Positions 1 through 64,000 are shown, counted from the first letter of the stretch. The stretch: 64,000 nucleotides of DNA from Vampirovibrionales bacterium (GCA_029262635.1 JAJCZA010000023.1:1-64000); one strand, 5' to 3'. The notes: generated from the sequence alone by a model not told the origin. Numbers and translations are program-made.

Positions 1-6
1 TCGTTA

Positions 7-264
7 TTACCAATTAAATCTAAGGGTTCCGGCTTCAAGTCCGCCAGCAAAGCCAAGAATCAAAATGATCCCGGCAACAAATAAGGTGACAAACCAGACC
101 GGCACATAAGGGCTAGCGGCTTCTTCCATTTCCTCTTGCCAATCTTCAAACCGAGATTGAGCCTCTCTGAATTGCCGGAGATTTGTTGCGTGGGTTGAAG
201 GAAAGTCCGGTAGTTTGACTTCATTATGTCCGTTGTAGTAATCTTTATTCGTTCGGTTGATCAT
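7..264 (-). CDS. small single-pass membrane protein, unknown function
   Basis: An 85-residue protein. The first two thirds are hydrophilic and charged. It is followed by one clear membrane segment (VPVWFVTLFVAGIILILGFA) near the C-terminus. I chose the ATG at 264 because it overlaps the stop of the upstream gene in an ATGA arrangement, which implies translational coupling; a longer frame reaching 312 would run through most of the end of that gene. It is the last gene of a three-gene leftward operon behind an XRE repressor. I do not recognise a family. The operon context suggests a plasmid- or phage-type accessory function. Confidence 0.6.
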   Translation of the reverse strand: MINRTNKDYYNGHNEVKLPDFPSTHATNLRQFREAQSRFEDWQEEMEEAASPYVPVWFVTLFVAGIILILGFAGGLEAGTLRFNW

Positions 265-446
265 TGTTGTGCCCCCATCTGGGCGTTGACCATGCGCTCT
301 CTTTCTTCCCATGCGTAGACCTTCTCAAGGACAGTTCGACGCAACAGGCTGGATAAAGATTCGCCAGTTGTCTCCTGGGCGTAACGCTCGATTCGACTCT
401 TTTCGCCTGTGGTCATATAAGAGGGGACTCGTTCTTGTTTAGCCAT
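261..446 (-). CDS. ribbon-helix-helix-like small DNA-binding protein
   Basis: A 61-residue protein. Its N-terminal part (RVPSYMTTGEKSRIERYA, then ESLSSLLRRTVLEKV) has the strand-helix-helix layout of CopG/MobC-type ribbon-helix-helix proteins, with the usual 'S-x-L-L-R' second helix. Such proteins act as plasmid copy-control repressors, antitoxins or relaxosome accessory factors. No toxin-like partner or relaxase is visible beside it. Its start overlaps the stop of the XRE gene by one base (TGATG) and its stop overlaps the next start by four, so the three genes are one coupled operon. The family call rests on pattern alone. Confidence 0.55.
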   Translation of the reverse strand: MAKQERVPSYMTTGEKSRIERYAQETTGESLSSLLRRTVLEKVYAWEERERMVNAQMGAQQ

Positions 447-664
447 CAGCTTGCCTCCTGATCAAACATCGCCAGCACGTCGGAATCGGATTTGATACCG
501 TAGAGCTTACGGATAGGCTCAATAACATTAGAAGGAACCTTATTGTTGATTTCCCAGTTGTACAGCGTTTTATTACCAACCCCAAGAGCAACTGCCGCTT
601 GTTCTCTGGTAATACCCGCTTTTTCTCGTGCTTGTCGTAAGTTCATGTATGTATTTTCTTTCAT
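446..664 (-). CDS. XRE-family helix-turn-helix repressor
   Basis: About 72 residues from the ATG at 664; a GTG at 679 and an ATG at 646 are alternatives. The core reads LRQAREKAGITREQAAVALG, then VGNKTLYNWE, the five-helix Cro/C1-type fold with the recognition helix at 'NKTLYNWE'. Proteins of this size are typically autoregulators of phage or plasmid operons. It opens a leftward operon, and a rightward operon begins just beyond the intervening dyad, so it probably controls both directions. None of the candidate starts has a good Shine-Dalgarno sequence, so the exact N-terminus is uncertain. Confidence 0.75.
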   Translation of the reverse strand: MKENTYMNLRQAREKAGITREQAAVALGVGNKTLYNWEINNKVPSNVIEPIRKLYGIKSDSDVLAMFDQEAS

Positions 665-670
665 GTAACT

Positions 671-701
671 GTAATACACTATATGGGTATAGTACAGTGT
701 A
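671..701. promoter_or_regulatory. divergent control region with imperfect dyad
   Basis: The arms TACACTATA and TATAGTACAGTGTA face each other across a short spacer in the gap between the XRE gene and the rightward genes. Two ATGT/ACAT motifs flank it. This is the expected place and symmetry for the XRE repressor operator. The binding itself is inferred. Confidence 0.45.
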
Positions 702-710
702 ATTTTTTAC

Positions 711-1049
711 ATGTCAATATTTATATTTAAAAAGGTGTGTATTGTGTTCAAAATGCTGTATATGAGAACCTTTTACCAAAATATTGAAGCTTTATTTCAA
801 GAAGCTTCAGAGAAATTCAGCCTTTCACGGAATAAGTTACTCATAGCTGGTGGCGTTGACCCAGCGAACTACATGAAGTACAAGCGTGAAGGGCGAATAC
901 TAACGTTAGATCAACTAAGAGGACTCTCTGAAGTCGAGCAACTCAACGTCAGTTACGCTCAACTGGTCGCATGGAAGTTGAGTGACGAGTATTCGCCAGA
1001 GGCGTTAAAGATAGCGTCTGAAATTAGTAGAGAGAGGGATGGTCAATAG
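711..1049 (+). CDS. hypothetical protein, possible HTH-like fold
   Basis: Up to 112 residues. The first 17 codons are hydrophobic and lack a ribosome binding site, so translation may start at the ATG at 762 (MRTFYQNIEALF). The body is helical and charged (LSRNKLLIAGGVDPANYMKY, then LTLDQLRGLSEVEQL), a spacing reminiscent of XRE-like domains in which a Cro helix pair is followed by a dimerisation helix. I do not recognise the family. It sits opposite the XRE repressor and is the first gene of a rightward operon whose next frame starts on its stop codon. Confidence 0.5.
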   Translation: MSIFIFKKVCIVFKMLYMRTFYQNIEALFQEASEKFSLSRNKLLIAGGVDPANYMKYKREGRILTLDQLRGLSEVEQLNVSYAQLVAWKLSDEYSPEALKIASEISRERDGQ

Positions 1050-1177
1050 TGAACAAATGGTTTATTGAACTTTCTGTAAAAAAATGCCATATTAAGCTTG
1101 AAACCCCCAATGATTCGTTGTTGGGGCCAGCGGGTCACATTTGCGGGCCTGCTGATTTTTTATATGGGTGTTTTTAG
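1049..1177 (+). CDS. small Cys-containing protein, 42 aa
   Basis: A GTG-started frame (VNKWFIELSVKKCHIKLETP at the N-terminus) that exactly fills the gap between two genes. Its GTG overlaps the preceding stop by one base (TAGTG), and its TAG directly abuts the ATG of the NYN gene. GAGGG lies about 11 bases upstream. It has three cysteines, at residues 13, 32 and 41. The exact tiling argues for a real gene; the function is unknown. Confidence 0.45.
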   Translation: MNKWFIELSVKKCHIKLETPNDSLLGPAGHICGPADFLYGCF

Positions 1178-1855
1178 ATGGAGGAAGTTTTTGCCTTTAT
1201 TGATGGTTTTAATGTTTATCATCACTTGGAAGCTCACAATATAGCTACAGGTGAAAATCTTAAATGGCTAAACTACCCTACACTCATAGGAGCGTTAGCA
1301 AAAAAGGTCGTACCTGGGGAGAATATTTACTTCTTTACGGCTCAACCATTTCATGTTTCTAGCGCGAAACAAGATCGTTATCGCTTATTTTGTAAAGCTC
1401 AAAAGATGATGGGGGTTCAAGTTTTAGAAGGACGGTTTAAACAGAATATTACCAAATGCAAATCAACCCCCTGTGGAGAGTTTAAAAAATACCCTATTCA
1501 TCAAGAGAAACAGACTGATGTAAATATTGGCGTTAAATTAATAGAAATGGCTCATAAGAATCCAGAAGGTCGATTTTATTTAATTACTGCTGATACAGAT
1601 CAAATACCAACAGCAAGAATGATGAAAAATTTATTCCCGAAAGCACGCTTCTTTTGGGTGTCTCCACATAATAAAACTGTCGCTGGGGAAATTCGACAAC
1701 TTCTTAATAGAAAACAAATCTTGAGTCTGCGATGGAAGTATTACCGAGAAAACCAAATGCCTGTTAGATTAACAGTTAATGGACAATCGGTGACATCACC
1801 ATATGCCAAGAAAGAAAAGGTGTTTAAAATTAGTGAAGAAAGGGATAAACAATGA
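1178..1855 (+). CDS. NYN-domain (PIN-like) protein, DUF88/LabA type
   Basis: A 225-residue protein beginning MEEVFAFIDGFNVYHH, the hallmark strand of NYN domains, where Asp9 and Asn12 help bind the catalytic metal. Further acidic positions lie in EKQTDVNIGVKLIEMA and LITADTDQIPTARMM, in the family order. NYN proteins are predicted metal-dependent RNases. The last ~45 residues are basic and lie outside the domain. It lies in a rightward operon in the mobile region and overlaps the next start by four bases (ATGA). A role in RNA cleavage, perhaps defence, is inference; the domain call is firm. Confidence 0.85.
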   Translation: MEEVFAFIDGFNVYHHLEAHNIATGENLKWLNYPTLIGALAKKVVPGENIYFFTAQPFHVSSAKQDRYRLFCKAQKMMGVQVLEGRFKQNITKCKSTPCGEFKKYPIHQEKQTDVNIGVKLIEMAHKNPEGRFYLITADTDQIPTARMMKNLFPKARFFWVSPHNKTVAGEIRQLLNRKQILSLRWKYYRENQMPVRLTVNGQSVTSPYAKKEKVFKISEERDKQ

Positions 1856-2073
1856 AAAGACTACTATTAACAATCCTGTTTGCAGCGCTACTCGTTGGAG
1901 CTGTCTTTGGAGTAGGTAGCGCATTAAGCGGAACACCTAAACGAACACCCGTTGAGTTCTACCCAGGGCATACCCATGACGCAAATGGGCTTGCCATAGA
2001 TGCCCCTGAACACAGCGGTGGAACTGACCGTAATGGGTGCCATAACGCTTCTGTGCCGTATCATTGCCATTAA
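1852..2073 (+). CDS. secreted YHYH-domain small protein
   Basis: 73 residues: a basic start and hydrophobic segment (LLLTILFAALLVGAVFGVG) form a signal peptide or anchor. A short Cys/His-rich tail ends RNGCHNASVPYHCH, the signature of the YHYH domain (GGTD..GCH..YHCH). That domain is found at the ends of many exported bacterial proteins and is likely metal-binding. It is coupled to the NYN gene by an ATGA overlap. Why an exported protein is coupled to a cytoplasmic nuclease is unclear. Confidence 0.7.
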   Translation: MKRLLLTILFAALLVGAVFGVGSALSGTPKRTPVEFYPGHTHDANGLAIDAPEHSGGTDRNGCHNASVPYHCH

Positions 2074-2096
2074 AGTATTAAATAGGAGGGATTATA

Positions 2097-2561
2097 ATGA
2101 AAAAACTTTTGATTTTAGCACTCGTATTGTTCGCAGTTCCGGCTTGGGGTGATATTCTACCCGCTGGTACTCCTGTTCAAGTTTCTATTGATAAAGAAAT
2201 TGATAGAGATGAGGTGAAAATAAATGAATCAATTCCAGCTCATATTGTTGTACCTGTAAAACATAATGGGAAGGTAGTTCTACCCGCTGGAACAAAAGTT
2301 ACGGGCGTGGTGACAAAAAGAAAAAATAATTTTATTTTTGGAATATCTGGCAAAATTGAACTGGATAGATTCAAAGTAATTACTGAAAATGGTGTTCTAC
2401 CCTTAACGGGCTCACTACAAAGAAAGGGCAATAGCCGTGTAGCAGGTTCTTTAGTTGGTGGGTATTTTATTGGATTACCCCTTTTTATTAAAGGACAAGA
2501 TGGAAAAGTTGAAAGCGGTGCAGAAAGCACGATGTACACTGTTCAAGAGTGGGAATATTAG
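2097..2561 (+). CDS. secreted hypothetical beta-rich protein
   Basis: 154 residues with a clean signal peptide (MKKLLILALVLFAVPAWG, cleavage after Ala-Trp-Gly) and an excellent ribosome binding site (AGGAGGG) seven bases before the ATG. The mature part begins ILPAGTPVQVSIDKEIDRDE and continues in alternating hydrophobic strands (VVLPAGTKVTGVV). This is a pattern I associate with conjugation or pilus-type outer proteins ('PAGTxvxgxv' as in VirB10/TrbI C-terminal regions), but it is far too short for one. Last gene of the rightward operon. Confidence 0.65.
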   Translation: MKKLLILALVLFAVPAWGDILPAGTPVQVSIDKEIDRDEVKINESIPAHIVVPVKHNGKVVLPAGTKVTGVVTKRKNNFIFGISGKIELDRFKVITENGVLPLTGSLQRKGNSRVAGSLVGGYFIGLPLFIKGQDGKVESGAESTMYTVQEWEY

Positions 2562-2660
2562 TCATAAGGCGTTCATAACCTCTTCCCGCTCTTCTAGCGT
2601 CAATGTTTCCAGTATGGCCAACACCTCTAAAACTTCAGATGCCAATACATCGCCGTCCAT
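2562..2660 (-). CDS. small acidic helical protein, 32 aa
   Basis: The frame starts at the ATG at 2660 with GGGGAG eight bases upstream and stops one base beyond the end of the convergent secreted-protein gene. The product (MDGDVLASEVLEVLAILETL, then TLEEREEVMNAL) is an acidic, leucine-heptad helix. Good RBS spacing and tight convergent packing support it; the function is unknown. Confidence 0.45.
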   Translation of the reverse strand: MDGDVLASEVLEVLAILETLTLEEREEVMNAL

Positions 2661-2860
2661 GGCTATCACTCCCCTGATAATTTCTTACGTTACTCTATTT
2701 TATCGAAAATATATTCGATAGCAAAGCAAGATTTATTAACTTCATGAAGCCGTCAAGCAAGGAAGTTCCAGAAAAATTGAAAAATGAATCGAAAGTACTA
2801 TAAGACATCTCCACCAGAAAAAAGATGCTCTTTTGTAACTTCTTAGATACAATACAGAAA

Positions 2861-2894
2861 GACCGAGCTTGTCCTCTAAAACAAAAACTCGGCC
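2861..2894 (-). terminator. putative terminator behind the toxin-like peptide gene
   Basis: Read leftwards, CCGAG and CTCGG (with one further G-C pair beyond a mismatch) enclose a 20-base loop and are followed by TCTTTCTGTATT. It lies 18 bases after the stop of the hydrophobic peptide gene. The stem is short, so this is a moderate call. Confidence 0.4.
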
Positions 2895-2911
2895 TCTCCG
2901 TTTTGCAGCTC

Positions 2912-2977
2912 CTAAATTAGAAACTTGATGAGAACAATAATCAGCTCGATAACGAGCAGGGTTAGTTCTGTCATCAT
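2912..2977 (-). CDS. hydrophobic 21-aa peptide, candidate type I toxin
   Basis: A 21-residue frame starting ATGATG at 2977 (second ATG at 2974) and ending in TAG. The peptide is almost wholly hydrophobic (TELTLLVIELIIVLIKFLI), with one acidic residue near each third and a Lys near the end, like membrane toxins of the Ibs/TisB/Fst kinds. GGGGGG lies four and seven bases before the two ATGs, an unusually strong ribosome binding site for so short a frame. A hairpin lies in the leader and a terminator-like hairpin follows. An antisense antitoxin RNA would be expected, but I could not pinpoint its promoter. Confidence 0.5.
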   Translation of the reverse strand: MMTELTLLVIELIIVLIKFLI

Positions 2978-3004
2978 TTATCCCCCCTTTCTTGCTTGAT
3001 ACAT

Positions 3005-3030
3005 CCAGAAGAACAGTGGTGTGCTTCTGG
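3005..3030 (-). other. leader hairpin upstream of the toxin-like gene
   Basis: CCAGAAG and CTTCTGG form a perfect 7-bp stem around a 12-base loop, 28 bases upstream of the peptide start. Leader structures that hide or expose the ribosome binding site are usual in type I toxin mRNAs; that role is inferred here. Confidence 0.45.
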
Positions 3031-3308
3031 CGAGACTGTCACTCTCCTTCACATAGGGGGTTTAAAGCAAATCTATAAATCTTCTTAGGTCTTCTCTTCT
3101 AGTTATTCCTCCTCATCATTGTAATTTTGCTATACAGAAGCTTGCTTCATTTGTTTGTAGGCCATACAATGACATTTGTTATTTGTATTTGCGCATTATA
3201 CGAAGAAGTTTATTTGATTACAACTGCTTCAGAAAGTGCGTTTTTTTTTGCTATCATGCCGATGAGCCATAATTACACCAAATCCATTTTGCGTTCCTGT
3301 TCTATTTT

Positions 3309-3325
3309 GGTGCTATACTAGCACC
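3309..3325. other. short hairpin GGTGCT-N5-AGCACC
   Basis: A perfect 6-bp stem with a 5-base loop, followed on the plus strand by GTTTTA. It could be a weak terminator or a recombination-associated inverted repeat beside the tRNA fragment 34 bases downstream. Confidence 0.4.
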
Positions 3326-3358
3326 GTTTTATAGCCAAAGTATTGGCGTTCTTAACGA

Positions 3359-3405
3359 CCCGCTTTGGGAGCAGGGGGCCGCAGGTTCGAATCCTGTCAT
3401 CCCGA
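3359..3405 (+). pseudogene. 3' fragment of tRNA-Pro(UGG)
   Basis: The sequence runs from the anticodon arm (loop TTTGGGA, anticodon UGG) through the variable region, a T arm (GCAGG-TTCGAAT-CCTGT) and the 3' acceptor strand CATCCCG plus discriminator A. No D arm and no matching 5' acceptor strand (CGGGATG) precede it, and one pair of the anticodon stem is already mismatched, so the 5' half is missing. This is the piece normally left at the far end of an element inserted at the anticodon loop. It suggests that the DNA to the left is another integrated element. The CCA end is also absent here and is found at 23922. Confidence 0.8.
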
Positions 3406-4863
3406 CACTTTTTCAAAATCGAGCCCTTCGGCAATTCTGTCGAAGGGTTCTGTATAGGTATAGTCTAGCTTTCCGTCCTTCAGGGTGCAGTTCGAAAGTA
3501 AAGAACTCAAAATCCGACGCTGTTCCAGGGTATTTTCCTGAGAATATATCCTATAGGCATTTTTGGCCAGTTCGAGAAGCCGAATGCCGCTTTCCACGTA
3601 ATTGAAGTTCCCCTGTTTATGTTGTCGAAGGCTTTCTTCAATTCGGTTCATCTCAGCTTTGTACTCTTCATGTTTCCTGAGCCAAAGTTCTTCTGGAATC
3701 TTGCCGTCCAATTTGTCCTCATAAATCAGTTCAATTCTCTTTGACAATTTATCGTAGCGATCTCTTAACCCTCTTACCCGTTCTTCATGGAACTCGATCT
3801 CTTCCCGGTGACTGGATTTCAAGACGGGAATGATCCCGTTAAGAGCCTCATCGGTTAACTCCAAACGTTTCAGGGCTTCAGCAAACTGATCGGCAATGGC
3901 TTCTTCCCGGATATAACGGCTCTTGCATTCGCCTCGACCCTGGGAGCAGTGATAATACACGTATTTTCCCTTCTGAAGTTGTGGGGTCATAGAACAACCA
4001 CAGATCCCACAGGTCATTAGGCCAGAAAAGGCAAAATCCCGCTTGGTTTTTTGAGGGCGGTTTGCTTTGTCAAAGGTCTCCTGAGTCTGCTCATAGAGGC
4101 TCAAAGGAATAATGGGCTTGTGCTTCCCTTTGTAGAAGTGCTCTTTATAATAGAAATCGCCCGTATAGATAATGTTCTGAAGCATTTTGGCCAATGTGCT
4201 TTTGTGAATTTTGGGTTGTGATGGCCGAAAACGCATTCCTTCCTCATAAAGGACATCCCGCAAGGCGTTTAATGAGTAGTTTCCGCTGGCGTATAGCTCA
4301 AACATCCGGCGAACCCATAGGGCATCAGGTTCATAAACCTCAATCATCCGGGTTTCTTTATTATTCTTATAACCATAAGGGGCAACCAACGGATAATGGC
4401 CTTGCCGAGCCTTTTCAAGCTGCCCTTTCTTCACCTCTTCAGAAAGGTTATCAATGTAGTTCTTGGCCATTAATACCTTGATACCGTGAATGAACTTGAC
4501 GTGTGAGCGGGAATCCTTGCTGAGAATCTCTCCCTCTTTGACAAAATGGACTTCAACATCCAGTTCTTCCAGCAACACATAGTCTTTAAAGTTCCGGTAT
4601 AGCCGGTCTGTTTTCTCCACCAGAATGGTTTTGACATCAGCCGATTGCCGGATGAACTCCAGCATCCGGCTGAACTCTTCTCGTCCGCTTGTTTTAGCGG
4701 TCTCAGCCTCGGAGAATACCTCGACAATCGTTAGGTCATGGCGTTGGGCGTATTGTTCCAGCAGCTTAACCTGGGCTGGAATGGAATAGCCCTCTCTCTC
4801 CTGTTCACGGCTTGAAACACGGGCGTAGGCGACAACTTTCAATGTAAAAAAACCTTCTTGCAT
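3397..4863 (-). CDS. large serine recombinase (site-specific integrase)
   Basis: About 488 residues from the ATG at 4863. A TTG at 4842, ten bases after AAGAAGG, is an equally good start; the frame is open to 4926 but would overlap the divergent HTH gene. The N-terminal resolvase domain begins VVAYARVSSREQEREGYSIP, with the catalytic serine in RVS. It is followed by the Recombinase domain (GYKNNKETRMIEVYEPDALW) and a zinc ribbon (CGICGCSM and YYHCSQGRGEC). A coiled coil comes next. Its last codons and TGA lie inside the tRNA-Pro repeat. Joining the two element ends would replace that stop and add 28 residues (WVDNFRTFIIENQEAMVRLL and onwards) encoded at 23840-23921, so the integrated copy is truncated. 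It presumably catalyses integration and excision of the 3398-23921 element. Confidence 0.9.
   Translation of the reverse strand: MQEGFFTLKVVAYARVSSREQEREGYSIPAQVKLLEQYAQRHDLTIVEVFSEAETAKTSGREEFSRMLEFIRQSADVKTILVEKTDRLYRNFKDYVLLEELDVEVHFVKEGEILSKDSRSHVKFIHGIKVLMAKNYIDNLSEEVKKGQLEKARQGHYPLVAPYGYKNNKETRMIEVYEPDALWVRRMFELYASGNYSLNALRDVLYEEGMRFRPSQPKIHKSTLAKMLQNIIYTGDFYYKEHFYKGKHKPIIPLSLYEQTQETFDKANRPQKTKRDFAFSGLMTCGICGCSMTPQLQKGKYVYYHCSQGRGECKSRYIREEAIADQFAEALKRLELTDEALNGIIPVLKSSHREEIEFHEERVRGLRDRYDKLSKRIELIYEDKLDGKIPEELWLRKHEEYKAEMNRIEESLRQHKQGNFNYVESGIRLLELAKNAYRIYSQENTLEQRRILSSLLSNCTLKDGKLDYTYTEPFDRIAEGLDFEKVSG
3398..3406. repeat. left attachment core (attL) CATCCCGAC
   Basis: A nine-base direct repeat identical to 23913-23921. 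It is the acceptor end of tRNA-Pro. Left flank plus right flank rebuilds a normal tRNA end (CATCCCGACCA), which is the expected attB. Confidence 0.7.
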
Positions 4864-4925
4864 ACTATGACCGAGTATGACAATATTACCCCAGTTTACC
4901 TCGTGAACCAAGCTCGGAGATGACA

Positions 4926-5129
4926 ATGCCTGCTATCAGTGACGAATTGTTAACCGTGGATGATCTGACGGCATATTTTAAAGTGAATCGTCGTACGGTC
5001 TACCGGATGCTGGAAGACAATGAACTGCCCTTTGCCATTAAAGTACGGGGTCATTGGCGGTTTCGTCTGAGCGATGTTCAAAACTGGCTTGAAAACCAGA
5101 AGGTAGGCTCTCAACTCAAGCGTATTTAA
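4926..5129 (+). CDS. excisionase-family HTH DNA-binding protein
   Basis: 67 residues from the ATG at 4926 (GGAG six bases before; an ATG six bases earlier is possible). LLTVDDLTAYFKVNRRTVYR followed by GHWRFRLSDVQNWLE is the helix-turn-helix 'excisionase/MerR-like' (HTH_17) fold. Such proteins direct excision or regulate transcription. It is divergent from the recombinase, which suits an excisionase. Yet it ends nine bases before hsdM and heads the restriction operon, so it could instead be a controller protein. Both roles at once are possible. Confidence 0.8.
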   Translation: MPAISDELLTVDDLTAYFKVNRRTVYRMLEDNELPFAIKVRGHWRFRLSDVQNWLENQKVGSQLKRI

Positions 5130-5144
5130 AAAGGAATTTTGAAA

Positions 5145-7349
5145 ATGCAGAACGGACAACTGAACTGGATAACCAACTTTATTTGGGGTATTGCGGACGA
5201 TATTCTGCGTGATGTATTTGTCCGAGGAAAATATCGGGATGTAATCCTTCCAATGACGGTTATTCGGCGTTTGGATGCGGTGCTAGAACCCACCAAAGAA
5301 GAAGTCTTGAGAATGAACGAACAGCTTGATAAGGCCAGCATTGCCAATAAAGAGCAAGCCTTATGCAAAGCGGCTGGAGAGGCTTTCTATAACATTTCTC
5401 CTTTCAGATTGCGGGATTTAACCTCAAGAGGAAAGCAACAGCAACTTAAAGCTGACTTTGAAGCCTATCTGGATGGCTTTTCGCCCAATGTTCAGGAAAT
5501 TCTGGATAAGTTTAAGTTCAGAAATCAGATCGATACCTTGGTGGAAGCCGATGCTTTGGGGCCATTAATTACCAAGTTTGTAGATCCCTCTATTAACCTC
5601 AGTCCTCGTCCTTTCAACAGCCTGCCTGGCCTGGATAACCATGCCATGGGTACCCTTTTTGAAGAGCTTATACGTAAGTTTAACGAAGAAAATAATGAAG
5701 AGGCTGGAGAACACTTTACGCCCCGCGATGTCGTGAAATTGATGGCCAAACTCATGTTTCTCCCCATTGCGAATGAGTTGGAATCCGGCACTTATCTACT
5801 GTATGACGGCGCTTGTGGAACTGGCGGGATGCTAACTGTTGGGGAAGAAGTTTTGGCCGATATTGCAAAAGCGCATGGGAAAGAAGTTTCTATTCACTTG
5901 TTCGGCCAAGAAATCAACGCCGAAACCTATGCCATCACCAAAGCGGATCTAATACTTAAAGGGGAAGGTGCGGAAGCGGACAATATGAAGTTCGGTTCTA
6001 CTCTGTCTAGCGATGCCTATCCCTCTCGTGAATTTGATTTTATGCTTTCCAATCCCCCGTATGGAAAAAGCTGGAAGACGGATCTGGAAAGAATGGGGGG
6101 TAAGAAAGATTTTCAAGATGCCCGGTTTGTGATTGAGCATGCCAACGACCCGGAATATAAGATGATTACCCGATCCAGTGATGGTCAGTTGATGTTTCTG
6201 GTGAATAAGCTCCAGAAGATGAAACACAACACCAAGTTGGGAAGCCGTATTGCAGAAGTTCATAACGGTTCATCCTTATTTACCGGGGATGCTGGACAAG
6301 GGGAAAGCAATATCCGCCGGTGGATTATCGAGAATGACTGGCTGGAAAGTATTATCGCCTTACCCGAAAATATGTTTTACAACACCGGCATTGCCACCTA
6401 TATTTGGGTTTTGAGCAACAAAAAACCAGCAAACCGCCAAGGTAAGGTACAACTGATTGACGCTACGCAATGGTATGTGCCATTGCGAAAGAATTTAGGC
6501 AAAAAGAACTGTGAATTCTCCGATGAGCAGATTGAGCAAATCTGTGATTTGGTGCTGAACCCCAGAGAAACTGAGCAATCCAAAATCTTCTCTAATAAAG
6601 CCTTTGGTTATTGGAAGGTTACAGTTGAGCGTCCCTTACGTCTCCAGGCTCAAATGAAATATTCCGCAGTGGAAGCTTTACGCTTTGGGAATAACGAACC
6701 TGAGTTGCGTAAAAAGCTATACGGTGAAATCGGCAATCTGTTGGTAGAAAACTTCAATGAGGCCAAGAAGCAGATTGAGCAATACCTAACAGATAACGAA
6801 ATTGAACTGACTGAAGCTCAAAAGAAAAAACTTCTGGATGCTGGTACCTGGAAGAAAGATCACGAAATTTACCAAGCGGCCAAAGTGGCATGGGATGTAT
6901 TGGGCGATCAGCGCTTTGATGATCATAATTTGTTTCGTAAGCGCCTTAGCGAAGTATTGGAAGAAAAGAACACTAAGGTTGGGAAAAGTGAATTAAAAGT
7001 GATTTGGGAAGCCATGAGTTGGCGTGACCCGGAAGCCCCGGCAATCATTAAGAGTAAAAAGAAAAGTGGTGAAATCGAATACGAACCGGATACCGATCTG
7101 CGGGATACAGAGCAAGTACCCCTGCTGGAAGAAGGAGGTATACCAGCCTTTTTTGAACGGGAAGTATTGCCTTATGTGGGCGATGCCTGGATTGACGAGA
7201 GCAAGACTCAGATTGGTTATGAAATCAGCTTTACCCGTTACTTCTACAAGCCAACACCCTTAAGAACGTTGGAAGAAATCAAGACGGATATTTTTGCATT
7301 GGAGCAAGAAACGGAAGGGTTGTTGGAAGAAATCGTGGGTGTGAGGTAA
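5145..7349 (+). CDS. hsdM: type I restriction-modification DNA methyltransferase subunit (HsdM)
   Basis: 734 residues from the ATG nine bases after AGGA (a TTG at 5139 is in frame). It transfers methyl groups from S-adenosylmethionine to adenine N6 in a complex with HsdS. Visible features: an N-terminal HsdM helical domain (ITNFIWGIADDILRDVFVRG), HFTPRDVVKLMAKLM, the AdoMet motif DGACGTGGML (~residue 221) and the catalytic NPPYGKSW (~residue 303). The C-terminal ~200 residues exceed the usual ~500-residue HsdM and include a charged region ending ELEKSEL-like helices and FTRYFYKPTPLRTLEEI, as in the larger HsdM subfamily. Two bases separate it from the PRTase-like gene. Confidence 0.93.
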   Translation: MQNGQLNWITNFIWGIADDILRDVFVRGKYRDVILPMTVIRRLDAVLEPTKEEVLRMNEQLDKASIANKEQALCKAAGEAFYNISPFRLRDLTSRGKQQQLKADFEAYLDGFSPNVQEILDKFKFRNQIDTLVEADALGPLITKFVDPSINLSPRPFNSLPGLDNHAMGTLFEELIRKFNEENNEEAGEHFTPRDVVKLMAKLMFLPIANELESGTYLLYDGACGTGGMLTVGEEVLADIAKAHGKEVSIHLFGQEINAETYAITKADLILKGEGAEADNMKFGSTLSSDAYPSREFDFMLSNPPYGKSWKTDLERMGGKKDFQDARFVIEHANDPEYKMITRSSDGQLMFLVNKLQKMKHNTKLGSRIAEVHNGSSLFTGDAGQGESNIRRWIIENDWLESIIALPENMFYNTGIATYIWVLSNKKPANRQGKVQLIDATQWYVPLRKNLGKKNCEFSDEQIEQICDLVLNPRETEQSKIFSNKAFGYWKVTVERPLRLQAQMKYSAVEALRFGNNEPELRKKLYGEIGNLLVENFNEAKKQIEQYLTDNEIELTEAQKKKLLDAGTWKKDHEIYQAAKVAWDVLGDQRFDDHNLFRKRLSEVLEEKNTKVGKSELKVIWEAMSWRDPEAPAIIKSKKKSGEIEYEPDTDLRDTEQVPLLEEGGIPAFFEREVLPYVGDAWIDESKTQIGYEISFTRYFYKPTPLRTLEEIKTDIFALEQETEGLLEEIVGVR

Positions 7350-7351
7350 TC

Positions 7352-8374
7352 ATGACGACTCGTACAGACTTGCTAGAATCAATGGCCAATACCATTCAAG
7401 ATTATAGGGCGGGCGAAATTGCTAAGCCAACGTCAGAACATGTGGATCGATGGGTTAAGCAGTTTGACAAAGCTGTGCAGGTTCCCCTTCTGCAAGAGAT
7501 AGATCACGTTCTGAAAAAAACCTATTTTTCGATGGAGAATGTCGGCGGTTTTCTGAAAGCTGTGTCAGCCAATAAAAAGCTTGCTGGAGACAATCCTGTT
7601 CAATTTTGGAAAAATACCAAATTTTTAGACATTCAGGGTGGTGGAAATAGCCAGCACGATATGCTGGCAATGTTTGGCCAACTCTTAAACAAAAAATTCA
7701 ATTTGAACATTGCAGAATGCGGACAAACAGCCGATCAATATGTGTACCTTGATGATGGCCTGTTTACAGGCAATAGAACCCGTCAGGATCTTGAAAAATG
7801 GATAAGAGAAGAAGCGCCTACGGAAGGGACTCTTCATATAATCTATATTGCATTACATAGCGGTGGACAATACTACGCTTCAAATAAAATAAAAGAATTG
7901 GCAAAATCTCTGGGAAAAACCATCGATATTCAATGGTGGCGTAGTATTGAGCTAGAGGATCGAAAAGCACAATCCTATAATTCAGATGTGCTCCGACCTG
8001 TTAGTATCCCTGAAGACAGCTTGGTACAGAACTATGTGACCGGAATGACGTACCCCCCAACACTTCGCACTGCCGGTAGTGTGGGTGTAAACAAGATTTT
8101 TTCCAGCGATACTGGCCGACAGCTTTTAGAGCAGGAGTTTCTTAAAGCGGGTGTAAAGATTCGTAAGCAATGCCCTCATTTGGGAGACACACAGCGACCC
8201 CTTGGCCACATGACTTTGGTGACACTCGGTTTTGGCTCACTCATCGCGACTTTTAGAAATTGTCCCAACAATGCACCCTTGGCACTTTGGGCTGGAGATC
8301 CCTGGCATCCACTTTTCCCAAGAACTACAAATACTCAAACTGCCATGAGACGCTTAATGGAGGATTTGTTTTGA
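7352..8374 (+). CDS. phosphoribosyltransferase-like protein of conflict systems (PRTase-CE type)
   Basis: 340 residues. YVYLDDGLFTGNRTRQDL (Asp134-Asp135) matches the PRPP-binding loop of type I phosphoribosyltransferases (hydrophobic strand, two acids, T-G). The C-terminal part carries RPLGHMTLVTLGFGSLIATF, then RNCPNNAPLALWAGDPWHPL, which I recall as characteristic of the PRTase-CE family described in bacterial immune loci. No function is established for that family as far as I know. Here it is embedded between hsdM (two-base gap) and the NADAR-hsdS gene (four-base TTGA overlap), so it must be co-produced with the restriction enzyme. PRTase homology is well supported; the biochemical role is unknown. 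Confidence 0.75.
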   Translation: MTTRTDLLESMANTIQDYRAGEIAKPTSEHVDRWVKQFDKAVQVPLLQEIDHVLKKTYFSMENVGGFLKAVSANKKLAGDNPVQFWKNTKFLDIQGGGNSQHDMLAMFGQLLNKKFNLNIAECGQTADQYVYLDDGLFTGNRTRQDLEKWIREEAPTEGTLHIIYIALHSGGQYYASNKIKELAKSLGKTIDIQWWRSIELEDRKAQSYNSDVLRPVSIPEDSLVQNYVTGMTYPPTLRTAGSVGVNKIFSSDTGRQLLEQEFLKAGVKIRKQCPHLGDTQRPLGHMTLVTLGFGSLIATFRNCPNNAPLALWAGDPWHPLFPRTTNTQTAMRRLMEDLF

Positions 8375-10533
8375 CAGTTCAAGCCTCCAAGCATATCCGT
8401 ATATACGAGCCTGCTGAATGTGTGGTGTTTCTCAAGACCAATGAAGCCTTTGGTGGGCTATCCAATATGTGTGCCGGATTTCTGTTGCGGGTGAATGGGG
8501 TTAAAATTCTCACTTCTGAAGCTCTGTATCAGGCTTGCCGCTTTCCTCACATGCCCGAAGTCCAGCGGGTGATTATCGCTCAATCCAGCCCGATGACCGC
8601 CAAAATGAAGAGCAAGCCGCACCGAAAAAACTCACGGGCCGATTGGGATAAAGTTCGGGTGAGTATCATGCGCTGGTGCTTGCGAGTTAAGCTGGCCCAA
8701 AACTGGAACCAGTTTAGTCGATTGCTTTTAAGAACGGGTGATAAGCCCATTGTGGAGCAATCCCGCAAGGATGATTTTTGGGGCGCGAAGGTACAAGATG
8801 ATGGCACCCTTATGGGTATGAACGTGCTGGGCCGTCTGTTGATGGAACTCAGGGAACTGATAAAAACCGAGCCACAGGAAGCATTACTGCAAGTACCACC
8901 CTTATCGATTCCAGATTTCTTATTATATGGACAACCGATTGGCCTGATTGCGCCCGTGGGGCAAGAAGCGATGCCAATCGTAGAAGCCCTTCCATTAGAG
9001 TCCGTTCAGGCATCGCTGTTTGATGCGATGGCCAACGAAGCACCCGAACTATCCAAACCCAGTCTTGAAACAGATGGAGCCGAGCCGTTAATGACAGCAA
9101 CTATTGTTGAGGAAAACCCGTCCATATCAGCAGGTTTTAAACCTTATCCAGATTACCAGGATTCATCTATTGAATGGTTGGGGCAGGTTCCATTGCATTG
9201 GGATGTGAGACCAGGGCTTTCAGCTTTTTCGCCTAAAAAGATCAAGAATATTGGCCATAAAGAATCCACAGTGCTGTCTCTTAGTTATGGACGGATTATT
9301 GTTAAACCTCCTGAAAAACTGCATGGACTGGTTCCTGAATCATTTGAAACGTACCAGCTAATTGATCCGGGGAATATTATTATTCGGCCAACAGACCTTC
9401 AAAATGATAAAGTGAGTCTTAGAATTGGCTTGGCCAAAAACAAAGGAATAATTACATCAGCATACCTTTGCTTGACTACAAATAGTCGAATGACATTCGA
9501 GTTCGGCTATTACCTTCTCCATACTTATGACTTGATGAAAATTTTCTACGGGCTGGGTTCTGGTCTTCGCCAGAATCTTGATTACTCAGATATTAAACGT
9601 ATTCCCATTGCAATTCCACCTCTTGATGAGCAAGATAAGATTGTGGAATTCCTTGACTCTGCTAGCCGAAAAATTTCAAAATTCATCCGAAACAAGCAAA
9701 AGCTGATTGCCCTGCTGAAAGAGCAAAAGCAAAACATCATCAATCAAGCCGTGACTCGTGGGACTAATCCAAACGTGCGTCTCAAGCCATCCGGCATCGA
9801 GTGGCTAGGGGATATTCCTGAACATTGGGAGGTGGCTCCGATTAAACGAGCGTTCGTTATTATGGATTATGGAACTTCTGAAAGCTCAAAAGATGAGGGC
9901 GAATATAAAGTTCTAACAATGGGCCATATTAGAGATGGTATCGTCTCTACGAATAAAACGGGTTATTTAAACGAAATTCCAAAAAACCTTTTATTACAAA
10001 AGGATGATCTTCTTTTTAATAGAACAAATAGTTTAGAGCTTGTAGGTAAGGTTGGTATCTTTAAAGGAACTAAAGAAGATAAAGTCACATTTGCTTCTTA
10101 TTTGGTAAGAATGAGAGTAAATGAGACTACCATCCCAGGTTATATGAATTATCTGTTAAATAGTATTAATGTGCTTTCTTTTGCAAGGCAACATGCTATT
10201 CCCAGCTTACACCAAGCTAATCTTAATCCCACTCGGTATGGGAGGCTTGGAATTCCATTTCCTCCAAAAGAAGAGCAGGTCATAATTTTCAATTTTATAA
10301 CCAATGAGTGTTCAGGCATTGAAAACGTGATTAGCCGGACAGAGCAAGAAATACAACTCATGCAGGAATACCGAACTCGCCTAATCTCGGATGCGGTAAC
10401 AGGCAAAATTGATGTTCGTGATGTTCCGCTTGAAAGTGTTGACATCGAAGCAGATATTTCTCTGGATGACATCGAGCTAGATGAGGATGAGGTACTAGAA
10501 GGTGAGGAGGAGTTGGCACATGCCGCCGACTGA
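8371..10533 (+). CDS. hsdS: NADAR domain fused to type I specificity subunit (HsdS)
   Basis: 720 residues from the TTG at 8371, seven bases after GGAGG and overlapping the previous stop as TTGA; the frame is open to 8260 but that part only shadows the PRTase gene. Residues ~1-165 are a NADAR domain: FGGLSNM, EALYQACRFP, LLLRTGDKPIVEQSRKDDFW and MGMNVLGRLLMELR. NADAR proteins act on ADP-ribose derivatives, and some remove ADP-ribose from guanine. After a Pro/Ala-rich linker come two HsdS target-recognition halves, starting YPDYQDSSIEWLGQVPLHWD (~residue 259) and LKPSGIEWLGDIPEHWEVAP (~471), with the typical end RLISDAVTGKIDVR. HsdS normally has no enzymatic domain, so the fusion is unusual. 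It overlaps hsdR by 14 bases. Confidence 0.88.
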   Translation: MTVQASKHIRIYEPAECVVFLKTNEAFGGLSNMCAGFLLRVNGVKILTSEALYQACRFPHMPEVQRVIIAQSSPMTAKMKSKPHRKNSRADWDKVRVSIMRWCLRVKLAQNWNQFSRLLLRTGDKPIVEQSRKDDFWGAKVQDDGTLMGMNVLGRLLMELRELIKTEPQEALLQVPPLSIPDFLLYGQPIGLIAPVGQEAMPIVEALPLESVQASLFDAMANEAPELSKPSLETDGAEPLMTATIVEENPSISAGFKPYPDYQDSSIEWLGQVPLHWDVRPGLSAFSPKKIKNIGHKESTVLSLSYGRIIVKPPEKLHGLVPESFETYQLIDPGNIIIRPTDLQNDKVSLRIGLAKNKGIITSAYLCLTTNSRMTFEFGYYLLHTYDLMKIFYGLGSGLRQNLDYSDIKRIPIAIPPLDEQDKIVEFLDSASRKISKFIRNKQKLIALLKEQKQNIINQAVTRGTNPNVRLKPSGIEWLGDIPEHWEVAPIKRAFVIMDYGTSESSKDEGEYKVLTMGHIRDGIVSTNKTGYLNEIPKNLLLQKDDLLFNRTNSLELVGKVGIFKGTKEDKVTFASYLVRMRVNETTIPGYMNYLLNSINVLSFARQHAIPSLHQANLNPTRYGRLGIPFPPKEEQVIIFNFITNECSGIENVISRTEQEIQLMQEYRTRLISDAVTGKIDVRDVPLESVDIEADISLDDIELDEDEVLEGEEELAHAAD

Positions 10534-13465
10534 TACGAGTGAAAAGGGGCTAGAATCCCTCATTATTCAATACCTTGTTTCAGAAGCGGGCTACCAGCAA
10601 GGCCACTCTAACGATTATGACCCGGAACATGCCTTGGACTTGGTGAAACTGGGAGAATTTATTAAAGCCACTCAGCCAGACGTGTATGAGGCCGTATCGC
10701 TTGGAACAGACTCTCCCAAGCGCACCCAGTTCTTGCATCGTTTGCAAGGGGAAATTGCCAAGCGCGGTGTGATTGATGTGCTTCGCACGGGGATTAAACA
10801 TGGGCCGCTTTCGGTCATTATGCTGTTTTATGGAACGCCATCTGCCGGTAACCCCAAGGCCCAAGAGCAATACAAGGCCAATATCTTTAGCATTACCCGG
10901 CAACTTCACTTTAGCAAAGACGAAACCATGCTCTCGCTCGATATGGCGTTGTTTATAAATGGTCTGCCCGTGGCCACGTTTGAGCTAAAGAACAACCTGA
11001 CCAAACAAAACTATTGGGACGCCATTGAACAATATCAAAACGACCGTAATCCCCAGGAACTTTTATTTCAGAAGTTTCGGTGCGCTGTCCATTTTGCGCT
11101 GGACGATCAGCAGGTGTGGATGTGTACGGAACTGAAAGGCAAGGCGTCCTGGTTTCTGCCCCTTAACAAGGGTTTTAATGATGCCGCCGGAAACCCTCCC
11201 AACCCCAACGGCCTGAAGACCGATTACCTGTGGAAAGAGATCCTAACCAAGGATAGCCTGACCAATATTTTGGAAAATTATGCTCAGGTGGTTGAAAAAG
11301 AAGACCCGAAAACTAAAAAGAAGAAAAAGACGCAGATTTTCCCCCGATATCACCAGTTGGATGTCGTCCGTCAGTTATTAACAAAGGTTCAGGAGGAAGG
11401 CGCGGGCCATCGATATCTCATCCAGCATTCCGCTGGAAGCGGCAAAAGCAATTCCATTACCTGGTTGGCTCATCAGTTGATTGAGGTGGAGCAGAACGGG
11501 CAAAAAGCATTTGATTCGGTCATTGTGGTGACTGATCGCCGGATTCTGGACAAGCAGATCAAGGACAACATCAAACAGTTTGCCCAGGTTGCCTCTACCG
11601 TAGGCCATTCGCAACATTCATCCGACCTGCGGGATTATCTGAAATCCGGCAAGAAGATCATTATTACCACCGTGCAGAAATTTCCCTTTGTGGTGGATGC
11701 CATCGGAAACGAACACCGGGATCGGAAATACGCCATTATCATTGACGAGGCCCACTCCAGCCAGAGCGGGCGCACGGCGGCAAAGATGAACATGACCCTC
11801 TCTGCGGAGGGCACTGAGGCCGAGGAGGAAGAGCCGGAAGATATTATCAACCGCTATATGGAAGCGCGGAAAGTGGCCTCCAATGCCAGCTATTTTGCAT
11901 TTACCGCCACCCCCAAGAACAAAACTCTGGAAGTGTTCGGCATGCCCTATAACGAGGGAGACAAGGTCAAGCATCGTCCGTTCCATAGCTATACGATGAA
12001 ACAGGCCATCCAGGAAGGCTTTATTCTGGACGTACTGGAACACTATACGCCGGTGCAAAGTTACTACCGGTTGATCCAGACCGTGGAAAATGATCCCGAA
12101 TTCGATACCAAAAAGGCCAAAAAGAAATTGCGCCGCTACGTGGAGTCCCACGATTATGCCATTGAGCAAAAGGCGGAAATCATGGTGGATCACTTTCTGG
12201 AAGAGGTGATTGCGCCTCAGAAAATTGGGGGTAAGGCACGGGCCATGGTGGTGACCGGAAACATCCAGCGGGCTCTCCAGTATTACTTTGCCTTCAAAAA
12301 GTATCTGGAGGAAATCAAAAGCCCCTATAAGGCCATTGTTGCCTTCTCTGGGGAGCCGGAGTTTAAGGGCGAAAAAGTGACCGAAGCCGGATTAAACGGC
12401 TTCCCAAGTAAAGACATCCCGGATCGGATTCAGGAAGAACCCTATCGCTTTCTTATCGTTGCCGATAAGTTTCAGACCGGCTATGACGAGCCGTTGCTTC
12501 ATACCATGTACGTGGACAAGCCTCTGGAAGGCATTAAAGCCGTACAAACCTTGTCCCGCCTGAACCGAGCATACCCGAAAAAGCATGACACTTTTGTGCT
12601 CGACTTTCTCAACAATGTGGAGACCATCGAAGCCGCATTCTCAGACTATTACCGAACCACGATCCTCAGCGAAGAGACCGATCCCAACAGACTGCATGAC
12701 TTGAAGGCCGAATTGGACGGCTATCAGGTCTACCGCTGGGAGCAGGTGGAACAGTTTGTTCAACTGTATCTGACCGGTGCAAGCCGGGAACAGCTTGATC
12801 CCATTCTGGATGTGTGTGTGGGTCATTATCTTGAATTGGATGAGGATGGTCAGGTGGATTTCAAGGCGAAAGCCAAGGGCTTTAACCGGATGTATGGGTT
12901 CCTGGCCTCGATCCTGCCCTTCAGCAATGCAGAGTGGGAAAAGTTCTCTATCTTCCTGCATTTCCTGATTCCCAAGCTTCCGGCTCCCAAAGAGGAGGAT
13001 TTATCCAGGGGAGTTTTGGAAGCCATTGATATGGACAGTTACCGTGTGGAAAAACAGGCAGAAATGGCAATTGTTCTGGCCGATCAGGATGCCGAAGTTG
13101 ACCCGGTACCAACGGCGGTTGGGGGCAGTAAACCGGAACCGGAACTGGACTACCTCAGTAACATCATTCGGGAGTTCAATGACCTGTTTGGCAATATTGG
13201 CTGGACGGATGAGGACAAAATTCGTCAGGTGATTGCGGAAGAGCTACCCGCCAGAGTGATGGCAGACAAGGCTTACCAGAACGCCAAGAAGAACTCAGAC
13301 GAGCAAAACGCCCGAATTGAGCATGACAGGGCACTGGAGAAGGTTTTAATCGGCCTTTTGTCGGATCATACGGAATTGTATAAACAGTTCAGCGATAACC
13401 CCACGTTCAAAAAATGGCTGTCCAAAAGAATTTTTGATGTGACGTATGGTTCCGATATCGCTTGA
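10520..13465 (+). CDS. hsdR: type I restriction endonuclease subunit (HsdR)
   Basis: 981 residues from the ATG at 10520, nine bases after GGAGG inside the end of hsdS (a GTG at 10502 is in frame). It translocates DNA using ATP and cuts it at a distance when HsdS meets an unmethylated site. N-terminal nuclease domain: LSLDMALFINGLPVATFELK contains the D...ExK motif (~residues 135-155). Helicase motor: HSAGSGKSNS (Walker A, ~residue 304), IIIDEAHSSQSG (DEAH box, ~407), FAFTATP (motif III), and QTLSRLNRAYPKKH (motif VI). C-terminal helical region. Length and motif order are normal for HsdR, so the restriction activity appears intact. Confidence 0.94.
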   Translation: MPPTDTSEKGLESLIIQYLVSEAGYQQGHSNDYDPEHALDLVKLGEFIKATQPDVYEAVSLGTDSPKRTQFLHRLQGEIAKRGVIDVLRTGIKHGPLSVIMLFYGTPSAGNPKAQEQYKANIFSITRQLHFSKDETMLSLDMALFINGLPVATFELKNNLTKQNYWDAIEQYQNDRNPQELLFQKFRCAVHFALDDQQVWMCTELKGKASWFLPLNKGFNDAAGNPPNPNGLKTDYLWKEILTKDSLTNILENYAQVVEKEDPKTKKKKKTQIFPRYHQLDVVRQLLTKVQEEGAGHRYLIQHSAGSGKSNSITWLAHQLIEVEQNGQKAFDSVIVVTDRRILDKQIKDNIKQFAQVASTVGHSQHSSDLRDYLKSGKKIIITTVQKFPFVVDAIGNEHRDRKYAIIIDEAHSSQSGRTAAKMNMTLSAEGTEAEEEEPEDIINRYMEARKVASNASYFAFTATPKNKTLEVFGMPYNEGDKVKHRPFHSYTMKQAIQEGFILDVLEHYTPVQSYYRLIQTVENDPEFDTKKAKKKLRRYVESHDYAIEQKAEIMVDHFLEEVIAPQKIGGKARAMVVTGNIQRALQYYFAFKKYLEEIKSPYKAIVAFSGEPEFKGEKVTEAGLNGFPSKDIPDRIQEEPYRFLIVADKFQTGYDEPLLHTMYVDKPLEGIKAVQTLSRLNRAYPKKHDTFVLDFLNNVETIEAAFSDYYRTTILSEETDPNRLHDLKAELDGYQVYRWEQVEQFVQLYLTGASREQLDPILDVCVGHYLELDEDGQVDFKAKAKGFNRMYGFLASILPFSNAEWEKFSIFLHFLIPKLPAPKEEDLSRGVLEAIDMDSYRVEKQAEMAIVLADQDAEVDPVPTAVGGSKPEPELDYLSNIIREFNDLFGNIGWTDEDKIRQVIAEELPARVMADKAYQNAKKNSDEQNARIEHDRALEKVLIGLLSDHTELYKQFSDNPTFKKWLSKRIFDVTYGSDIA

Positions 13466-13513
13466 TTTTTAGATACGACGCAAGATGATGAAACAACCTA
13501 TAGGAGAATTGAC

Positions 13514-15202
13514 ATGACAACCGAAGTGCTTACTCCACCAAGTCAGTTGGGATCTGTGTCCTTTCAAAAATATCGGCCAGTCATACGTCGAATCTTCGAT
13601 ATTGAGGGTACCTTGGCAATTCATCGGCAGAATGCCCCTGTTGAAATGGTTGTGCGCCAATCCCGGCAAATTTTCATTGATTGGCTCAAGCAGAAAAACG
13701 TCTATATCTCCCATGATGGTTTTTCGGGTAAGAGCTTTGTTTCCCAACCACACTTCGGTTACAAACCTGCGGAGGGTATCGCGCTGGAAGGGCAATGGGC
13801 CGTGCAACTCATTGATGACGACAAACAAGTGCCCGAAAGAAAATGGATGACAGAGTTTTATCTGGATTATAGGCAGTGGCCGGTTCGCTGCTGCATTCGC
13901 CAAACGGTTTCCCAGCCGCAAAACTCTACCTTTGAACTGCCTGAAGTCACAGTACCTAAACTTCCCCATTTTGTCCGAACATTATGTGATGAAATCGGCC
14001 TGTATGATAGTACCCATGGCTTCCTACCCGAACCATGGGAAGTGGAAGCGAGCAGTAATTTTGAAGAGTTTTACCGGGTTTTGCTAGATTCCAACCGGAC
14101 TCGCCCTATTCTGGCCGTTGCCAAAAGCAAACAAGAGCAAGCGCCACTGTTAAATGCAAGCTGGTTGGCCGAACATATGCTCGGCATTGCGCATGTTCTG
14201 GTGCTGGATAGCTCATGCGGCTGGGAACTTGAAAAACGTCTAGGAAAAGACTTCACGGTCTATGACGGTGCGGTTCGAACTTATCAGCCCAGCTTGTCCG
14301 CCCTGGATGACGAGCCTTACCAGCATCCGCTCATTCTGTCACGCAAAATCCAGAACTGGGAGGGCGGCACAAAAGCGCTGGAAGAATTTTTGGCAAGCAG
14401 GCTGACAAAATCGTGCTCGTATGCCTTGGCCAAATCCAACCGTCTCTATGCCTTCTCGGATTTCAGAAACCAACAGCTTGAACAACAAAGCGTTGAGGAG
14501 GCAGCCACCTCAGAACCCTCCGAAAGTGTTGCGAGCGAGCGGCTACAATCATTGGAACGGCAGGCTCTTACGTTAAAAGAAGAACGGAATTATTATGAAC
14601 AGGAAGCGTTGGGATTGGAGACCGAACGTAACCAGACAACTAAACTAATGGATGCGTTGAAGGCCGAAAATATCTCCCTTCTAAGTTCGGTTCGTGAATT
14701 GACCAGCGAGAATCAGCAACTTATCCAGTCTGTCCACCATCAGGTTGAGGAATATCCAAGCTCTCTCGGTGAACTACAGGCATGGGCCGGGAAGCACTGG
14801 CAAGGCAAGCTCCATTTTGCGAACCGTGCTTATCGAGGTGCTAAAAGCGCCTATTACGAGGATGTAGAGCTGGTTTATAAAGCATTGGACTTATTGGCGA
14901 ATGAGTATCGGGATATGCGTTTAAACCCCGGCACACAAGCCTTTGAAGATTATCAAGGCAGGTTGTTAACCTTGGGTTTGGAAGATCAGGATGTCTTTTC
15001 CTCGGAAGGTTCAGCCGGTAGTTTTGGCGACGAATACTATATTGACTGGCAGGGGCAACGATCCCAGTTAAGCCAGCACCTGAAAAAAGGAAACAGCCAT
15101 GAGCAACGTTATTGCCTGAGAGTTTATTATTTCTGGTGCAACGAGACGGAAATGGTTGTTATCGGGTGGCTGCCTTCACACTTAAAAAACAGGGCGACCT
15201 AA
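13514..15202 (+). CDS. unknown coiled-coil protein trailing the RM operon
   Basis: 562 residues; ATG preceded by AGGAGA at good spacing, 48 bases after hsdR. I do not recognise a family. The N-terminal ~330 residues are a mixed alpha/beta globular region. Residues ~340-415 form a coiled coil (LERQALTLKEERNYYEQEAL and following). The C-terminal ~145 residues look like a separate domain that begins SLGELQAWAGKHWQGKLHFA and ends LRVYYFWCNETEMVVIGWLP, a strand pair reminiscent of the RelE/ParE-like fold, although homology is unproven. The short gap and orientation make it a likely sixth member of the RM operon. It could be an additional effector or a partner of the NADAR/PRTase module. Confidence 0.75.
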   Translation: MTTEVLTPPSQLGSVSFQKYRPVIRRIFDIEGTLAIHRQNAPVEMVVRQSRQIFIDWLKQKNVYISHDGFSGKSFVSQPHFGYKPAEGIALEGQWAVQLIDDDKQVPERKWMTEFYLDYRQWPVRCCIRQTVSQPQNSTFELPEVTVPKLPHFVRTLCDEIGLYDSTHGFLPEPWEVEASSNFEEFYRVLLDSNRTRPILAVAKSKQEQAPLLNASWLAEHMLGIAHVLVLDSSCGWELEKRLGKDFTVYDGAVRTYQPSLSALDDEPYQHPLILSRKIQNWEGGTKALEEFLASRLTKSCSYALAKSNRLYAFSDFRNQQLEQQSVEEAATSEPSESVASERLQSLERQALTLKEERNYYEQEALGLETERNQTTKLMDALKAENISLLSSVRELTSENQQLIQSVHHQVEEYPSSLGELQAWAGKHWQGKLHFANRAYRGAKSAYYEDVELVYKALDLLANEYRDMRLNPGTQAFEDYQGRLLTLGLEDQDVFSSEGSAGSFGDEYYIDWQGQRSQLSQHLKKGNSHEQRYCLRVYYFWCNETEMVVIGWLPSHLKNRAT

Positions 15203-15353
15203 TTTCTACCGTGTATCAAGGCTAAATACTGTATTCCTGCCAATTTGACTGGCCCTTTCCTAAAGTTCCTCTCTGATCCCCGGAACAGCTTGAAAAACTA
15301 GGGTTTTTTAATGTTGGGTGTGCAGACTTACTACGTTTTGCGAAGTTACATTT

Positions 15354-15376
15354 GGTCACAATTTTTTTGTGTCACC
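15354..15376. promoter_or_regulatory. dyad upstream of the unknown/winged-helix operon
   Basis: GGTCACAA and TTGTGTCACC form an imperfect inverted repeat around a T-run in the 258-bp gap between 15202 and 15461. No other gene-like frame is seen in this gap. It is a plausible operator for the operon beginning at 15461; there is no direct proof. Confidence 0.35.
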
Positions 15377-15460
15377 TTGCAAAAGTCGGGAAACCATGAC
15401 TAAATGTCGATCCCACAAAAAACAAAGGACATTAGAGAGCAATAGAGAGGGCAGAATGCC

Positions 15461-16624
15461 ATGCAAAAAAGTCATCGTGACTATAACGGCAAGTCGTTTC
15501 TTCGGAAACTGGGGCCGGAATGTTTGAAAATGTACCTTCAAGAGAGCGAGCACCCACTGAAACAGATGATGGACTCGTTTCTGGAGGACGGAGAGGATTA
15601 TAACCAGCAAACTCAGGCGGTATTTGAACTGTTTGAGTCGGACGATAATCCACAACGCCAGCAGGATAGCCATAATTGGGCCTTGATCAACGATCTGGCT
15701 TCGGAAAAGGGCTATGCCGAGATGAGACGGGCCTGCAAGGACTGTAACCTGGAACATCTGTTGCAGGAAGACACTACGCCACACAGTCTGGCTATGGAGT
15801 TGTTTCTGAATCATCGCTTTGCGTTTGATCACGCCTATGCCCTGTTGCAGATTGATTTCGTGGAAGGGTGGCGTATCTTTCGAGGGAAAGACATCAGCGA
15901 GTTGAAACCCGATCTGGAGGAGGCTAAACAGAATCTGCAATCCGGGCTGATTGATTTTCTCCGTCGCCATGGTCACGGAAGAGAGTTCAATATCGATTTA
16001 TATCAAAGCCAGGGGCGGATGATTCTGGACATGCGGTATGCGGGGCAACTGGTTCGTCATGAGAATTTTGACGAGGCAGGCCAGCTTCGGGCTACGTCGA
16101 TCCGAAAACCCATGGAAATTGGGCTGGTTTACTACCCGGAAACGGCGCTGCTTAAGGTAAAAACCCCCAGAGGGCAGGATGCTCTGAGTGATGCGGTAAA
16201 GCAGGAGTTTGCTTTTCACTATCTCCAGAACCCCTATGCCTTGTTGGAGAGTAAGGATGGCCAAGTGATCAACCTGGAAGAGTTGAAGACCCGCCGGGCG
16301 TTTCCTCCGACCGATCCTGAACACAAAGTCCGTCAGGTTCGGTTGACCAGTGTTCAATACCTGCCCGTTCCGGGTATTAAAGACAAGGTAACCATCAACT
16401 CATCCCATGGTCGGGTTTGGGAGCGGCTTGAACACTACCGGGAAGACTTAACCCGAATTGAGCTTGTATCAGCAGGCATCCAGTTTGAGTTTGAAGGGAA
16501 AGGCAAGGGGCGTTTACGAACAGTTCACATGACGGATAAAAAGAACCGGGTGACCCTCAATAACAGCCAGCGGGATGATGTGATTGCCTTGTACCTCCAA
16601 CGCTGGGGGCTTCTGAATGTCTGA
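15461..16624 (+). CDS. hypothetical protein, first gene of a two-gene operon
   Basis: 387 residues; AGAGGG lies nine bases before the ATG. I do not recognise it. The N-terminal half is alpha-helical with a Cys pair (RRACKDCNLEHL). The C-terminal half alternates strands, for example EIGLVYYPETALLKVKTPRG, VRLTSVQYLPVPGIKDKVTI and GKGRLRTVHMTDKKNRVTLN. It overlaps the next gene by eight bases, so the two proteins are probably made together and may interact. It lies between the restriction operon and the replication operon of the element. Confidence 0.7.
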   Translation: MQKSHRDYNGKSFLRKLGPECLKMYLQESEHPLKQMMDSFLEDGEDYNQQTQAVFELFESDDNPQRQQDSHNWALINDLASEKGYAEMRRACKDCNLEHLLQEDTTPHSLAMELFLNHRFAFDHAYALLQIDFVEGWRIFRGKDISELKPDLEEAKQNLQSGLIDFLRRHGHGREFNIDLYQSQGRMILDMRYAGQLVRHENFDEAGQLRATSIRKPMEIGLVYYPETALLKVKTPRGQDALSDAVKQEFAFHYLQNPYALLESKDGQVINLEELKTRRAFPPTDPEHKVRQVRLTSVQYLPVPGIKDKVTINSSHGRVWERLEHYREDLTRIELVSAGIQFEFEGKGKGRLRTVHMTDKKNRVTLNNSQRDDVIALYLQRWGLLNV

Positions 16625-17570
16625 CGGCTTGGGAACCATTCTGGCCGGTATCGGTGAAGACCTGGAATTTACGGAACCTGAAGTCAAAGCGTCATTGCAG
16701 AACCGTATTTTTCAGGTTTTCACGAGTACAGGTCTCCTGGAGCCCTATATGGGGCGGAACTGGTATTGTGAATCTTGCCTGGACATTCACGAATATGAGG
16801 ATTTTCGGAAACAGCGATACCGACGATGCCCGGAAGATTTAATGGCCGAAAGGGTGCTTGTGGCAGATGGGGAAGCCCGGCGTTTTCGGTTGTCATGGGA
16901 ACGATTCCGGCAAATCCTCTGTGAAACCAACCACCTGTCCCCCATGTCTGTTCCAGAAAACCGGCCTGTGTTTTTCATCGGCTCAGCATCACGGCATATC
17001 GTCTGTTGGGCTCCGGCCAGTACGCCAGAACAGCTTATAGAAGTAGCCAAGCGACTCAGAATAGATTACCCAAAACCCGATCTGGCGCTGCTGGTTCCGG
17101 ATAAGCTGGTTCTTTCGTCCGACATGGAAACCCAGCTCGCCGATTTAAGGGTTTCCACTCGGAAGTTAGAGGAGACGATACTGAACGGGTGGCAGTTGCC
17201 ACTGAGCGATCAGGCTGAACTAGAAGCACCCAAACTGGTGTTGGATCTCCAAAAACAGAAAATTGTGTTTCAAGGGCAGGCTTGTTCTTTTCCTCCCGGC
17301 AAACAGTATCTGTTCACTACAGCAAAAATTATTATGGAGGCCCAAGGGAGCCTTGTTTCAGAGGCAGATTTTGAATCACAGTATTATGCATTATCTTCCC
17401 AGAACAGTTCTGGCGGGATTGCCATGAGTAACTACGTCCATAAGACAGAAACGCACATCAAAACGCAGCTTGGGACGATTGTTCAGGGAAAAAGATTTTT
17501 TATAAATATACGAGGCCAAGGGTATAAGTTAAATCCGGAATTCTTGCCTGCTAAAACCCTTGCTACATAA
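16617..17570 (+). CDS. winged-helix protein with Zn-binding N-terminal region, unknown
   Basis: 317 residues. Near the N-terminus, WYCESCLDIHEYEDF and a further Cys in RYRRCPED form a possible zinc knuckle. The middle contains a strand-rich segment (RPVFFIGSASRHIVCWAPAS). The C-terminal ~90 residues (FPPGKQYLFTTAKIIMEAQG, ending FFINIRGQGYKLNPE) fit an OmpR/PhoB-type winged helix, whose wing typically ends in 'RGxGYxL'. OmpR-type domains usually bind direct repeats with a period of 10-11 bp. Three exact-period 10-bp repeats lie immediately downstream, before the replication operon, so an autogenous or replication-control role is attractive but inferred. Confidence 0.7.
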   Translation: MSDGLGTILAGIGEDLEFTEPEVKASLQNRIFQVFTSTGLLEPYMGRNWYCESCLDIHEYEDFRKQRYRRCPEDLMAERVLVADGEARRFRLSWERFRQILCETNHLSPMSVPENRPVFFIGSASRHIVCWAPASTPEQLIEVAKRLRIDYPKPDLALLVPDKLVLSSDMETQLADLRVSTRKLEETILNGWQLPLSDQAELEAPKLVLDLQKQKIVFQGQACSFPPGKQYLFTTAKIIMEAQGSLVSEADFESQYYALSSQNSSGGIAMSNYVHKTETHIKTQLGTIVQGKRFFINIRGQGYKLNPEFLPAKTLAT

Positions 17571-17572
17571 CC

Positions 17573-17602
17573 ATTCCATTTTATTCCATTCTATTCCATT
17601 TT
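17573..17602. repeat. three phased 10-bp direct repeats (ATTCCATTYT)
   Basis: ATTCCATTTT, ATTCCATTCT and ATTCCATTTT follow one another with an exact 10-bp period between the winged-helix gene and the replication operon. The arrangement suits co-operative binding on one face of DNA by an OmpR-like protein, or an iteron-like replication site. Only three copies, so an origin is uncertain. Confidence 0.55.
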
Positions 17603-17669
17603 CATTTCAAAGGTTCATAAGCCAATCAAATCTATCCTCTAGGTAATTCACAACCTGGAGGATTTTTTC

Positions 17670-17855
17670 TTGTCAAAGCCCTGGAAATGTTCACAATGCA
17701 GAGCCCGTCTGGGGGTTGTCTTTGGCGAGCGTATCCACGTTCAACGGCAAGAAGTTGAAGCCATCCTCCGGGCCAGCGGTGAGATCACCCTGATCTGCCC
17801 GTCCTGCGGCACGCTTAACGAGGTTTTCTTTCGGAGGGAGCAGGCCCATGGCTGA
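17670..17855 (+). CDS. small zinc-ribbon protein (Com-like)
   Basis: 61 residues from a TTG eight bases after GGAGG. KCSQCRARLGVV and LICPSCGTLNEV supply two Cys-x2-Cys knuckles about 35 residues apart, a two-strand zinc ribbon resembling phage Mu Com-type proteins that act on nucleic acid. It is the first gene of the replication operon and overlaps the next gene by eight bases. Function unknown. Confidence 0.7.
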   Translation: MSKPWKCSQCRARLGVVFGERIHVQRQEVEAILRASGEITLICPSCGTLNEVFFRREQAHG

Positions 17856-18099
17856 CCCCTTTCCAACAGAAGACGAGGCGTTTGCCTATCTGGAGGAGCA
17901 GTATGGGGAACCGTTGAATGAAGCCAGACGGTTGGCCATCAGTAACAACCTGTCCACCTTCTTCAGCATTCTCAACGAGTGGGATTTAAAGCAGAAGGCA
18001 AGAGGGGAGGAGGAACCCGATGAACTGGAAACCGACCGTTATCAAAAGGAGTCCGTCCATGCGAAAACAAATCAAAATAAGAAACCTGCCTCAAAGTAA
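17848..18099 (+). CDS. hypothetical acidic small protein
   Basis: 83 residues; CGGAGGGAG precedes the ATG. The N-terminal half is helical (TEDEAFAYLEEQYGEPLNEA); the tail is highly charged and probably disordered (KARGEEEPDELETDRYQKES). Overlaps both neighbours in the replication operon. No family recognised. Confidence 0.65.
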   Translation: MADPFPTEDEAFAYLEEQYGEPLNEARRLAISNNLSTFFSILNEWDLKQKARGEEEPDELETDRYQKESVHAKTNQNKKPASK

Positions 18100-18163
18100 G
18101 GCAGGCAAAGAAAAATATTCGATTAAAGACATTATAACAAAAAGAGGGAGGGCTGGCCAATGA
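18059..18163 (+). CDS. 34-aa basic peptide in the replication operon
   Basis: ATG eight bases after AAGGAG. The peptide MRKQIKIRNLPQSKAGKEKY then SIKDIITKRGRAGQ is strongly basic. It begins inside the previous gene in another frame and ends with an ATGA overlap to the next small gene, which continues the coupled series. Too short for most gene finders, but the ribosome binding site and coupling are convincing. Possibly a nucleic-acid-binding accessory. Confidence 0.55.
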   Translation: MRKQIKIRNLPQSKAGKEKYSIKDIITKRGRAGQ

Positions 18164-18336
18164 CCCGGAAGTTCGATCAACCCTTTGTTCAGGTAACCTG
18201 CTGGATTCCATTCCGTTGGATGGAACTCTGGATCAGCAACCATCCTCAGTTCCAGGATGTCCTGTGGGAGGCATTAAGAAAAACAGCGCAAGAACAGCAA
18301 GCAGAGAACACTGAGGAGGGAAAAGCCGATGAATAA
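18160..18336 (+). CDS. 58-aa hypothetical protein in the replication operon
   Basis: ATG preceded by AGAGGGAGGG and overlapping the 34-aa gene stop (ATGA); its TAA overlaps the start of the primase gene by eight bases. The N-terminal half is aromatic (VQVTCWIPFRWMELWISNHP) and the C-terminal half acidic (EQQAENTEEGKADE). No family recognised. The position between coupled genes on both sides supports it. Confidence 0.6.
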   Translation: MTRKFDQPFVQVTCWIPFRWMELWISNHPQFQDVLWEALRKTAQEQQAENTEEGKADE

Positions 18337-20893
18337 CTTCTCCGTCCGGGCTCACCTGGAGGAAACGCATCAGGTGTCCATCAGCAGAGAGGGCAAACTC
18401 GTTTGTCCCTTCTGCCAGCACCCAACGATGGGCCTGAAGGGGGATGAACTGGCCAAATGTTTTCATCCTTCCTGCGGGCGCTTTATCAATGCGTATTCAG
18501 TCCAGTCAGATCGGGAGCACCTCCAGCAGTTCATGTGGGACTTTATGCATGCAGGCCATCAGGAGCTGATAAAACAGGCAGAAGTGTCTGAAACCCGTCA
18601 TGCCTATCGGTATCTGACCGAAGAACGCCGGGTCCATTCCCAGGTCATTGGGGAAAGCCCGGTTTTGGGGATTGTTCCAACAGGTTTTGAGTTTGAGAGC
18701 CGGTGTGCCCATTACCGTCAGCGGCTCCAGGAAGAAGCCAACCCCGGCCAGCTTGATGGGGATTTAAAGGCCTTTGATACCCATACGGAAACACTCCGGA
18801 AACTAAAGGAAAAACATCCGAACTGGCTGATGTTCGGTTACACCGATAGCAATCACCGGTTATGTTCTTTGAAATTCAGAGAGCCGTACGGCAAGCGTTT
18901 TTCTCTGTTCAAGCCCCTTGAGAGGGCCGGTGTCTTTAACCTGCAACTGTTTGAAACGAATGGGGACGGGTTATGGCCGTACTTGCTGCTGACCGAGGGG
19001 GAGTTCAACGTTCTGACCCTGCAAAGTTTGCTGGCGGAGAATAGCCTATCCTACTGCAAGGCGTTGGCCCTGGGAGGAGCTTCTTCCGTGGACTGGCAGA
19101 CCCTGAAGCGTTTCCGGGAACAATGGCTCCTGTTTCAGGATAATGATACGGCGGGTCACGCCATGGCAAAAACCATGCAATCACATCGCACCTTTCGGCT
19201 CATTCGGTCGAACATGGCTGATGAAGACCTGGATTGTTTCATCCGTCGGTTCCAGAAACCCCAGGAAGCCCTGGGAGTGCTCAAGCAGGCCATTGGGCAA
19301 GCCGAACCCAAATACCGCTTTCTGGAGGCCATTGGAGATTCGATCAATGCGATTCGCCGCAAAGAGAAGAAGAAGCTCCTGGCTTTTGAGATTAACCAGC
19401 AAGTGGGGCATATTATGGGCAAGGAGTTAAAGGATAGGGGCATTTTCTACCGGACGGCCATTGCCCCATACTTTCTGGACGAAGAAACCCGAACGCTGTA
19501 CCTCCTCAGTAAGGGTTCCAGGGATACCCAGCGTTACCTTCACCGGTTTACCCTAAACCCGGCTGAATCCATCCATAAGTTTGTGCTCAATGATCTGGAA
19601 CGGATTGCTTTTGAGGAGGGCCGGGAAACCCGGATCTGCCAATTTTGCCATTATGACAGGGAGAGTAACCGGCTATATCTCTTTAATCGGGATACTGAAG
19701 TTTACCGGATTTCCGAAAACGCCATCGATGTGGTGCCCAACGGCACAGATGGGGTACTGTTTGAACCCCTGACCGATTACCAGCCCTTTACACGGGAAGA
19801 AGTCGAGTCCGAGGCCGATCAGCTCTCGGATCTCTACATTCAGCAGGTCAACCTGGAACAGGGGGCCTTGTCTGTGGATGAATACCGGATGTTACTGGAA
19901 ACCTGGGTGTATCACCTGTTTTTCGACGGTCTGCATGCCACCCATCCCATTGCGGCGTTTATTGGCCCCAAGGGGTCCAGTAAAACCAGTTCCGTCCGAC
20001 GGCTGGGGTTACTGCTCTTTGGCGCAGGCTTTCAGGTTTCGCCCATCCCGGATAAAGCCGATGATTTTGATGCGATTGTCACCAACGGTTTCCTGGTGGG
20101 GTTCGATAATGTAGACGGCCAGACTCAGTGGTTGAACGATAAGCTGGCCATTGTTGCCACAGGCGGTTGCGTCAAACGGCGTGAACTGTATTCCACCAAC
20201 AATCTGGTAGGATTCCCCATCCGGGCACGGGTGGCCATTACAAGCCGAACACCCAAGTTCAGGCGAGAGGATGTGGCGGAACGTGTGCTACCTTTTCCCC
20301 TTAAGACATTGGAACAGAAGGTCTCCGAACGGCATCTGATGGACAAAATTCTGGCCCAGCGGGATCAATTCATGAGCTGGCTGTTGTTACGCTTGCAGGA
20401 GATTTTGCGGATGCTTGCCAAGACAGAAGGCCTTCCGGCTATTGAAACGGATCTGCGGATGGCGGATTTTGGCTCGTTTATGATCAGGCTGGCCATGGCA
20501 GATGGGGTGGAGGAGCAAGCTAAAGATATGATCTGGCGGCTGACCAAGGCCCAGTCACAGTTCACCCTGGAGCAAGACCCGCTGTTTGAACTGCTGGAGA
20601 TTCTGGCACGGGAACACCCGGCTAGACGATACACCACAGCAGACCTTCATCAGGCCTTAACCCAGATCGCAGCCCGGACAGGTATTCGGTACAACTACAA
20701 GAGCGCCAATTCCCTGGGGCAGAAAATCGGCCACCTAAAAACCAACCTGGAGCAGATGTTAGATGTTCATATTGATTCTGGAAGCGGGAACACCAAAATT
20801 TATTCGTTTCGGCCAAAATCCATGGCGGCTCTTAACGCTCTTCAAAACACCGTGAACGTCCCAACCAAACCGGATTATGAGCCGGTTGGGTAA
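18329..20893 (+). CDS. phage/plasmid-type primase-helicase
   Basis: 854 residues; GAGGAGGG lies just before the ATG. Domains in order: an N-terminal zinc finger (VCPFCQHPTMGL with KCFHPSCG) as in DnaG/CHC2 primases; a TOPRIM fold with LLTEGEFNVLTLQSLL, ALALGGASS and LLFQDNDTAGHA (~residues 210-275); a long linker; then an ATPase with Walker A GPKGSSKTSS (~residue 548) and VGFDNVDGQ as the likely Walker B. The C-terminal region is helical with a probable winged helix. This is the replication protein of mobile elements: it primes and unwinds DNA. Its presence means the excised element may replicate. Confidence 0.85.
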   Translation: MNNFSVRAHLEETHQVSISREGKLVCPFCQHPTMGLKGDELAKCFHPSCGRFINAYSVQSDREHLQQFMWDFMHAGHQELIKQAEVSETRHAYRYLTEERRVHSQVIGESPVLGIVPTGFEFESRCAHYRQRLQEEANPGQLDGDLKAFDTHTETLRKLKEKHPNWLMFGYTDSNHRLCSLKFREPYGKRFSLFKPLERAGVFNLQLFETNGDGLWPYLLLTEGEFNVLTLQSLLAENSLSYCKALALGGASSVDWQTLKRFREQWLLFQDNDTAGHAMAKTMQSHRTFRLIRSNMADEDLDCFIRRFQKPQEALGVLKQAIGQAEPKYRFLEAIGDSINAIRRKEKKKLLAFEINQQVGHIMGKELKDRGIFYRTAIAPYFLDEETRTLYLLSKGSRDTQRYLHRFTLNPAESIHKFVLNDLERIAFEEGRETRICQFCHYDRESNRLYLFNRDTEVYRISENAIDVVPNGTDGVLFEPLTDYQPFTREEVESEADQLSDLYIQQVNLEQGALSVDEYRMLLETWVYHLFFDGLHATHPIAAFIGPKGSSKTSSVRRLGLLLFGAGFQVSPIPDKADDFDAIVTNGFLVGFDNVDGQTQWLNDKLAIVATGGCVKRRELYSTNNLVGFPIRARVAITSRTPKFRREDVAERVLPFPLKTLEQKVSERHLMDKILAQRDQFMSWLLLRLQEILRMLAKTEGLPAIETDLRMADFGSFMIRLAMADGVEEQAKDMIWRLTKAQSQFTLEQDPLFELLEILAREHPARRYTTADLHQALTQIAARTGIRYNYKSANSLGQKIGHLKTNLEQMLDVHIDSGSGNTKIYSFRPKSMAALNALQNTVNVPTKPDYEPVG

Positions 20894-20917
20894 GAGGTAA
20901 GAGAGGTTTTAAAAGTC

Positions 20918-21190
20918 ATGGGATTTTTGAGAAAATACTATTCACCAGCACCACAAAAACTGGAATCGGATGAAGACATCCAAAAAAATGAGGCTCCCTC
21001 ACCGCTGTTGAAGGAACTTGAGCAACTTCAAGCCATGTATCAGGCTTGTATCGATCTGAAGAAACGGTCAGATTATAAGGATTTCTCGCCCGTTACCCGT
21101 AAACATGAGGCCATGGCGTTGAAATGCCTAAAAACCCGGATAACGGAAATACAAGGCCTATCAACCTCTCAGCTTTTGATGCCTCGTTAA
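20918..21190 (+). CDS. hypothetical small helical protein
   Basis: 90 residues; GAGAGG eleven bases before the ATG, 24 bases after the primase-helicase. Mostly helical (SPLLKELEQLQAMYQACIDL and HEAMALKCLKTRITEIQGLS), probably a coiled-coil pair. Last gene of the replication operon. No family recognised. Confidence 0.6.
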   Translation: MGFLRKYYSPAPQKLESDEDIQKNEAPSPLLKELEQLQAMYQACIDLKKRSDYKDFSPVTRKHEAMALKCLKTRITEIQGLSTSQLLMPR

Positions 21191-21279
21191 CGCAATTGAT
21201 GCTATCGGAAGTGGTATCAGTTTAGAAAACTGTCACAAGTCGTTTCTCCTAGTTGGACAAGCTATCGTACAATTACCTT

Positions 21280-22641
21280 ATGAAACAGATTTTACGGCTT
21301 TTACCTGTATTTATGACTATTCTGCTTGTAGCAGGCTGCTCTGCTCCACAAAATAAGCCCGGAAGGCTAATTGAAGTGGGAAAACCTAACATGCACAGGA
21401 CTTCGAGCGAATCCGTGGTTTTACCTACTGGAGAAGTTCTCTTTACGGCTGATGCGGATTGGGGCAAAACCATCCCGAATCCAGAAATATATATGCCGCA
21501 TGAACGAAGGTTTTATCCGACAGGACAGTTGAAAATACAGAATCGCCGACGTTACAGGACAACGCTGTTAAATGACGGTCGGGTGATAATGGTTGGTGGG
21601 CATGTTGGCAGTAACATTGATAATCCGGCAATGGAAGCAGAAATATATGACCCGGATACAGGAACATTTCATTTAGCAGGTTCCCTTAACTATCCACGAA
21701 CAGGCCTTACTGCAACTACGCTATCTAACGGCAAAGTCTTTATTTCGGGCGGTAGTATCGGCGGAAGAGAAACATATGTCCTGCAAACGAAAACAGAATT
21801 GTATAATCCTGAATCGGGTATATTCTCTATAGGCCCTGATTTAAATAAAGGTCGTAGTGATCATAAGACGGTAGCTTTGACAAATGGCGATGCTCTTGTG
21901 TTCGATGGGTATCGATACGAACTTATTCATGACAAGGACGGGCAATTCATTGAAATGCGGAAGGAAGAGAATATTGATCTTATTGAACTCTATCATCAAG
22001 CGACCAATAAAATGATACCCGTAAAAACACCCGTACCTATTGAACCTAATTACATAGTTAATTGCATACCACTTCCAGATGGCGATGCGCTATTTATAGT
22101 AAGTGACCGTGACAGAGCCAGCTTTTACTTGTTTAGACATGTGTCAAAAGACCTTGTAGAGGTTCCAATTGCGCCAAAAATGAGGCGAGTAGCGTCTGCT
22201 CTCATTCTTAAAAATGGAACCATACTGGTTTCCGGAAGTAAAATGAGTAGTGAAGCAAACACGTCAGATGAGCTACTCACGCTTGATTTATCCAGCAATA
22301 CGATTTCAACAATCGGACAATTTCAGAAATACAGATGGGCGAGTCGAATAATATTATTGTCCTCTGGGAAATTGTTGATAACTGGAGGTGGTGGCGAGTA
22401 TGGCGTATTCCACTGTTATCCTATTGGCCGATGCCCCGTAAAGGAAGTAGAGATTTTTGATCCGGAGTTAGCTTCATCAACGATAGTGGAGAGTTTCAAG
22501 AAAGATGATATGGTGCCCACTGGTGTATTTGCGCTTAATGATGGTCAGGCTCTATTAAGAAGTACAAAACACACTTTCATCTATGTTCCAAACGAACTCG
22601 ACAATGATGATAAAAAGCCAAGGGCGGAGGCAGATCAATAA
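21280..22641 (+). CDS. Kelch/beta-propeller lipoprotein
   Basis: 453 residues from the ATG at 21280 (a TTG at 21253 is in frame but would spoil the signal peptide). The signal peptide ends in the lipobox LVAGCSAP, so it is lipid-anchored. The body repeats the Kelch pattern of a hydrophobic strand followed by G-G and Y/F-D-P: ILNDG-like 'LLNDGRVIMVGGHVGSN', 'TLSNGKVFISGGSIGGR', 'SSGKLLITGGGG', each followed by 'EIYDP', 'ELYNPESG' or 'EIFDPE'. Such propellers mediate binding at the cell surface. It seems to be cargo of the element, unrelated to restriction. Confidence 0.8.
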   Translation: MKQILRLLPVFMTILLVAGCSAPQNKPGRLIEVGKPNMHRTSSESVVLPTGEVLFTADADWGKTIPNPEIYMPHERRFYPTGQLKIQNRRRYRTTLLNDGRVIMVGGHVGSNIDNPAMEAEIYDPDTGTFHLAGSLNYPRTGLTATTLSNGKVFISGGSIGGRETYVLQTKTELYNPESGIFSIGPDLNKGRSDHKTVALTNGDALVFDGYRYELIHDKDGQFIEMRKEENIDLIELYHQATNKMIPVKTPVPIEPNYIVNCIPLPDGDALFIVSDRDRASFYLFRHVSKDLVEVPIAPKMRRVASALILKNGTILVSGSKMSSEANTSDELLTLDLSSNTISTIGQFQKYRWASRIILLSSGKLLITGGGGEYGVFHCYPIGRCPVKEVEIFDPELASSTIVESFKKDDMVPTGVFALNDGQALLRSTKHTFIYVPNELDNDDKKPRAEADQ

Positions 22642-22673
22642 GCCAATCAAGGCCCTGTCCTGCCCCTTCTTGT

Positions 22674-23033
22674 TTATGAAAGTGCTTCCAGCATTTCCTT
22701 GGCTTCCCGAAGTACAGCTCTGTAGTATGCTCGGCGTTGTTTCGACTCTTGTGAATAGTGTCCGTGGTGCAAGTTGGCAGTTCGGGAGTTTTCTAGCCCT
22801 TCTTTGGTCTTGGGGCCGGTGGATTTGCCCCCATGCAGACGACAGCGGCCATTTTTCATGGCAGGCTGACGGCAGGCACTCTCTTTCCGGGTTCTGGCCC
22901 CGCATCGGGGGGCTTTGGTAAAATCGCCGGGCGGATTTCCGTTTTTGAGCCAGCCCCTTTTTTGAAAAAAGTCTACTTTTGTCCCCCTTTTTTCTCGCTG
23001 GACATGGAGTTCATTGGGCGTTTTTTGATCCAT
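22674..23033 (-). CDS. HGGxSTGPKT-motif small phage-type protein
   Basis: 119 residues from the ATG at 23033, which follows a G-rich ribosome binding site; the frame is open to 23069. CGARTRKESACRQPAMKNGR followed by CRLHGGKSTGPKTKEGLENS is a recognisable conserved block of small proteins common in prophages and mobile elements. The cysteines and the 'HGG-STGPKT' stretch suggest a nucleic-acid or metal-binding fold. Function not established. Its start lies inside the 3' end of the upstream gene, so the two are coupled. Confidence 0.7.
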   Translation of the reverse strand: MDQKTPNELHVQREKRGTKVDFFQKRGWLKNGNPPGDFTKAPRCGARTRKESACRQPAMKNGRCRLHGGKSTGPKTKEGLENSRTANLHHGHYSQESKQRRAYYRAVLREAKEMLEALS

Positions 23034-23691
23034 CCCCGTCCCCTCCCCCCTGCTGAATATTTCCAACAACGGCTTGTCCGCCCTGATTCACATTCACATG
23101 TTGGACATTAATGGTCTGCTGGCCCTTGGTTCGATACTTGTTCAGAGCCTCTACCTGGGCGGTAAAAACCTGCATTAGCTTGGCAGCATGTTTGAGGCTC
23201 ATATCTCTAGCTTCAAAGTGTTGGCCTTTGACCATGGCTAACTTGGAGCATTCCAGGGCCATATTGTGAACGGCTACCATCTGGGTTGCCAGCATGCCCT
23301 CCAAAGGGTCTTTGGGCTGAATGCCGTTCATCATATCAACAGCAGCATTGGAAGCATCCAGATCAGGATCTCCAGGCATGGCCAGTATTGCCTGATTCAT
23401 CAAATGACATGCGGTCTGATGATGGTAAGTTCCTGTGGTTTCCAGAAACTGTGCCCTTAGCAGTAGCGGATCAGTGGTGTCCTGGTGTAATTTCTTACTA
23501 TTCTCACTATCCTGAACAAGCTTGACCGGATTTCGCTTGCCAATAACTTTGCCCAGCCGGTCAATAGACTCTTTTTCTCTATCACTATAACGAGCTTTTG
23601 TAGGCAGACTCAACTTTTTCTGCCCTCCAGCGTTACCTTTTCCTTTTCGGACTGGCGAGTTCTTCTTTTTTTTGGGTTCTTTCTTTACCAT
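23011..23691 (-). CDS. conserved phage/mobile-element protein, unknown
   Basis: 226 residues. A Lys-rich N-terminus (MVKKEPKKKKNSPVRKGKG) precedes a helical core (LLLRAQFLETTGTYHHQTAC and onwards). The C-terminus carries TINVQHVNVNQGGQAVVGNI, a motif ('HVxVxxGGQAxVGNV') that I recall from conserved hypothetical proteins of prophages and plasmids, commonly next to HGGxSTGPKT proteins as here. Ends in a Gly/Asp-rich tail. It overlaps the next gene by 23 bases. Rightmost intact gene of the element. Confidence 0.7.
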   Translation of the reverse strand: MVKKEPKKKKNSPVRKGKGNAGGQKKLSLPTKARYSDREKESIDRLGKVIGKRNPVKLVQDSENSKKLHQDTTDPLLLRAQFLETTGTYHHQTACHLMNQAILAMPGDPDLDASNAAVDMMNGIQPKDPLEGMLATQMVAVHNMALECSKLAMVKGQHFEARDMSLKHAAKLMQVFTAQVEALNKYRTKGQQTINVQHVNVNQGGQAVVGNIQQGGGDGDGSKNAQ

Positions 23692-23839
23692 CAGTATGTC
23701 TCACATGTTATTGAAGTCATATTTCTATTATAGAGGTACTTCAGGCCATGGCCATCCTCCAGATGCTCACTAATCCGTATGCATGACTAGACAAAATGTT
23801 ACAAAACACCTCATTTGTAGCATTTGATGCCTGTAAGAG

Positions 23840-23921
23840 TCAGGCCGCTTCCTTTAATAACCGAACCATGGCCTCCTGGTTTTCGATAATGAAAGTTCGA
23901 AAGTTGTCCACCCATCCCGAC
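23840..23921 (-). pseudogene. displaced 3' end of the element's own recombinase gene
   Basis: Read leftwards from the repeat: TCG GGA TGG GTG GAC and on, giving S-G-W-V-D-N-F-R-T-F, then IIENQEAMVRLLKEAA and a stop. The left copy reads V-S-G-stop in the same frame over the same core. Joining the ends therefore restores one continuous frame 28 codons longer. It has no start of its own in the integrated state. Confidence 0.75.
23913..23921. repeat. right attachment core (attR) CATCCCGAC
   Basis: Identical to 3398-3406. Here the core is followed by CACC, so the bases across 23913-23924 read CATCCCGACCAC, supplying the CCA end of tRNA-Pro. A small dyad (CGGCT-TTT-AGCCG) about 30 bases further on may be the original tRNA terminator. 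Confidence 0.7.
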
Positions 23922-24041
23922 CACCAATTCCCCTAATATTTTAAACAACCGGCTTTTAGCCGATAATCAATGTTTGATAATACAAGGTCTTAAAAGGAAA
24001 TCCACAACAAAAAACAATAAGCTAGCTTGAGATAAAAGAAG

Positions 24042-24773
24042 TTAATTTACAAAAGCCACTATTTTTTTAAATTCTGGGGCTCTAAAATCCAAATCGCCTT
24101 TGATCAAATCGCTTTTCTTAGGATCGCCATAAGGAACAAGCACTTTTATAATCGGTTCATCTGGATGGAGTTGACGTACAATATCAACAGAGGGATAAAA
24201 CCATAGACCGTGTTGCCTGCTTCCTTTATCTCGACTAAACAAATCTGACTTGTATTTTTTCCCTACCTCATAAGTAAAGCCACCTTTAGTCGAAGCATTA
24301 GTCCGATAGCCGACAATAGAATCACCTTCTATTTCAAAATGATAACCTCTTTGAAGTTCTTCTAAGCTCGGTCCATTAATAGGAAGAGTACGATCAAACA
24401 CAGTTCCTGTCCAAATAGTCGTGTCATCCGCTACCATTCGAAGCAATTGAGCTCCCTCAAGTTCTGCGTCTGTTAGATCCGTACCCTTTATAATGGCGCC
24501 AATTAAATTTAAACCCGATAAATCGATTTTAGGCAATCTTTTTCCTGAAAAATTATACCCTTCTAAGTTTAGAGGTTCTTTTTGATTATCAAGTTGTTGC
24601 TTTATCTTGTTAAAAGTTTCAACGTCCTCTGACTCAAGTGCTCTCAAAGCTTTTTGCCGCAATGAAGCACTTCCAAAAGAAACTTGATCTTGCGCATGAA
24701 AAGAAACAAAAGAATGAGAACCCTTATTGCCAGAGTGAGAAGTCGGTTGAAAATTAAAATGTGATATTAACAT
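24042..24773 (-). CDS. pentapeptide-repeat protein with N-terminal FG motif
   Basis: 243 residues. A disordered leader ends AQDQVSFGSASLRQKALRAL, matching the N-terminal motif shared by other proteins in this window. Residues ~65-105 (LEGYNFSGKRLPKIDLSGLN then LIGAIIKGTDLTDAELEGAQ) are pentapeptide repeats (A/D-L/N-x-G), a right-handed beta-helix. The C-terminal part (GGFTYEVGKKYKSD, HGLWFYPSVDIVRQL) resembles a domain often paired with pentapeptides in phage-type proteins. It lies 14 bases after the gene at 24788-25720, so the two are one operon. Role unknown; an effector-like function is possible. Confidence 0.7.
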   Translation of the reverse strand: MLISHFNFQPTSHSGNKGSHSFVSFHAQDQVSFGSASLRQKALRALESEDVETFNKIKQQLDNQKEPLNLEGYNFSGKRLPKIDLSGLNLIGAIIKGTDLTDAELEGAQLLRMVADDTTIWTGTVFDRTLPINGPSLEELQRGYHFEIEGDSIVGYRTNASTKGGFTYEVGKKYKSDLFSRDKGSRQHGLWFYPSVDIVRQLHPDEPIIKVLVPYGDPKKSDLIKGDLDFRAPEFKKIVAFVN

Positions 24774-24787
24774 TTATAATTCCTTTC

Positions 24788-25720
24788 TTAAGTTACTGCC
24801 TCAAGGCGACTAGCTTTATGGTTCTCAGGACGATGAAATGGTAACTTATTCCAAGTAAGTTCTTCACCGAGCTTAGATAAGCGAGAAAAAATACGGACAT
24901 AACTTCTATTCCAAGGAGAGGAAACTCTTGAAAATTCTCGAGCACCATGCCCAACCCCATCAAATAAATTATTAAACATAATTAATTTTGGTTGGCGCCG
25001 CCCATTTTCTCCCTTCTTAGGAATCGTATCAATCTCGAAAAGGTAATCATTAGTTTTATTTTTGTACTTTTCTTTTAATACAGGGGAACAAGGAAAGTCA
25101 TGCTTATTTTCTTCAAATTCATATAAAGATTTATTTCCAGCCCTTAAGTTGCGATCTTTTGCAAACTGTAAATCATCAAAAAAAATAAATTGCCCGCCAG
25201 TCACACCATAAACTTTATCATATATATGGGAAGCAATAAGCGTATGAGAGTCATGGTGAAGGCGCTTCAACGTAAATTTAGCTGCATTCATAAAACCACA
25301 AGGCTGTTTGAAGAAACCATCTTTTTGCCTGAAACCTCGAGTTTCTACGTGTTCTGAATGAAGAGAAGGAGAAGAATCACTCTTCTGAAGAGTATTTAAG
25401 AAAAGCTCACTAACACCTGTGTAAAGTTCATTTTGAAACCGTTCTCTTCCTTTTTCCGTATGAACAAAGTCACCAATGTTATCAATAACGAGAAAACCAG
25501 GACTCTTCAACGAGTCTCTTTTAAGCATGCTATAAGCCCTTTTAAGAAGGTTCTGAGTAGGCATTAAACGACGATTAGACCAAACAACATCTTTAGAAGC
25601 ACCCTGCTCCATATGAATCAACCAAGTTGAAGGATTATTTTCTAAGTCCCGTTTTTTCCATCCAAATTTAGGAAGGAAAGATTGGCTGGGTAAGTGATGA
25701 GTTGTAGAAGGTGTAATCAT
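24788..25720 (-). CDS. hypothetical protein, AT-rich
   Basis: 310 residues, unrecognised. Visible features: RDSLKSPGFLVIDNIGDFVH, TLIASHIYDKVYGVTGGQFI and KLIMFNNLFDGVGHGAREFS, a globular alpha/beta protein without signal peptide or membrane segment. Low GC content and many AAA/TTT codons differ from the housekeeping genes to the right, suggesting transfer. It is the first gene of an operon with the pentapeptide-repeat protein. An effector/partner pair is conceivable. Confidence 0.6.
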   Translation of the reverse strand: MITPSTTHHLPSQSFLPKFGWKKRDLENNPSTWLIHMEQGASKDVVWSNRRLMPTQNLLKRAYSMLKRDSLKSPGFLVIDNIGDFVHTEKGRERFQNELYTGVSELFLNTLQKSDSSPSLHSEHVETRGFRQKDGFFKQPCGFMNAAKFTLKRLHHDSHTLIASHIYDKVYGVTGGQFIFFDDLQFAKDRNLRAGNKSLYEFEENKHDFPCSPVLKEKYKNKTNDYLFEIDTIPKKGENGRRQPKLIMFNNLFDGVGHGAREFSRVSSPWNRSYVRIFSRLSKLGEELTWNKLPFHRPENHKASRLEAVT

Positions 25721-25901
25721 ATTTAGTCACAATTTTTTAAAAAATTAATTAACTGTCGTGAGAGAATAAAATTCCTAAAAAAATATAATTTTGCTACGCA
25801 GAGCTTGTCGTTACAAATATTTACATTCTGCAAATTTCAAAGTACTTAAACCCTATCTTCTTACTAGACCCTATTAACTAGTGTTTATAGATAGAATTAC
25901 A

Positions 25902-26036
25902 TTAAAAGATTAAACGCTTTGCCTTTCTGATAAACTGTGGCCTCTTTCCTTTAGTCAGAGTAATACCCTCTGATAGCTTACCTATAGCCCCACGGCTTTC
26001 GGTTATAAAAATTCGAAACTTATCAAGGAGAGTCGA
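25902..26036 (-). pseudogene. remnant resembling the 3' end of a second serine recombinase gene
   Basis: Read leftwards: L-L-D-K-F-R-I-F, then ITESRGAIGKLSEGITLTKG and a basic tail to a TAA at 25902. It aligns with the displaced recombinase tail at 23840-23921 (W-V-D-N-F-R-T-F-I-I-E), with DNA similarity at both ends (GGCC-CTT-CCTTTA and TTCGAAA). There is no start codon or upstream gene. The stretch 25721-26133 holds nothing else that I can read. Probably the right end of an earlier related element. Confidence 0.5.
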
Positions 26037-26133
26037 CCCATTCTATACAAAACAAAGTAAAGTTAGAGAAAATATCCCAATGTCCCGAAAAGACACAGAG
26101 AATAAGGGTCAATGGAGACGCTTCCCGACCTAC

Positions 26134-27162
26134 TTACCGTACAACCCGTATGCTCACAGACTCCCAATCCCATTGCTTAGCCTGCTTATCCCACCAAAAT
26201 GTTCCGGTCTCCTGCCGTACCTGATTGGGCACACCGCCGGGACCGCCTAATTCTACCCGGTAGTTGCACCTATAGCCCTGGCCGAATTTTTCACAGCGGT
26301 GATTGTGTAAGGATGCCACATAATCGTATTTTGGCATCCTTAAGTCGGCAAAGGCCTCTCGAGCAGTATCCACCCCCAGCCATAACCAGGCACCTACAAA
26401 AGCAACCGCAGGTGAAATGGAGTCGTTGGCCTTAGCCATTTTCACCAACGTTGGTGAAGAGGATGGTCGAATGCTTTGCCGGTATTCATTCATATATTGT
26501 TTTAGTTTACGGTTAATCGCCATCCTCATCTCATTCGGTTCCGGAGCCCGGTTGTCGGCGGTTTCGCGTTGCCGTTTGATGTACTCATCAAACAGTTCCT
26601 GTTCACTTTTAATATGAATACCCTGATTGGCTAAAATCCGTTGCGCCGGTTTAAAACCTTTTTTAGCCGCCTTTTCATAGCATTCTTTCGCCTTTTCCCG
26701 ATCCACCGGCAAGCCCCCTAATCCTTGGGCATAGGCATGCCCAAGGTAAGCATAAGCGGCCATGTAATGTCTTTTTTCAGCGGCAAATTCAAATGCCTTG
26801 ACCGCCTCAGCATATCGCCCCTGCTGCCACAAAACCCGGCCGTGCGGAAAAAAGACCGTGGATACAGGTGGAGAGAATTGAACGGCCTGACTGCAATACC
26901 GGTACGCCAACGGTACATTCAATGCCTCATCTGGCACACCGGGATTTTCAAGGCCATAGCGCACCTTTTGCGGATCCTCTGGATGAGAGGCCAGCAGGTG
27001 ACACTGCTTAATAACTCCTCGCTGTTGCTCCCGTTTAGCCAAAGTTAGGGGGTGGTATGGCGGTTTTTTCTCGGCACCACTCACCCCTGTCCACCCCATG
27101 GTCAGACTATAGACCACCAAGCAGATGGCAATTAGTCGTTTCAGGCCAAAGCAGCTTAACAT
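26134..27162 (-). CDS. secreted Sel1/TPR-repeat protein
   Basis: About 342 residues from the ATG at 27162, chosen because it puts the signal peptide (LIAICLVVYSLTMGWTGVSG) at the N-terminus; the frame is open to 27258. Residues ~110-180 carry Sel1-type repeats (AVKAFEFAAEKRHYMAAYAY, LGHAYAQGLGGLPVDREKAK, ECYEKAAKKGFKPAQRILAN). Such repeats scaffold protein contacts. The C-terminal region ends in a strand-rich domain (GYRCNYRVELGGPGGVPNQV). First gene right of the mobile region; no partner visible. Confidence 0.7.
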   Translation of the reverse strand: MLSCFGLKRLIAICLVVYSLTMGWTGVSGAEKKPPYHPLTLAKREQQRGVIKQCHLLASHPEDPQKVRYGLENPGVPDEALNVPLAYRYCSQAVQFSPPVSTVFFPHGRVLWQQGRYAEAVKAFEFAAEKRHYMAAYAYLGHAYAQGLGGLPVDREKAKECYEKAAKKGFKPAQRILANQGIHIKSEQELFDEYIKRQRETADNRAPEPNEMRMAINRKLKQYMNEYRQSIRPSSSPTLVKMAKANDSISPAVAFVGAWLWLGVDTAREAFADLRMPKYDYVASLHNHRCEKFGQGYRCNYRVELGGPGGVPNQVRQETGTFWWDKQAKQWDWESVSIRVVR

Positions 27163-27408
27163 AATCTGTTTAATCCCCAGTATTGAGTCCGTCACGATAC
27201 CAGTTTCCAACCAGTCTTTGGCTGAGGTTACTACAATCATGACTGTGTGTAAATTCATAGCGCCATGTTCAAGGTAAAAAGCCGTTTGGGTTAAGCTTAA
27301 GCCAGGCTATCCAATAAAAACCTTACCTGTGAAAGTTATTCCAGTATTAAAAGAAGAATCACTACAAAAAAGGACACAGTACTCATTTGGCTTTAGGTGA
27401 ATGTCAGG

Positions 27409-28539
27409 CTAGGCTGTTACGAGGCTCTCATGGCGAGACATCTTGACGTTGGAGTAGCCTCGGATTTTTTTGAGCTGTCCAAAATCTTTCTTTTCAACAA
27501 AAGTGAATGAAGCACCAGGCTTACCAGCCCGGCCTGTTCTTCCTATTCTGTGGATGTAGAATTCGACTTCTTTTGGTAGATCGTAATTAAAGACAGCTTC
27601 AATATCATCGACATCAATGCCTCGTGCGGCAACGTCCGTGGCAATAAGCACCTTCGTCTTGCCCTTTCTAAAACCTTGCATGATTTTGTCACGTTTAGAT
27701 TGACGCATCCCACCGTGCAAGCCGTCTACCAAATAGCCTTCACGTTTCATGGTCTTCACCAGAGCGTCGACTTGCCATTTGGTGTTACAAAAGACCAAAG
27801 AAATTTCAAATTGATGCTGTTTTAAAAGCTTGATCAATGTGCTGCTTTTTTCTCGCTTTGAAACTTCTAAATAATGCTGCTCTACTTTCGGAATCGGTTG
27901 ATCGTGCTGTTTGACTTTGAGGTGTTCTGCGTTTTGTTGGTAGAGCTTGGTCAACTCCAGAATGGCCGGAGGCATGGTGGCTGAGAATAAAACCGTTTGC
28001 CGATCCCTCGAAGGGGTTTTGGCTAAAATATCTTCAATGCTTTTTCTAAAGCCCATGTTCAACATTTCGTCTGCTTCATCCAAAACCGCCATGGTCACTT
28101 GGTTCAGCTTTAAGCGTCCCCGTTGAATGAGATCAAACACGCGACCCGGGGTGCCGATAATGATTTGAGGATTTCTTTTGAGATACTGAACTTGTCGAGC
28201 AATGGGTTGTCCGCCGTAGACTGCCATCGATCGAATTCCGGTAGTATGCTTACTAATTTTTCGGAATTCTTCGGTGACCTGAAGCGCTAACTCCCGAGTT
28301 GGGCAAAGTATAAGCGCTTGAATCGCCTTGTTGTTCGGGTTGACTTGTTCGATGATAGGAATGGCAAAGGCAGCTGTTTTCCCTGTGCCAGTTTGGGCTT
28401 GGCCAATAATATCAGCCCCTTCCAGTAGTTTTGGAATCGCTAACGCCTGAATTGGCGAAGCTTCTTTAAACCCCATTTCAGAAACAGCTTGCTGTACGGC
28501 TTTGCTAAGGGGGAGGGAAGAAAAATCATTCGGGTTCAT
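27409..28539 (-). CDS. DEAD-box ATP-dependent RNA helicase
   Basis: 376 residues, close to the minimal DEAD-box core with almost no C-terminal tail. All motifs are present: Q motif (MGFKEASPIQALAIPKLLEG), Walker A AQTGTGKTAAFA, PTRELA, GTPGR, VLDEADEM, SATMP, ATDVAARGID and HRIGRTGRAG. It unwinds short RNA duplexes, as do RhlE/CshA-type enzymes in ribosome assembly or mRNA decay. The lack of an RNA-binding tail makes subfamily assignment unsafe. Confidence 0.93.
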   Translation of the reverse strand: MNPNDFSSLPLSKAVQQAVSEMGFKEASPIQALAIPKLLEGADIIGQAQTGTGKTAAFAIPIIEQVNPNNKAIQALILCPTRELALQVTEEFRKISKHTTGIRSMAVYGGQPIARQVQYLKRNPQIIIGTPGRVFDLIQRGRLKLNQVTMAVLDEADEMLNMGFRKSIEDILAKTPSRDRQTVLFSATMPPAILELTKLYQQNAEHLKVKQHDQPIPKVEQHYLEVSKREKSSTLIKLLKQHQFEISLVFCNTKWQVDALVKTMKREGYLVDGLHGGMRQSKRDKIMQGFRKGKTKVLIATDVAARGIDVDDIEAVFNYDLPKEVEFYIHRIGRTGRAGKPGASFTFVEKKDFGQLKKIRGYSNVKMSRHESLVTA

Positions 28540-28679
28540 GTAAGATCCTTATGCCTGTAAGGCAGTTAGTAAAGTAAGAGAGGGGAATATGAGGGAATTT
28601 TGCCTGACTCTCTTTTGATTTAAAAAGAGTCGCGCCTTAAAATTGATGGCTGAGAAGGAAAAATTTTATCGAAAAAGAG

Positions 28680-29567
28680 TTAATGGCTCTTGGCAAGCTT
28701 TTTTGTGGAGCTGTAATGTTGAGAGACCGGGACAATGTCAAAGGCCAGTTTGAGTTTTTTCATGAGAGAAATGACAATATAGGTTATATCAAGTTCATAC
28801 CAGTAGTGTCCATTTCTGGCCGCTCGCTGGTCAGCGTGATGATTATTATGCCAGCCCTCACCAAAGGTAAGCAAGGCAACCCAAATATTATTACGACTGG
28901 CATCAGGGGTTTCGTAGTTTCGATATCCCCAGACATGAGAGACTGAATTGACACACCAAGTTGCATTCAGGGTACAGACCAAGCGAAGCAGGCCACCCCA
29001 TATAAACCAGGAGAGACCTAAGTCCATGCCACCTCTGAGAAAACCAACCGCAAACAAAAGGAACATAAACAAGCTGTTAAGAGTGATGTAGTGAGTCTCA
29101 AAAAAGCGCATGCCCTTATCCTTATGTAAGTCGAGTGCGAGCCGCTTGGTCGTTTCATAAGACTCATCAAGCTGAGGGTGGCGGAAAAAGGGCCAAAAAT
29201 AATGTGACCAAAGAAAACTGACCGATGGCGAATGGGGGTCGAGTTCCTTGTCGACTTGGCTGTGATGCAACCGGTGAGTTGCTGTCCACCAAATGGGGCC
29301 CCGTTGAAAAGCAAGACAGCCAATAAAGGTGAGTAGATATTTAATGGGTTTATAGGTCTTATAACTTCGGTGGGCCAGCAGTCGGTGGTAGCAAAGGGTT
29401 GTTCCAAGGCAGAGGGTGATGCAATAAAGGGAAATAAAAACCCAAAGTCCCTCCCAGGTAAAACTGGGAACCGCTAAAAAGAGACTGCCATGCAATAAGA
29501 TATAGAAAATAAGTTGTGGCCACTTAACGCGTTGCCACGTGGCGTAATCCGGCAATAGTTTGGACAT
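28680..29567 (-). CDS. acyl-lipid/acyl-CoA delta-9 fatty acid desaturase
   Basis: 295 residues with the three histidine boxes of membrane di-iron desaturases: HRLLAHRS, HRLHHS and HNNHH. About four membrane segments surround them (LIFYILLHGSLFLAVPSF and others). It introduces a cis double bond into fatty acyl chains using oxygen and is of the DesC/stearoyl-desaturase type common in cyanobacteria. Stands alone; the gene is convergent with nothing and lies 113 bp beyond the start of the helicase gene. Confidence 0.9.
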   Translation of the reverse strand: MSKLLPDYATWQRVKWPQLIFYILLHGSLFLAVPSFTWEGLWVFISLYCITLCLGTTLCYHRLLAHRSYKTYKPIKYLLTFIGCLAFQRGPIWWTATHRLHHSQVDKELDPHSPSVSFLWSHYFWPFFRHPQLDESYETTKRLALDLHKDKGMRFFETHYITLNSLFMFLLFAVGFLRGGMDLGLSWFIWGGLLRLVCTLNATWCVNSVSHVWGYRNYETPDASRNNIWVALLTFGEGWHNNHHADQRAARNGHYWYELDITYIVISLMKKLKLAFDIVPVSQHYSSTKKLAKSH

Positions 29568-29887
29568 AAGGGTTTAAAATCTCGACTTATTTGAAAGGCT
29601 TTGCTTCTTCTTAATTCCCGCTTTTTGCCTAACTCTTGCCATGGATTTTAAACTTGAGAGTATTGAAATAACGCCTTCGTACTTTTTGAATAAAGGTGCC
29701 AGCAAATCGCATCTCGTTTATATTACTCCATCCCAAAAAGACTTTCAATCTTATACCTATATTTATTCCGAGTCTGAATAACCGTTACCTCAATCCCTGT
29801 TGTTGATAAGTAGAGTCGAATAATTTTAAGCGTTTTAATAACAGATTTCTCCTGTTCAAACACTGGTAAACCTCGTAGAATGACACC
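29568..29887. other. 320-bp intergenic region upstream of glgC
   Basis: Holds the divergent promoters of the desaturase and glgC. One frame at 29641-29781 (46 aa, MDFKLESIEITPSYFLNKGA at its start) has no ribosome binding site and is weak. Nothing else recognised. Confidence 0.4.
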
Positions 29888-31120
29888 ATGATGAAAAATG
29901 TGATGGGCATGATTTTAGCGGGTGGCGAAGGACGACGACTTTTTCCCCTGACTCAGGATCGGGCGAAGCCCGCTGTACCCTACGGCGGGCGGTATCGAAT
30001 TATTGACTTTGTGCTCAATAATTTTATTAATTCGGGTATCTTTAAACTCAAGGTCCTCACCCAATTCAAATCCGATTCACTGAATCAGCACATTTCTAAA
30101 GGCTGGCCCATGAATCCTATTTACGGCCAATTTCTGGATTTAGTCCCCGCTCAAATGCGTACGGGACAAAGCTGGTATCAGGGAACCGCTGATGCCATCT
30201 ATCAAAACCTAAATCTCATTGCGGATGAAATGCCCGAATGGGTCTGCATTTTTGGTGGCGACCATATTTATAAAATGGACATTAGCCAAATGATCGACTG
30301 GCACATCCAAAAGCAGGCCGTCCTTACGATTGCCGCAATTCCGGTCCCCATCGAAAAAGCATCGGGCTTGGGTATTATTGAAGTTGACGAGAACCATCAG
30401 ATCATCGGTTGGGAGGAGAAACCAAAAAACCCCAAGGAAATGCCTTATCGACCCGGCTGGGCACTGGCGTCCATGGGCAACTATGTCTTTAACCGGGACA
30501 TTCTGATTAAAGAACTAGCGAAAGACTCGCTGAGAGAAGATTCTAGCCATGATTTTGGTCATGACATTATCAAGTCTATGGTTTCTCGTTCCCCCGTATT
30601 TGTTTATGATTTTAATTCCAATCAGGTTCCGGGCGTTTCTCAAGGTTCCAAAGAACAAGGCTATTGGCGAGACGTCGGGGACATTGACGCTTACTGGGAG
30701 TCTCACATGGATCTAGTCTCACCGGATCCGGTTTTTAACCTCTACAGTCAGGAGTGGGCTATTCGGACTCTATCGTATCAAGCGGCGCCTACAAAATTTG
30801 TTCATAACGAAGGAGAACGACGCGGTTTTGCTATGGATTCCATGGTTTCTGACGGCTGTATTATCAGCGGAGGACAGATTACGAACTCGGTCATTTCGCC
30901 TTATGTTCGTATTAATAGCTACTCCCAAGTCGATCAATCCATTTTGTTCCATGGCGTTAACATCGGACGACATGCCCGAATTAAAAAAACCATTATCGAT
31001 AAAGGTGTCATTATTCCCCCTCATACCGAAATTGGCTATGACCCTAAGGCCGATGAAGCCCGTGGCTTTTTCGTTTCCCCTAGCGGGATCACGGTCGTGC
31101 CAAAAGGAACCGAAATTTAG
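29888..31120 (+). CDS. glgC: glucose-1-phosphate adenylyltransferase
   Basis: 410 residues. It makes ADP-glucose from glucose 1-phosphate and ATP, the committed step of glycogen synthesis. N-terminal nucleotidyltransferase signature ILAGGEGRRLFPLTQDRAKP, then FVLNNFINSGI; GWFQGTADA equivalent here is SWYQGTADAIYQN; glucose-1-P binding IIEVDENHQIIGWEEKPKNP; YWRDVGDIDAYWESH; and a C-terminal left-handed helix for allostery (GCIISGGQITNSVISPYVRI). Full length for the family. No other glycogen gene is nearby. Convergent with coaBC, 20 bases apart. Confidence 0.95.
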   Translation: MMKNVMGMILAGGEGRRLFPLTQDRAKPAVPYGGRYRIIDFVLNNFINSGIFKLKVLTQFKSDSLNQHISKGWPMNPIYGQFLDLVPAQMRTGQSWYQGTADAIYQNLNLIADEMPEWVCIFGGDHIYKMDISQMIDWHIQKQAVLTIAAIPVPIEKASGLGIIEVDENHQIIGWEEKPKNPKEMPYRPGWALASMGNYVFNRDILIKELAKDSLREDSSHDFGHDIIKSMVSRSPVFVYDFNSNQVPGVSQGSKEQGYWRDVGDIDAYWESHMDLVSPDPVFNLYSQEWAIRTLSYQAAPTKFVHNEGERRGFAMDSMVSDGCIISGGQITNSVISPYVRINSYSQVDQSILFHGVNIGRHARIKKTIIDKGVIIPPHTEIGYDPKADEARGFFVSPSGITVVPKGTEI

Positions 31121-31140
31121 TGCTATTTTTTTCGTCGAAT

Positions 31141-32391
31141 TCAAAGAGTTGGCGAGGGTTCGGACTCAAGAGCAGTCGATTTCTGCTCCAGCAACTTTAG
31201 CACCCTTCTTGCCACTTCTGGCTTTGGGCTACGAGGGATTGTAACCTGAGAACCCTCTGCCAATAAAACAGTGACCTCGTTTTCATCCGATTGGAATCCA
31301 ATATCCGTCCGGCTAATATCGTTGGCGATAATGGCATCCAATGACTTGCGTCGAAGTTTATCCTGCGCATTGTCCAGCAGGTTTTCAGACTCCGCCGCAA
31401 AGCCAACGATACGCTGATGCGTTTTCTTCCGTGAGGCTAAACGACCTAAAATATCATCTGTAGGTAAAAGCCTCAGTTCAAAAGCACCTTGCCCTCGGCG
31501 TTTAATTTTCTGCTCCGCTGCCTTGACCTGAAAATCGGATACAGCCGCCGCCATAAAAAGCCAATCGGTGCGTTCAAACTGTCCTTCAAGGGCTTCCGCC
31601 AATTCAGCGCTCCGCTCCACTCGAATAACAGGATAAGGCCGCTGGTTCAACAGAGGCAAATGAACTGAACTGGTGACGATTAGAGTCACTTCGGCCCCCA
31701 TGGCATAAAGTTCATCCGCAAAAGCGACCCCCATTTTGCCAGAACTCCGGTTGGTTAACACACGAACCGGATCAATGGGTTCCCATGTACCACCAGCCGT
31801 TACTAAGACCCGCTTTCCGGAAAACAGGTGCCTTTCAGGGTGCGTTGCACGGTACAAGGCATGGAGAACAGTTTCCATAGAAGCCAGATGACCTTCACCC
31901 GTTTCTCCGCAAGCCAACAAACCCGACGAAGGCGGAATCAGGGTGATGTTTTCCAATGAAATAAGGGTCTCAACATTTTTTTGCGTTAACGGATTAAGCC
32001 ACATCCGCGTATTCATCGCCGGAGCAATGAGAAGAGGCTTCCCCGTAAACGCAATCGCCGTGGTGGTCAAAATATTGTCTGCCATACCATGAGCCAGTTT
32101 GGCTAGCATGTTCGTCGTAGCAGGCATAATCAGAAACGCATCAGCCTGCTGAGCTAGCGCAATATGCTGGGGAAGCCCATCGACATCGAGGGCCATTTCG
32201 CTTAAATGGACTTCTTCTCGGGTCAAGGAGTGCAGAGTCAAGGGCGAAATAAACCGAGTGGCTGATTCCGTCATGAGAGGAATGACCCGTTTGGCGCCTT
32301 TTCTTTGAAGCTCCCGAATTAAATCACAGGCACGATAGGCGGCAATACCGCCACAAATGCCCACCAGTAAGGTTTTTCCTTGAAAATTCAT
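31141..32391 (-). CDS. coaBC: bifunctional phosphopantothenoylcysteine decarboxylase / phosphopantothenate-cysteine ligase
   Basis: 416 residues catalysing two consecutive coenzyme A steps. CoaC half: VGICGGIAAYRACDLIRELQ (flavin domain), the catalytic His in PQHIALAQQAD, PATTNMLAKLAHGMADN, PAMNTRMW and the lid cysteine in GLLACGETGEGHLA. CoaB half: VLVTAGGTWEPIDPVRVLTN, then RSSGKMGVAFADE and DIISRTDIGF-like NDISRTDIGFQSDEN. Domain order and length are normal. Confidence 0.95.
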   Translation of the reverse strand: MNFQGKTLLVGICGGIAAYRACDLIRELQRKGAKRVIPLMTESATRFISPLTLHSLTREEVHLSEMALDVDGLPQHIALAQQADAFLIMPATTNMLAKLAHGMADNILTTTAIAFTGKPLLIAPAMNTRMWLNPLTQKNVETLISLENITLIPPSSGLLACGETGEGHLASMETVLHALYRATHPERHLFSGKRVLVTAGGTWEPIDPVRVLTNRSSGKMGVAFADELYAMGAEVTLIVTSSVHLPLLNQRPYPVIRVERSAELAEALEGQFERTDWLFMAAAVSDFQVKAAEQKIKRRGQGAFELRLLPTDDILGRLASRKKTHQRIVGFAAESENLLDNAQDKLRRKSLDAIIANDISRTDIGFQSDENEVTVLLAEGSQVTIPRSPKPEVARRVLKLLEQKSTALESEPSPTL

Positions 32392-32433
32392 CTTATTAAT
32401 CTACATTAAAGCCAAGGCAAATACCAGACCGCT

Positions 32434-33279
32434 TTAGCCCTCGATCACCCCAACCCGAGGCCCCCCATTGGGTCGGTCCTGTTTTATCGACTGATCGGAT
32501 TGGCCTATCAGGCTGAGTTCTTTTTTGGCCTTTCTCATACCACCCACCGAAGTTAATAGAATAGCCAGCGTCAAGGAAAGTGCAAAGAGCATACGGTCTT
32601 CTTTATTTCCAATTTCCCGGCCAGCATCAGTAAATAAGCGATCCGAAGCAGCTTTTGTCTCTTGAACATAAGCGGGGTCGGCTTCTAATAAAAACTCATC
32701 GAGCATTCGGTGGAGAATGGGCTTGATTTGGTGATAATGCTTAACCCCTTTCAGCGCCTTAAAATAACCTTCAAGCACTTCCGGTTGATTCTTCGAGACT
32801 TGCGCCAGTTGTTCGAACATCTCCTGTTTCACGCTTTCAAACGCTTTATCTGATGAGCCACCGTGACTCTTTAATGCTTTTTCGTGAGCCGCCCACAGAT
32901 CCGCCAGATGCACAACAACGGACTGATTAAAAATCTCTTGTTTGATTTGATTTAAATCGCTCATCCCTGAAGTCGGAACCAACTGAAAAGGCATTTTTTT
33001 CGTTTGTTCTAAAATGGGTCTTAAATCTGATTTTAGCTCGGGCTTACTCAAAAAAAGCCAGCTCGTATGAAAGGTCGCGCCGACAAAGGCAAGAGCAGCC
33101 ATAAAGCGGCTAAACCATAGAATACCTCGTGGGTACTTTTGAAATAGGCCTTTGGAAGAGCCCTTAGCTTTCTCTCCAAAGTGTACGGGTGAATGAAACG
33201 CTTTCTGTGGATAATTCTCTCCCGCTACGACCTGCCCGGAACCGGAAGGTGAATAAACCACAGGGTTAATTGCCATCAT
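32434..33279 (-). CDS. hypothetical membrane protein with N-terminal FG motif
   Basis: 281 residues. A disordered leader (NPVVYSPSGSGQVVAGENYP) ends at HSPVHFGEKAKG, the shared motif. Two membrane segments follow: ILWFSRFMAALAFVGATFHT (~residue 55) and MLFALSLTLAILLTSVGGM (~residue 230). Between them is a helical domain of about 150 residues. No family recognised; probably lineage-specific. Confidence 0.65.
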   Translation of the reverse strand: MMAINPVVYSPSGSGQVVAGENYPQKAFHSPVHFGEKAKGSSKGLFQKYPRGILWFSRFMAALAFVGATFHTSWLFLSKPELKSDLRPILEQTKKMPFQLVPTSGMSDLNQIKQEIFNQSVVVHLADLWAAHEKALKSHGGSSDKAFESVKQEMFEQLAQVSKNQPEVLEGYFKALKGVKHYHQIKPILHRMLDEFLLEADPAYVQETKAASDRLFTDAGREIGNKEDRMLFALSLTLAILLTSVGGMRKAKKELSLIGQSDQSIKQDRPNGGPRVGVIEG

Positions 33280-33364
33280 AAAAATGCTCCTTTTCAGTTT
33301 CTGAACATCAGCTTACTACAACCGTATAAATTGTGAAAAGAAAAGCTCAAATTAACTAACAAAA

Positions 33365-33393
33365 AACCCTTTGATTCATTGAATCAGAGGGTT
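33365..33393 (-). terminator. terminator of tRNA-Leu
   Basis: 13-bp stem (AACCCTCTGATTC with its near-complement, one G-U pair) around ATT, followed leftwards by TTTTTTG. It begins a few bases after the tRNA end. Confidence 0.85.
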
Positions 33394-33398
33394 AAAAT

Positions 33399-33480
<82 letters not shown>

Positions 33481-33657
33481 TCTTTGAATTGGGTTTGTAG
33501 TGTATCATTACTCAAGAGGGCTATCAAGAAAAATTCCAAAGCGATAGGCTGGCCTGCCTCGAACCCGTATTCAATTTTTTTAGGACTTATAAAAAAAGAC
33601 CGCCTTTTCCAAGAATGGGCGCCCTTTTGTTAGAGGAAGATAAGAGAAATAAGAGGT

Positions 33658-33963
33658 TTAAGCGCTTAAAGCGAGCCGGTTTCCAACCCCTGTAGGTGGC
33701 TGTGCTGGATTTTTAAGTTCAAAAGACGTCGGAACTACAGCTTGCCCAAATCGAGGGTTTTTTGTCGTTTGCTTTAATAGAGGACAATTGGGGCCGTCTT
33801 CACAGAGTCCAGGAGGAAGGATATAGTTTGTTTCAGGGCGGCCAGCGACAATGCTAAACATGGGTTGGGATCTCCCGATTGTAGAATGTTGTTTTTGATT
33901 TTTTAAATCTGTATAGACATCGGTTGATGAGTGGTGTCTATGGTTAGAAGATAAACGAACCAC
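33658..33963 (-). CDS. hypothetical protein, 101 aa
   Basis: GTG-started frame without a clear ribosome binding site. The sequence is low in structure and rich in Pro, Asn and Ser (GRPETNYILPPGLCEDGPNC), with a Cys pair and NPRFGQAVVP, which distantly recalls the FG motif elsewhere. No family recognised; could be a chance frame. It lies downstream of an otherwise empty stretch following tRNA-Leu. Confidence 0.4.
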   Translation of the reverse strand: MVRLSSNHRHHSSTDVYTDLKNQKQHSTIGRSQPMFSIVAGRPETNYILPPGLCEDGPNCPLLKQTTKNPRFGQAVVPTSFELKNPAQPPTGVGNRLALSA

Positions 33964-34092
33964 AATGAAATATCAACCTAACCTTGGTTAGTACGAACAA
34001 AATTTAACAAAACTTTATGATCATATGAAAAGCATTGACCACTAAAAGGGGAGGGTGGGGAAAGGAATCATTATTAGTATTTCCCGCTCAAA

Positions 34093-34467
34093 TTATGGAT
34101 GGTCAATGTGCTTTTCATCATCAAAAGCGGTGGGCACAATCACTCGTCCGGGCAACCCCACCCCATGGATTCCCTTCCGGAACAACCGCCGGAAAATCGG
34201 GTGATTGTCTACGCCTATGAGTTCACTTCGATCGTAGGTTGCCGTAATACCGGCCTTATTACTTAGCTCAACCCGACCATTTTCCGCATGCCGCCAGTAA
34301 CATTTTCGACAAATGCGGTTACCCGTTAAGTAAAACGTATAAGCTTTATCCCTCTTAATCTTGCTCGTTCGGATTTTAGCTCCGAAAACAGGCGGTTTCC
34401 CCAATAAACCCAACAACAGGAAAGGGATTAAGCTGGCAACCACAAGCATTTGTTTCGTCTGTCGCAT
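34093..34467 (-). CDS. secreted hypothetical protein with CxxC
   Basis: 124 residues. Signal peptide MLVVASLIPFLLLGLLGKPP-like at the N-terminus; the mature part contains RICRKCYWRHAENGRVELSN. Possibly a small exported protein that binds metal or haem-like groups, but no family is recognised. It follows the alpha/beta hydrolase-like gene's end by 40 bases in opposite order on the same strand. Confidence 0.55.
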   Translation of the reverse strand: MRQTKQMLVVASLIPFLLLGLLGKPPVFGAKIRTSKIKRDKAYTFYLTGNRICRKCYWRHAENGRVELSNKAGITATYDRSELIGVDNHPIFRRLFRKGIHGVGLPGRVIVPTAFDDEKHIDHP

Positions 34468-34506
34468 TAAACTAGGCTTTAACCCTCTATTTATATCCTT
34501 TTCATT

Positions 34507-35610
34507 TTAGTCCGATTTCTTATTAAAGGAAACGGCTCGGCCAACAATCCATCGGTGAATGCTTTTCCCCATGCGTAGCAAGATGTCAGGCTCCTGAATT
34601 AGGTTATTACCGACAGGGGTTCCATTATCCAATCGATTATAAAGGATCATTTGTTTATCGGGTGAGGCGATTTTCTGATGAACCTGATGAGTCGTCGTCG
34701 GGTTAACAAGGCTATCCACTTCGTTCATTAGCGTTAACACGGGGACATTAATGAATTCAGAGGACTCCTGAGACACCTGCATCATTTTTTTCATCGTAAC
34801 CCAGCTATCAGGTGTAAGTCGTGTCACCTTTTCTGAATAGCCCTTACTGGCTAAAGGGGTCTGTGCATAGGCTTCGGGAAAAGGAATAGGCTGCCAGGGG
34901 AGCCCTATTTTTTGTAAGATTCGCTGGAGGTGATAGTTGAAACGGAACCTTCTGGAAACAGAGGCTTCTGAAAATTGAAACGTTGGAGAAATCAACACCA
35001 GACCTTTAATTTTTTTGTTGTCTGAACGAGTACTGGAAAGTAACGTGGCCAGTATTCCTCCTAAATTTTGCCCGATTAAGAAGACAGGGACCTCATGGGT
35101 TTTACTTAACCACTCGAGAGCATCATAAACTTGAGAGACTAGCTGGTTGGGGGTTTGAATATCTCCAACCGGGGAGCCGGAAGAGGAGGACTCAGAGTTA
35201 GAATTTTTGTACCCTAAGTCCTCAATATCCAATCCGTAAACCTGTGGATGCTGATCTGAAAGGAGGCAGGCCAGAGGTCCCATTTCGGCGGATGTGCTGT
35301 TTTCGCCATGAACGAATAAAATGGACGGGTCTTTTTTAAACGCATTGCCTTTTTTCTCACTTTCCACCGAGGGTCGCCAGAGGCGCATCTTCAGCTCGCC
35401 GTCGTAGGGTCGCTGAATTGTAAATACTTCTGAACGGGCTTCAAGTTGCTCTGTGGATAAGATCGGTAGGCTGGTTGGCGTGATTTCAGCTTTGCCTCCA
35501 TCACTTTTTCCAGAAAAGCGGATGGCAAATTGGTTTTTAACGAGGGGCTTTCCGGATAAATGCCTCGTTTTCAATAAAGGTTGTGAGAGAGTATTGCGCT
35601 GAATTTGCAT
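34507..35610 (-). CDS. alpha/beta-hydrolase-fold protein lacking the catalytic serine
   Basis: 367 residues from the ATG at 35610 (GGGG nine bases before; a GTG at 35631 is in frame). After a leader ending QFAIRFSGKSDGGKAE, the fold begins with ILFVHGENSTSAEMGPLACL (oxyanion HG) and YGLDIEDLGY. The nucleophile elbow reads LIGQNLGGILATLL: the G-x-S-x-G serine is Asn. The acid is plausible in LMNEVDSLVNP, but the usual catalytic His region (LYNRLDNGTPVGNN) has none. It looks like a serine-aminopeptidase-type hydrolase that has become a binding protein or uses another mechanism. Confidence 0.75.
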   Translation of the reverse strand: MQIQRNTLSQPLLKTRHLSGKPLVKNQFAIRFSGKSDGGKAEITPTSLPILSTEQLEARSEVFTIQRPYDGELKMRLWRPSVESEKKGNAFKKDPSILFVHGENSTSAEMGPLACLLSDQHPQVYGLDIEDLGYKNSNSESSSSGSPVGDIQTPNQLVSQVYDALEWLSKTHEVPVFLIGQNLGGILATLLSSTRSDNKKIKGLVLISPTFQFSEASVSRRFRFNYHLQRILQKIGLPWQPIPFPEAYAQTPLASKGYSEKVTRLTPDSWVTMKKMMQVSQESSEFINVPVLTLMNEVDSLVNPTTTHQVHQKIASPDKQMILYNRLDNGTPVGNNLIQEPDILLRMGKSIHRWIVGRAVSFNKKSD

Positions 35611-35874
35611 ATCGTTATTCCCCTTTCCCACAAGTCATACAAGTAGGAGCTGTCCTTCCCCTTCTTGTGCAGGGTTCACTCTTATAAATCGTTCTATACT
35701 TACTATAAGTAAAAAGAAAAAAGGTGACAATGGATAAATGCCCATGGGATCGACCACGTAGAGACAGCAAATCATAGAATCCGATGCTTTTCTCTTGATC
35801 TCAAAGTATTTCGGTAATAATATAGGGTTCCTTTAAAGACGAATAGTAAACAATACGATCTGGAGACGTTTCCA

Positions 35875-36456
35875 ATGAAACTTGAAATCCACCCGGAATA
35901 CCACCAAGTTAAAGCCACCTGTGTTTGTGGTCACATCATATCCATTGGCTCAACCCAACCTTCTATTTCGGTTGAGATTTGCGAGAATTGTCATCCGTTC
36001 TATACGGGACAGCAAAAAATTATTGATACTGAAGGGCGTGTAGAACGCTTCAAAAAACGGCTTGAGCAAAAACAGGCCGCTACAATAGAGGAAGCTGAGA
36101 AGCCGAAGCTCGAAGTGCTTGATAACCCGGCGGGCAGTAAAGCTGAGAAAAAGAAAAAACGGGCAGAAGCCAAAGCGGCTGAAAAGCAGAAAAAAGCGGA
36201 AGAAAAAGCGGTACGCGAAAAGGCAGCGGCTGAAGCACAGGCGAAAAAAGACGCTGAAAAAGCGGCTCGTTTGGAGAAAGAAGCCCAAAAGAAAGCCGAA
36301 GAGGCTAAGGTTGAAGCGCCAGCGGCTGAAGAAGTTAAAGCTGAAGAAACCAAGGTTGAAGAGGCTAAAGCTGAAGCGCCAACGGCTGAAGAAGTTAAAA
36401 CTGAAGAAACGGCTAAGACTGAAACGGCGACTGCTGAGAACCCTGAAGAAAAATAG
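35875..36456 (+). CDS. rpmE: ribosomal protein bL31 with long charged C-terminal extension
   Basis: 193 residues; normal bL31 is about 70. Residues 1-70 are bL31: MKLEIHPEYHQVKATCVCGH, a second Cys pair in ICENCHPFYTGQQKIIDTEG and the zinc-binding layout of the Cys-containing form. The remaining ~120 residues are Lys/Ala/Glu repeats (KAAEKQKKAEEKAVREKAAA, then acidic EEVKAEETKVEEAKAEAPTA). Ribosome binding site GGAG. Followed by prfA, a common neighbour. The extension is basic first and acidic last. It might contact rRNA or other factors; a function is not known to me. Confidence 0.88.
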   Translation: MKLEIHPEYHQVKATCVCGHIISIGSTQPSISVEICENCHPFYTGQQKIIDTEGRVERFKKRLEQKQAATIEEAEKPKLEVLDNPAGSKAEKKKKRAEAKAAEKQKKAEEKAVREKAAAEAQAKKDAEKAARLEKEAQKKAEEAKVEAPAAEEVKAEETKVEEAKAEAPTAEEVKTEETAKTETATAENPEEK

Positions 36457-36543
36457 CCTTTTAAATTTTGAAACCCTGAAATTTGACGTGTTCACGCACC
36501 ATGATTTCAGGGTTTTTTGCGACAGATTAATGAGGGCGACCCC

Positions 36544-37635
36544 ATGCAAAAACTCATCTCAAAGCTCGAATCCATCGAAAAAACTTATCACGCTCTGGGT
36601 GAAGAGCTTTCGACACCTGAAGTGCTCAAAGACTCCAATAAACTCCGGGAGCTATCGAAAAAACGGTCGGCTTTGGAAGATACCATTGAGGCGTTTAATC
36701 GGTGGAAGCTTCTGTCTGCCGAAGTTGAAGATTCGGAAGAACTAATTAAAAATGAAGCAGACGAAGAAATGCGAGCCTTTCTATCGGATGAGATCGAGCG
36801 GGCAACCCAACAAAAAGCCGAAGAAGAAGAGAACCTGCGAATTCTCCTCCTACCGAGTGACCCCAATGATGACAAGGATATTATGCTTGAAATCCGGGGT
36901 GGTGCCGGGGGCGATGAGGCAAACATCTTCGCTTCGGACTTGATGCGTATGTACCTTCGCTATGCGGAAAAGAAACGGTGGAAGACCGAAATTGTTAACG
37001 TAAACGAGTCAGATCATGGCGGGGTAAGCGAAGCCATGATTGAAATTCGAGGGACCCAAATCTATAAACAGATGAAATACGAGTCCGGCGTTCACCGGGT
37101 TCAGCGGGTTCCGGTCACTGAATCTCAGGGTCGGGTTCACACTAGCACGGCAACCGTTGCCGTCATGCCAGAAACCGAAGATGTGAATATTGAAATCAAT
37201 CCGGCGGATGTCGAAATTATTACCGCACGGAGTGGTGGTGCGGGCGGACAAAATGTTAACAAGGTAGAAACAGCAGTTCGGTTGACTCATAAGCCGACAG
37301 GTATCCAAATTCACGTAACCAAAGAACGCAGTCAGCATAAGAACCGGGAAATTGCGATGAGCATCCTGAAAGTGAAATTGCATGAAATCGAAACCGAGAA
37401 GCAGAATAAAGAGATCACCGATCTCCGTCGCTCTCAGGTCGGTACAGGCGACCGAAGCGAACGAATTCGAACCTATAATTACCCGCAAGATCGAGTGACC
37501 GACCATCGGATTGGTCAGAACTTTGCTTTGTCTCCGGTTATTGAGGGCGAGCTGGACGGTGTTGTTGAACAGCTGGTGTTGGCTGATCAAAAGGCGAAAA
37601 TGGAAAAGCTGGCCGAACAAGGAGACGATGCATGA
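36544..37635 (+). CDS. prfA: peptide chain release factor 1
   Basis: 363 residues from the ATG eight bases after GAGGG (a TTG at 36517 is in frame). It reads UAA/UAG and triggers peptide release. [19 protein letters not shown] carries the GGQ catalytic motif; [20 protein letters not shown] holds the region after the recognition tripeptide. The N-terminal coiled-coil domain is present. Ends in an ATGA overlap with a methyltransferase gene. Confidence 0.95.
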
Positions 37636-38639
37636 TATCAACTGCCAACAGCGAACGTATTCAGGATGCGATTTATGGGTTTACTCGAAGTCGTCTTCTC
37701 TTTACGGCTGTGGATCTTCGGCTTTTCACCCATATCTACGAAGGTAAAAACACCATCGAGCAGCTTACGCCGACTCTGGATGCAAACCCGCGTGCCCTAC
37801 GCATGTTTATGGATGGCTTGATAGGCACTGGTTTTTTAGAGAAAGAAAAAGGCGTTTATACTCTACCCAAAGATGTTGAAAACTATCTGGTTCAGTCATC
37901 AGCCAACTATATTGGCGGAATGGTTAAACACGGCAAGCGTCTTTATGATAATTGGGGGTTGTTACGGGATGTTATCCGTTCAGGCATGCCAGCCGGTGGT
38001 GCTCAGGCCTTGACCCATATTGAAGAACATTTTTCTGAACTGGTTAAAGGCTTATATGTTTCCAATTTTAAAACCGCTCAGGAACTGGCTACCGCACTCG
38101 CCATTGGTGATGAACAGAACACGGAACTGAATATTCTGGACGTTGCCGGAGGCTCTGCCGTCTGGTCCATTGTTATGCTGGAAAAAGATCCCAAAAGTCA
38201 GGCCACGGTTATTGATTACCCTAGAGTTATTGAAGTGGCCAAGGAATACATCCAAAGTCATGGGCTAAGTGATCGTTACAGTTATATTCCAGGGGATCTG
38301 GAAGTATTGAAGTTTCCAGAAAGCCAGTATGATCTGGCGATTCTGGCTAACATTTGTCATGCGATTGGTCCGGAGGCCTCCGAAAAACTGATTGCTGACG
38401 TGGCTAAATCCCTTAAACCGGGCGGACGTATTGCCATTGTTGATTTCGTTCCAGATGATGGACGCTCTCGGCAAGGGTGGCCGCTCATTTTTGGGGTTAA
38501 TATGCTTATTAGTACGGATAGCGGTGATGTGTTTACTCAGGCCCAGTATAAAACCTGGTTTGAGAAAGCTGGACTCACATTTAAGGACGCCAAAGAGCTA
38601 GAGTCAGAAGTGACCACCCTCATTGCCCAAAGAAATTAG
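37632..38639 (+). CDS. SAM-dependent O-methyltransferase (dimerising, acetylserotonin-type)
   Basis: 335 residues. N-terminal dimerisation winged helix ([33 protein letters not shown]). AdoMet fold: [62 protein letters not shown]. This is the family of small-molecule O- or C-methyltransferases (hydroxyneurosporene, acetylserotonin). It overlaps prfA by four bases, the position where prmC (the RF1 glutamine methyltransferase) commonly sits. It lacks the N-P-P-Y motif of PrmC, so it is not PrmC. Substrate unknown. Confidence 0.85.
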
Positions 38640-38666
38640 GGGTGGGGATTCAAGATAATAATAGAC

Positions 38667-38699
38667 AAAGCCCGTCCTGATTCATTCGGGACGGGCTTT
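38667..38699. terminator. bidirectional terminator
   Basis: A perfect 11-bp stem AAAGCCCGTCC / GGACGGGCTTT with an 11-base loop and T-rich flanks on both strands, 28 bases after the methyltransferase stop and 25 bases before the convergent gene end. Confidence 0.88.
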
Positions 38700-38723
38700 A
38701 GTTTGCTTATGCGCAGATTGAGT

Positions 38724-39110
38724 TTAGAAGCGATCCCACCATTGGAAGCCTTCTTGACCACTCTTAACCGCCTGCTCCGGGAAACCGCTGAGGAATCCAA
38801 CGGGAATGGCAACAGCCGTGCCAATCAGGCCTACGGGTACGAGTAGTGGGTTTTCATCGGCTTCGCCAAATGTGTTCTCGGCAAATTTCTTTTCGGTTTC
38901 AATGATGCCTTTAACACCGCCAACAAGCGCGCCAGCGCCCAAGCCAACAACGCCAGTTACAGCGCGAAGCGGAAAGCTGACTAAGCCCCATGCTAACGGG
39001 TTATCACTGGTCATCGGACCATCTTCATCTTCTGCATAAGAAGTCATGCCGAGTTGACCGACCATGGCTAACATGAGAAGGGATGCGGCTATTTTTTTAT
39101 TAAACTTCAT
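38724..39110 (-). CDS. secreted hypothetical protein with Gly-rich hydrophobic segments
   Basis: 128 residues. Signal peptide IAASLLMLAMVGQLGMTSYA, cleaved before EDEDGP. The mature part has two hydrophobic Gly/Ala/Val segments (AVTGVVGLGAGALVGGVKGI and VPVGLIGTAVAIPVGFLSGF), which may be membrane hairpins. No family recognised. Confidence 0.6.
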   Translation of the reverse strand: MKFNKKIAASLLMLAMVGQLGMTSYAEDEDGPMTSDNPLAWGLVSFPLRAVTGVVGLGAGALVGGVKGIIETEKKFAENTFGEADENPLLVPVGLIGTAVAIPVGFLSGFPEQAVKSGQEGFQWWDRF

Positions 39111-39260
39111 ATTTTCTCCCCTAAACTATTACAAATACAAATAATTAAAGAGTGTAAATTTTTATTACACACCGCAATTTTAAGGGATCTTAATCAAAAG
39201 GGGAATAGAAAATAACAAATGAGGAAGCTTTTTAGTTGCCTAAAACAAGAGGGCTGACAA

Positions 39261-39297
39261 AACAGACCCCTTCAAAATCTAAATGAAGAGGTCTGTT
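39261..39297 (-). terminator. terminator of the Pro/Gln-rich protein gene
   Basis: AACAGACC-CTTCA pairs with TGAAG-GGTCTGTT (14-bp arms with one mismatch, 9-base loop), followed leftwards by TTGTC and rightwards by GTTTTCCCTATTTTT. It can work on either strand. Confidence 0.75.
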
Positions 39298-39325
39298 GTT
39301 TTCCCTATTTTTCTCTTTTCCCTTA

Positions 39326-40390
39326 TCAGCCGATTCTGGTTAAGTTAAATCCACCACTGGGGTTAATACTAGAATTGACCATGCCAAACGGCCCGGAGAG
39401 GAAATGGTTGAAAGACCCAAATCCATTATCAGTTGAGGCCGCCGTGCCAAAAACATTGTTGATAAAGCTATTGCTACCGCCACCTGGCGTTGTCGCAAAC
39501 GACCGGGTTTCAAACGGGTTATTGAGGAATTGTGCAATGCCACCGTTAGGACTTAGGGAAACCCCTTGTTGCTGGAACGGATTAGTCTGTAACTGGTTGG
39601 TTCCACCAAACGGAGTAATACCAAAACTGTCAATGTTTTGAGGCGGTCTGGGCGCAAAGAACGGCTGGAATTGAGTCGTTGGCATGCCTCCTTGTAGTGC
39701 GCCTCCAATGGTTTGGGGGCCTCCGGGTCCGGCGATCATCTGATTGGGACTCACCCCAAGCGGTAAGGCGCCTGCCGATTGCTGAGGAGCAAATACCTGC
39801 TGGGCAAATGAGGGTTGAGGGCTAAACCCTGGAGGTAAAGCCGGTGAAAACCCTTGAGGTTGGAATTGGGGTTGCTGGGGTGCGAAAAACTGGGGTTGTT
39901 GGGGTTGAAATCCATTGGCTCCTAATACGGGGCTCATACCGGGTGTACCGCCAAAATAAGGCGTTGGTTGGGGTTGTTGAGGCACCGGTGGATAGGTTGG
40001 ATAAGGGTAAGGCTGGGGTTGTGGTTGGGGTGTTGGATACGGCTGAGGCCCGTACTGTGGTTGTTGAGGCACCGGTGGATAGGTTGGATAAGGGTAAGGT
40101 TGGGGTTGTGGTTGGGGTGTTGGATACGGCTGAGGCCCGTACTGGGGTTGTTGAGGCTCAGGCTGTTGGGTATTGAGCATTTTCTCAAACAGTCCCATGG
40201 TTACTTTCATCATATCCAAGATCATCGGCGCTAAAGTCTGACCGAGATCAACAGGCACTTGTGTATCTGGTGTCTGATTTCCCGTACCATAACCATAGGG
40301 TTGAGCCGCAGGTGTGACAGCAGAAGTATATCCACCTGCATATCCTCCTTGCCCTTGAGCTGGCATTGTAGCGGCATTATAAATTGGCAT
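39326..40390 (-). CDS. Pro/Gln/Tyr-rich repetitive protein
   Basis: 354 residues of low complexity. A short N-terminal region ends in a helix (LAPMILDMMKVTMGLFEKML). Then come two exact 29-residue repeats containing QPYPTPQPQPQPYPYPTYPP, followed by Gln/Pro/Phe-rich sequence (FFAPQQPQFQPQG), and a C-terminal set of ~27-residue repeats built on N-P-F and G-G (NPFQQQGVSLSPNGGIAQFL). No signal peptide. Probably an intrinsically disordered scaffold or surface-associated protein; function unknown. Confidence 0.65.
   Translation of the reverse strand: MPIYNAATMPAQGQGGYAGGYTSAVTPAAQPYGYGTGNQTPDTQVPVDLGQTLAPMILDMMKVTMGLFEKMLNTQQPEPQQPQYGPQPYPTPQPQPQPYPYPTYPPVPQQPQYGPQPYPTPQPQPQPYPYPTYPPVPQQPQPTPYFGGTPGMSPVLGANGFQPQQPQFFAPQQPQFQPQGFSPALPPGFSPQPSFAQQVFAPQQSAGALPLGVSPNQMIAGPGGPQTIGGALQGGMPTTQFQPFFAPRPPQNIDSFGITPFGGTNQLQTNPFQQQGVSLSPNGGIAQFLNNPFETRSFATTPGGGSNSFINNVFGTAASTDNGFGSFNHFLSGPFGMVNSSINPSGGFNLTRIG
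39972..40145. repeat. two near-identical 87-bp tandem repeats
   Basis: The unit starting GGTTGTTGAGGCACCGGTGG occurs at 39972 and 40059, with the start of a third copy at 40146. Copies differ by only a few bases and the period is a multiple of three, so the frame of the host gene is preserved. Recent expansion is likely. Confidence 0.85.
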
Positions 40391-40808
40391 GAAACGTTAC
40401 CTTCTTACTTTCTCTTCATCTCTATCTCTCTACACCAAACGGTTATCAGTTATTCCCCTTAAGGAATAAGTAACGGTTATTATCATCACTCTCTCACCTT
40501 TACATAACCTATAAAAATAAAAACATTCTTAAGAAATAAATTGCTTCTCCTCTGTTGAAAAGAGATCTTTCAACAGAGGAGAATACCTTCTAACCGGTGT
40601 TGTTAGGTACGTTTCATGTTTTTAACAGAAGTTATTAATAAAAAACAAAGTATATTTTTAGGATATACCATAGAGTTCTTTATTTAATGATAACGTTATA
40701 AACAGGTCGGTATTTTGTATTGGTTTAATGCCTGAATGCCTTAAAATAATGCCCAAACAGGACGCTTCAAAAACGCTAAACAAGCGAATACACCTGATTT
40801 ATTTAGTT
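40391..40808. other. AT-rich intergenic region with a strong hairpin
   Basis: 418 bp without a credible gene. It contains the promoter of the Pro/Gln-rich gene and, at 40545-40583, a perfect 16-bp inverted repeat (TTCTCCTCTGTTGAAA, 7-base loop). The hairpin might end the transcript of the gene at 40809-41210, although the T-rich tract begins several bases beyond the stem. Confidence 0.55.
40545..40583. repeat. perfect 16-bp inverted repeat, 7-base loop
   Basis: TTCTCCTCTGTTGAAA pairs exactly with TTTCAACAGAGGAGAA around AGAGATC. Such a long perfect stem is more than most terminators here have. Confidence 0.8.
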
Positions 40809-41210
40809 TTAGTCAATTTTTAAAGCATCAAACATGGTGGTGTTAGGGTCTCGTAGAACGAGTTGAACCGCGGCAAGTGAACCTGTGAATTCAATGGTTT
40901 TATCCTGAGTAATTACTTCGGTTATGCCTCCTTGCTCTGCCAACGTTTTAAGCGCTTGCTCTGCGGCCGTGGCGGATTTAAAGGTCAAACACCCCCGTAC
41001 CAGGCGGGTTTTAAATTGCTCAATGTCATCCCGGATACTTAAAAAGAAATCCCATGTGCGGCGGGTGCAACGGCGTGTACAGGTATTAAAAACATCGGTG
41101 TTGACCGGTTTTTCTGCCGGTGATGCAGGTTCAGCCTTTGTTACTGGTTTATCCGCGACCGCGACGGTTTCTTTCGTTTCCACTTCGGTTGTTTCCGTAT
41201 TTTCTGCCAT
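40809..41210 (-). CDS. hypothetical protein, 133 aa
   Basis: From the ATG at 41210 (frame open to 41225). An acidic, disordered N-terminus (MAENTETTEVETKETVAVAD) is followed by a Cys/Arg cluster (VFNTCTRRCTRRTWDFFLSI) and a compact C-terminal alpha/beta region (LKTLAEQGGITEVITQDKTI). No signal peptide. Family unknown. Confidence 0.55.
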   Translation of the reverse strand: MAENTETTEVETKETVAVADKPVTKAEPASPAEKPVNTDVFNTCTRRCTRRTWDFFLSIRDDIEQFKTRLVRGCLTFKSATAAEQALKTLAEQGGITEVITQDKTIEFTGSLAAVQLVLRDPNTTMFDALKID

Positions 41211-41309
41211 AACGCATTGCCCCATTTGTATTAATGATAAAAATAGAATTCAAGGGCCATCATACCAAACCACCCCTAAAAAATAAAACAGACAGCACAA
41301 GAGGGCCTT

Positions 41310-42158
41310 TTATTGTTTGAGCTGACTGGCAAAAAAGAGCAGCGCTTCCTGGCGGGTCACCCACCGACGAGGCTGAAACCCCCCGCCTGAAACCAGTTGT
41401 TCCGGCGAGAGTTGAAACGCGTCCTCCAGAAGGTTGTCTCGATAAGCCAATGCAACATGATTACGAGAGGCCGGTGCAATAACATCAAAATCCACAAAAC
41501 GCTCAAAATTATAGAGAGGCCCTTTGGCTGTTGCCGGGTGCATTTGGTTAAAATCATCCAGCTTATAGCGGCGAGTCTCTATTTTGTTCAGGGTGATATA
41601 CAAGTCACAAAAAGCGTCTCGGGCGATTTTTTCTGAAGGGTGAAACCAGGCCTCTCCCTTCAGGGTATTCCCCTTGAGTAATCTGGCAGCACTCACAGTT
41701 TCAATAGCTATGTAATAGGGGTGTGTTTTGGGCACGTCAGTGTACCGGGGGAATCCCGGCTCCTGAAGCGGCAATTTCCGAAAACCGGCAAGCCACACCG
41801 CAAATTCACCTCGGGTAATCGGCTCATCTAATTTCAATTCTTCTATTTTTAGTCCTTCGATGGATAAAAGACCCTGCTCTCTGGCGAATGCCAAAGCCTT
41901 TTTAAGGGCAGGGCTATTAAAAGTCACTGCTGTTGCCTTTAACGATTCTTCTGAAGGGGAGAAGGACGAAAACGCTTTCCGGGAAGTCAACATATTAGGC
42001 GGTACCGGGATACTGGGCGGCGGAGCAATCTCTGTCATTTCTTTTTGAGTTTTTTCCGAACACGAAACAAAAAAAATCAGACCGCCCAGCAAAACCAGAC
42101 TGAAAAGGGGGCGAATGCCGAATGGGTTGCTATGGCGTTTGTTTGATTGGGCAATCAA
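41310..42158 (-). CDS. lipoprotein with S-layer-homology-like domain
   Basis: 282 residues. Signal peptide LFSLVLLGGLIFFVSCSEKT with the lipobox Cys. After a Pro/Ser-rich linker, PITRGEFAVWLAGFRKLPLQ, then YTDVPKTHPYYIAIETVSAA and RLLKG, matches the SLH pattern (R-x-E-F... D-V-P-x-x-H-x-Y-x-x-I... G). A second, degenerate copy follows (FHPSEKIARDAFCDLYITLN) and a third ends in TRQEALLFFAS. SLH domains attach proteins to cell-wall polymers, as is common in Cyanobacteriota. Confidence 0.78.
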   Translation of the reverse strand: MIAQSNKRHSNPFGIRPLFSLVLLGGLIFFVSCSEKTQKEMTEIAPPPSIPVPPNMLTSRKAFSSFSPSEESLKATAVTFNSPALKKALAFAREQGLLSIEGLKIEELKLDEPITRGEFAVWLAGFRKLPLQEPGFPRYTDVPKTHPYYIAIETVSAARLLKGNTLKGEAWFHPSEKIARDAFCDLYITLNKIETRRYKLDDFNQMHPATAKGPLYNFERFVDFDVIAPASRNHVALAYRDNLLEDAFQLSPEQLVSGGGFQPRRWVTRQEALLFFASQLKQ

Positions 42159-42288
42159 TAGAAAGGGGCCTTAATTTTGCTTTTATATAACAACATGATA
42201 CATTCAAAATTATATACCGAAAGGTTATCTCGTTACGGAATCTATCACCGGGTAGATATAGGAATAAGATTGTAAGGTAAGTCCCTCA

Positions 42289-43722
42289 ATGTCCAACCCC
42301 ACCTTAGAACTTTCTAAAGAAGAAATGCGAAAAATTGGCTACCAAACCATTGATACGCTGGTTGAGCATTTTAGCAGTATCCCTGAACAACAACCGGTTA
42401 AAAATGCCTCACGCCGTTCCATGGACTGGCTGTTAAACGAAGGTATCCCGGAGCAAGAGACGCCAGCTGAGGAAGTACTTCAGTATGTGAAAGACAAGGT
42501 ATTAACGAATGTTGCGTTGACTACTCACCCCCGCTTTTACTCGTTTGTCCCCAGCCCAAACAACTACATGAGCGTGATTGCGGATACATTGGCCAGTGGG
42601 TATAACGTTTTCTCCGGTGCCTGGGCTCCTTCGCCTGCGGCGGCGGAACTGGAGCTGGTGATGATTAACTGGCTACTCAAACTTTTTGGATTTCCGGTTC
42701 GAGAGGGGGGCGGCCTGTTTGTCAGTGGTGGCTCCATGGCCAATGTTATTGGACTCTCGATGGCACGGGGGATGAAAACAGCTGGGAAATTAGAAAACGC
42801 GACGGTCTATTTTTCCGATCAAACCCATTCATCTGTTGACCGGGCACTGCTTTTGTTAGGATTTGATAAGCAACAAATTCGGAAAATCTCTTGTAATTCG
42901 GATTTTCAGCTTTCTGTTGATGCTTTAAAAGAGGCGGTTGACGCGGATCGAAAAGCTGGAAAGCAACCCATTTGTGTCGTTGGAAATGCGGGAACCACCA
43001 ATACGGGTGCTGTTGATCCGCTACATAAGCTATCGCTTTTTTGTCGGCAGGAAAACCTTTGGTTCCATGTGGATGCGGCTTATGGGGGAGGGGCTATTTT
43101 ATGCCCGCAAGGACAGAAGATATTAGAAGGCATTGAAATGGCTGATTCCATTACGGTAGATCCTCATAAATGGATGTATCAGCCTTATGAAATTGGCTGT
43201 ATCCTGGTTCGGAATCATGAATGGCTTTCTCAGACGTACCGAATGAACCCAGAATACCTCCAGGACGTGAAAGGAAATGCGGAAGAGGTTAATTTTTACG
43301 ATTATGGTGTTCAGCTCACCCGACGGTTCCGGGCCTTAAAACTTTATATGTCCATAAAAACCTTTGGCTTGAACTCATTTCGCGAGGCGGTCAACCACAA
43401 CTTTCAATTAGCCGACCAGACCCAACGGTGGCTAGAATCATTGGCGCATTGGGACATTGTTTCTCCGGCTCAATTGGCTGTGATCAACTTTCGGTACAAC
43501 CCTAAAGATTTTAATCTATCGGATATACAGCTGAATGAGCTCAACCACTATATATCATCAAAAATTATTGAAAGCGCTCAAGCGATGTTAGTCACCACGG
43601 TTTTAAAAGGGAAAACCGTTTTACGAATGTGCCTGATTAATCCTCGAACCACTCTGGCGGATGTGAAAGCATCAATTAAACAACTCGAGGGATATGCTCA
43701 GGATTTTTTACACCAGTCCTAA
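42289..43722 (+). CDS. PLP-dependent group II decarboxylase (aromatic amino acid / glutamate type)
   Basis: 477 residues. PLP site VDPHKWMYQPYEIGCILVRN with the Schiff-base Lys; HVDAAYGGGAILCPQG with the cofactor Asp; VGNAGTTNTGAVDPLHKL; FVSGGSMANVIGLSMARGM. N-terminal TTHPRFYSFVPSPNNYMSVI is typical of the aromatic-L-amino-acid decarboxylase branch. It decarboxylates an amino acid to an amine; the exact substrate cannot be told from sequence alone. Stands alone with its own upstream region. Confidence 0.88.
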   Translation: MSNPTLELSKEEMRKIGYQTIDTLVEHFSSIPEQQPVKNASRRSMDWLLNEGIPEQETPAEEVLQYVKDKVLTNVALTTHPRFYSFVPSPNNYMSVIADTLASGYNVFSGAWAPSPAAAELELVMINWLLKLFGFPVREGGGLFVSGGSMANVIGLSMARGMKTAGKLENATVYFSDQTHSSVDRALLLLGFDKQQIRKISCNSDFQLSVDALKEAVDADRKAGKQPICVVGNAGTTNTGAVDPLHKLSLFCRQENLWFHVDAAYGGGAILCPQGQKILEGIEMADSITVDPHKWMYQPYEIGCILVRNHEWLSQTYRMNPEYLQDVKGNAEEVNFYDYGVQLTRRFRALKLYMSIKTFGLNSFREAVNHNFQLADQTQRWLESLAHWDIVSPAQLAVINFRYNPKDFNLSDIQLNELNHYISSKIIESAQAMLVTTVLKGKTVLRMCLINPRTTLADVKASIKQLEGYAQDFLHQS

Positions 43723-43877
43723 ATCGACCTGATGTCAAATTTCCCTTTAGATCGGACGACCACTTTACCTTACCCCCTTTTTTCGATAACCTTTAAATAA
43801 AAGCGAGGAACGTTCGCCTTTCGTTGGCGAATGATACGAAAGGCGAAATCAAGCCAAAGGGGTATCAAATAAGTATC

Positions 43878-45068
43878 ATGCGAACAACAATCATGCATCA
43901 AGGCATCTATCACCCAAATTTGGTTGATTTTGACCAGCCCAAGACAGCGAGGAATCACTCTTCAGCTTCTATTGTTTCTGCTTTTTCACCTGTTCAGTTT
44001 CAGGGAACCGTTCAAATTCAAGCGGAAGGAAAACCACCGTTGATAACGAGTCGTCAGGAAGGACCGGTCCGGTATTTATCCATGAATCATACGGATCGGA
44101 AAAACGCTTTAAGTTCGGCCATGTTTCATTCACTCTCTAAGGCGTTTACAGAAGCAGAAGCCGATCCACAAACGAAGACCATTGTTTTAGAAAGTGCGAT
44201 GGATAACATGTTCTCCCCCGGTGCGGATTTGAAGCCGTTGTTTGAAAAAGTGCAGGCCATTGGAACCACTTGGAACAAAAAGCTGGCTCAACTGCCCAAA
44301 GTACTACGACGTCCTATTATTCGAGCTCTTCAATTTAAACAGATGTATGCTTTATGCATCGATGGACACCAGTTAATGAGTCAGGTGGCTCAATCTCAAA
44401 AAACGACTATTGCGTGGGTTGAGGGAATGGCTATTGGCGGAGGCGTGGAACTGGCGTTAGCCTGTGATTATATTCTGGCCTCGCCAAATGCCAGATTTGC
44501 GGTGCCAGAGTTAAAATATCGAATTTTTCCGGACTGGGGAGCCACTGAGCGATTACCTCAGCGTGTTGGTCCCACCATGGCCAAGTTTTTGATTCTGGAA
44601 GGCGGATTAATGGAGGATCGTGGAATGAGCGGTCCAGCGACACTAACCGCCGAAGAAGCCCATCGTATTGGTCTGGTAGAACAAGTGGTTGATCAAGAGG
44701 TTTCTAAGGATGGGAAAGAATTAGGCCAAATCATTAGCCAGGCTCACAAGAATCTAAACTCTTCTTCTGAAGGAGTACTTGAAAAACGAGACTGGTGGGT
44801 TCGGAAAAGGTTAGAGGGATCGTCCGAACAGTCTGAATCCCGTCTGTTGAAAAAATTTGATCGCTATCGAGCCGCATCCTTGTTCGCACTCAAAAGAGAT
44901 GAGTTAAAAACACTCTACCTGCCTGCGCTTGAGGTTGCCCTTCGTCGGATTAATAACGCACCTTTTGTTGGTAACCTTAAAAGTAAGATGGGTGCCGAGT
45001 GGCAACATCGGCTGGATTTAATCAAGCTCATCCAGTTTGCCCAGACCCAACCTAAACAGTCTGATTAA
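43878..45068 (+). CDS. enoyl-CoA hydratase/isomerase family protein with N-terminal FG-like motif
   Basis: About 396 residues from the ATG at 43878; a TTG at 43824 is in frame and neither has a clear RBS. A leader ends AFSPVQFQGTVQIQAEGKPP. Crotonase features: VRYLSMNHTDRKNALSSAMF, MFSPGADLKPLFEKV (oxyanion hole), IAWVEGMAIGGGVELALACD and ELKYRIFPDWGATERLPQRV. About 50 extra residues (WNKKLAQLPKVLRRPIIRAL and onwards) separate the two oxyanion-hole loops. Substrate unknown; hydroxyisobutyryl-CoA hydrolase-like spacing is possible. Overlaps the convergent recQ by 17 bases. Confidence 0.8.
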   Translation: MRTTIMHQGIYHPNLVDFDQPKTARNHSSASIVSAFSPVQFQGTVQIQAEGKPPLITSRQEGPVRYLSMNHTDRKNALSSAMFHSLSKAFTEAEADPQTKTIVLESAMDNMFSPGADLKPLFEKVQAIGTTWNKKLAQLPKVLRRPIIRALQFKQMYALCIDGHQLMSQVAQSQKTTIAWVEGMAIGGGVELALACDYILASPNARFAVPELKYRIFPDWGATERLPQRVGPTMAKFLILEGGLMEDRGMSGPATLTAEEAHRIGLVEQVVDQEVSKDGKELGQIISQAHKNLNSSSEGVLEKRDWWVRKRLEGSSEQSESRLLKKFDRYRAASLFALKRDELKTLYLPALEVALRRINNAPFVGNLKSKMGAEWQHRLDLIKLIQFAQTQPKQSD

Positions 45069-46923
45069 GATGTGCCTGAATAACGTCTAGAAACCGGGGA
45101 CAGATTTCCTTCAGTTTCGTTTCGCCTACGCCCTTGATGCCCCGAAAGTCGTCCAGTTTTTGAGGTTGAACATGGGCAATTTCCCGCAGGGTCGCATCGC
45201 CAAAAATAATATAAGCAGGTACTTTTTTTTCGCTGGCCATGGTTTTTCGGAGGATTCTCAATTTCTCAAAAAGTGCCGAATCTATGCCTGGCCAGTCGCT
45301 AGCCGATTCCGTCGCTCCGCTTTTTGAACGGCGGACTTTGGAGGTCGTGGTTTTGATGGGTTGGGCCAGAATAACCTCGTTATCGTATTCGTCTTTTAAT
45401 AACAGGATGCCTGACGCAGTAAATTGAAGGATGCCAAATTCAGGCTCTCGGTATAAAAAGCCCTGATCCACGAGCTGTTCCATCCAGTGGGTAATCTGGT
45501 TCAAAGGCTGGTCTTTCAGCAGGCCGTAGGTACTTAAATCGCAATGGCCGTTAATTCGGATTTTCTCTGTATTAGCACCTTTGAGTACTTGTGCCACATG
45601 CGTTGCGCCAAAACGTTCTCTCAAGCGAGCCACGCCGGACAAAATTTTACGAGCCATCAGTTTGGAGTCGGGCAAAATGTCATACTCACCGAGGCAGGCA
45701 TCGCAGTGACCGCAGTTATCTTTCGGGTAGGGCTGACCAAAATATTCCACCAGAAACTTATGACGACAAATAATTCGTTGGCAATAATGGGACATTTCAT
45801 ATAGTTTTTTCAGGGCGTGTTCGTCATATTCGCTAACAGGTTCGCCCGTAATACGCCGCCATTTGGCGACATCCGAACCTGAGTAGAGCAGGGTACATTC
45901 GGCCTTAAGTCGGTCTCGTCCGGCTCGTCCAGCTTCCTGTTGATAATGCTCAATGGATTTTGGCATGCCCGTATGGATGACAAATCGAATGTTCGAGCGG
46001 TCAATGCCCATACCAAACGCGACGGTGGCGACAATGATATCTGTTTTTTCGTTTAAAAACGATTCCTGATGCCGAAGTCGCGTTTCGCTGGTTAGCCCCG
46101 CATGGTAAGGCAGGGCACTGTAGCCTTGGTCTTTTAGATGCGCTGCGAGTTCGTCCACTTCCTTTCGACTGATGCAGTAAATAATCCCGCCTTCGTTGGT
46201 GTGTCGTTTCAAAATAGTCTCAACCTGCTGATGCAAATTTTGCCGGTATTGTACCCGGTAAAACAGGTTAGATCGCTCAAAATCGCCAATAAGGCACTGG
46301 GCGGTGTTGAGATTAAGTGAGCGAATAATATCGTCCTGAACTTCTGGGGTGGCGGTGGCGGTGTAGGCGTGGATATGGCTATTTTCAAACTGCCCCCGTA
46401 AATTACCCAGTGCACGATAAGCTGGCCGAAAATCGTGGCCCCATTGGCTTACGCAATGGGCTTCGTCGATGACCACATAGGCAATAGCCTGATCCTCGAG
46501 TTGAGTTAAAAAGCCCTCGCTGGTGTTCGATGCTTTGAGGAGGCGTTCGGGGGCGACGTAGAGGAGCTTATAGTGTCCTGCCCGTAACTCGGACAGGGTG
46601 CTTTGGCGCTCCTCTTCGGATAGGGTACTGTTAAGATAACCGGCAGAAATCCCTAGACTGCAAAGAGTATCCACCTGATCCTTCATCAGGGAAATCAGGG
46701 GCGAAATGACAAGGACCAGTCCATTCATCATCAGGGCAGGCAGTTGGTAGCAGAGCGATTTTCCGCCACCTGTGGGTAAAATAACCAAAGAGTCTTGCTG
46801 GTTCAAAATGCTGGCTATGGCTTCTTCCTGAAACGGTAGAAATTGGTCATAACCCCAATGTTTTTTTAGCAGAGCCAGAGCCTGTTGGCGTGTTTCTGCT
46901 TCGAGTAGCGCTACTTGAGCCAC
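45052..46923 (-). CDS. recQ: ATP-dependent DNA helicase RecQ
   Basis: 623 residues. Helicase motifs: LPFQEEAIASILNQQDSLVI, LPTGGGKSLCYQLPAL, VIDEAHCVSQWGHDFRPAYR, ATATPEV, and QEAGRAGRDR. The RecQ zinc-binding cysteines are in IICRHKFLVEYFGQ and DNCGHCDACLGEYD; a winged helix follows, and a C-terminal HRDC domain ends FRGIKGVGETKLKEICPRFL. It unwinds recombination intermediates in a 3'-to-5' direction. Full length. Confidence 0.94.
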   Translation of the reverse strand: MAQVALLEAETRQQALALLKKHWGYDQFLPFQEEAIASILNQQDSLVILPTGGGKSLCYQLPALMMNGLVLVISPLISLMKDQVDTLCSLGISAGYLNSTLSEEERQSTLSELRAGHYKLLYVAPERLLKASNTSEGFLTQLEDQAIAYVVIDEAHCVSQWGHDFRPAYRALGNLRGQFENSHIHAYTATATPEVQDDIIRSLNLNTAQCLIGDFERSNLFYRVQYRQNLHQQVETILKRHTNEGGIIYCISRKEVDELAAHLKDQGYSALPYHAGLTSETRLRHQESFLNEKTDIIVATVAFGMGIDRSNIRFVIHTGMPKSIEHYQQEAGRAGRDRLKAECTLLYSGSDVAKWRRITGEPVSEYDEHALKKLYEMSHYCQRIICRHKFLVEYFGQPYPKDNCGHCDACLGEYDILPDSKLMARKILSGVARLRERFGATHVAQVLKGANTEKIRINGHCDLSTYGLLKDQPLNQITHWMEQLVDQGFLYREPEFGILQFTASGILLLKDEYDNEVILAQPIKTTTSKVRRSKSGATESASDWPGIDSALFEKLRILRKTMASEKKVPAYIIFGDATLREIAHVQPQKLDDFRGIKGVGETKLKEICPRFLDVIQAHLNQTV

Positions 46924-47104
46924 AAATAACCTCGCCCGCTTTCCTGTTGATATGATAGAACCTCTTTATAGTACTACGAACGGATGAAAATCGCTTGAAT
47001 CCCTATGTTTTCTGATAGGTGGCCACCAGGTTGCTATGGTATGATAGCTTGGTTGAATGTGCTTTGGGTCGAGAGCGAGTTTAGAATGTTTAGGGTGGTT
47101 TTTC

Positions 47105-48226
47105 ATGATTAACAGCCTGACAGGGCTCCGGTTTTATGCCGCTTTTTTGGTGTTTGTTCACCATGCCATGGCTTATTTCTTTACGGTGCCTGAAGGACCC
47201 ATGGTTCGACTCGGACAGTTGGGTGTGTCCATTTTCTTTGTCTTAAGTGGGTTTGTTTTGTTTATCAATTATTTAAAACCCGCCAAAAAAGAGAATATAA
47301 AGGAAGGAGAAACAAAAAGGGAACCCCAGTTGTTTTATCCGAAGAAATTCTATGTCGCCCGATGGGCCCGAATTTATCCAGTGTTTTTGGTAACCACACT
47401 TCTGGCGATTCCGCTTCAGCTTTTTTCGACGGGGAGTGAAGGGTTTTGGCAACCTTTGTTTTTTAACACGATTCTACTCCATTGTTTTGTCCCTTCGGCC
47501 TGCCATAGCTTTAACGATGTGGGCTGGACCCTGAGTGTGGAAGCGTTTTTCTATATGATGTTTCCGTTTTTGGCCCTTTGTTTCTATGGAAAAAAGTGGT
47601 GGACAGTAATTATTCCTTTTAGTTTGCTGGCCGCTTTTATCATCGGCTTTTCCGCTGTTTCACCGGAGAGTTTTTACGCTCAAAAGTATTTTCCTCTAAA
47701 TCGCCTAATGGAATTTTTTCTGGGCATGTGTACAGGCTATTATTACTTGTACAGTGAGCATCGGTGGATTGACTCTCTTTCAAAAAAAATAAATTTAAAA
47801 ATGGGTGGGCTATTACTGGTTCTGGTGATGTTCGTGTTCCAAATCCTGTTTCCGTTGATGGCAAAATCCGGTTCGTGGGCGGATGAGCATAATTATCTGG
47901 CCTATATGCTGCCTTCGGCGGTTATAATTTTGACGTTAGCCTTAATGGAGCAACGCAAGCTGACCTTTGGATTTCTGGCCTCGCCTCTGGCGGTACTTGG
48001 CGGGGAAATTAGTTATTCGTTTTATTTAATTCATAACGAAGGCATTCGCTATTTTCGAGGAATTTTGCTTAAACTAAATGGGGTTGATGTGGTCAAGACT
48101 TGGGATCCGACACTAAAACTCCTGTCAATCCTGTTTCTCTTAGCCCTTACTTTAGGGGCTTCTTATCTTTTATACCGTTTTATTGAAATCCCCTTTCGTA
48201 AAAAAATTAGACATGTTTTTCATTGA
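47105..48226 (+). CDS. acyltransferase 3 family membrane protein
   Basis: 373 residues from the ATG at 47105 (AGGGTGG just upstream; frame open to 47057). INSLTGLRFYAAFLVFVHHA, with the catalytic His pair, and LGVSIFFVLSGFVLF are diagnostic of the OafA/YrhL family. Around ten membrane helices. Further motifs: WARIYPVFLVTTLL and DVGWTLSVEAFFYMMFP. It transfers acyl groups to exported carbohydrates such as O-antigen or exopolysaccharide. No glycan genes next to it. Confidence 0.87.
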   Translation: MINSLTGLRFYAAFLVFVHHAMAYFFTVPEGPMVRLGQLGVSIFFVLSGFVLFINYLKPAKKENIKEGETKREPQLFYPKKFYVARWARIYPVFLVTTLLAIPLQLFSTGSEGFWQPLFFNTILLHCFVPSACHSFNDVGWTLSVEAFFYMMFPFLALCFYGKKWWTVIIPFSLLAAFIIGFSAVSPESFYAQKYFPLNRLMEFFLGMCTGYYYLYSEHRWIDSLSKKINLKMGGLLLVLVMFVFQILFPLMAKSGSWADEHNYLAYMLPSAVIILTLALMEQRKLTFGFLASPLAVLGGEISYSFYLIHNEGIRYFRGILLKLNGVDVVKTWDPTLKLLSILFLLALTLGASYLLYRFIEIPFRKKIRHVFH

Positions 48227-48319
48227 GAATTAAATAAAGGGATATTAAAGGAGCAATTTCCACTTAAATTCTGTTTTTATTTTTATATAGAGTGATAATA
48301 GAGCGTGGTTACTTTAAAG

Positions 48320-48472
48320 ATGAAAATAACCCATCAACCTAGAACTTTAGAACAGTTTCGACGTGATCACGGGCTGGATCTAAATGATACGCCCGCTACG
48401 GAACAAGCCGTGTCCTCTAGCTTAGAAAAGTCCGTGGAAACGGGGACATCTGGATTGGATATCCAGGCTTAA
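48320..48472 (+). CDS. hypothetical small protein, 50 aa
   Basis: Frame MKITHQPRTLEQFRRDHGLD followed by a Ser/Thr/Glu-rich tail. The ribosome binding site is poor (TTTAAAG). It lies between the acyltransferase and egtB genes with no overlap. Could be real or chance. Confidence 0.35.
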   Translation: MKITHQPRTLEQFRRDHGLDLNDTPATEQAVSSSLEKSVETGTSGLDIQA

Positions 48473-48564
48473 GTCCTGTTAGAACGATTACTTAGCCGGT
48501 ATAAGTATTCCATTACAGGTTGTGGGATAATAAGGCAAGTTGCTGTTTGATGAGGAAAAAGCGC

Positions 48565-49917
48565 ATGCCGACCTCCGCCCGTCCCACCATACCCTCTCAC
48601 CTTGTAGGTTCATTAAATAAAGGGCTGTTAAAAGCTTTTCAAGTCGAACGACAGCGAACGGATCAGATTTTTTCGATGGCCGATGAGTCGGCCTATATGC
48701 TTGCGCCTATTCCGTTGCGTCACCCTTTGGTTTTTTATGATGGGCATGTGGATGCATTTAATTGGAATGTCTTGTTTAAACAGATTCTAGGCAAACCGTC
48801 GTTTAATCCCGAATTAGACACACTGTTTGCCCGAGGCATTGATCCCAAGTCTTCGGCCCACGCTCAAACCCTTCAAATCAATCAATGGCCTTCACGAGAG
48901 ACTATAAAAACCTACAAAAAGGAAATAAACCAACAGTTATATGACTACCTCGCTCAAGTGGATTTTTCATCCGTGACGCATCCTTTGCTAAAAAACGGTA
49001 CTCTGCTTTATCTGCTGCTGGAGCATGAGTTGACCCATCAGGAAACACTGCTATATATGATTCATCAGCTACCCCATAATCAAAAGAAAAAGAGGATCTC
49101 ACCCCACTCTTTTAAAACCACATTAGCTCCCACTCCCTCCATGCAAAAGCTCCCCGCTGGAAAAACCTATTTGGGCACAACATTGGGTGAATTTGATTTT
49201 GGTTGGGATAATGAGTTTTCGGGGCATTTGGTATCCGTGGACGCCTTTGAAATGGATACGTATCCGGTAACTAATGGAGAGTTTCTGGCATTTTTGGAAG
49301 CCGGTGGATACGAACAAAAGCAATGGTGGACAGAAAAAAGTTGGGCCTGGCTGCAAGCGACTCAGAAAACGCATCCCCATTATTGGACTCGTTCAAATAA
49401 CCAATGGCTGTACCGAGGGCTGTTTGAGAGTGTCCCCTTACAGCCTGACTGTCCGGTATATGTTACCCACGCGGAAGCGGAAGCCTATGCTCGATATGTG
49501 GACAAAGCGCTTCCGACAGAGGCTCAATGGCATCGCGCCGCTTACGGCGACAATAAACAGTGTTACCCTTGGGGAAATACTCCGGCCGACTCCAATCATG
49601 CCAATGCCCATTATTGTCATTGGGGGCCAGTTCCCGTTAACGCCACACCAGAAAATGTTAGCCCGTTTGGAGTCTTTGATTTATGCGGCAACGGTTGGGA
49701 GTGGACAAGTACGCCTTTTATGCCCTTTGAAGGGTTTGAGCCTTCAGAGGGTTATCCACAGTACTCGGCTGACTTTTTTGACGGAGAGCATTTTGTCATG
49801 AAAGGTGGGTCGTATGCCACCCATCAACGCCTACTGCGCCGACCCTTTCGAAACTGGTTCTATTGGGATTACCTTTACATGTACACCACGTTCCGATGTG
49901 TTAGAACAGACGGCTAG
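48565..49917 (+). CDS. egtB: EgtB-like iron-dependent sulfoxide synthase (ergothioneine biosynthesis)
   Basis: 450 residues from the ATG nine bases after GAGG. The N-terminal DinB-like part supplies the iron ligands in LEHELTHQETLLYMIHQL (H-x3-H-x-E). The C-terminal FGE-sulfatase fold contains DFGWDNEFSGHLVSVDAFEM, YPVTNGEFLAFLEAGGYEQK, LPTEAQWHRAAYG, GNGWEWTSTPFMPF and a final FRCVRTDG. It couples a sulfur donor to trimethylhistidine with oxygen. Convergent with, and overlapping by four bases, the EgtD-like gene, which makes that substrate. Confidence 0.88.
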   Translation: MPTSARPTIPSHLVGSLNKGLLKAFQVERQRTDQIFSMADESAYMLAPIPLRHPLVFYDGHVDAFNWNVLFKQILGKPSFNPELDTLFARGIDPKSSAHAQTLQINQWPSRETIKTYKKEINQQLYDYLAQVDFSSVTHPLLKNGTLLYLLLEHELTHQETLLYMIHQLPHNQKKKRISPHSFKTTLAPTPSMQKLPAGKTYLGTTLGEFDFGWDNEFSGHLVSVDAFEMDTYPVTNGEFLAFLEAGGYEQKQWWTEKSWAWLQATQKTHPHYWTRSNNQWLYRGLFESVPLQPDCPVYVTHAEAEAYARYVDKALPTEAQWHRAAYGDNKQCYPWGNTPADSNHANAHYCHWGPVPVNATPENVSPFGVFDLCGNGWEWTSTPFMPFEGFEPSEGYPQYSADFFDGEHFVMKGGSYATHQRLLRRPFRNWFYWDYLYMYTTFRCVRTDG

Positions 49918-51002
49918 CGCTTTTTTAGTAACATCAATCCAAAATGACGGTTAGCGTCTTCCCAAGTTTTTGCATGGGTATAGCCAAGCATCTCAAAGCT
50001 TTTCTGCAATTGCTCCGGGTGAAACTTTCGGGAGAGTTCGGTCAGAATCGTTTCATCTTTAGCCAAATGAAACGTCTGATTTTCCTCTTGTTGATCAGAG
50101 CCGATCGTAACGGCTTGGTTGCATTGGCTGACCAAGTGCATTTCAATTTGATCTTGTTTAGGGTTATAAACGGCCCGATGTTGAAATTGCTCTAACACAA
50201 AATTAGCCTGTAGTTGACGGTTGATATGATTCAATATATTTAAATTAAATTGAGCTGTAATCCCCTGAGCGTCATTATAGGCGTTTTCAATTAACTCGGG
50301 TGGCTTTGTGTCGTGAGCCGCTCGATCAAAACCAATCAAAAGGTGATCACCATGGCTCATCTGCTTCAATAAGGAGGTGAAAAAATAAGCCTGAAAGGTT
50401 TGGGTGAAGTTGCCGATGGTTCCGCCTAAAAATAAAAATAATCGGTTGGATGAAGGGGGTAAAAGATGTAGCGCGTTCTCATAATCTCCAGCAATCGCCA
50501 GAATATTCAAATCCGGGTATTCGGTAGTGAGTTGCTGGGCGGATGCTCCTAACATGGTGTCACTGACATCAATGGGAATATAGATAAAGGAATGTGCGTG
50601 ACTGGCATTGAAGAGAACCCGTGTTTTTTCCGATGAGCCGCTTCCGAGTTCAATCAGCTGGGCAATAGGAATAAGCGACAATAACTCGTCGGCAATCGTT
50701 TCGAGAATAACCCGCTCTGTTCGCGTAGGGTAATATTCCGGAAGCCGGGTAATTTCCTCGTAAAGTTTTGATCCCTGTTCATCATAAAAATAGGTTGAAC
50801 TTAACTCTTTCTGAGGTATTTGTCTCAGTCCTTCACAGACGGATTGACACATATCAGGTCGTTGTTTTTTTTTCTTCGCTTTAATCATAATCACTCGTTT
50901 TGAGTCCTTGAAGCCAAGGAGCGACTTGACCTCCTCAGGGTTGGTAGCCATTAAATGGTCGCCTAAGGTAACACGTTGAGTTTTTTGATCACATTGAGAC
51001 AT
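49914..51002 (-). CDS. egtD: L-histidine N-alpha-methyltransferase (EgtD)
   Basis: 362 residues from the ATG at 51002 (frame open to 51050; no clear RBS for either). Signature KELSSTYFYDEQGSKLYEEI, then TRLPEYYPTRTERVILE, typical of the EgtD family; AdoMet-binding LIELGSGSSEKTRVLF; LFLFLGGTIGNFT. It trimethylates histidine to hercynine, the first step of ergothioneine synthesis. With EgtB next door the pathway core is present; EgtC and EgtE are not in this window. Confidence 0.9.
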   Translation of the reverse strand: MSQCDQKTQRVTLGDHLMATNPEEVKSLLGFKDSKRVIMIKAKKKKQRPDMCQSVCEGLRQIPQKELSSTYFYDEQGSKLYEEITRLPEYYPTRTERVILETIADELLSLIPIAQLIELGSGSSEKTRVLFNASHAHSFIYIPIDVSDTMLGASAQQLTTEYPDLNILAIAGDYENALHLLPPSSNRLFLFLGGTIGNFTQTFQAYFFTSLLKQMSHGDHLLIGFDRAAHDTKPPELIENAYNDAQGITAQFNLNILNHINRQLQANFVLEQFQHRAVYNPKQDQIEMHLVSQCNQAVTIGSDQQEENQTFHLAKDETILTELSRKFHPEQLQKSFEMLGYTHAKTWEDANRHFGLMLLKKR

Positions 51003-51140
51003 AACTGCGCACAGTGTAACAGAAATATTTTTTCGGATCAAACGGGACAATGAGGTGAGAATAAAAAGCTCGATGCCCCTTGTTACAGAGAGTCGCTTTT
51101 GCTAGAGTTACCTTTTAAAAGTGATAGGATAGGAAAAGAG

Positions 51141-51779
51141 ATGAGCATGAAAATAGAAACTCCCTCTCGGGAAAAATTGGATACATTATCTGCTATTGAG
51201 CAACGTCGTTCCGTTAAGCATTACGACCCCAGCTTTGAAATACCTGAATCAGAGGTTCGGGAGCTCATTTCTCTGGCCATGTTATCGCCAACGTCATTTA
51301 ACATACAAAACTGGCGTTTTGTACAAATCAAGAGCCCGGAACGCCGTCAGGAGATCCGTAAAGCCGCTTGGGATCAGGCACAAGTAACGGAAGCATCGGT
51401 TTTACTTTTCCTCTGTGCTGATTTAAAAGCTTGGGAAAAGGAACCGGCCCGCTATTGGAAAAATGCGCCGCAAGCGGTACAGGATTTTATGGTTCCTGCC
51501 ATTGACGGGTTTTATCGAGGGAAAGAGGGGTTACAGCGGGATGAGGCTATGCGCTCCTCCGGCATCGCTTTGCAAACCTTAATGCTGGCCGCTAAAGCTA
51601 TGGGCTATGACTCCAACCCCATGATTGGTTTTGACCCCGATGCGGTCGCCAATATCATTCATTTACCCAGCGACCATGTGATTGGCTGTATGCTGGTCAT
51701 TGGAAAAGCCCTTAAAGAACCCAAAGAAAGGGGCGGCCAACTGCCAATAGATGACGTGTTTGTCGTGGATCAGTTTTAA
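51141..51779 (+). CDS. nitroreductase family flavoprotein
   Basis: 212 residues from the ATG six bases after AGGA (frame open to 51099). AIEQRRSVKHYDPSFEIPES, then LISLAMLSPTSFNIQNWRFV, is the FMN-binding start of the family; MRSSGIALQTLMLAAKAMGY and DHVIGCMLVIGKALKEPKER close it. It reduces nitro or quinone compounds using NAD(P)H; physiological substrate unknown. Its last ~80 bp are duplicated at 52842-52922. Stop overlaps the convergent repeat-protein gene by four bases. Confidence 0.87.
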   Translation: MSMKIETPSREKLDTLSAIEQRRSVKHYDPSFEIPESEVRELISLAMLSPTSFNIQNWRFVQIKSPERRQEIRKAAWDQAQVTEASVLLFLCADLKAWEKEPARYWKNAPQAVQDFMVPAIDGFYRGKEGLQRDEAMRSSGIALQTLMLAAKAMGYDSNPMIGFDPDAVANIIHLPSDHVIGCMLVIGKALKEPKERGGQLPIDDVFVVDQF

Positions 51780-52807
51780 GGCAATAATCTTTCTTTCAAA
51801 AAAGTAAGCCCCCTTTGGTACAATGCTTCCTCCTGCTCATCGATTTGTCCTGTGAGCGCCTTATCTCTACTCTCAGGGTCAACATCGTCAAACCCAAATC
51901 GCTCTGTAATCATGTAAAAGGCTTCTTGGTCTGATTTTTCCAGCTCATTTAAGGCCATATGCAGTTCGTCTAACTCGCATTGCTGAAGTAAAAGCATTTC
52001 TGGTATATACCGCTCATCAGGGGGATCAATGTTTTTTCCTGTTTCTCGGTTAACGAGCCCCTGAATTCGTCTAGGGGACAGTTTGGGTTGTGTGGCCAGC
52101 CATTTTTGAAATCCTTCGGACTGTTTTTCCCGGAATTCAGGATCTTTCCAAAGTTCAGCCATTGCCTTCGCTCGTTTTGATGTTGCCTTAGTTTGCTTTT
52201 CCCGAAATTCTGGATCCTTCCAAAGTTCAGTCATTGTTCTGGCCCGCTTCTCACGGTTATTTTGAGATTCAGGACGCTTCCAATATTCGGACACCGCCTT
52301 GGCGTGTTTTTCCCGAAATTCTGGATCCTCCTTCCAACGGTTTTTTATTTTCTGCTGTTGAATTTCGTGGCCGGGAACGATCTGAAAACCAATTTTTATG
52401 GCATAGGGCCTTACTTCTCTCTGTATAAGCCCTGTATAGGATGTCATGATGTCTAATGGGTTCAGAATATAGCGAGTAAATTCTCCTTTGGCTATCAACT
52501 CTTGCTTGAGCTGATCTAGGGTTTCCCGGGTTCTGAGGACTTCAGGTGAGGGGGGCCTTCCTGTTATCCGTTCTTTTAGAACTTGTTTTCCTGTTTCGTC
52601 AGACGAAGGCTTTCTTCCCGAAAAATACACGTCCGAAGGAATCGTCAGTTTTATTGGCGGTGAATGAACCGTTTCAACGGCGATGCCTCTCTCTGTCGCG
52701 CAGAAAGAGGCCTGTTTGTTCCGGTCTGTTTTATGGGTGAGGATGGGCTGTATTTTCAAATGGCTTTCCCTTTGTAAGCATTTATTTTTATAACACGCCT
52801 CACCCAT
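51776..52807 (-). CDS. repeat protein A with FSGRK motif and sigma-4-like C-terminus
   Basis: 343 residues from the ATG eight bases after AAAGGAG (frame open to 52825). Leader ends IPSDVYFSGRKPSSDE. Residues ~175-255 have about four 17-residue repeats of the type W-K-D-P-E-F-R-E-K (as in TELWKDPEFREKQTKA), similar to NUMOD3-type modules that bind DNA. The C-terminal ~75 residues (ELDELHMALNELEKSDQEAF, YMITERFGFDDVD, EEALYQRGLTFLKERLLP) resemble sigma-70 region 4. The paralogue at 52920 shares almost the whole protein except repeat number. Possibly a DNA-binding regulator. Confidence 0.7.
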   Translation of the reverse strand: MGEACYKNKCLQRESHLKIQPILTHKTDRNKQASFCATERGIAVETVHSPPIKLTIPSDVYFSGRKPSSDETGKQVLKERITGRPPSPEVLRTRETLDQLKQELIAKGEFTRYILNPLDIMTSYTGLIQREVRPYAIKIGFQIVPGHEIQQQKIKNRWKEDPEFREKHAKAVSEYWKRPESQNNREKRARTMTELWKDPEFREKQTKATSKRAKAMAELWKDPEFREKQSEGFQKWLATQPKLSPRRIQGLVNRETGKNIDPPDERYIPEMLLLQQCELDELHMALNELEKSDQEAFYMITERFGFDDVDPESRDKALTGQIDEQEEALYQRGLTFLKERLLP

Positions 52808-52841
52808 AAAAGTTGCTCCTTTCACTCGAGCTAAAAATCAG

Positions 52842-52922
52842 GCATGGGAAAGCCTTTAAAGAACCCAGAGAAAGAGGCGGCCAACTGCCAATGGATGATG
52901 TGTTTGTCGTGGATCAGTTTTA
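52842..52922 (+). pseudogene. duplicated 3' tail of the nitroreductase gene
   Basis: From GGGAAAGCCTTTAAAGAACC to the TAA this repeats 51699-51779 with only a few changes, in the same position relative to the following repeat-protein gene. No start or upstream part of the gene is present. It marks the edge of a tandem duplication. Confidence 0.85.
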
Positions 52923-54101
52923 AGGCAATAATCTTTCTTTCAAAAAAGTAAGCCCCCTTTGGTACAATGCTTCCTCCTGCTCATCGATTTGTCCTGAGAG
53001 TGCCTTATCTGTGCTCTCAGGGTTAACATCGTCAAACCCAAATCGCTCTATAATTACAGAGAAGGCTTCTTGATCTGATTTTTCCAGCTCATTCAAGGCC
53101 ATATGCAGTTCGTCTAACTCGCATTGCTGAAGTAAAAGTATTTCTGGTATATACCGCTCATCAAGGGGATCAATGTTTTTTCCTGTTTCTCGATTGACCA
53201 GCCCCTGAATTCGTATAGGGGGCAGCTTGGGTTGTGTGGCCAGCCATTTTTGAAGTCCTTCGGACTGTTTTTTTCGAAAGTCAGGATCCTTCCAGAGTTT
53301 CGTCATTACTTTTGTGTATTTTTCCTGAAACTCAGGGGTTTTTCGGAGTTGAGACATTAGCTTTGCATATTTTAGACGGGACTCAGGATTCTCCCAAAGT
53401 TTGGCCATAGCTTCCGTGTGTTTTTTTCGGAAATCAGGGTTCTCCCAAAGTTTAGCCATTACTTCCGTATGCTTTTTTCGGAAATCAGGGTTCTTCCAGC
53501 GTTTGGCCATAGCTTCCGTGTGTTTTTTCCTAAATTCAGGATCTCTCCAACGTTTATCCATTATCTCGATCTGCGTCTGGCGGTATTCAGGGTCTTTTTG
53601 AAGTTCGGCCATGGCCTTAGCATGATTCGCACGATATTCAGGGTCTTTTTGAAGTTTGGCCATGGCCTTAGCATGATTCTTACAGTACTTAGAGCTATTC
53701 CAACGTTTGAACGCTTCCTCAACTCGTTCCTCACGATACTTAGGGTTTTCCCAGCGCTTCTTTGTTGCTTGAGACTGCTCCTCACGATATTTTGGATCAT
53801 TCCAACGCTTTTTCATCTTCTGTTTCTGAATTTCATGAGCAGAAACGAGCTGGAAACCTATTTTTATCGCATAGGGCCTTATTTCTCTCTGCATAAGCCC
53901 TTCATAGGAAGCCATAACTTCTAGTGTATTTAGAACATAGCTCTCAAACTCCCCTTTGGCTTTGAGTTCTTGTTTGAGTTGTTCCAAGGTTTTTCTTGTT
54001 TCTACGATTTCTGGTAATGGCTTTCTGCCCGAAAAATACACATCCGAAGGAGCCTTGTGTAGAGATAAAAGAGCTAAGAGCGGATGAGCTGGCTTGTTCA
54101 T
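52920..54101 (-). CDS. repeat protein B, paralogue with expanded 17-aa repeats
   Basis: 393 residues from the ATG ten bases after GAGGGGGG (a TTG at 54170 is in frame). The leader ends APSDVYFSGRKPLPE, identical in motif to paralogue A. About eleven 17-residue repeats follow (for example AKRWKNPDFRKKHTEVM and AKLWENPDFRKKHTEAM), against four to five in A. The C-terminal ~110 residues are nearly the same as in A, with the sigma-4-like part. Repeats are NUMOD3-like. A and B arose by the tandem duplication that also copied the nitroreductase tail. Confidence 0.7.
   Translation of the reverse strand: MNKPAHPLLALLSLHKAPSDVYFSGRKPLPEIVETRKTLEQLKQELKAKGEFESYVLNTLEVMASYEGLMQREIRPYAIKIGFQLVSAHEIQKQKMKKRWNDPKYREEQSQATKKRWENPKYREERVEEAFKRWNSSKYCKNHAKAMAKLQKDPEYRANHAKAMAELQKDPEYRQTQIEIMDKRWRDPEFRKKHTEAMAKRWKNPDFRKKHTEVMAKLWENPDFRKKHTEAMAKLWENPESRLKYAKLMSQLRKTPEFQEKYTKVMTKLWKDPDFRKKQSEGLQKWLATQPKLPPIRIQGLVNRETGKNIDPLDERYIPEILLLQQCELDELHMALNELEKSDQEAFSVIIERFGFDDVNPESTDKALSGQIDEQEEALYQRGLTFLKERLLP
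53250..53810. repeat. 51-bp tandem repeats inside repeat protein B
   Basis: About eleven units of 51 bp encode the 17-residue repeats. Units in the middle (around 53390-53550) are most alike, indicating expansion from the centre. Confidence 0.75.
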
Positions 54102-54294
54102 AGTGATGCTGCCCCCCTCTGTCGAGAAGAAAGGCTGCTGGTTTCTTAAAAAAGTGGACTGTGCTTTCAAACGATTTCACCTTCAGGCGCACTAGAATAT
54201 GTTTTTATAACACGACTAAACAGGAAAAATTGACCTTTTGTTAACGCTTTAAAACAAAATAAGAGAACAAAAAAGGGGTAAAAACAAAAGAAAA

Positions 54295-54314
54295 CCGGTG
54301 AGGGGAGTCACCGG
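54295..54314 (-). terminator. terminator of the 113-aa hypothetical gene
   Basis: CCGGTGA / TCACCGG, 7-bp stem with a 6-base loop, followed leftwards by TTTTCTTTTGTTTTT. It lies 47 bases after the stop of the gene at 54361-54702. Confidence 0.85.
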
Positions 54315-54360
54315 CTAAGAATCAGCTTTTAAATTAGCTTATTAGGGGAACTTTAGAAAA

Positions 54361-54702
54361 CTAGTACTGCGGGAGATAAGGGAGTAGTTTGTTAATTCGG
54401 TTTTCATCAGGCTGTCCAAGGGTTTTGAGCAAAACCGGAACCACTTTGTTCATTTGGCACTCAAATGAATATCGGCCCCGAGGAATGGAACAGTTGGCAC
54501 AATCGGCGTTGGTTAAGTAGCATTTAATCGCCTGATCGGTCCAGGTTTGCGTAATCGAGGTTGAGACCTCTTCAACACCGGACGAATCGGGCGAAATTAA
54601 ATCCGAGTGGACCGACTTGTTTTTTTGAACTTCAGAAGGATCGGCCCAGAATTTTCTAATTTCTTTTATATCCTTCATCAGGGATCCAGCAACACTTGCC
54701 AT
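54361..54702 (-). CDS. hypothetical Cys-motif protein
   Basis: 113 residues. An N-terminal helical region (LMKDIKEIRKFWADPSEVQK) precedes a conserved-looking block KCYLTNADCANCSIPRGRYS then FECQMNKVVPVLLKTLGQPD, whose four cysteines (C-x6-C-x2-C-x10-C) suggest a small zinc or iron-binding module. I recall no named family. Own terminator downstream; ribosome binding site AGAGG. Confidence 0.6.
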   Translation of the reverse strand: MASVAGSLMKDIKEIRKFWADPSEVQKNKSVHSDLISPDSSGVEEVSTSITQTWTDQAIKCYLTNADCANCSIPRGRYSFECQMNKVVPVLLKTLGQPDENRINKLLPYLPQY

Positions 54703-54991
54703 AGAGGCTCCTCTTCTCTTCTTCTCTCAAATTCTCTCAAATTCTCTCATTTTCACTCGTTTGAACCAGAATATGTTCCCCATACAGAACAACCACATTG
54801 CTATCATATCGATTTTTTAGGAAAGCCAGATCCCCTATCCAAACGAGATGTTCGGTAAATCCACTGGACAGTGGAACTTAGTGAGAGTGGTCGGTTAATT
54901 GACGGAGACCTGCCCGGATAGACGATGCCAAAAGGTCAAACGATGGTTACACTTTAAAAGAATAATAATAAGATGGGTACTTTTTCATACG

Positions 54992-56236
54992 ATGTCGCAT
55001 ATTCTTATTGTAGAACCTCAGGACGAGGTGTTAAACCTTCTGGAAGCCTCTTTGATCCAAGAAGGGTTTCAACTCGTTCAGGCGAATAATAAGAAAGATG
55101 CGCTAGAGCGTGCTCGGGAAATTAAACCGGCACTGGTGTTAATGGCATCGACACTCCGGCCGCCTGATGAAGAGGGTACGTCTTTTGATATTTGCAAACA
55201 ATTTAAAGGGGATCCGGAAATCGAGGGAATTCCGATTATTTTTATGGGACAGGAAGCGTCGGGGCTAAAAGATTTGCAACGGATTCTGGAATGTGGTGCC
55301 AATGATTTTATTTCATTAAATCAGGACATTGCCGATGTCATTGTTCGGCTACAGTTTTCCCTCCGCTACAAACGGTCATTAGATCACTCTGAAGCACTGG
55401 CCAAAGAATTAGGCGAGGTGAATGATCAAATCTATCAGCGCAATTTGCAGGTAGAAAAAGATCTACATACCGCCCGTCAACTTCAGCAAAGCCTATTACC
55501 CAACCCGATTGATAACATAACGCCAGAAATGTGTGTGGGTGAGATGCAACTGGCCCGGTGCCACTATCTGGATGAGCAGACCCGCATTACAGGCATGTAC
55601 GTTCCCTGCGACGCTTTGGGAGGCGATTTGTACGATGTCATGAAGTTCAAGGATAATACCATTGGGATCACGGTTGCTGATGTATCAGGCCATGGTGTGC
55701 CAGCGGGTTTTATTACCGCTTTGTTTAAAGCGTCATTTTATAGAACAACACATACCTTCCAATCACCGGACGATATTCTGTTTAATCTGAATAATGAATT
55801 AGCCAAAATTATAACCACCGGTGAATACATTACAGCGATCTACTGCCGATTGGAAGACGACGGCCGAAAGCTTTTATATAGCGGTGCCGGCCACCCTTAT
55901 CCCATGCACTACCGGGCCAAGACAAAAGATATTGTTCGCCTGACGGAGAATGGTCCGCCGCTGGTCTGGTTTAATGATATGGATTACCCTGTGGGAGAAG
56001 CTTTTCTAGAACCTGGTGACAAGGTCTTAATTTTTACAGATGGCATTTCAGAGATGAAAGAGCCGAATCGAACGATTTATGGAGAGGAAGAGTTGGAAGC
56101 CTTGTTCTTGCAACATGCGCAACAAGGAGCGGGCGGCCAATTGGTTGAGGCCATGCTTCAGGAACTATCAGATTTTACTCAGGGTCATCCGCTTGAAGAT
56201 GATATGAGTTTAATATTACTCGAAGCGCGAAGTTAG
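54992..56236 (+). CDS. RsbU/SpoIIE-type phosphatase with degenerate receiver domain
   Basis: 414 residues from the ATG at 54992 (frame open to 54899). Residues 1-125 are a receiver fold (HILIVEPQDEVLNLLEASLI), but the position of the phosphorylated Asp reads LVLMAST (Ala52), so it cannot be phosphorylated normally. A coiled-coil linker follows (EVNDQIYQRNLQVEKDLHTA). The PP2C-type phosphatase has QLQQSLLPNP, CDALGGDLYDVMKFKDNTIG, ADVSGHGVPAGFITAL, LLYSGAGHPYPM and a final HPLEDDMSLILLE with metal-binding Asp residues. It likely dephosphorylates an anti-sigma-factor antagonist. No such partner is next to it. Confidence 0.85.
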   Translation: MSHILIVEPQDEVLNLLEASLIQEGFQLVQANNKKDALERAREIKPALVLMASTLRPPDEEGTSFDICKQFKGDPEIEGIPIIFMGQEASGLKDLQRILECGANDFISLNQDIADVIVRLQFSLRYKRSLDHSEALAKELGEVNDQIYQRNLQVEKDLHTARQLQQSLLPNPIDNITPEMCVGEMQLARCHYLDEQTRITGMYVPCDALGGDLYDVMKFKDNTIGITVADVSGHGVPAGFITALFKASFYRTTHTFQSPDDILFNLNNELAKIITTGEYITAIYCRLEDDGRKLLYSGAGHPYPMHYRAKTKDIVRLTENGPPLVWFNDMDYPVGEAFLEPGDKVLIFTDGISEMKEPNRTIYGEEELEALFLQHAQQGAGGQLVEAMLQELSDFTQGHPLEDDMSLILLEARS

Positions 56237-56266
56237 AGATTTTCTGGGCTGGTTTGAAAAAATAAG

Positions 56267-56290
56267 CCGGACTCACGTTAGCGAGTCCGG
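56267..56290 (-). terminator. terminator of the dxr gene
   Basis: CCGGACTC / GAGTCCGG, 8-bp stem with an 8-base loop, followed leftwards by CTTATTTTTTC. It lies 115 bases after the dxr stop and 30 bases after the convergent phosphatase gene. Confidence 0.75.
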
Positions 56291-56405
56291 GCAATCGAAG
56301 GGGTATAAGTTAGGGTTAATTATAACACTTTAAAACAATTTAAACAAATATTTAAGGCCGCCTGTTATCTGATATAACAAATCCCAATTTTTCCATGACG
56401 CTTTA

Positions 56406-57599
56406 TTATGCGTGGCTTAATTGATGGTCTCTTACAAACCTACGTGCCCAGGCATCATAAGTCATAATCTCTTCTAAAGTTGGAGATAAAACGACCCCTT
56501 CCTCTTGATGCTGTTCCAAGGTCCTTTCTAACAGCATTGGAATTTGATTAAAGCCGATTTTTTCATCTAAAAAAAGAGAGACTGCCATTTCGTCCGCCGC
56601 ATTCAAAACGGCCGTCGCACTACTTCCCAATCGGCCCGCCTCGTAAGCCAGCCGAATACATGGGAATTTTTCTTCATTGGGCGTTTCAAATGTTAGCGCT
56701 GGCATGGTGAAAAGGTTGAGGCGACTGCCTTCATACTCGGCATCCAGCCGTTCAGGGTACCCCAATGCAAACTGAATGGGAACCCGCATGTCGGGTGCGC
56801 CCATTTGAGTAAGAATCGACCCATCTACAAATTCGACGCCACTATGCACCATACTTTGTGGATGAACGAGAATCTGAACTTTATCCAGTGGTATATTAAA
56901 CAGCCAGTGCGCTTCAATAACCTCTAATCCCTTATTCATCATCGTGGCACAATCCACCGTAATTTTTTCTCCCATAACCCAGTTGGGGTGATTTAGGGCA
57001 TCTGCTCGTGTCACATGGTTCATTTGCTCTGGGGTATGGTTTCTAAACGGACCACCGGAGGCCGTCAGGTAAATGGTTCGAACGGCTTTTTTCGATTCGT
57101 TTTTAAGACATTGAAAAATCGCCGAATGCTCGCTATCAATGGGCACAATTTGATCCAGATACGGCTGAACCAAATGCCCACCGGCGACAAAGGTTTCCTT
57201 ATTAGCCGTTAGAACTTTTTTACCGGTTTTTAGCGCCTTAAGGGTTGGCGAAAGGCCAATCATGCCCACTAAACCGACCACTATCGTATTACCGGCATTG
57301 GAAGCGCACAACTCGTCCAGTCCGGTTGATCCGGCTGTAATGGTGCCCTTAAAATCGGGCACTCGGGATTTGAGCTCCTCGATACGATGGGGCGAACGAA
57401 TCACCACCCACTTGGGGTGGAATGTTTGAATCTGTTGAGCCAACAAATCAAGATTATCCCCTGCGGTCAGCGCCTCGACTTGAAAACGGTCTGGGAACTG
57501 CTGAATAACCTCAAGAGTCTGGGTCCCAATCGATCCCGTTGAACCCAAAAGGATAATTTTTTCAGCCGCCGTAGTTGTGTTGGCAGATCCTCGACCCAT
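56406..57599 (-). CDS. dxr: 1-deoxy-D-xylulose 5-phosphate reductoisomerase
   Basis: 397 residues. It makes 2-C-methyl-D-erythritol 4-phosphate in the MEP isoprenoid pathway. NADPH-binding ILLGSTGSIGTQTLEVIQQF; LTANKETFVAGG; substrate/metal binding PIDSEHSAIFQCL and LTASGGPFRNHTPEQMNHVT; NWVMGEKITVDCATMMNKGL; VHPQSMVHSGVEFVDGSILT. Family length normal. A later in-frame start is possible because the first ~13 residues are not conserved. Confidence 0.95.
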   Translation of the reverse strand: MGRGSANTTTAAEKIILLGSTGSIGTQTLEVIQQFPDRFQVEALTAGDNLDLLAQQIQTFHPKWVVIRSPHRIEELKSRVPDFKGTITAGSTGLDELCASNAGNTIVVGLVGMIGLSPTLKALKTGKKVLTANKETFVAGGHLVQPYLDQIVPIDSEHSAIFQCLKNESKKAVRTIYLTASGGPFRNHTPEQMNHVTRADALNHPNWVMGEKITVDCATMMNKGLEVIEAHWLFNIPLDKVQILVHPQSMVHSGVEFVDGSILTQMGAPDMRVPIQFALGYPERLDAEYEGSRLNLFTMPALTFETPNEEKFPCIRLAYEAGRLGSSATAVLNAADEMAVSLFLDEKIGFNQIPMLLERTLEQHQEEGVVLSPTLEEIMTYDAWARRFVRDHQLSHA

Positions 57600-57852
57600 A
57601 AAGCGATTCGGCTCCTTCTTCTTCTCTTATCGGTAATAAGGATTATTTAAACGCAAAACCCATTGTCTTGTCACCCCTCTTATATTAGGATAACAAGACT
57701 TGGTTTTAAAGTTTCATTAGGCGACGTCGATATTAAACGGTACAGCTCGTTGGATTGATCTTCGAAGCGTGTAAAACCAAAAGCCCCTCTTATTTTAAAA
57801 TAAGTACATTTGTGGGCAAGTCGGTAAGTTGAATGAATTGAGGGGGAATATC

Positions 57853-58098
57853 GTGACCATGTTCAAGTGTAAAGCCTGTGATTCTGGCGAATTTAAGCTT
57901 GTGGTTCATCCCAATTTTGAGGGTACGGTTAACGTAACAACCAACGAACACGATGAAGTAATTGTACAGGCTGGCGAACAAACGTTTGTGGCCGATCTTA
58001 TGTTTATCAACCAGTTTGGCGTTTGTGCGAACTGTGGTGCGACTAAAAAATGGGAATATCATTTCCCGGAAAAATCCGAACGGGCGCAAGCCGGCTAA
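57853..58098 (+). CDS. small zinc-ribbon protein
   Basis: 81 residues from a GTG seven bases after GAGGGGGA; an ATG two codons later and one at 57829 are alternatives. MFKCKACDSGEFKL and GVCANCGATKKWEY provide two Cys-x2-Cys pairs about 50 residues apart, closing a zinc ribbon. Partner unknown; may be a nucleic-acid or protein-binding adaptor. The 250-bp gap to dxr holds no other gene. Confidence 0.7.
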   Translation: MTMFKCKACDSGEFKLVVHPNFEGTVNVTTNEHDEVIVQAGEQTFVADLMFINQFGVCANCGATKKWEYHFPEKSERAQAG

Positions 58099-58199
58099 AC
58101 AGATGGTTTAAACGTAAACATCTATCACAATTCTAACCGAAGACCTTCATCACCTATAAAATCCCTGCTAGGATTGATTCGGATCCGTATTGTTTGGTT

Positions 58200-59558
58200 A
58201 TGGGAGATAATCCATTGCCTGAATTATCGATGTTTCTTTGGCTGTTTTCGGGTGTTCTACTCGGTCTACTGATGGCTGGATTTTACCTAACTCAGAAACA
58301 TCAGCGGGCCAGAGAGAAAGTGCAGGCTGATACTCAGACCTATCAAGAAGAAACAGCCGGTGAACTGGCTAAAATACCTTTCTATCACGAACGGATTCAG
58401 CAGCTCGAAACTGAAAATCAGCGATTGCGAGAAGTCAAAGAGCAATTCCATGCCGAAAAAACCAGAGCCGAAACATTGCTCTCCGAAGCAAAAACCATTG
58501 AAGTCCGAATGCTGGAAACCTTTGAAAACCTGAGTCACAAGATTTTAAAATCTCAAAAAGCGGAATTTGAGGAAGAAACCCTAGGTACCAACCAAGAGCA
58601 CAAAAAATCCATTGAAGCCCTGATTAAGCCTTTGAGTGAGCTAATCGAAAAGGGGCAAGAAAAGGTCAATGAGCTGGAAAAAGACAATTTAGAAACCCGG
58701 GTTTCTCTTCAGGAAGCTATCAAAGGGGTGGTTAAACGAACAGAAGAGCTGCATAATACCAACACGCGCCTGGCCAGTGCGCTTTCCAACAGCAAGGGTC
58801 GGGGCGATTGGGGTGAACTTGAATTGATCCGGCTTTTGGAAGCTTCCGGGCTGGTCGAAGGCATTCACTACGAAAAACAGGAAACCGAAAAGGGCGTTCG
58901 CCCGGATATTAAGGTGTATCTGGCTAACGGGCGCTTTCTTTATGTGGATGCCAAGACAATCATGGTTAATCTAGAACGTTTGGCCGGAGCTTACGACGTC
59001 GAAAACCCGGAAGAACAAGTCCAGGAACGGAAACGGCACGCCAAAGCATTGGAAGAGGAAATAAGAAAACTTAGCCTGAAGTCGTATGAAGAGCTCATCA
59101 GTGGAAGCGTTGATTTTGTCGTGCTTTATGTTCCTCGGGTTTCCATGTTGCAAGTTGCGCTCGAAGAAAAACCGTCTCTCATGGAAGAGTCTTTTCAAAG
59201 AAAAATCATTCTGGCTAGCCCGCTCAACCTGATGGCGATCCTTAAAACTGTTTCCTACGGCTGGCAGCAGGATAAACTGTCACGTAATGCCGATGAAATT
59301 CAGGCTCTTGCCGTGGAACTTCATAAGCGTTCCGCCACGTTTCTCGAAAAATTTCAGAAAATCGGCCAGCGTCTTGATGCGGCCACTGACGCTTACGATG
59401 ATGCCACCAAGAGTTTTCAGGGGCGGATGGGATTTATTCCTCAAATGAAAAAAATAGAGGAGCTGGGTGCCCGATCCAAAAAAGCCTTGCCCGAAGCGCT
59501 GGTTATGGATGTGGAAAGTATGGATGTTGAGCCTTCGAAATACGTCGTCAAGCCATAA
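58200..59558 (+). CDS. rmuC: DNA recombination protein RmuC
   Basis: 452 residues from the ATG at 58200 (a TTG at 58194 is in frame). An N-terminal membrane anchor (MFLWLFSGVLLGLLMAGFYL) is followed by a long coiled coil and the RmuC domain: LASALSNSKGRGDWGELELI, RLLEASGLVEGIHYEKQ, RPDIKVYLANGRFLYVDAKT, FVVLYVPRVSMLQVALEEKP. RmuC limits inversions and is a predicted PD-(D/E)xK-like nuclease, with VDAKT fitting that motif. Confidence 0.93.
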   Translation: MGDNPLPELSMFLWLFSGVLLGLLMAGFYLTQKHQRAREKVQADTQTYQEETAGELAKIPFYHERIQQLETENQRLREVKEQFHAEKTRAETLLSEAKTIEVRMLETFENLSHKILKSQKAEFEEETLGTNQEHKKSIEALIKPLSELIEKGQEKVNELEKDNLETRVSLQEAIKGVVKRTEELHNTNTRLASALSNSKGRGDWGELELIRLLEASGLVEGIHYEKQETEKGVRPDIKVYLANGRFLYVDAKTIMVNLERLAGAYDVENPEEQVQERKRHAKALEEEIRKLSLKSYEELISGSVDFVVLYVPRVSMLQVALEEKPSLMEESFQRKIILASPLNLMAILKTVSYGWQQDKLSRNADEIQALAVELHKRSATFLEKFQKIGQRLDAATDAYDDATKSFQGRMGFIPQMKKIEELGARSKKALPEALVMDVESMDVEPSKYVVKP

Positions 59559-59670
59559 CATTTCCTATTTCTGCGATTTTTATCCTCCATTGGGTCCCCT
59601 CCATTCGGAGCAAATTTAGGTCTAAAATCCATATTGGGCCTGAGTTAGCGCTATAATAAAAAGAAAGCAA

Positions 59671-60765
59671 ATGGGTTCTGTTAATTGGGAATACTGGATT
59701 CTACCTGTGTATTTTAAAATTAAAAAAATGACGCTGATCACCCTGTCGGCTCTCTTAACTCTCCGGTTTTTTTTTCTTATCGGCGACCCGAGGGTTTTCC
59801 ACCTGGACATGGATCAGGGATTGCCACTTTATAGCCAAATGACCGGCTTAATTGATGTGACATACCTGATTACCAATCTAGTACTCATTCCCGTGAACGG
59901 GTTGTTTGACTTAATTTTTCTAATGATTCCTGCCTTTCACACAGCTTATTTTCCCGCCCTACCAGCCTCTGAGTTAACCCGCTATCCGGGTGTTTTTGAC
60001 TGGCTAGCGCTTTTTTCCATTGGTCTTGTGTGGTTAATTAGTCCAGCAATGGATCAGGCATACGCTCTATCTCGAAACACCCTTTGGAAAATGTTTGTCG
60101 AAATGTCATTTGCCGGAAAAAAGCATGCAATTTACCAAGATACTCTTAAGAAACGTGCAAAAGACCTGATGAAATTAAACGTGGAGTATCGAAACCTTTC
60201 GAAAGAGACCAGCCAACTGAAAGACACCGTCATTACAGACGAACTGACCCAGATTTATAACCGGCGATTTTTCCACCAGAAAATGGAAGAATTATTCTTG
60301 AGAGCCAAGCAAAATAAAACACCACTAAGCGTGATTATGATGGACATTGATTATTTTAAAAATATCAATGATAAATACGGCCACTTGATGGGTGATACGA
60401 TTCTTAGAGACATTGCGATGGCGATTCAGAAAACAACACCCAGTAATGCTTTTCTGACCCGGTTTGGAGGCGAGGAGTTTGCCATGATCTTGCCCGGTCA
60501 TAAAATTGAAAAAATCACGGCCGTCACCCGGACGGTTCAAAAAGGGGTTGCGAGCTTAACTTTTGAGGGAGCCCCAGAGCTAGAGGTGACGATTAGTCAA
60601 GGGGTTGCTCATTTGGATTTTGCGGATGAGCTGGCCAATGCGCTAGACGAATTTAATGATTTTGTCCGTTTTGCTGATGATGAACTCTACCGGGCAAAGC
60701 TTGCCGGGCGAAACACCATTTGTCTGAATCACCTGAAAGCGGCCAAGGACCAGGTGAACACCTGA
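59671..60765 (+). CDS. membrane-bound diguanylate cyclase (GGDEF)
   Basis: 364 residues. Three membrane segments (LITLSALLTLRFFFLIGDPR; ITNLVLIPVNGLFDLIFLMI; LALFSIGLVWLISPAMDQAY) frame a small sensor region. A coiled coil leads to the GGDEF domain: DELTQIYNRRFFHQKME, MMDIDYFKNINDKYGHLMGD, and the active-site RFGGEEFAMILPG. It makes cyclic di-GMP from GTP. The product-inhibition R-x-x-D site before GGEEF is absent. Confidence 0.9.
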   Translation: MGSVNWEYWILPVYFKIKKMTLITLSALLTLRFFFLIGDPRVFHLDMDQGLPLYSQMTGLIDVTYLITNLVLIPVNGLFDLIFLMIPAFHTAYFPALPASELTRYPGVFDWLALFSIGLVWLISPAMDQAYALSRNTLWKMFVEMSFAGKKHAIYQDTLKKRAKDLMKLNVEYRNLSKETSQLKDTVITDELTQIYNRRFFHQKMEELFLRAKQNKTPLSVIMMDIDYFKNINDKYGHLMGDTILRDIAMAIQKTTPSNAFLTRFGGEEFAMILPGHKIEKITAVTRTVQKGVASLTFEGAPELEVTISQGVAHLDFADELANALDEFNDFVRFADDELYRAKLAGRNTICLNHLKAAKDQVNT

Positions 60766-60860
60766 TACTACGGTTTATAACGTTCTATGTCACAACCCCT
60801 TGGCGAGAGTCCCTTCTTTGAGGCATAATGAGAATAATCCCCTGATTATTTGAGCGTATT

Positions 60861-61667
60861 ATGCCTCCCGTGCTAAACCCCGAAACTCAACATAAAAACA
60901 GTGTTTATGGCCCTGTCAAGTCGTGGCGGTTAGGTCAATCTCTTGGTGTTGATCTTCTTCTGGAAACCTCGATATGCTCTTTCAACTGTATTTATTGTCA
61001 ACTGGGCGATATTCAAAATAAGACCATCGAGCGGAAAATCTATGTGGAAACCGATCAAATCGAGCGGGATTTTAAAAACAGCAACTGGCAACACGCCGAT
61101 GTGATAACCCTTAGCGGGAGTGGTGAACCCACTCTAGCTCTGAACCTGGGTGAAGTCATCTACATGCTGAAGGAATACAGCGATAAGTCTGTTATGGTAC
61201 TCACCAATGGTACGACCCTCAAATATTCAGCTGTTCGGCAGGACTTGAAACTCGCCGATACGGTCTCGATTAAACTGGATGCGGGCAGTGAAGAGGTCTT
61301 TCAGCGAATGAATCGACCGGTTCCCGGTGTTACGCTGGATAGCGTCATTAAAGGAGCGGAAGCTTTTAGAAAAGAGTACACCGGCAAACTCTGTTTACAG
61401 TGTATGTTTATGCCGGGAAACCTCTTTGAAGCTGAAGCCATTGCGGAGATAGCCAGCAGGATTCAGCCTGATGAAATTCAGCTGAACACGCCAAAGCGTC
61501 CTTACCCTCAAGGATGGTTCCCAGAAACTCGCGGCTCTCATGACCGAACGGACTTCCCGGCCAAGACGCTTCGGGTGGTGAGCTCAGAGGAAGCTCAGCA
61601 GCTTCAGGCTATTTTCTCCCAAAGAACAAACGCCCAACTGGTTTCCGTTTATCGAGAAGAAGACTAA
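60861..61667 (+). CDS. radical SAM protein (COG0731 type)
   Basis: 268 residues. ETSICSFNCIYCQLGDIQNK carries the C-x3-C-x2-C cluster that binds a 4Fe-4S centre. VYGPVKSWRLGQSLGVDLL and VITLSGSGEPTLALNLGEVI follow the family pattern, as does SIKLDAGSEEVFQRMNRPVP. Such proteins are annotated as wyosine-like or molybdopterin-like radical SAM enzymes; the true reaction in bacteria is unclear. Confidence 0.85.
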   Translation: MPPVLNPETQHKNSVYGPVKSWRLGQSLGVDLLLETSICSFNCIYCQLGDIQNKTIERKIYVETDQIERDFKNSNWQHADVITLSGSGEPTLALNLGEVIYMLKEYSDKSVMVLTNGTTLKYSAVRQDLKLADTVSIKLDAGSEEVFQRMNRPVPGVTLDSVIKGAEAFRKEYTGKLCLQCMFMPGNLFEAEAIAEIASRIQPDEIQLNTPKRPYPQGWFPETRGSHDRTDFPAKTLRVVSSEEAQQLQAIFSQRTNAQLVSVYREED

Positions 61668-61706
61668 AGAAGCGGCAGAATTAAGAAAAATAAAGGGAGG
61701 CCTCTG

Positions 61707-62738
61707 TCATTTAATGGCGTGTGATGTCCCTGCTGGGATTCGAGAAAAGACCTCGTGCCGTATATCTTGGGTAATCGGGTTAAAAAAGGCGGACGAAGCA
61801 ACCATGGCCGCATTATCCGTGCAGTACTTTAAAGCAGGAATATACAGGTTGTCATCGGGGTTTTCATTGGTCCATTGTTGGAATCGATTGCGAAGCCCCC
61901 AGTTGGCCGAAACTCCGCCCGCGATAGCGATGGTGTTTATCCCATAGGCTTTGGCACAGGACAGGGTTTTTTGGAAAAGAGTTTTTACGACCGTGTGTTG
62001 AAAAGAGGCGCAAATGTCTTTTTTAATGACTTCTAAATCGTTGTGGTCCTCTTTGCCTCTGGCTTTACAAGCGTTTTCGTAAGTCCGCATGGTTGCGGTT
62101 TTTAATCCGCTAAAGCTGAAGTCATAGGGGCTTTTCAGCTTGGCTATGGGAAGGGGGTAGGCTTTGGGATTACCTGATTTCGACAGCTTATCCACAGCCG
62201 GACCGCCCGGAAAGCCCAATTCTAAAAGCCGCCCTATCTTGTCGTAGGCTTCTCCCACAGCATCATCCAGCGTTTCTCCCAAAATTTCCGTTTCCTTGTA
62301 GCTTTTTACGTGGATGAGCTGAGTGTGACCCCCGCTTACTAATAAGCATAAAAACGGTGGCTTTAAGTCGCTTTCCAGATAATTGGAACACACATGGGCA
62401 TAGAGATGGTGTACTCCCCGAAAGGGTTTTTCCGCAATCAGACTCAATGTTTTTGCCGTGTTGGCGCCAACCAGCAGTGAACCGATAAGCCCCGGGCCAA
62501 GCGTTGTTGAGATGCAGTCCAGATCCGAGAGCTTTAGTTCCGCTTCAGTCAAAGCTTTTTCGACACAAGCGTTCATTGTTTCAATATGTTGACGTGCCGC
62601 TGTTTCCGGTACAACACCGCCAAATTGGGCATGTATGTCCGTTTGAGTGTAGATGACATTAGAAAGAACGTGCCGTCCATCTTCTACAATGGCCGCCGCT
62701 GTTTCGTCACAACTAGTTTCTAGGGCAAGAATACGCAT
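61707..62738 (-). CDS. tsaD: tRNA N6-threonylcarbamoyladenosine transferase TsaD
   Basis: 343 residues from the ATG at 62738, where MRILALETSCDETAAAIVED begins the conserved sequence; the frame upstream to 62786 is hydrophobic and spurious. The metal site is HHLYAHVCSN (H-x3-H); other motifs are LVSGGHTQLIHVKSYKETEI, LGETLDDAVGEAYDKIGRLL and IAGGVSANWGLRNRF. It transfers threonylcarbamoyl to A37 of tRNAs that read ANN codons, together with TsaB/TsaE, which are not in this window. Confidence 0.95.
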   Translation of the reverse strand: MRILALETSCDETAAAIVEDGRHVLSNVIYTQTDIHAQFGGVVPETAARQHIETMNACVEKALTEAELKLSDLDCISTTLGPGLIGSLLVGANTAKTLSLIAEKPFRGVHHLYAHVCSNYLESDLKPPFLCLLVSGGHTQLIHVKSYKETEILGETLDDAVGEAYDKIGRLLELGFPGGPAVDKLSKSGNPKAYPLPIAKLKSPYDFSFSGLKTATMRTYENACKARGKEDHNDLEVIKKDICASFQHTVVKTLFQKTLSCAKAYGINTIAIAGGVSANWGLRNRFQQWTNENPDDNLYIPALKYCTDNAAMVASSAFFNPITQDIRHEVFSRIPAGTSHAIK

Positions 62739-62852
62739 AAGGCTACTATGGTACCAAGAAAAAAGAAATAAAAAGCCGGAAAACAAAAGTCGTTTTGTCT
62801 AAGTCAGGAAGCATTTTTGATTTTGGGTTACAATACCAAAGTAGCGATTATT

Positions 62853-63941
62853 ATGATCATAAGGCTTCTTTTAAACGTGTCACTCTTTACCTCTTTTTGG
62901 GCACCCTGTCGACAATTGGCAAACACATTAAAACCCTATGGGGTTTTAGTTATGTGTGTTGTTTCTCTGGTCGTTGTTAACGGCGCTTTCTATCTTTTAT
63001 TTCCAGCTCAAGGTCACCATCCTTGGAAGGCTCTTGATGCGATTAATCCATTTAACCCGTCTTCAAGGATTCAGGCGGCTTACATCTACCAAAACAGAAC
63101 GCCAGATAAGGTTCTTGGCGATTTCAATTATATGATGGGCTCTCAACTTGCGGCACGGGGACAGCTCATTGCGGCGGAGACCTTTTTAGCGAAGGCCAGT
63201 GTATTAAAGCCAAACGACAGTACTGTACAACTTATTTATGGCTCTGTTCTCGAATCTCTCGGAAAGCTAGAGCCCTCTGTTGCTATCTATCAGAAAGCGA
63301 TTGATGCGGCTCCTGGGGAAGTAGCCGGGTATTATCGCTTAGGAATGCTTTATGACAGAATGGGAAAAACCCATAAGGGGATTGACCTTCTCCATCAGGC
63401 GCTTCTCGTTGAGCCGGATGACGCTTACCTGAATTACGATATTGGCGTTCTTTACTCAAAATCGGGTGATTACCAAGGGTCGGCTACTTACTCAAAACGG
63501 GCTTTTCTGGCAGACGATCAGTTTGCTGAAGCTTATAATAATTATGGGTATGCCCTCGGTAATTTAGGACAGTATGAAGACGCATTAGAAGCCGTGGATA
63601 AAGCGTTGGAACTCAAACCCGATAACGCAGCCTCTTTGGATACCCGAGGGTTTGCCCTGCAGGGCCTTCGGCGTTACAAAGAAGCCCTAGTTGAGTATGA
63701 AAAAGCCCTGAAGCTAGATCCGGCTATTGGTGAAATTTACCTTCATCGCGCTCAGACGCTCCAAAAAATGGCCCGCCTGAAAGAGGCTCTCGATAGCTAC
63801 TCAAAATATTTACGGCTTGAACCGAAGGCACCGGATCGCCCTGACGTTGAGAGAATTATGACCGAACTCAAGGAAACATTGGGTATTGAAGAAGCTCAGA
63901 AAGAAATAAGCCCAGAAGGGGCACCCATTCATGGTCAATAA
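62853..63941 (+). CDS. membrane-anchored TPR protein
   Basis: 362 residues from the ATG at 62853 (a TTG at 62817 is in frame). A membrane segment (VLVMCVVSLVVVNGAFYLLF) is followed by about seven tetratricopeptide repeats, for example AVAIYQKAIDAAPGEVAGYY, AYNNYGYALGNLGQYEDALE and ALDSYSKYLRLEPKAPDRPD. A protein-interaction scaffold exposed outside the cytoplasm. No partner visible in the window. Confidence 0.82.
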   Translation: MIIRLLLNVSLFTSFWAPCRQLANTLKPYGVLVMCVVSLVVVNGAFYLLFPAQGHHPWKALDAINPFNPSSRIQAAYIYQNRTPDKVLGDFNYMMGSQLAARGQLIAAETFLAKASVLKPNDSTVQLIYGSVLESLGKLEPSVAIYQKAIDAAPGEVAGYYRLGMLYDRMGKTHKGIDLLHQALLVEPDDAYLNYDIGVLYSKSGDYQGSATYSKRAFLADDQFAEAYNNYGYALGNLGQYEDALEAVDKALELKPDNAASLDTRGFALQGLRRYKEALVEYEKALKLDPAIGEIYLHRAQTLQKMARLKEALDSYSKYLRLEPKAPDRPDVERIMTELKETLGIEEAQKEISPEGAPIHGQ

Positions 63942-63967
63942 GATGTTCCTGAAAAGCCGATTTTTTT

Positions 63968-64000
63968 TCAGAGGCGGGCGTACCGCCCTCTTCCCTCTGG
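63968..64000. other. hairpin after the TPR gene, cut by window end
   Basis: GGCGG-GCGTA-CCGCC lies ~30 bases after the TPR gene, with a pyrimidine-rich flank. It may be a terminator but the following tract is not a clean T-run. Confidence 0.4.

Follow-up and report, generated by a model that had tools for sequence, protein, structure and literature searches.

A DS-32 pair of PRTase and NADAR within a type I restriction operon, its NADAR domain fused to HsdS

The window, a 64,000-nucleotide stretch of DNA from a Vampirovibrionales bacterium, carries a type I restriction operon in which both genes of a DS-32 anti-phage cassette lie between hsdM and hsdR, in the order hsdM, PRTase-CE gene, NADAR-HsdS fusion gene and hsdR (Table 1). 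The second cassette component, a NADAR domain, forms the N-terminal part of the specificity subunit, and the same fusion recurs in 33 further loci. We tentatively read the pair as an effector/antidote cassette, in which the PRTase would be a writer and NADAR an eraser tied to HsdS, so that losing or blocking the restriction complex would release the effector; we place this reading slightly below an even chance.

Organization of the operon

The type I operon around the cassette is apparently intact in sequence, and all three Hsd subunits have their defining domains. HsdM matches PF02384 (E = 1e-52) and contains NPPYGKSW, HsdR matches PF04313 and PF18766 (nuclease and translocase, respectively), and the HsdS part is matched by Methylase_S in two stretches (E = 4e-18) and by PADLOC Specificity_I at residues 257–687 (E = 1e-110), with structural matches to 1yf2, 5ybb and 7bst. 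The window HsdM shares about 58–65% identity with HsdM of most other fusion loci.

The fusion gene runs from TTG 8371 to 10533 as a single open frame of 720 codons that holds NADAR (PF08719, E = 6e-26, residues 20–164) and a complete HsdS with two target-recognition domains (TRDs), as the preliminary description of this DNA had read it. Every motif quoted there is present, namely FGGLSNM, EALYQACRFP, SRKDDFWGAK and MGMNVLGRLLMELR for NADAR, and DDGLFTG and NCPNN for the preceding gene. The TTGA overlap said to join the two genes is real (8371–8374): the start codon TTG (8371–8373) overlaps the PRTase stop codon TGA (8372–8374), and the GGAGG 7 nt upstream is Shine-Dalgarno-like by start scan. 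The gene layout given earlier is correct and the start implied with it is not; position 8260, where the longest open reading frame begins, was dropped for TTG 8371, which has the Shine-Dalgarno-like sequence and the conserved N terminus.

Table 1. Features of the operon and the embedded cassette, in window coordinates.
Feature	Position	Strand	Basis
hsdM, type I DNA adenine methyltransferase (HsdM_N and N6_Mtase, NPPY motif)	5139..7349	+	Pfam/PADLOC
PRTase-CE gene (DS-32 component 1), 340 aa	7352..8374	+	PF24390, NF053875
Translational coupling: GGAGG (8359–8363) and TTGA start/stop overlap (8371–8374)	8359..8374	+	Sequence, start scan
NADAR domain (DS-32 component 2), N-terminal part of fusion, residues 1–190	8371..8940	+	PF08719, NF053876
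Disordered linker from NADAR to HsdS, residues about 199–252	8965..9126	+	Predicted, pLDDT <50
QASLF, residues 213–217, match to clamp consensus	9007..9021	+	Conserved island in linker
HsdS part with two TRDs and two helical spacers	9139..10533	+	PADLOC Specificity_I, fold matches
hsdR (HSDR_N nuclease, SWI2/SNF2 translocase), 14-bp overlap with hsdS end	10520..13465	+	Pfam

Identity of the cassette proteins

The assignment of the gene before the fusion to PRTase-CE is borne out by a match to PF24390 (E = 1e-57, residues 31–324). The same protein matches NF053875 at 421 bits (cut-off 250, 322 of 322 positions), and NADAR matches NF053876 at 291 bits (cut-off 240, 181 of 181 positions). Both proteins are above the NCBI equivalog cut-offs, and the pair is a DS-32 cassette, the number 32 being taken from the NCBI model names: NF053875 is the DS32_1 phosphoribosyltransferase-like anti-phage protein and NF053876 the DS32_2 NADAR family anti-phage protein. 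The apparent source of the name is the DefensePredictor study (Science 2026, PMC13092281), which in the available part of its text names NADAR domains and PRTase among its validated systems and gives nothing on how DS-32 works. The two components are thus those of a named system, whereas the preliminary description knew of no described system with this arrangement. Anti-phage activity is reported for the E. coli DS-32 (available part of PMC13092281; NCBIfam naming), which is not the operon of the window. A YbiA-type riboflavin enzyme was considered and rejected for the NADAR part, as TIGR02464 matches just at its cut-off (74.3 versus 73.7 bits) and DS32_2 far higher.

The PRTase contains the PRPP loop YLDDGLFTG, which follows the class I PRTase pattern of a hydrophobic pair and DDxhxTG, and a C-terminal RNCPNN. 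Residues D134, D135, G140, R302, N303, C304, N306 and N307 show little or no variation across 83 PRTase homologues, fused or free. In its AF2 model (pLDDT 94.8) the nearest solved folds are PRTases, but with E = 3e-3 and low TM, which makes it a distant relative. A PDB sequence search with PRTase-CE gave nothing credible, and the window PRTase as a query found no relatives among phages and viral contigs. Its match to PADLOC PRTase_III-A is weak (39 bits), and the neighbours with family matches at 1–18 kb are hsd, HEC and NYN-type genes.

NADAR family proteins remove ADP-ribose from guanine in DNA, and in the P. nicotianae NADAR residues E43, K50, W89, R93, E125 and W133 coordinate ADP-ribose or catalyse (PMC11543638). 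In the alignment these correspond to E50, R57, W92, R96, E129 and W137 of the window protein, pocket residues that are conserved in every class, and the NADAR lobe of the fusion model has structural matches to YbiA and NADAR-ADPr. In both proteins the active-site residues are kept equally in fused and free forms. Conservation and alignment agree with the earlier expectation of intact catalytic residues in both families, and from sequence and models we predict two active enzymes.

Recurrence and origin of the fusion

About 85,000 species genomes were scanned with the PRTase, and the best 80 loci were taken. A NADAR gene follows the PRTase gene in all 83 PRTase-led loci that are testable, with sequence available beyond the PRTase gene; the order is the same throughout, and in most loci the genes are separated by short gaps or overlap slightly. 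In 33 loci besides the window (34 in all) HsdS, encoded between hsdM and hsdR, has NADAR fused at its N terminus. The arrangement is both unusual and conserved, and these loci show the co-occurrence of PRTase-CE, NADAR and HsdS for which a survey had been proposed. By record titles the fusions span about six phyla (Pseudomonadota, Thermodesulfobacteriota, Acidobacteriota, Planctomycetota, Verrucomicrobiota and Chloroflexota); some records are metagenome-assembled genomes, and the Chloroflexota one (L038), whose PRTase is 95% identical to that of L014, is a possible binning error. A frameshift, which had been raised as a potential artefact at the junction, or an assembly join is ruled out by the same fusion in the 33 other loci, and the join falls in a predicted disordered linker.

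HsdS is not the only fusion partner. In four loci (L033, L048, L049 and L059) the HmaB methylase of Hma, a DUF499-centred, BREX-related system, carries NADAR at its N terminus, and in one viral contig (L129) NADAR has a DUF1156/methylase tail of this type. L067 combines NADAR, DUF4365 and two PRTases in tandem. On the NADAR tree, one clade and thus one origin of the HsdS fusions is rejected (AU p = 0.0014), and on the PRTase tree the fusion and free labels need many changes; several gains or losses are suggested. A NADAR-led scan of viral contigs gave 23 loci, mostly prophage-like, in which the PRTase is directly upstream in 23 of 23 and NADAR is fused to HsdS in three. A possible exception to the pairing is a cyanobacterial-type NADAR (L125), with no PRTase in the approximately 700 bp upstream.

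DS-32 normally stands alone, on plasmids and in E. coli prophages; here the free pair occurs on one record each of Methylobacterium, Vibrio and Klebsiella and in lambdoid prophages of E. coli. The E. coli prophage pair exceeds both DS-32 equivalog cut-offs and has no restriction genes beside it. A free-standing NADAR is a feature of the E. coli form that the 720-aa frame of the window lacks, and it is not among the NCBI family criteria.

Unequal divergence of the modules

Among fusions with PRTases more than 85% identical, NADAR identity is about 93%, as against about 46% for the HsdS part; the cassette therefore appears to be indifferent to the target sequence. Between two nearly identical operons (L089 and L016), HsdM is 96%, HsdR 98% and NADAR 91% identical and the PRTase only 52%, and in prophage pairs NADAR is 86% and the PRTase 52–54% identical; over near-identical operons and prophages together the values are 86–92% for NADAR and 50–54% for the PRTase. 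The PRTase is the diversifying part, and NADAR tolerates widely differing PRTases, which fits an enzyme that reverses a product they share. Non-cognate NADARs also protect in DarTG1 (PMC11543638).

Other insertions occupy type I operons of this lineage. A GmrSD-type DUF262 gene lies between hsdM and the PRTase gene in L016, and a YhcG nuclease gene is found in a type I operon of the same lineage (L122). In Meiothermus (L121), DarT (PF14487, 249 bits, cut-off 150) and DarG (466 bits, cut-off 250) are encoded between hsdS and hsdR, and the HsdR there is 67% identical to that of the window, which places it in the same type I lineage. Thus, an ADP-ribosyl writer/eraser toxin-antitoxin pair occupies the same kind of operon.

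A putative clamp-binding motif in the linker

The fusion linker is divergent save for one island, Q213-x-S215-L216-F217, in which Q is conserved in 85%, S in 76%, L in 100% and F in 88% of the 34 fusions. The pattern Q-x-[SD]-[LM]-[FLI] is found in 25 of the 34 fusion linkers versus 0.17 in shuffles, which ignore kinship. The binding consensus of the bacterial sliding clamp (DnaN) is QL[S/D]LF or QxxLF (PMC12309361), and the QASLF of the window fits it within a linker predicted to be disordered and accessible. Some free DS-32 NADARs end in QGDLF, QPELF, QPALF or QSELF, those of the window's phylum in QLSLI, QLSLL or QLPLI, and intact E. coli-type prophage copies in QSLSLF, with differing residues before it. 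A loose form of the pattern occurs in the last 14 residues of 18 of the 49 free NADARs (31 are without a match) versus 1.1 in shuffles, and in none of eight non-DS-32 NADARs used as controls. We infer that the QxSLF motif binds DnaN, in which case the eraser is probably tied to the clamp as well as to the methylation-guided complex; alternatively, the QxxLF peptide could dock on other partners, the PRTase itself included.

Discussion

The effector/antidote scheme is our proposal for the chemistry and the trigger, built on the observed anatomy, coupling, conservation, recurrence, constant pairing, intact active-site residues and linker motif. The PRTase would use PRPP to place a ribosyl or phosphoribosyl adduct on nucleic-acid bases, or would make a toxic nucleotide, and NADAR would hydrolyse the N-glycosidic bond and thereby reverse the product; precedents for this step are the guanine ADP-ribose made by DarT1 (NADAR) and phosphoribosylamino riboflavin precursors (YbiA). 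The HsdS or HmaB tether and the clamp motif would hold the eraser on the host's own DNA and at its replication forks. The PRTase would be unopposed on phage DNA without eraser cover, or when a phage disables, titrates or dislodges the HsdM2S complex (for example by DNA mimics of the Ocr or ArdA type), and the infection would be blocked or aborted.

The writer-then-eraser order with short overlaps or gaps, as in darT-darG, argues for such a scheme, as do the recurrent N-terminal fusions of NADAR to HsdS (34) and HmaB (4) with constant PRTase pairing, and the retention of NADAR while the PRTase diverges, in line with an eraser whose target product is shared. The DS-32 equivalogs, the Meiothermus DarT-DarG pair, the equal conservation of the active sites, the clamp motif and the probable PRTase effectors of other systems point the same way. 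The roles could be swapped, with the PRTase as the sensor and NADAR as part of the effector. The two mechanisms put forward in the preliminary description, stripping of phage-made ADP-ribosylation and HsdS-guided base modification, stay among the rivals considered below, and neither predicts three facts that favour the writer/eraser cassette: NADAR always travels with the PRTase, the pair works without a restriction system, and DarT-DarG lies in the same kind of operon.

A bolder version, which we regard as speculative, is a new base modification of DNA (or RNA): PRTase-CE would write phosphoribosyl groups from PRPP, and NADAR on the clamp (in fused forms also on HsdS or HmaB) would erase them, keeping self DNA clean until an attack on restriction unleashes the writer.

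Unlikely, in our estimate, is an aid to restriction, in which NADAR on HsdS strips ADP-ribose-like adducts placed by phage so that recognition sites stay readable and the PRTase is a helper. The known removal of ADP-ribose from DNA guanine by this family (PMC11543638), the conserved ADP-ribose pocket and the position of the fused NADAR at recognition sites suit this idea, but NADAR-HsdS without a PRTase was never found among the loci examined (searches led by these two proteins), and the E. coli prophage pair has no adjoining restriction genes.

We give no more credence to a soluble signal, a small nucleotide that the PRTase would make and NADAR would cleave, gated by the restriction complex or by the products of its cleavage. 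Soluble nucleotides are the usual products of class I PRTases, phage NADARs have been argued to act on soluble ADP-ribose derivatives (Iyer et al., PMC9503650), NADAR here might act on soluble nucleotides, and SIR2 or AAA genes adjoin some free pairs (L031 and L035); such a device nevertheless leaves the fusion to DNA-recognition subunits and the clamp-like motif unexplained.

Guided modification, in which HsdS or HmaB steers the pair to write or edit a base mark at or near its targets as a self-mark or a block on phage DNA, is decidedly improbable. It is favoured by the recurrence of fusions to subunits that recognise targets in two unrelated methylation systems, but the predicted writer, the PRTase, is never the fused partner, the TRDs change completely between fusions with closely similar NADARs and PRTases, and free pairs need no TRD. 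Passive hitch-hiking, by which the insertion of a mobile defence pair into an hsd operon led to a read-through fusion that became fixed without function, accords with the extra genes that type I operons commonly host (GmrSD-like DUF262, YhcG nuclease and DarTG) and is nonetheless very hard to credit against conservation in 34 loci with a single origin rejected, independent HmaB fusions, catalytic residues that are intact and a linker motif that is conserved.

The literature searched holds nothing on NADAR with HsdS beyond strain genotypes and nothing on PRTase-CE by name. Provisionally, the parts are known, and the HsdS/HmaB fusion, its breadth and the clamp motif are undescribed in that literature; an embedded-defence preprint (Payne et al., 2024) and the original PRTase-CE and 2012 NADAR papers lie outside its coverage. 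An enzyme can ride as a passenger on a type I specificity subunit, and it appears that restriction enzymes bear a second defence layer, which they perhaps also restrain. The fusions, the DarTG parallel and the clamp motif offer a testable picture of DS-32 as a writer/eraser pair tethered to self DNA, which, if true, would link restriction, toxin-antitoxin chemistry and the replication fork, possibly through a new nucleic-acid modification.

Comparison with known systems

The operon resembles other type I restriction-modification systems in having all three subunits, intact in sequence, and differs in that its HsdS bears a 190-aa N-terminal NADAR and a linker and that hsdM and hsdS are separated by an additional gene. 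In EcoprrI, the anticodon nuclease PrrC is encoded in the type I operon as a second-line effector held by the type I complex. The window operon likewise encodes a candidate second-line effector, but it lacks PrrC homology, its effector would be a PRTase, and its eraser is covalently linked to HsdS.

PRTases are known or suspected toxins and probable effectors in type III retrons and in DprA-PRTase (ShosTA-like) systems (PMC9122126; PMC12548924), and in the latter they partner with DprA-type antitoxins (PMC9122126). Retron type III-A and ShosTA share with the window cassette a PRTase-fold probable effector and a partner protein, but similarity is low (39 bits to PRTase_III-A), and among the family matches in the window operon neither a reverse transcriptase nor DprA is seen.

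DarTG1 (DarT1 and NADAR) is also a toxin-then-eraser pair with NADAR as the eraser. In the window, the predicted writer is a PRTase with a PRPP loop rather than an ADP-ribosyltransferase, the eraser is fused to HsdS, and Pfam finds no DarT match in the operon, where the neighbour of NADAR is PRTase-CE. DarTG2 of Meiothermus (L121) is likewise embedded, in a related hsd operon. With DS-32 itself, the window pair shares both equivalogs, gene order and coupling (a 4-bp TTGA overlap in the window) and the catalytic residues; the E. coli and plasmid NADARs are free and end at about 200 aa, whereas that of the window continues into HsdS within an hsd operon.

Genes flanking the hsd operon of the window

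The gene downstream of hsdR matches HEC-07, a candidate defence family, and a second candidate defence gene, which matches HEC-09, is located in the same island. The two ORFs that follow the HEC-07 gene have no match in Pfam, PADLOC or NCBIfam, and the three genes may constitute one operon. The hsd operon itself may lie inside or next to a mobile element.

Features of the window and of the comparison loci (L; coordinates of each locus)
Feature	Location	Position or context	PADLOC E
NYN-like protein, HEC-09 match	window 1178-1855		3e-27
ORF resembling large serine recombinase	window 3397-4926, minus strand	immediately upstream of hsd operon	
HEC-07 match	window 13514-15202	3' of hsdR	3e-120
Two ORFs	window 15461-16624, 16617-17570	after HEC-07 gene, same direction	
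SIR2-like or AAA ATPase gene	L031 11768-13165; L035 11756-12997	after free DS-32 pair	
Two tandem PRTase genes, then NADAR-DUF4365 fusion	L067 9950-13736		
GmrSD_N (DUF262) gene	L016 8136-9956	between hsdM and PRTase	
DarT-DarG pair	L121 3396-5089	between hsdS and hsdR, Meiothermus plasmid type I operon	

Insertions and NADAR partners in related loci

The type I operon that carries DarT-DarG encodes an HsdR 67% identical to that of the window. The GmrSD_N insertion is found in an entire subgroup of the operons with a NADAR-HsdS fusion (L016 and the similar loci L020, L032 and L089). Beside free DS-32 pairs, in which the NADAR is unfused, the SIR2-like or AAA ATPase genes are possible extra components.

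The DS-32 NADARs of the window's phylum (L091-L096) bear a C-terminal extension of 130–200 aa, which looks like a small helical domain, possibly a winged-helix, and terminates in QLSLI/QLSLL/QLPLI-type motifs. At five further loci (L033, L048, L049, L059 and L129), a DS-32-type NADAR forms the N terminus of a DUF1156 methylase, with the PRTase immediately 5´ of the fusion; these methylases resemble HmaB of the BREX-related Hma systems.
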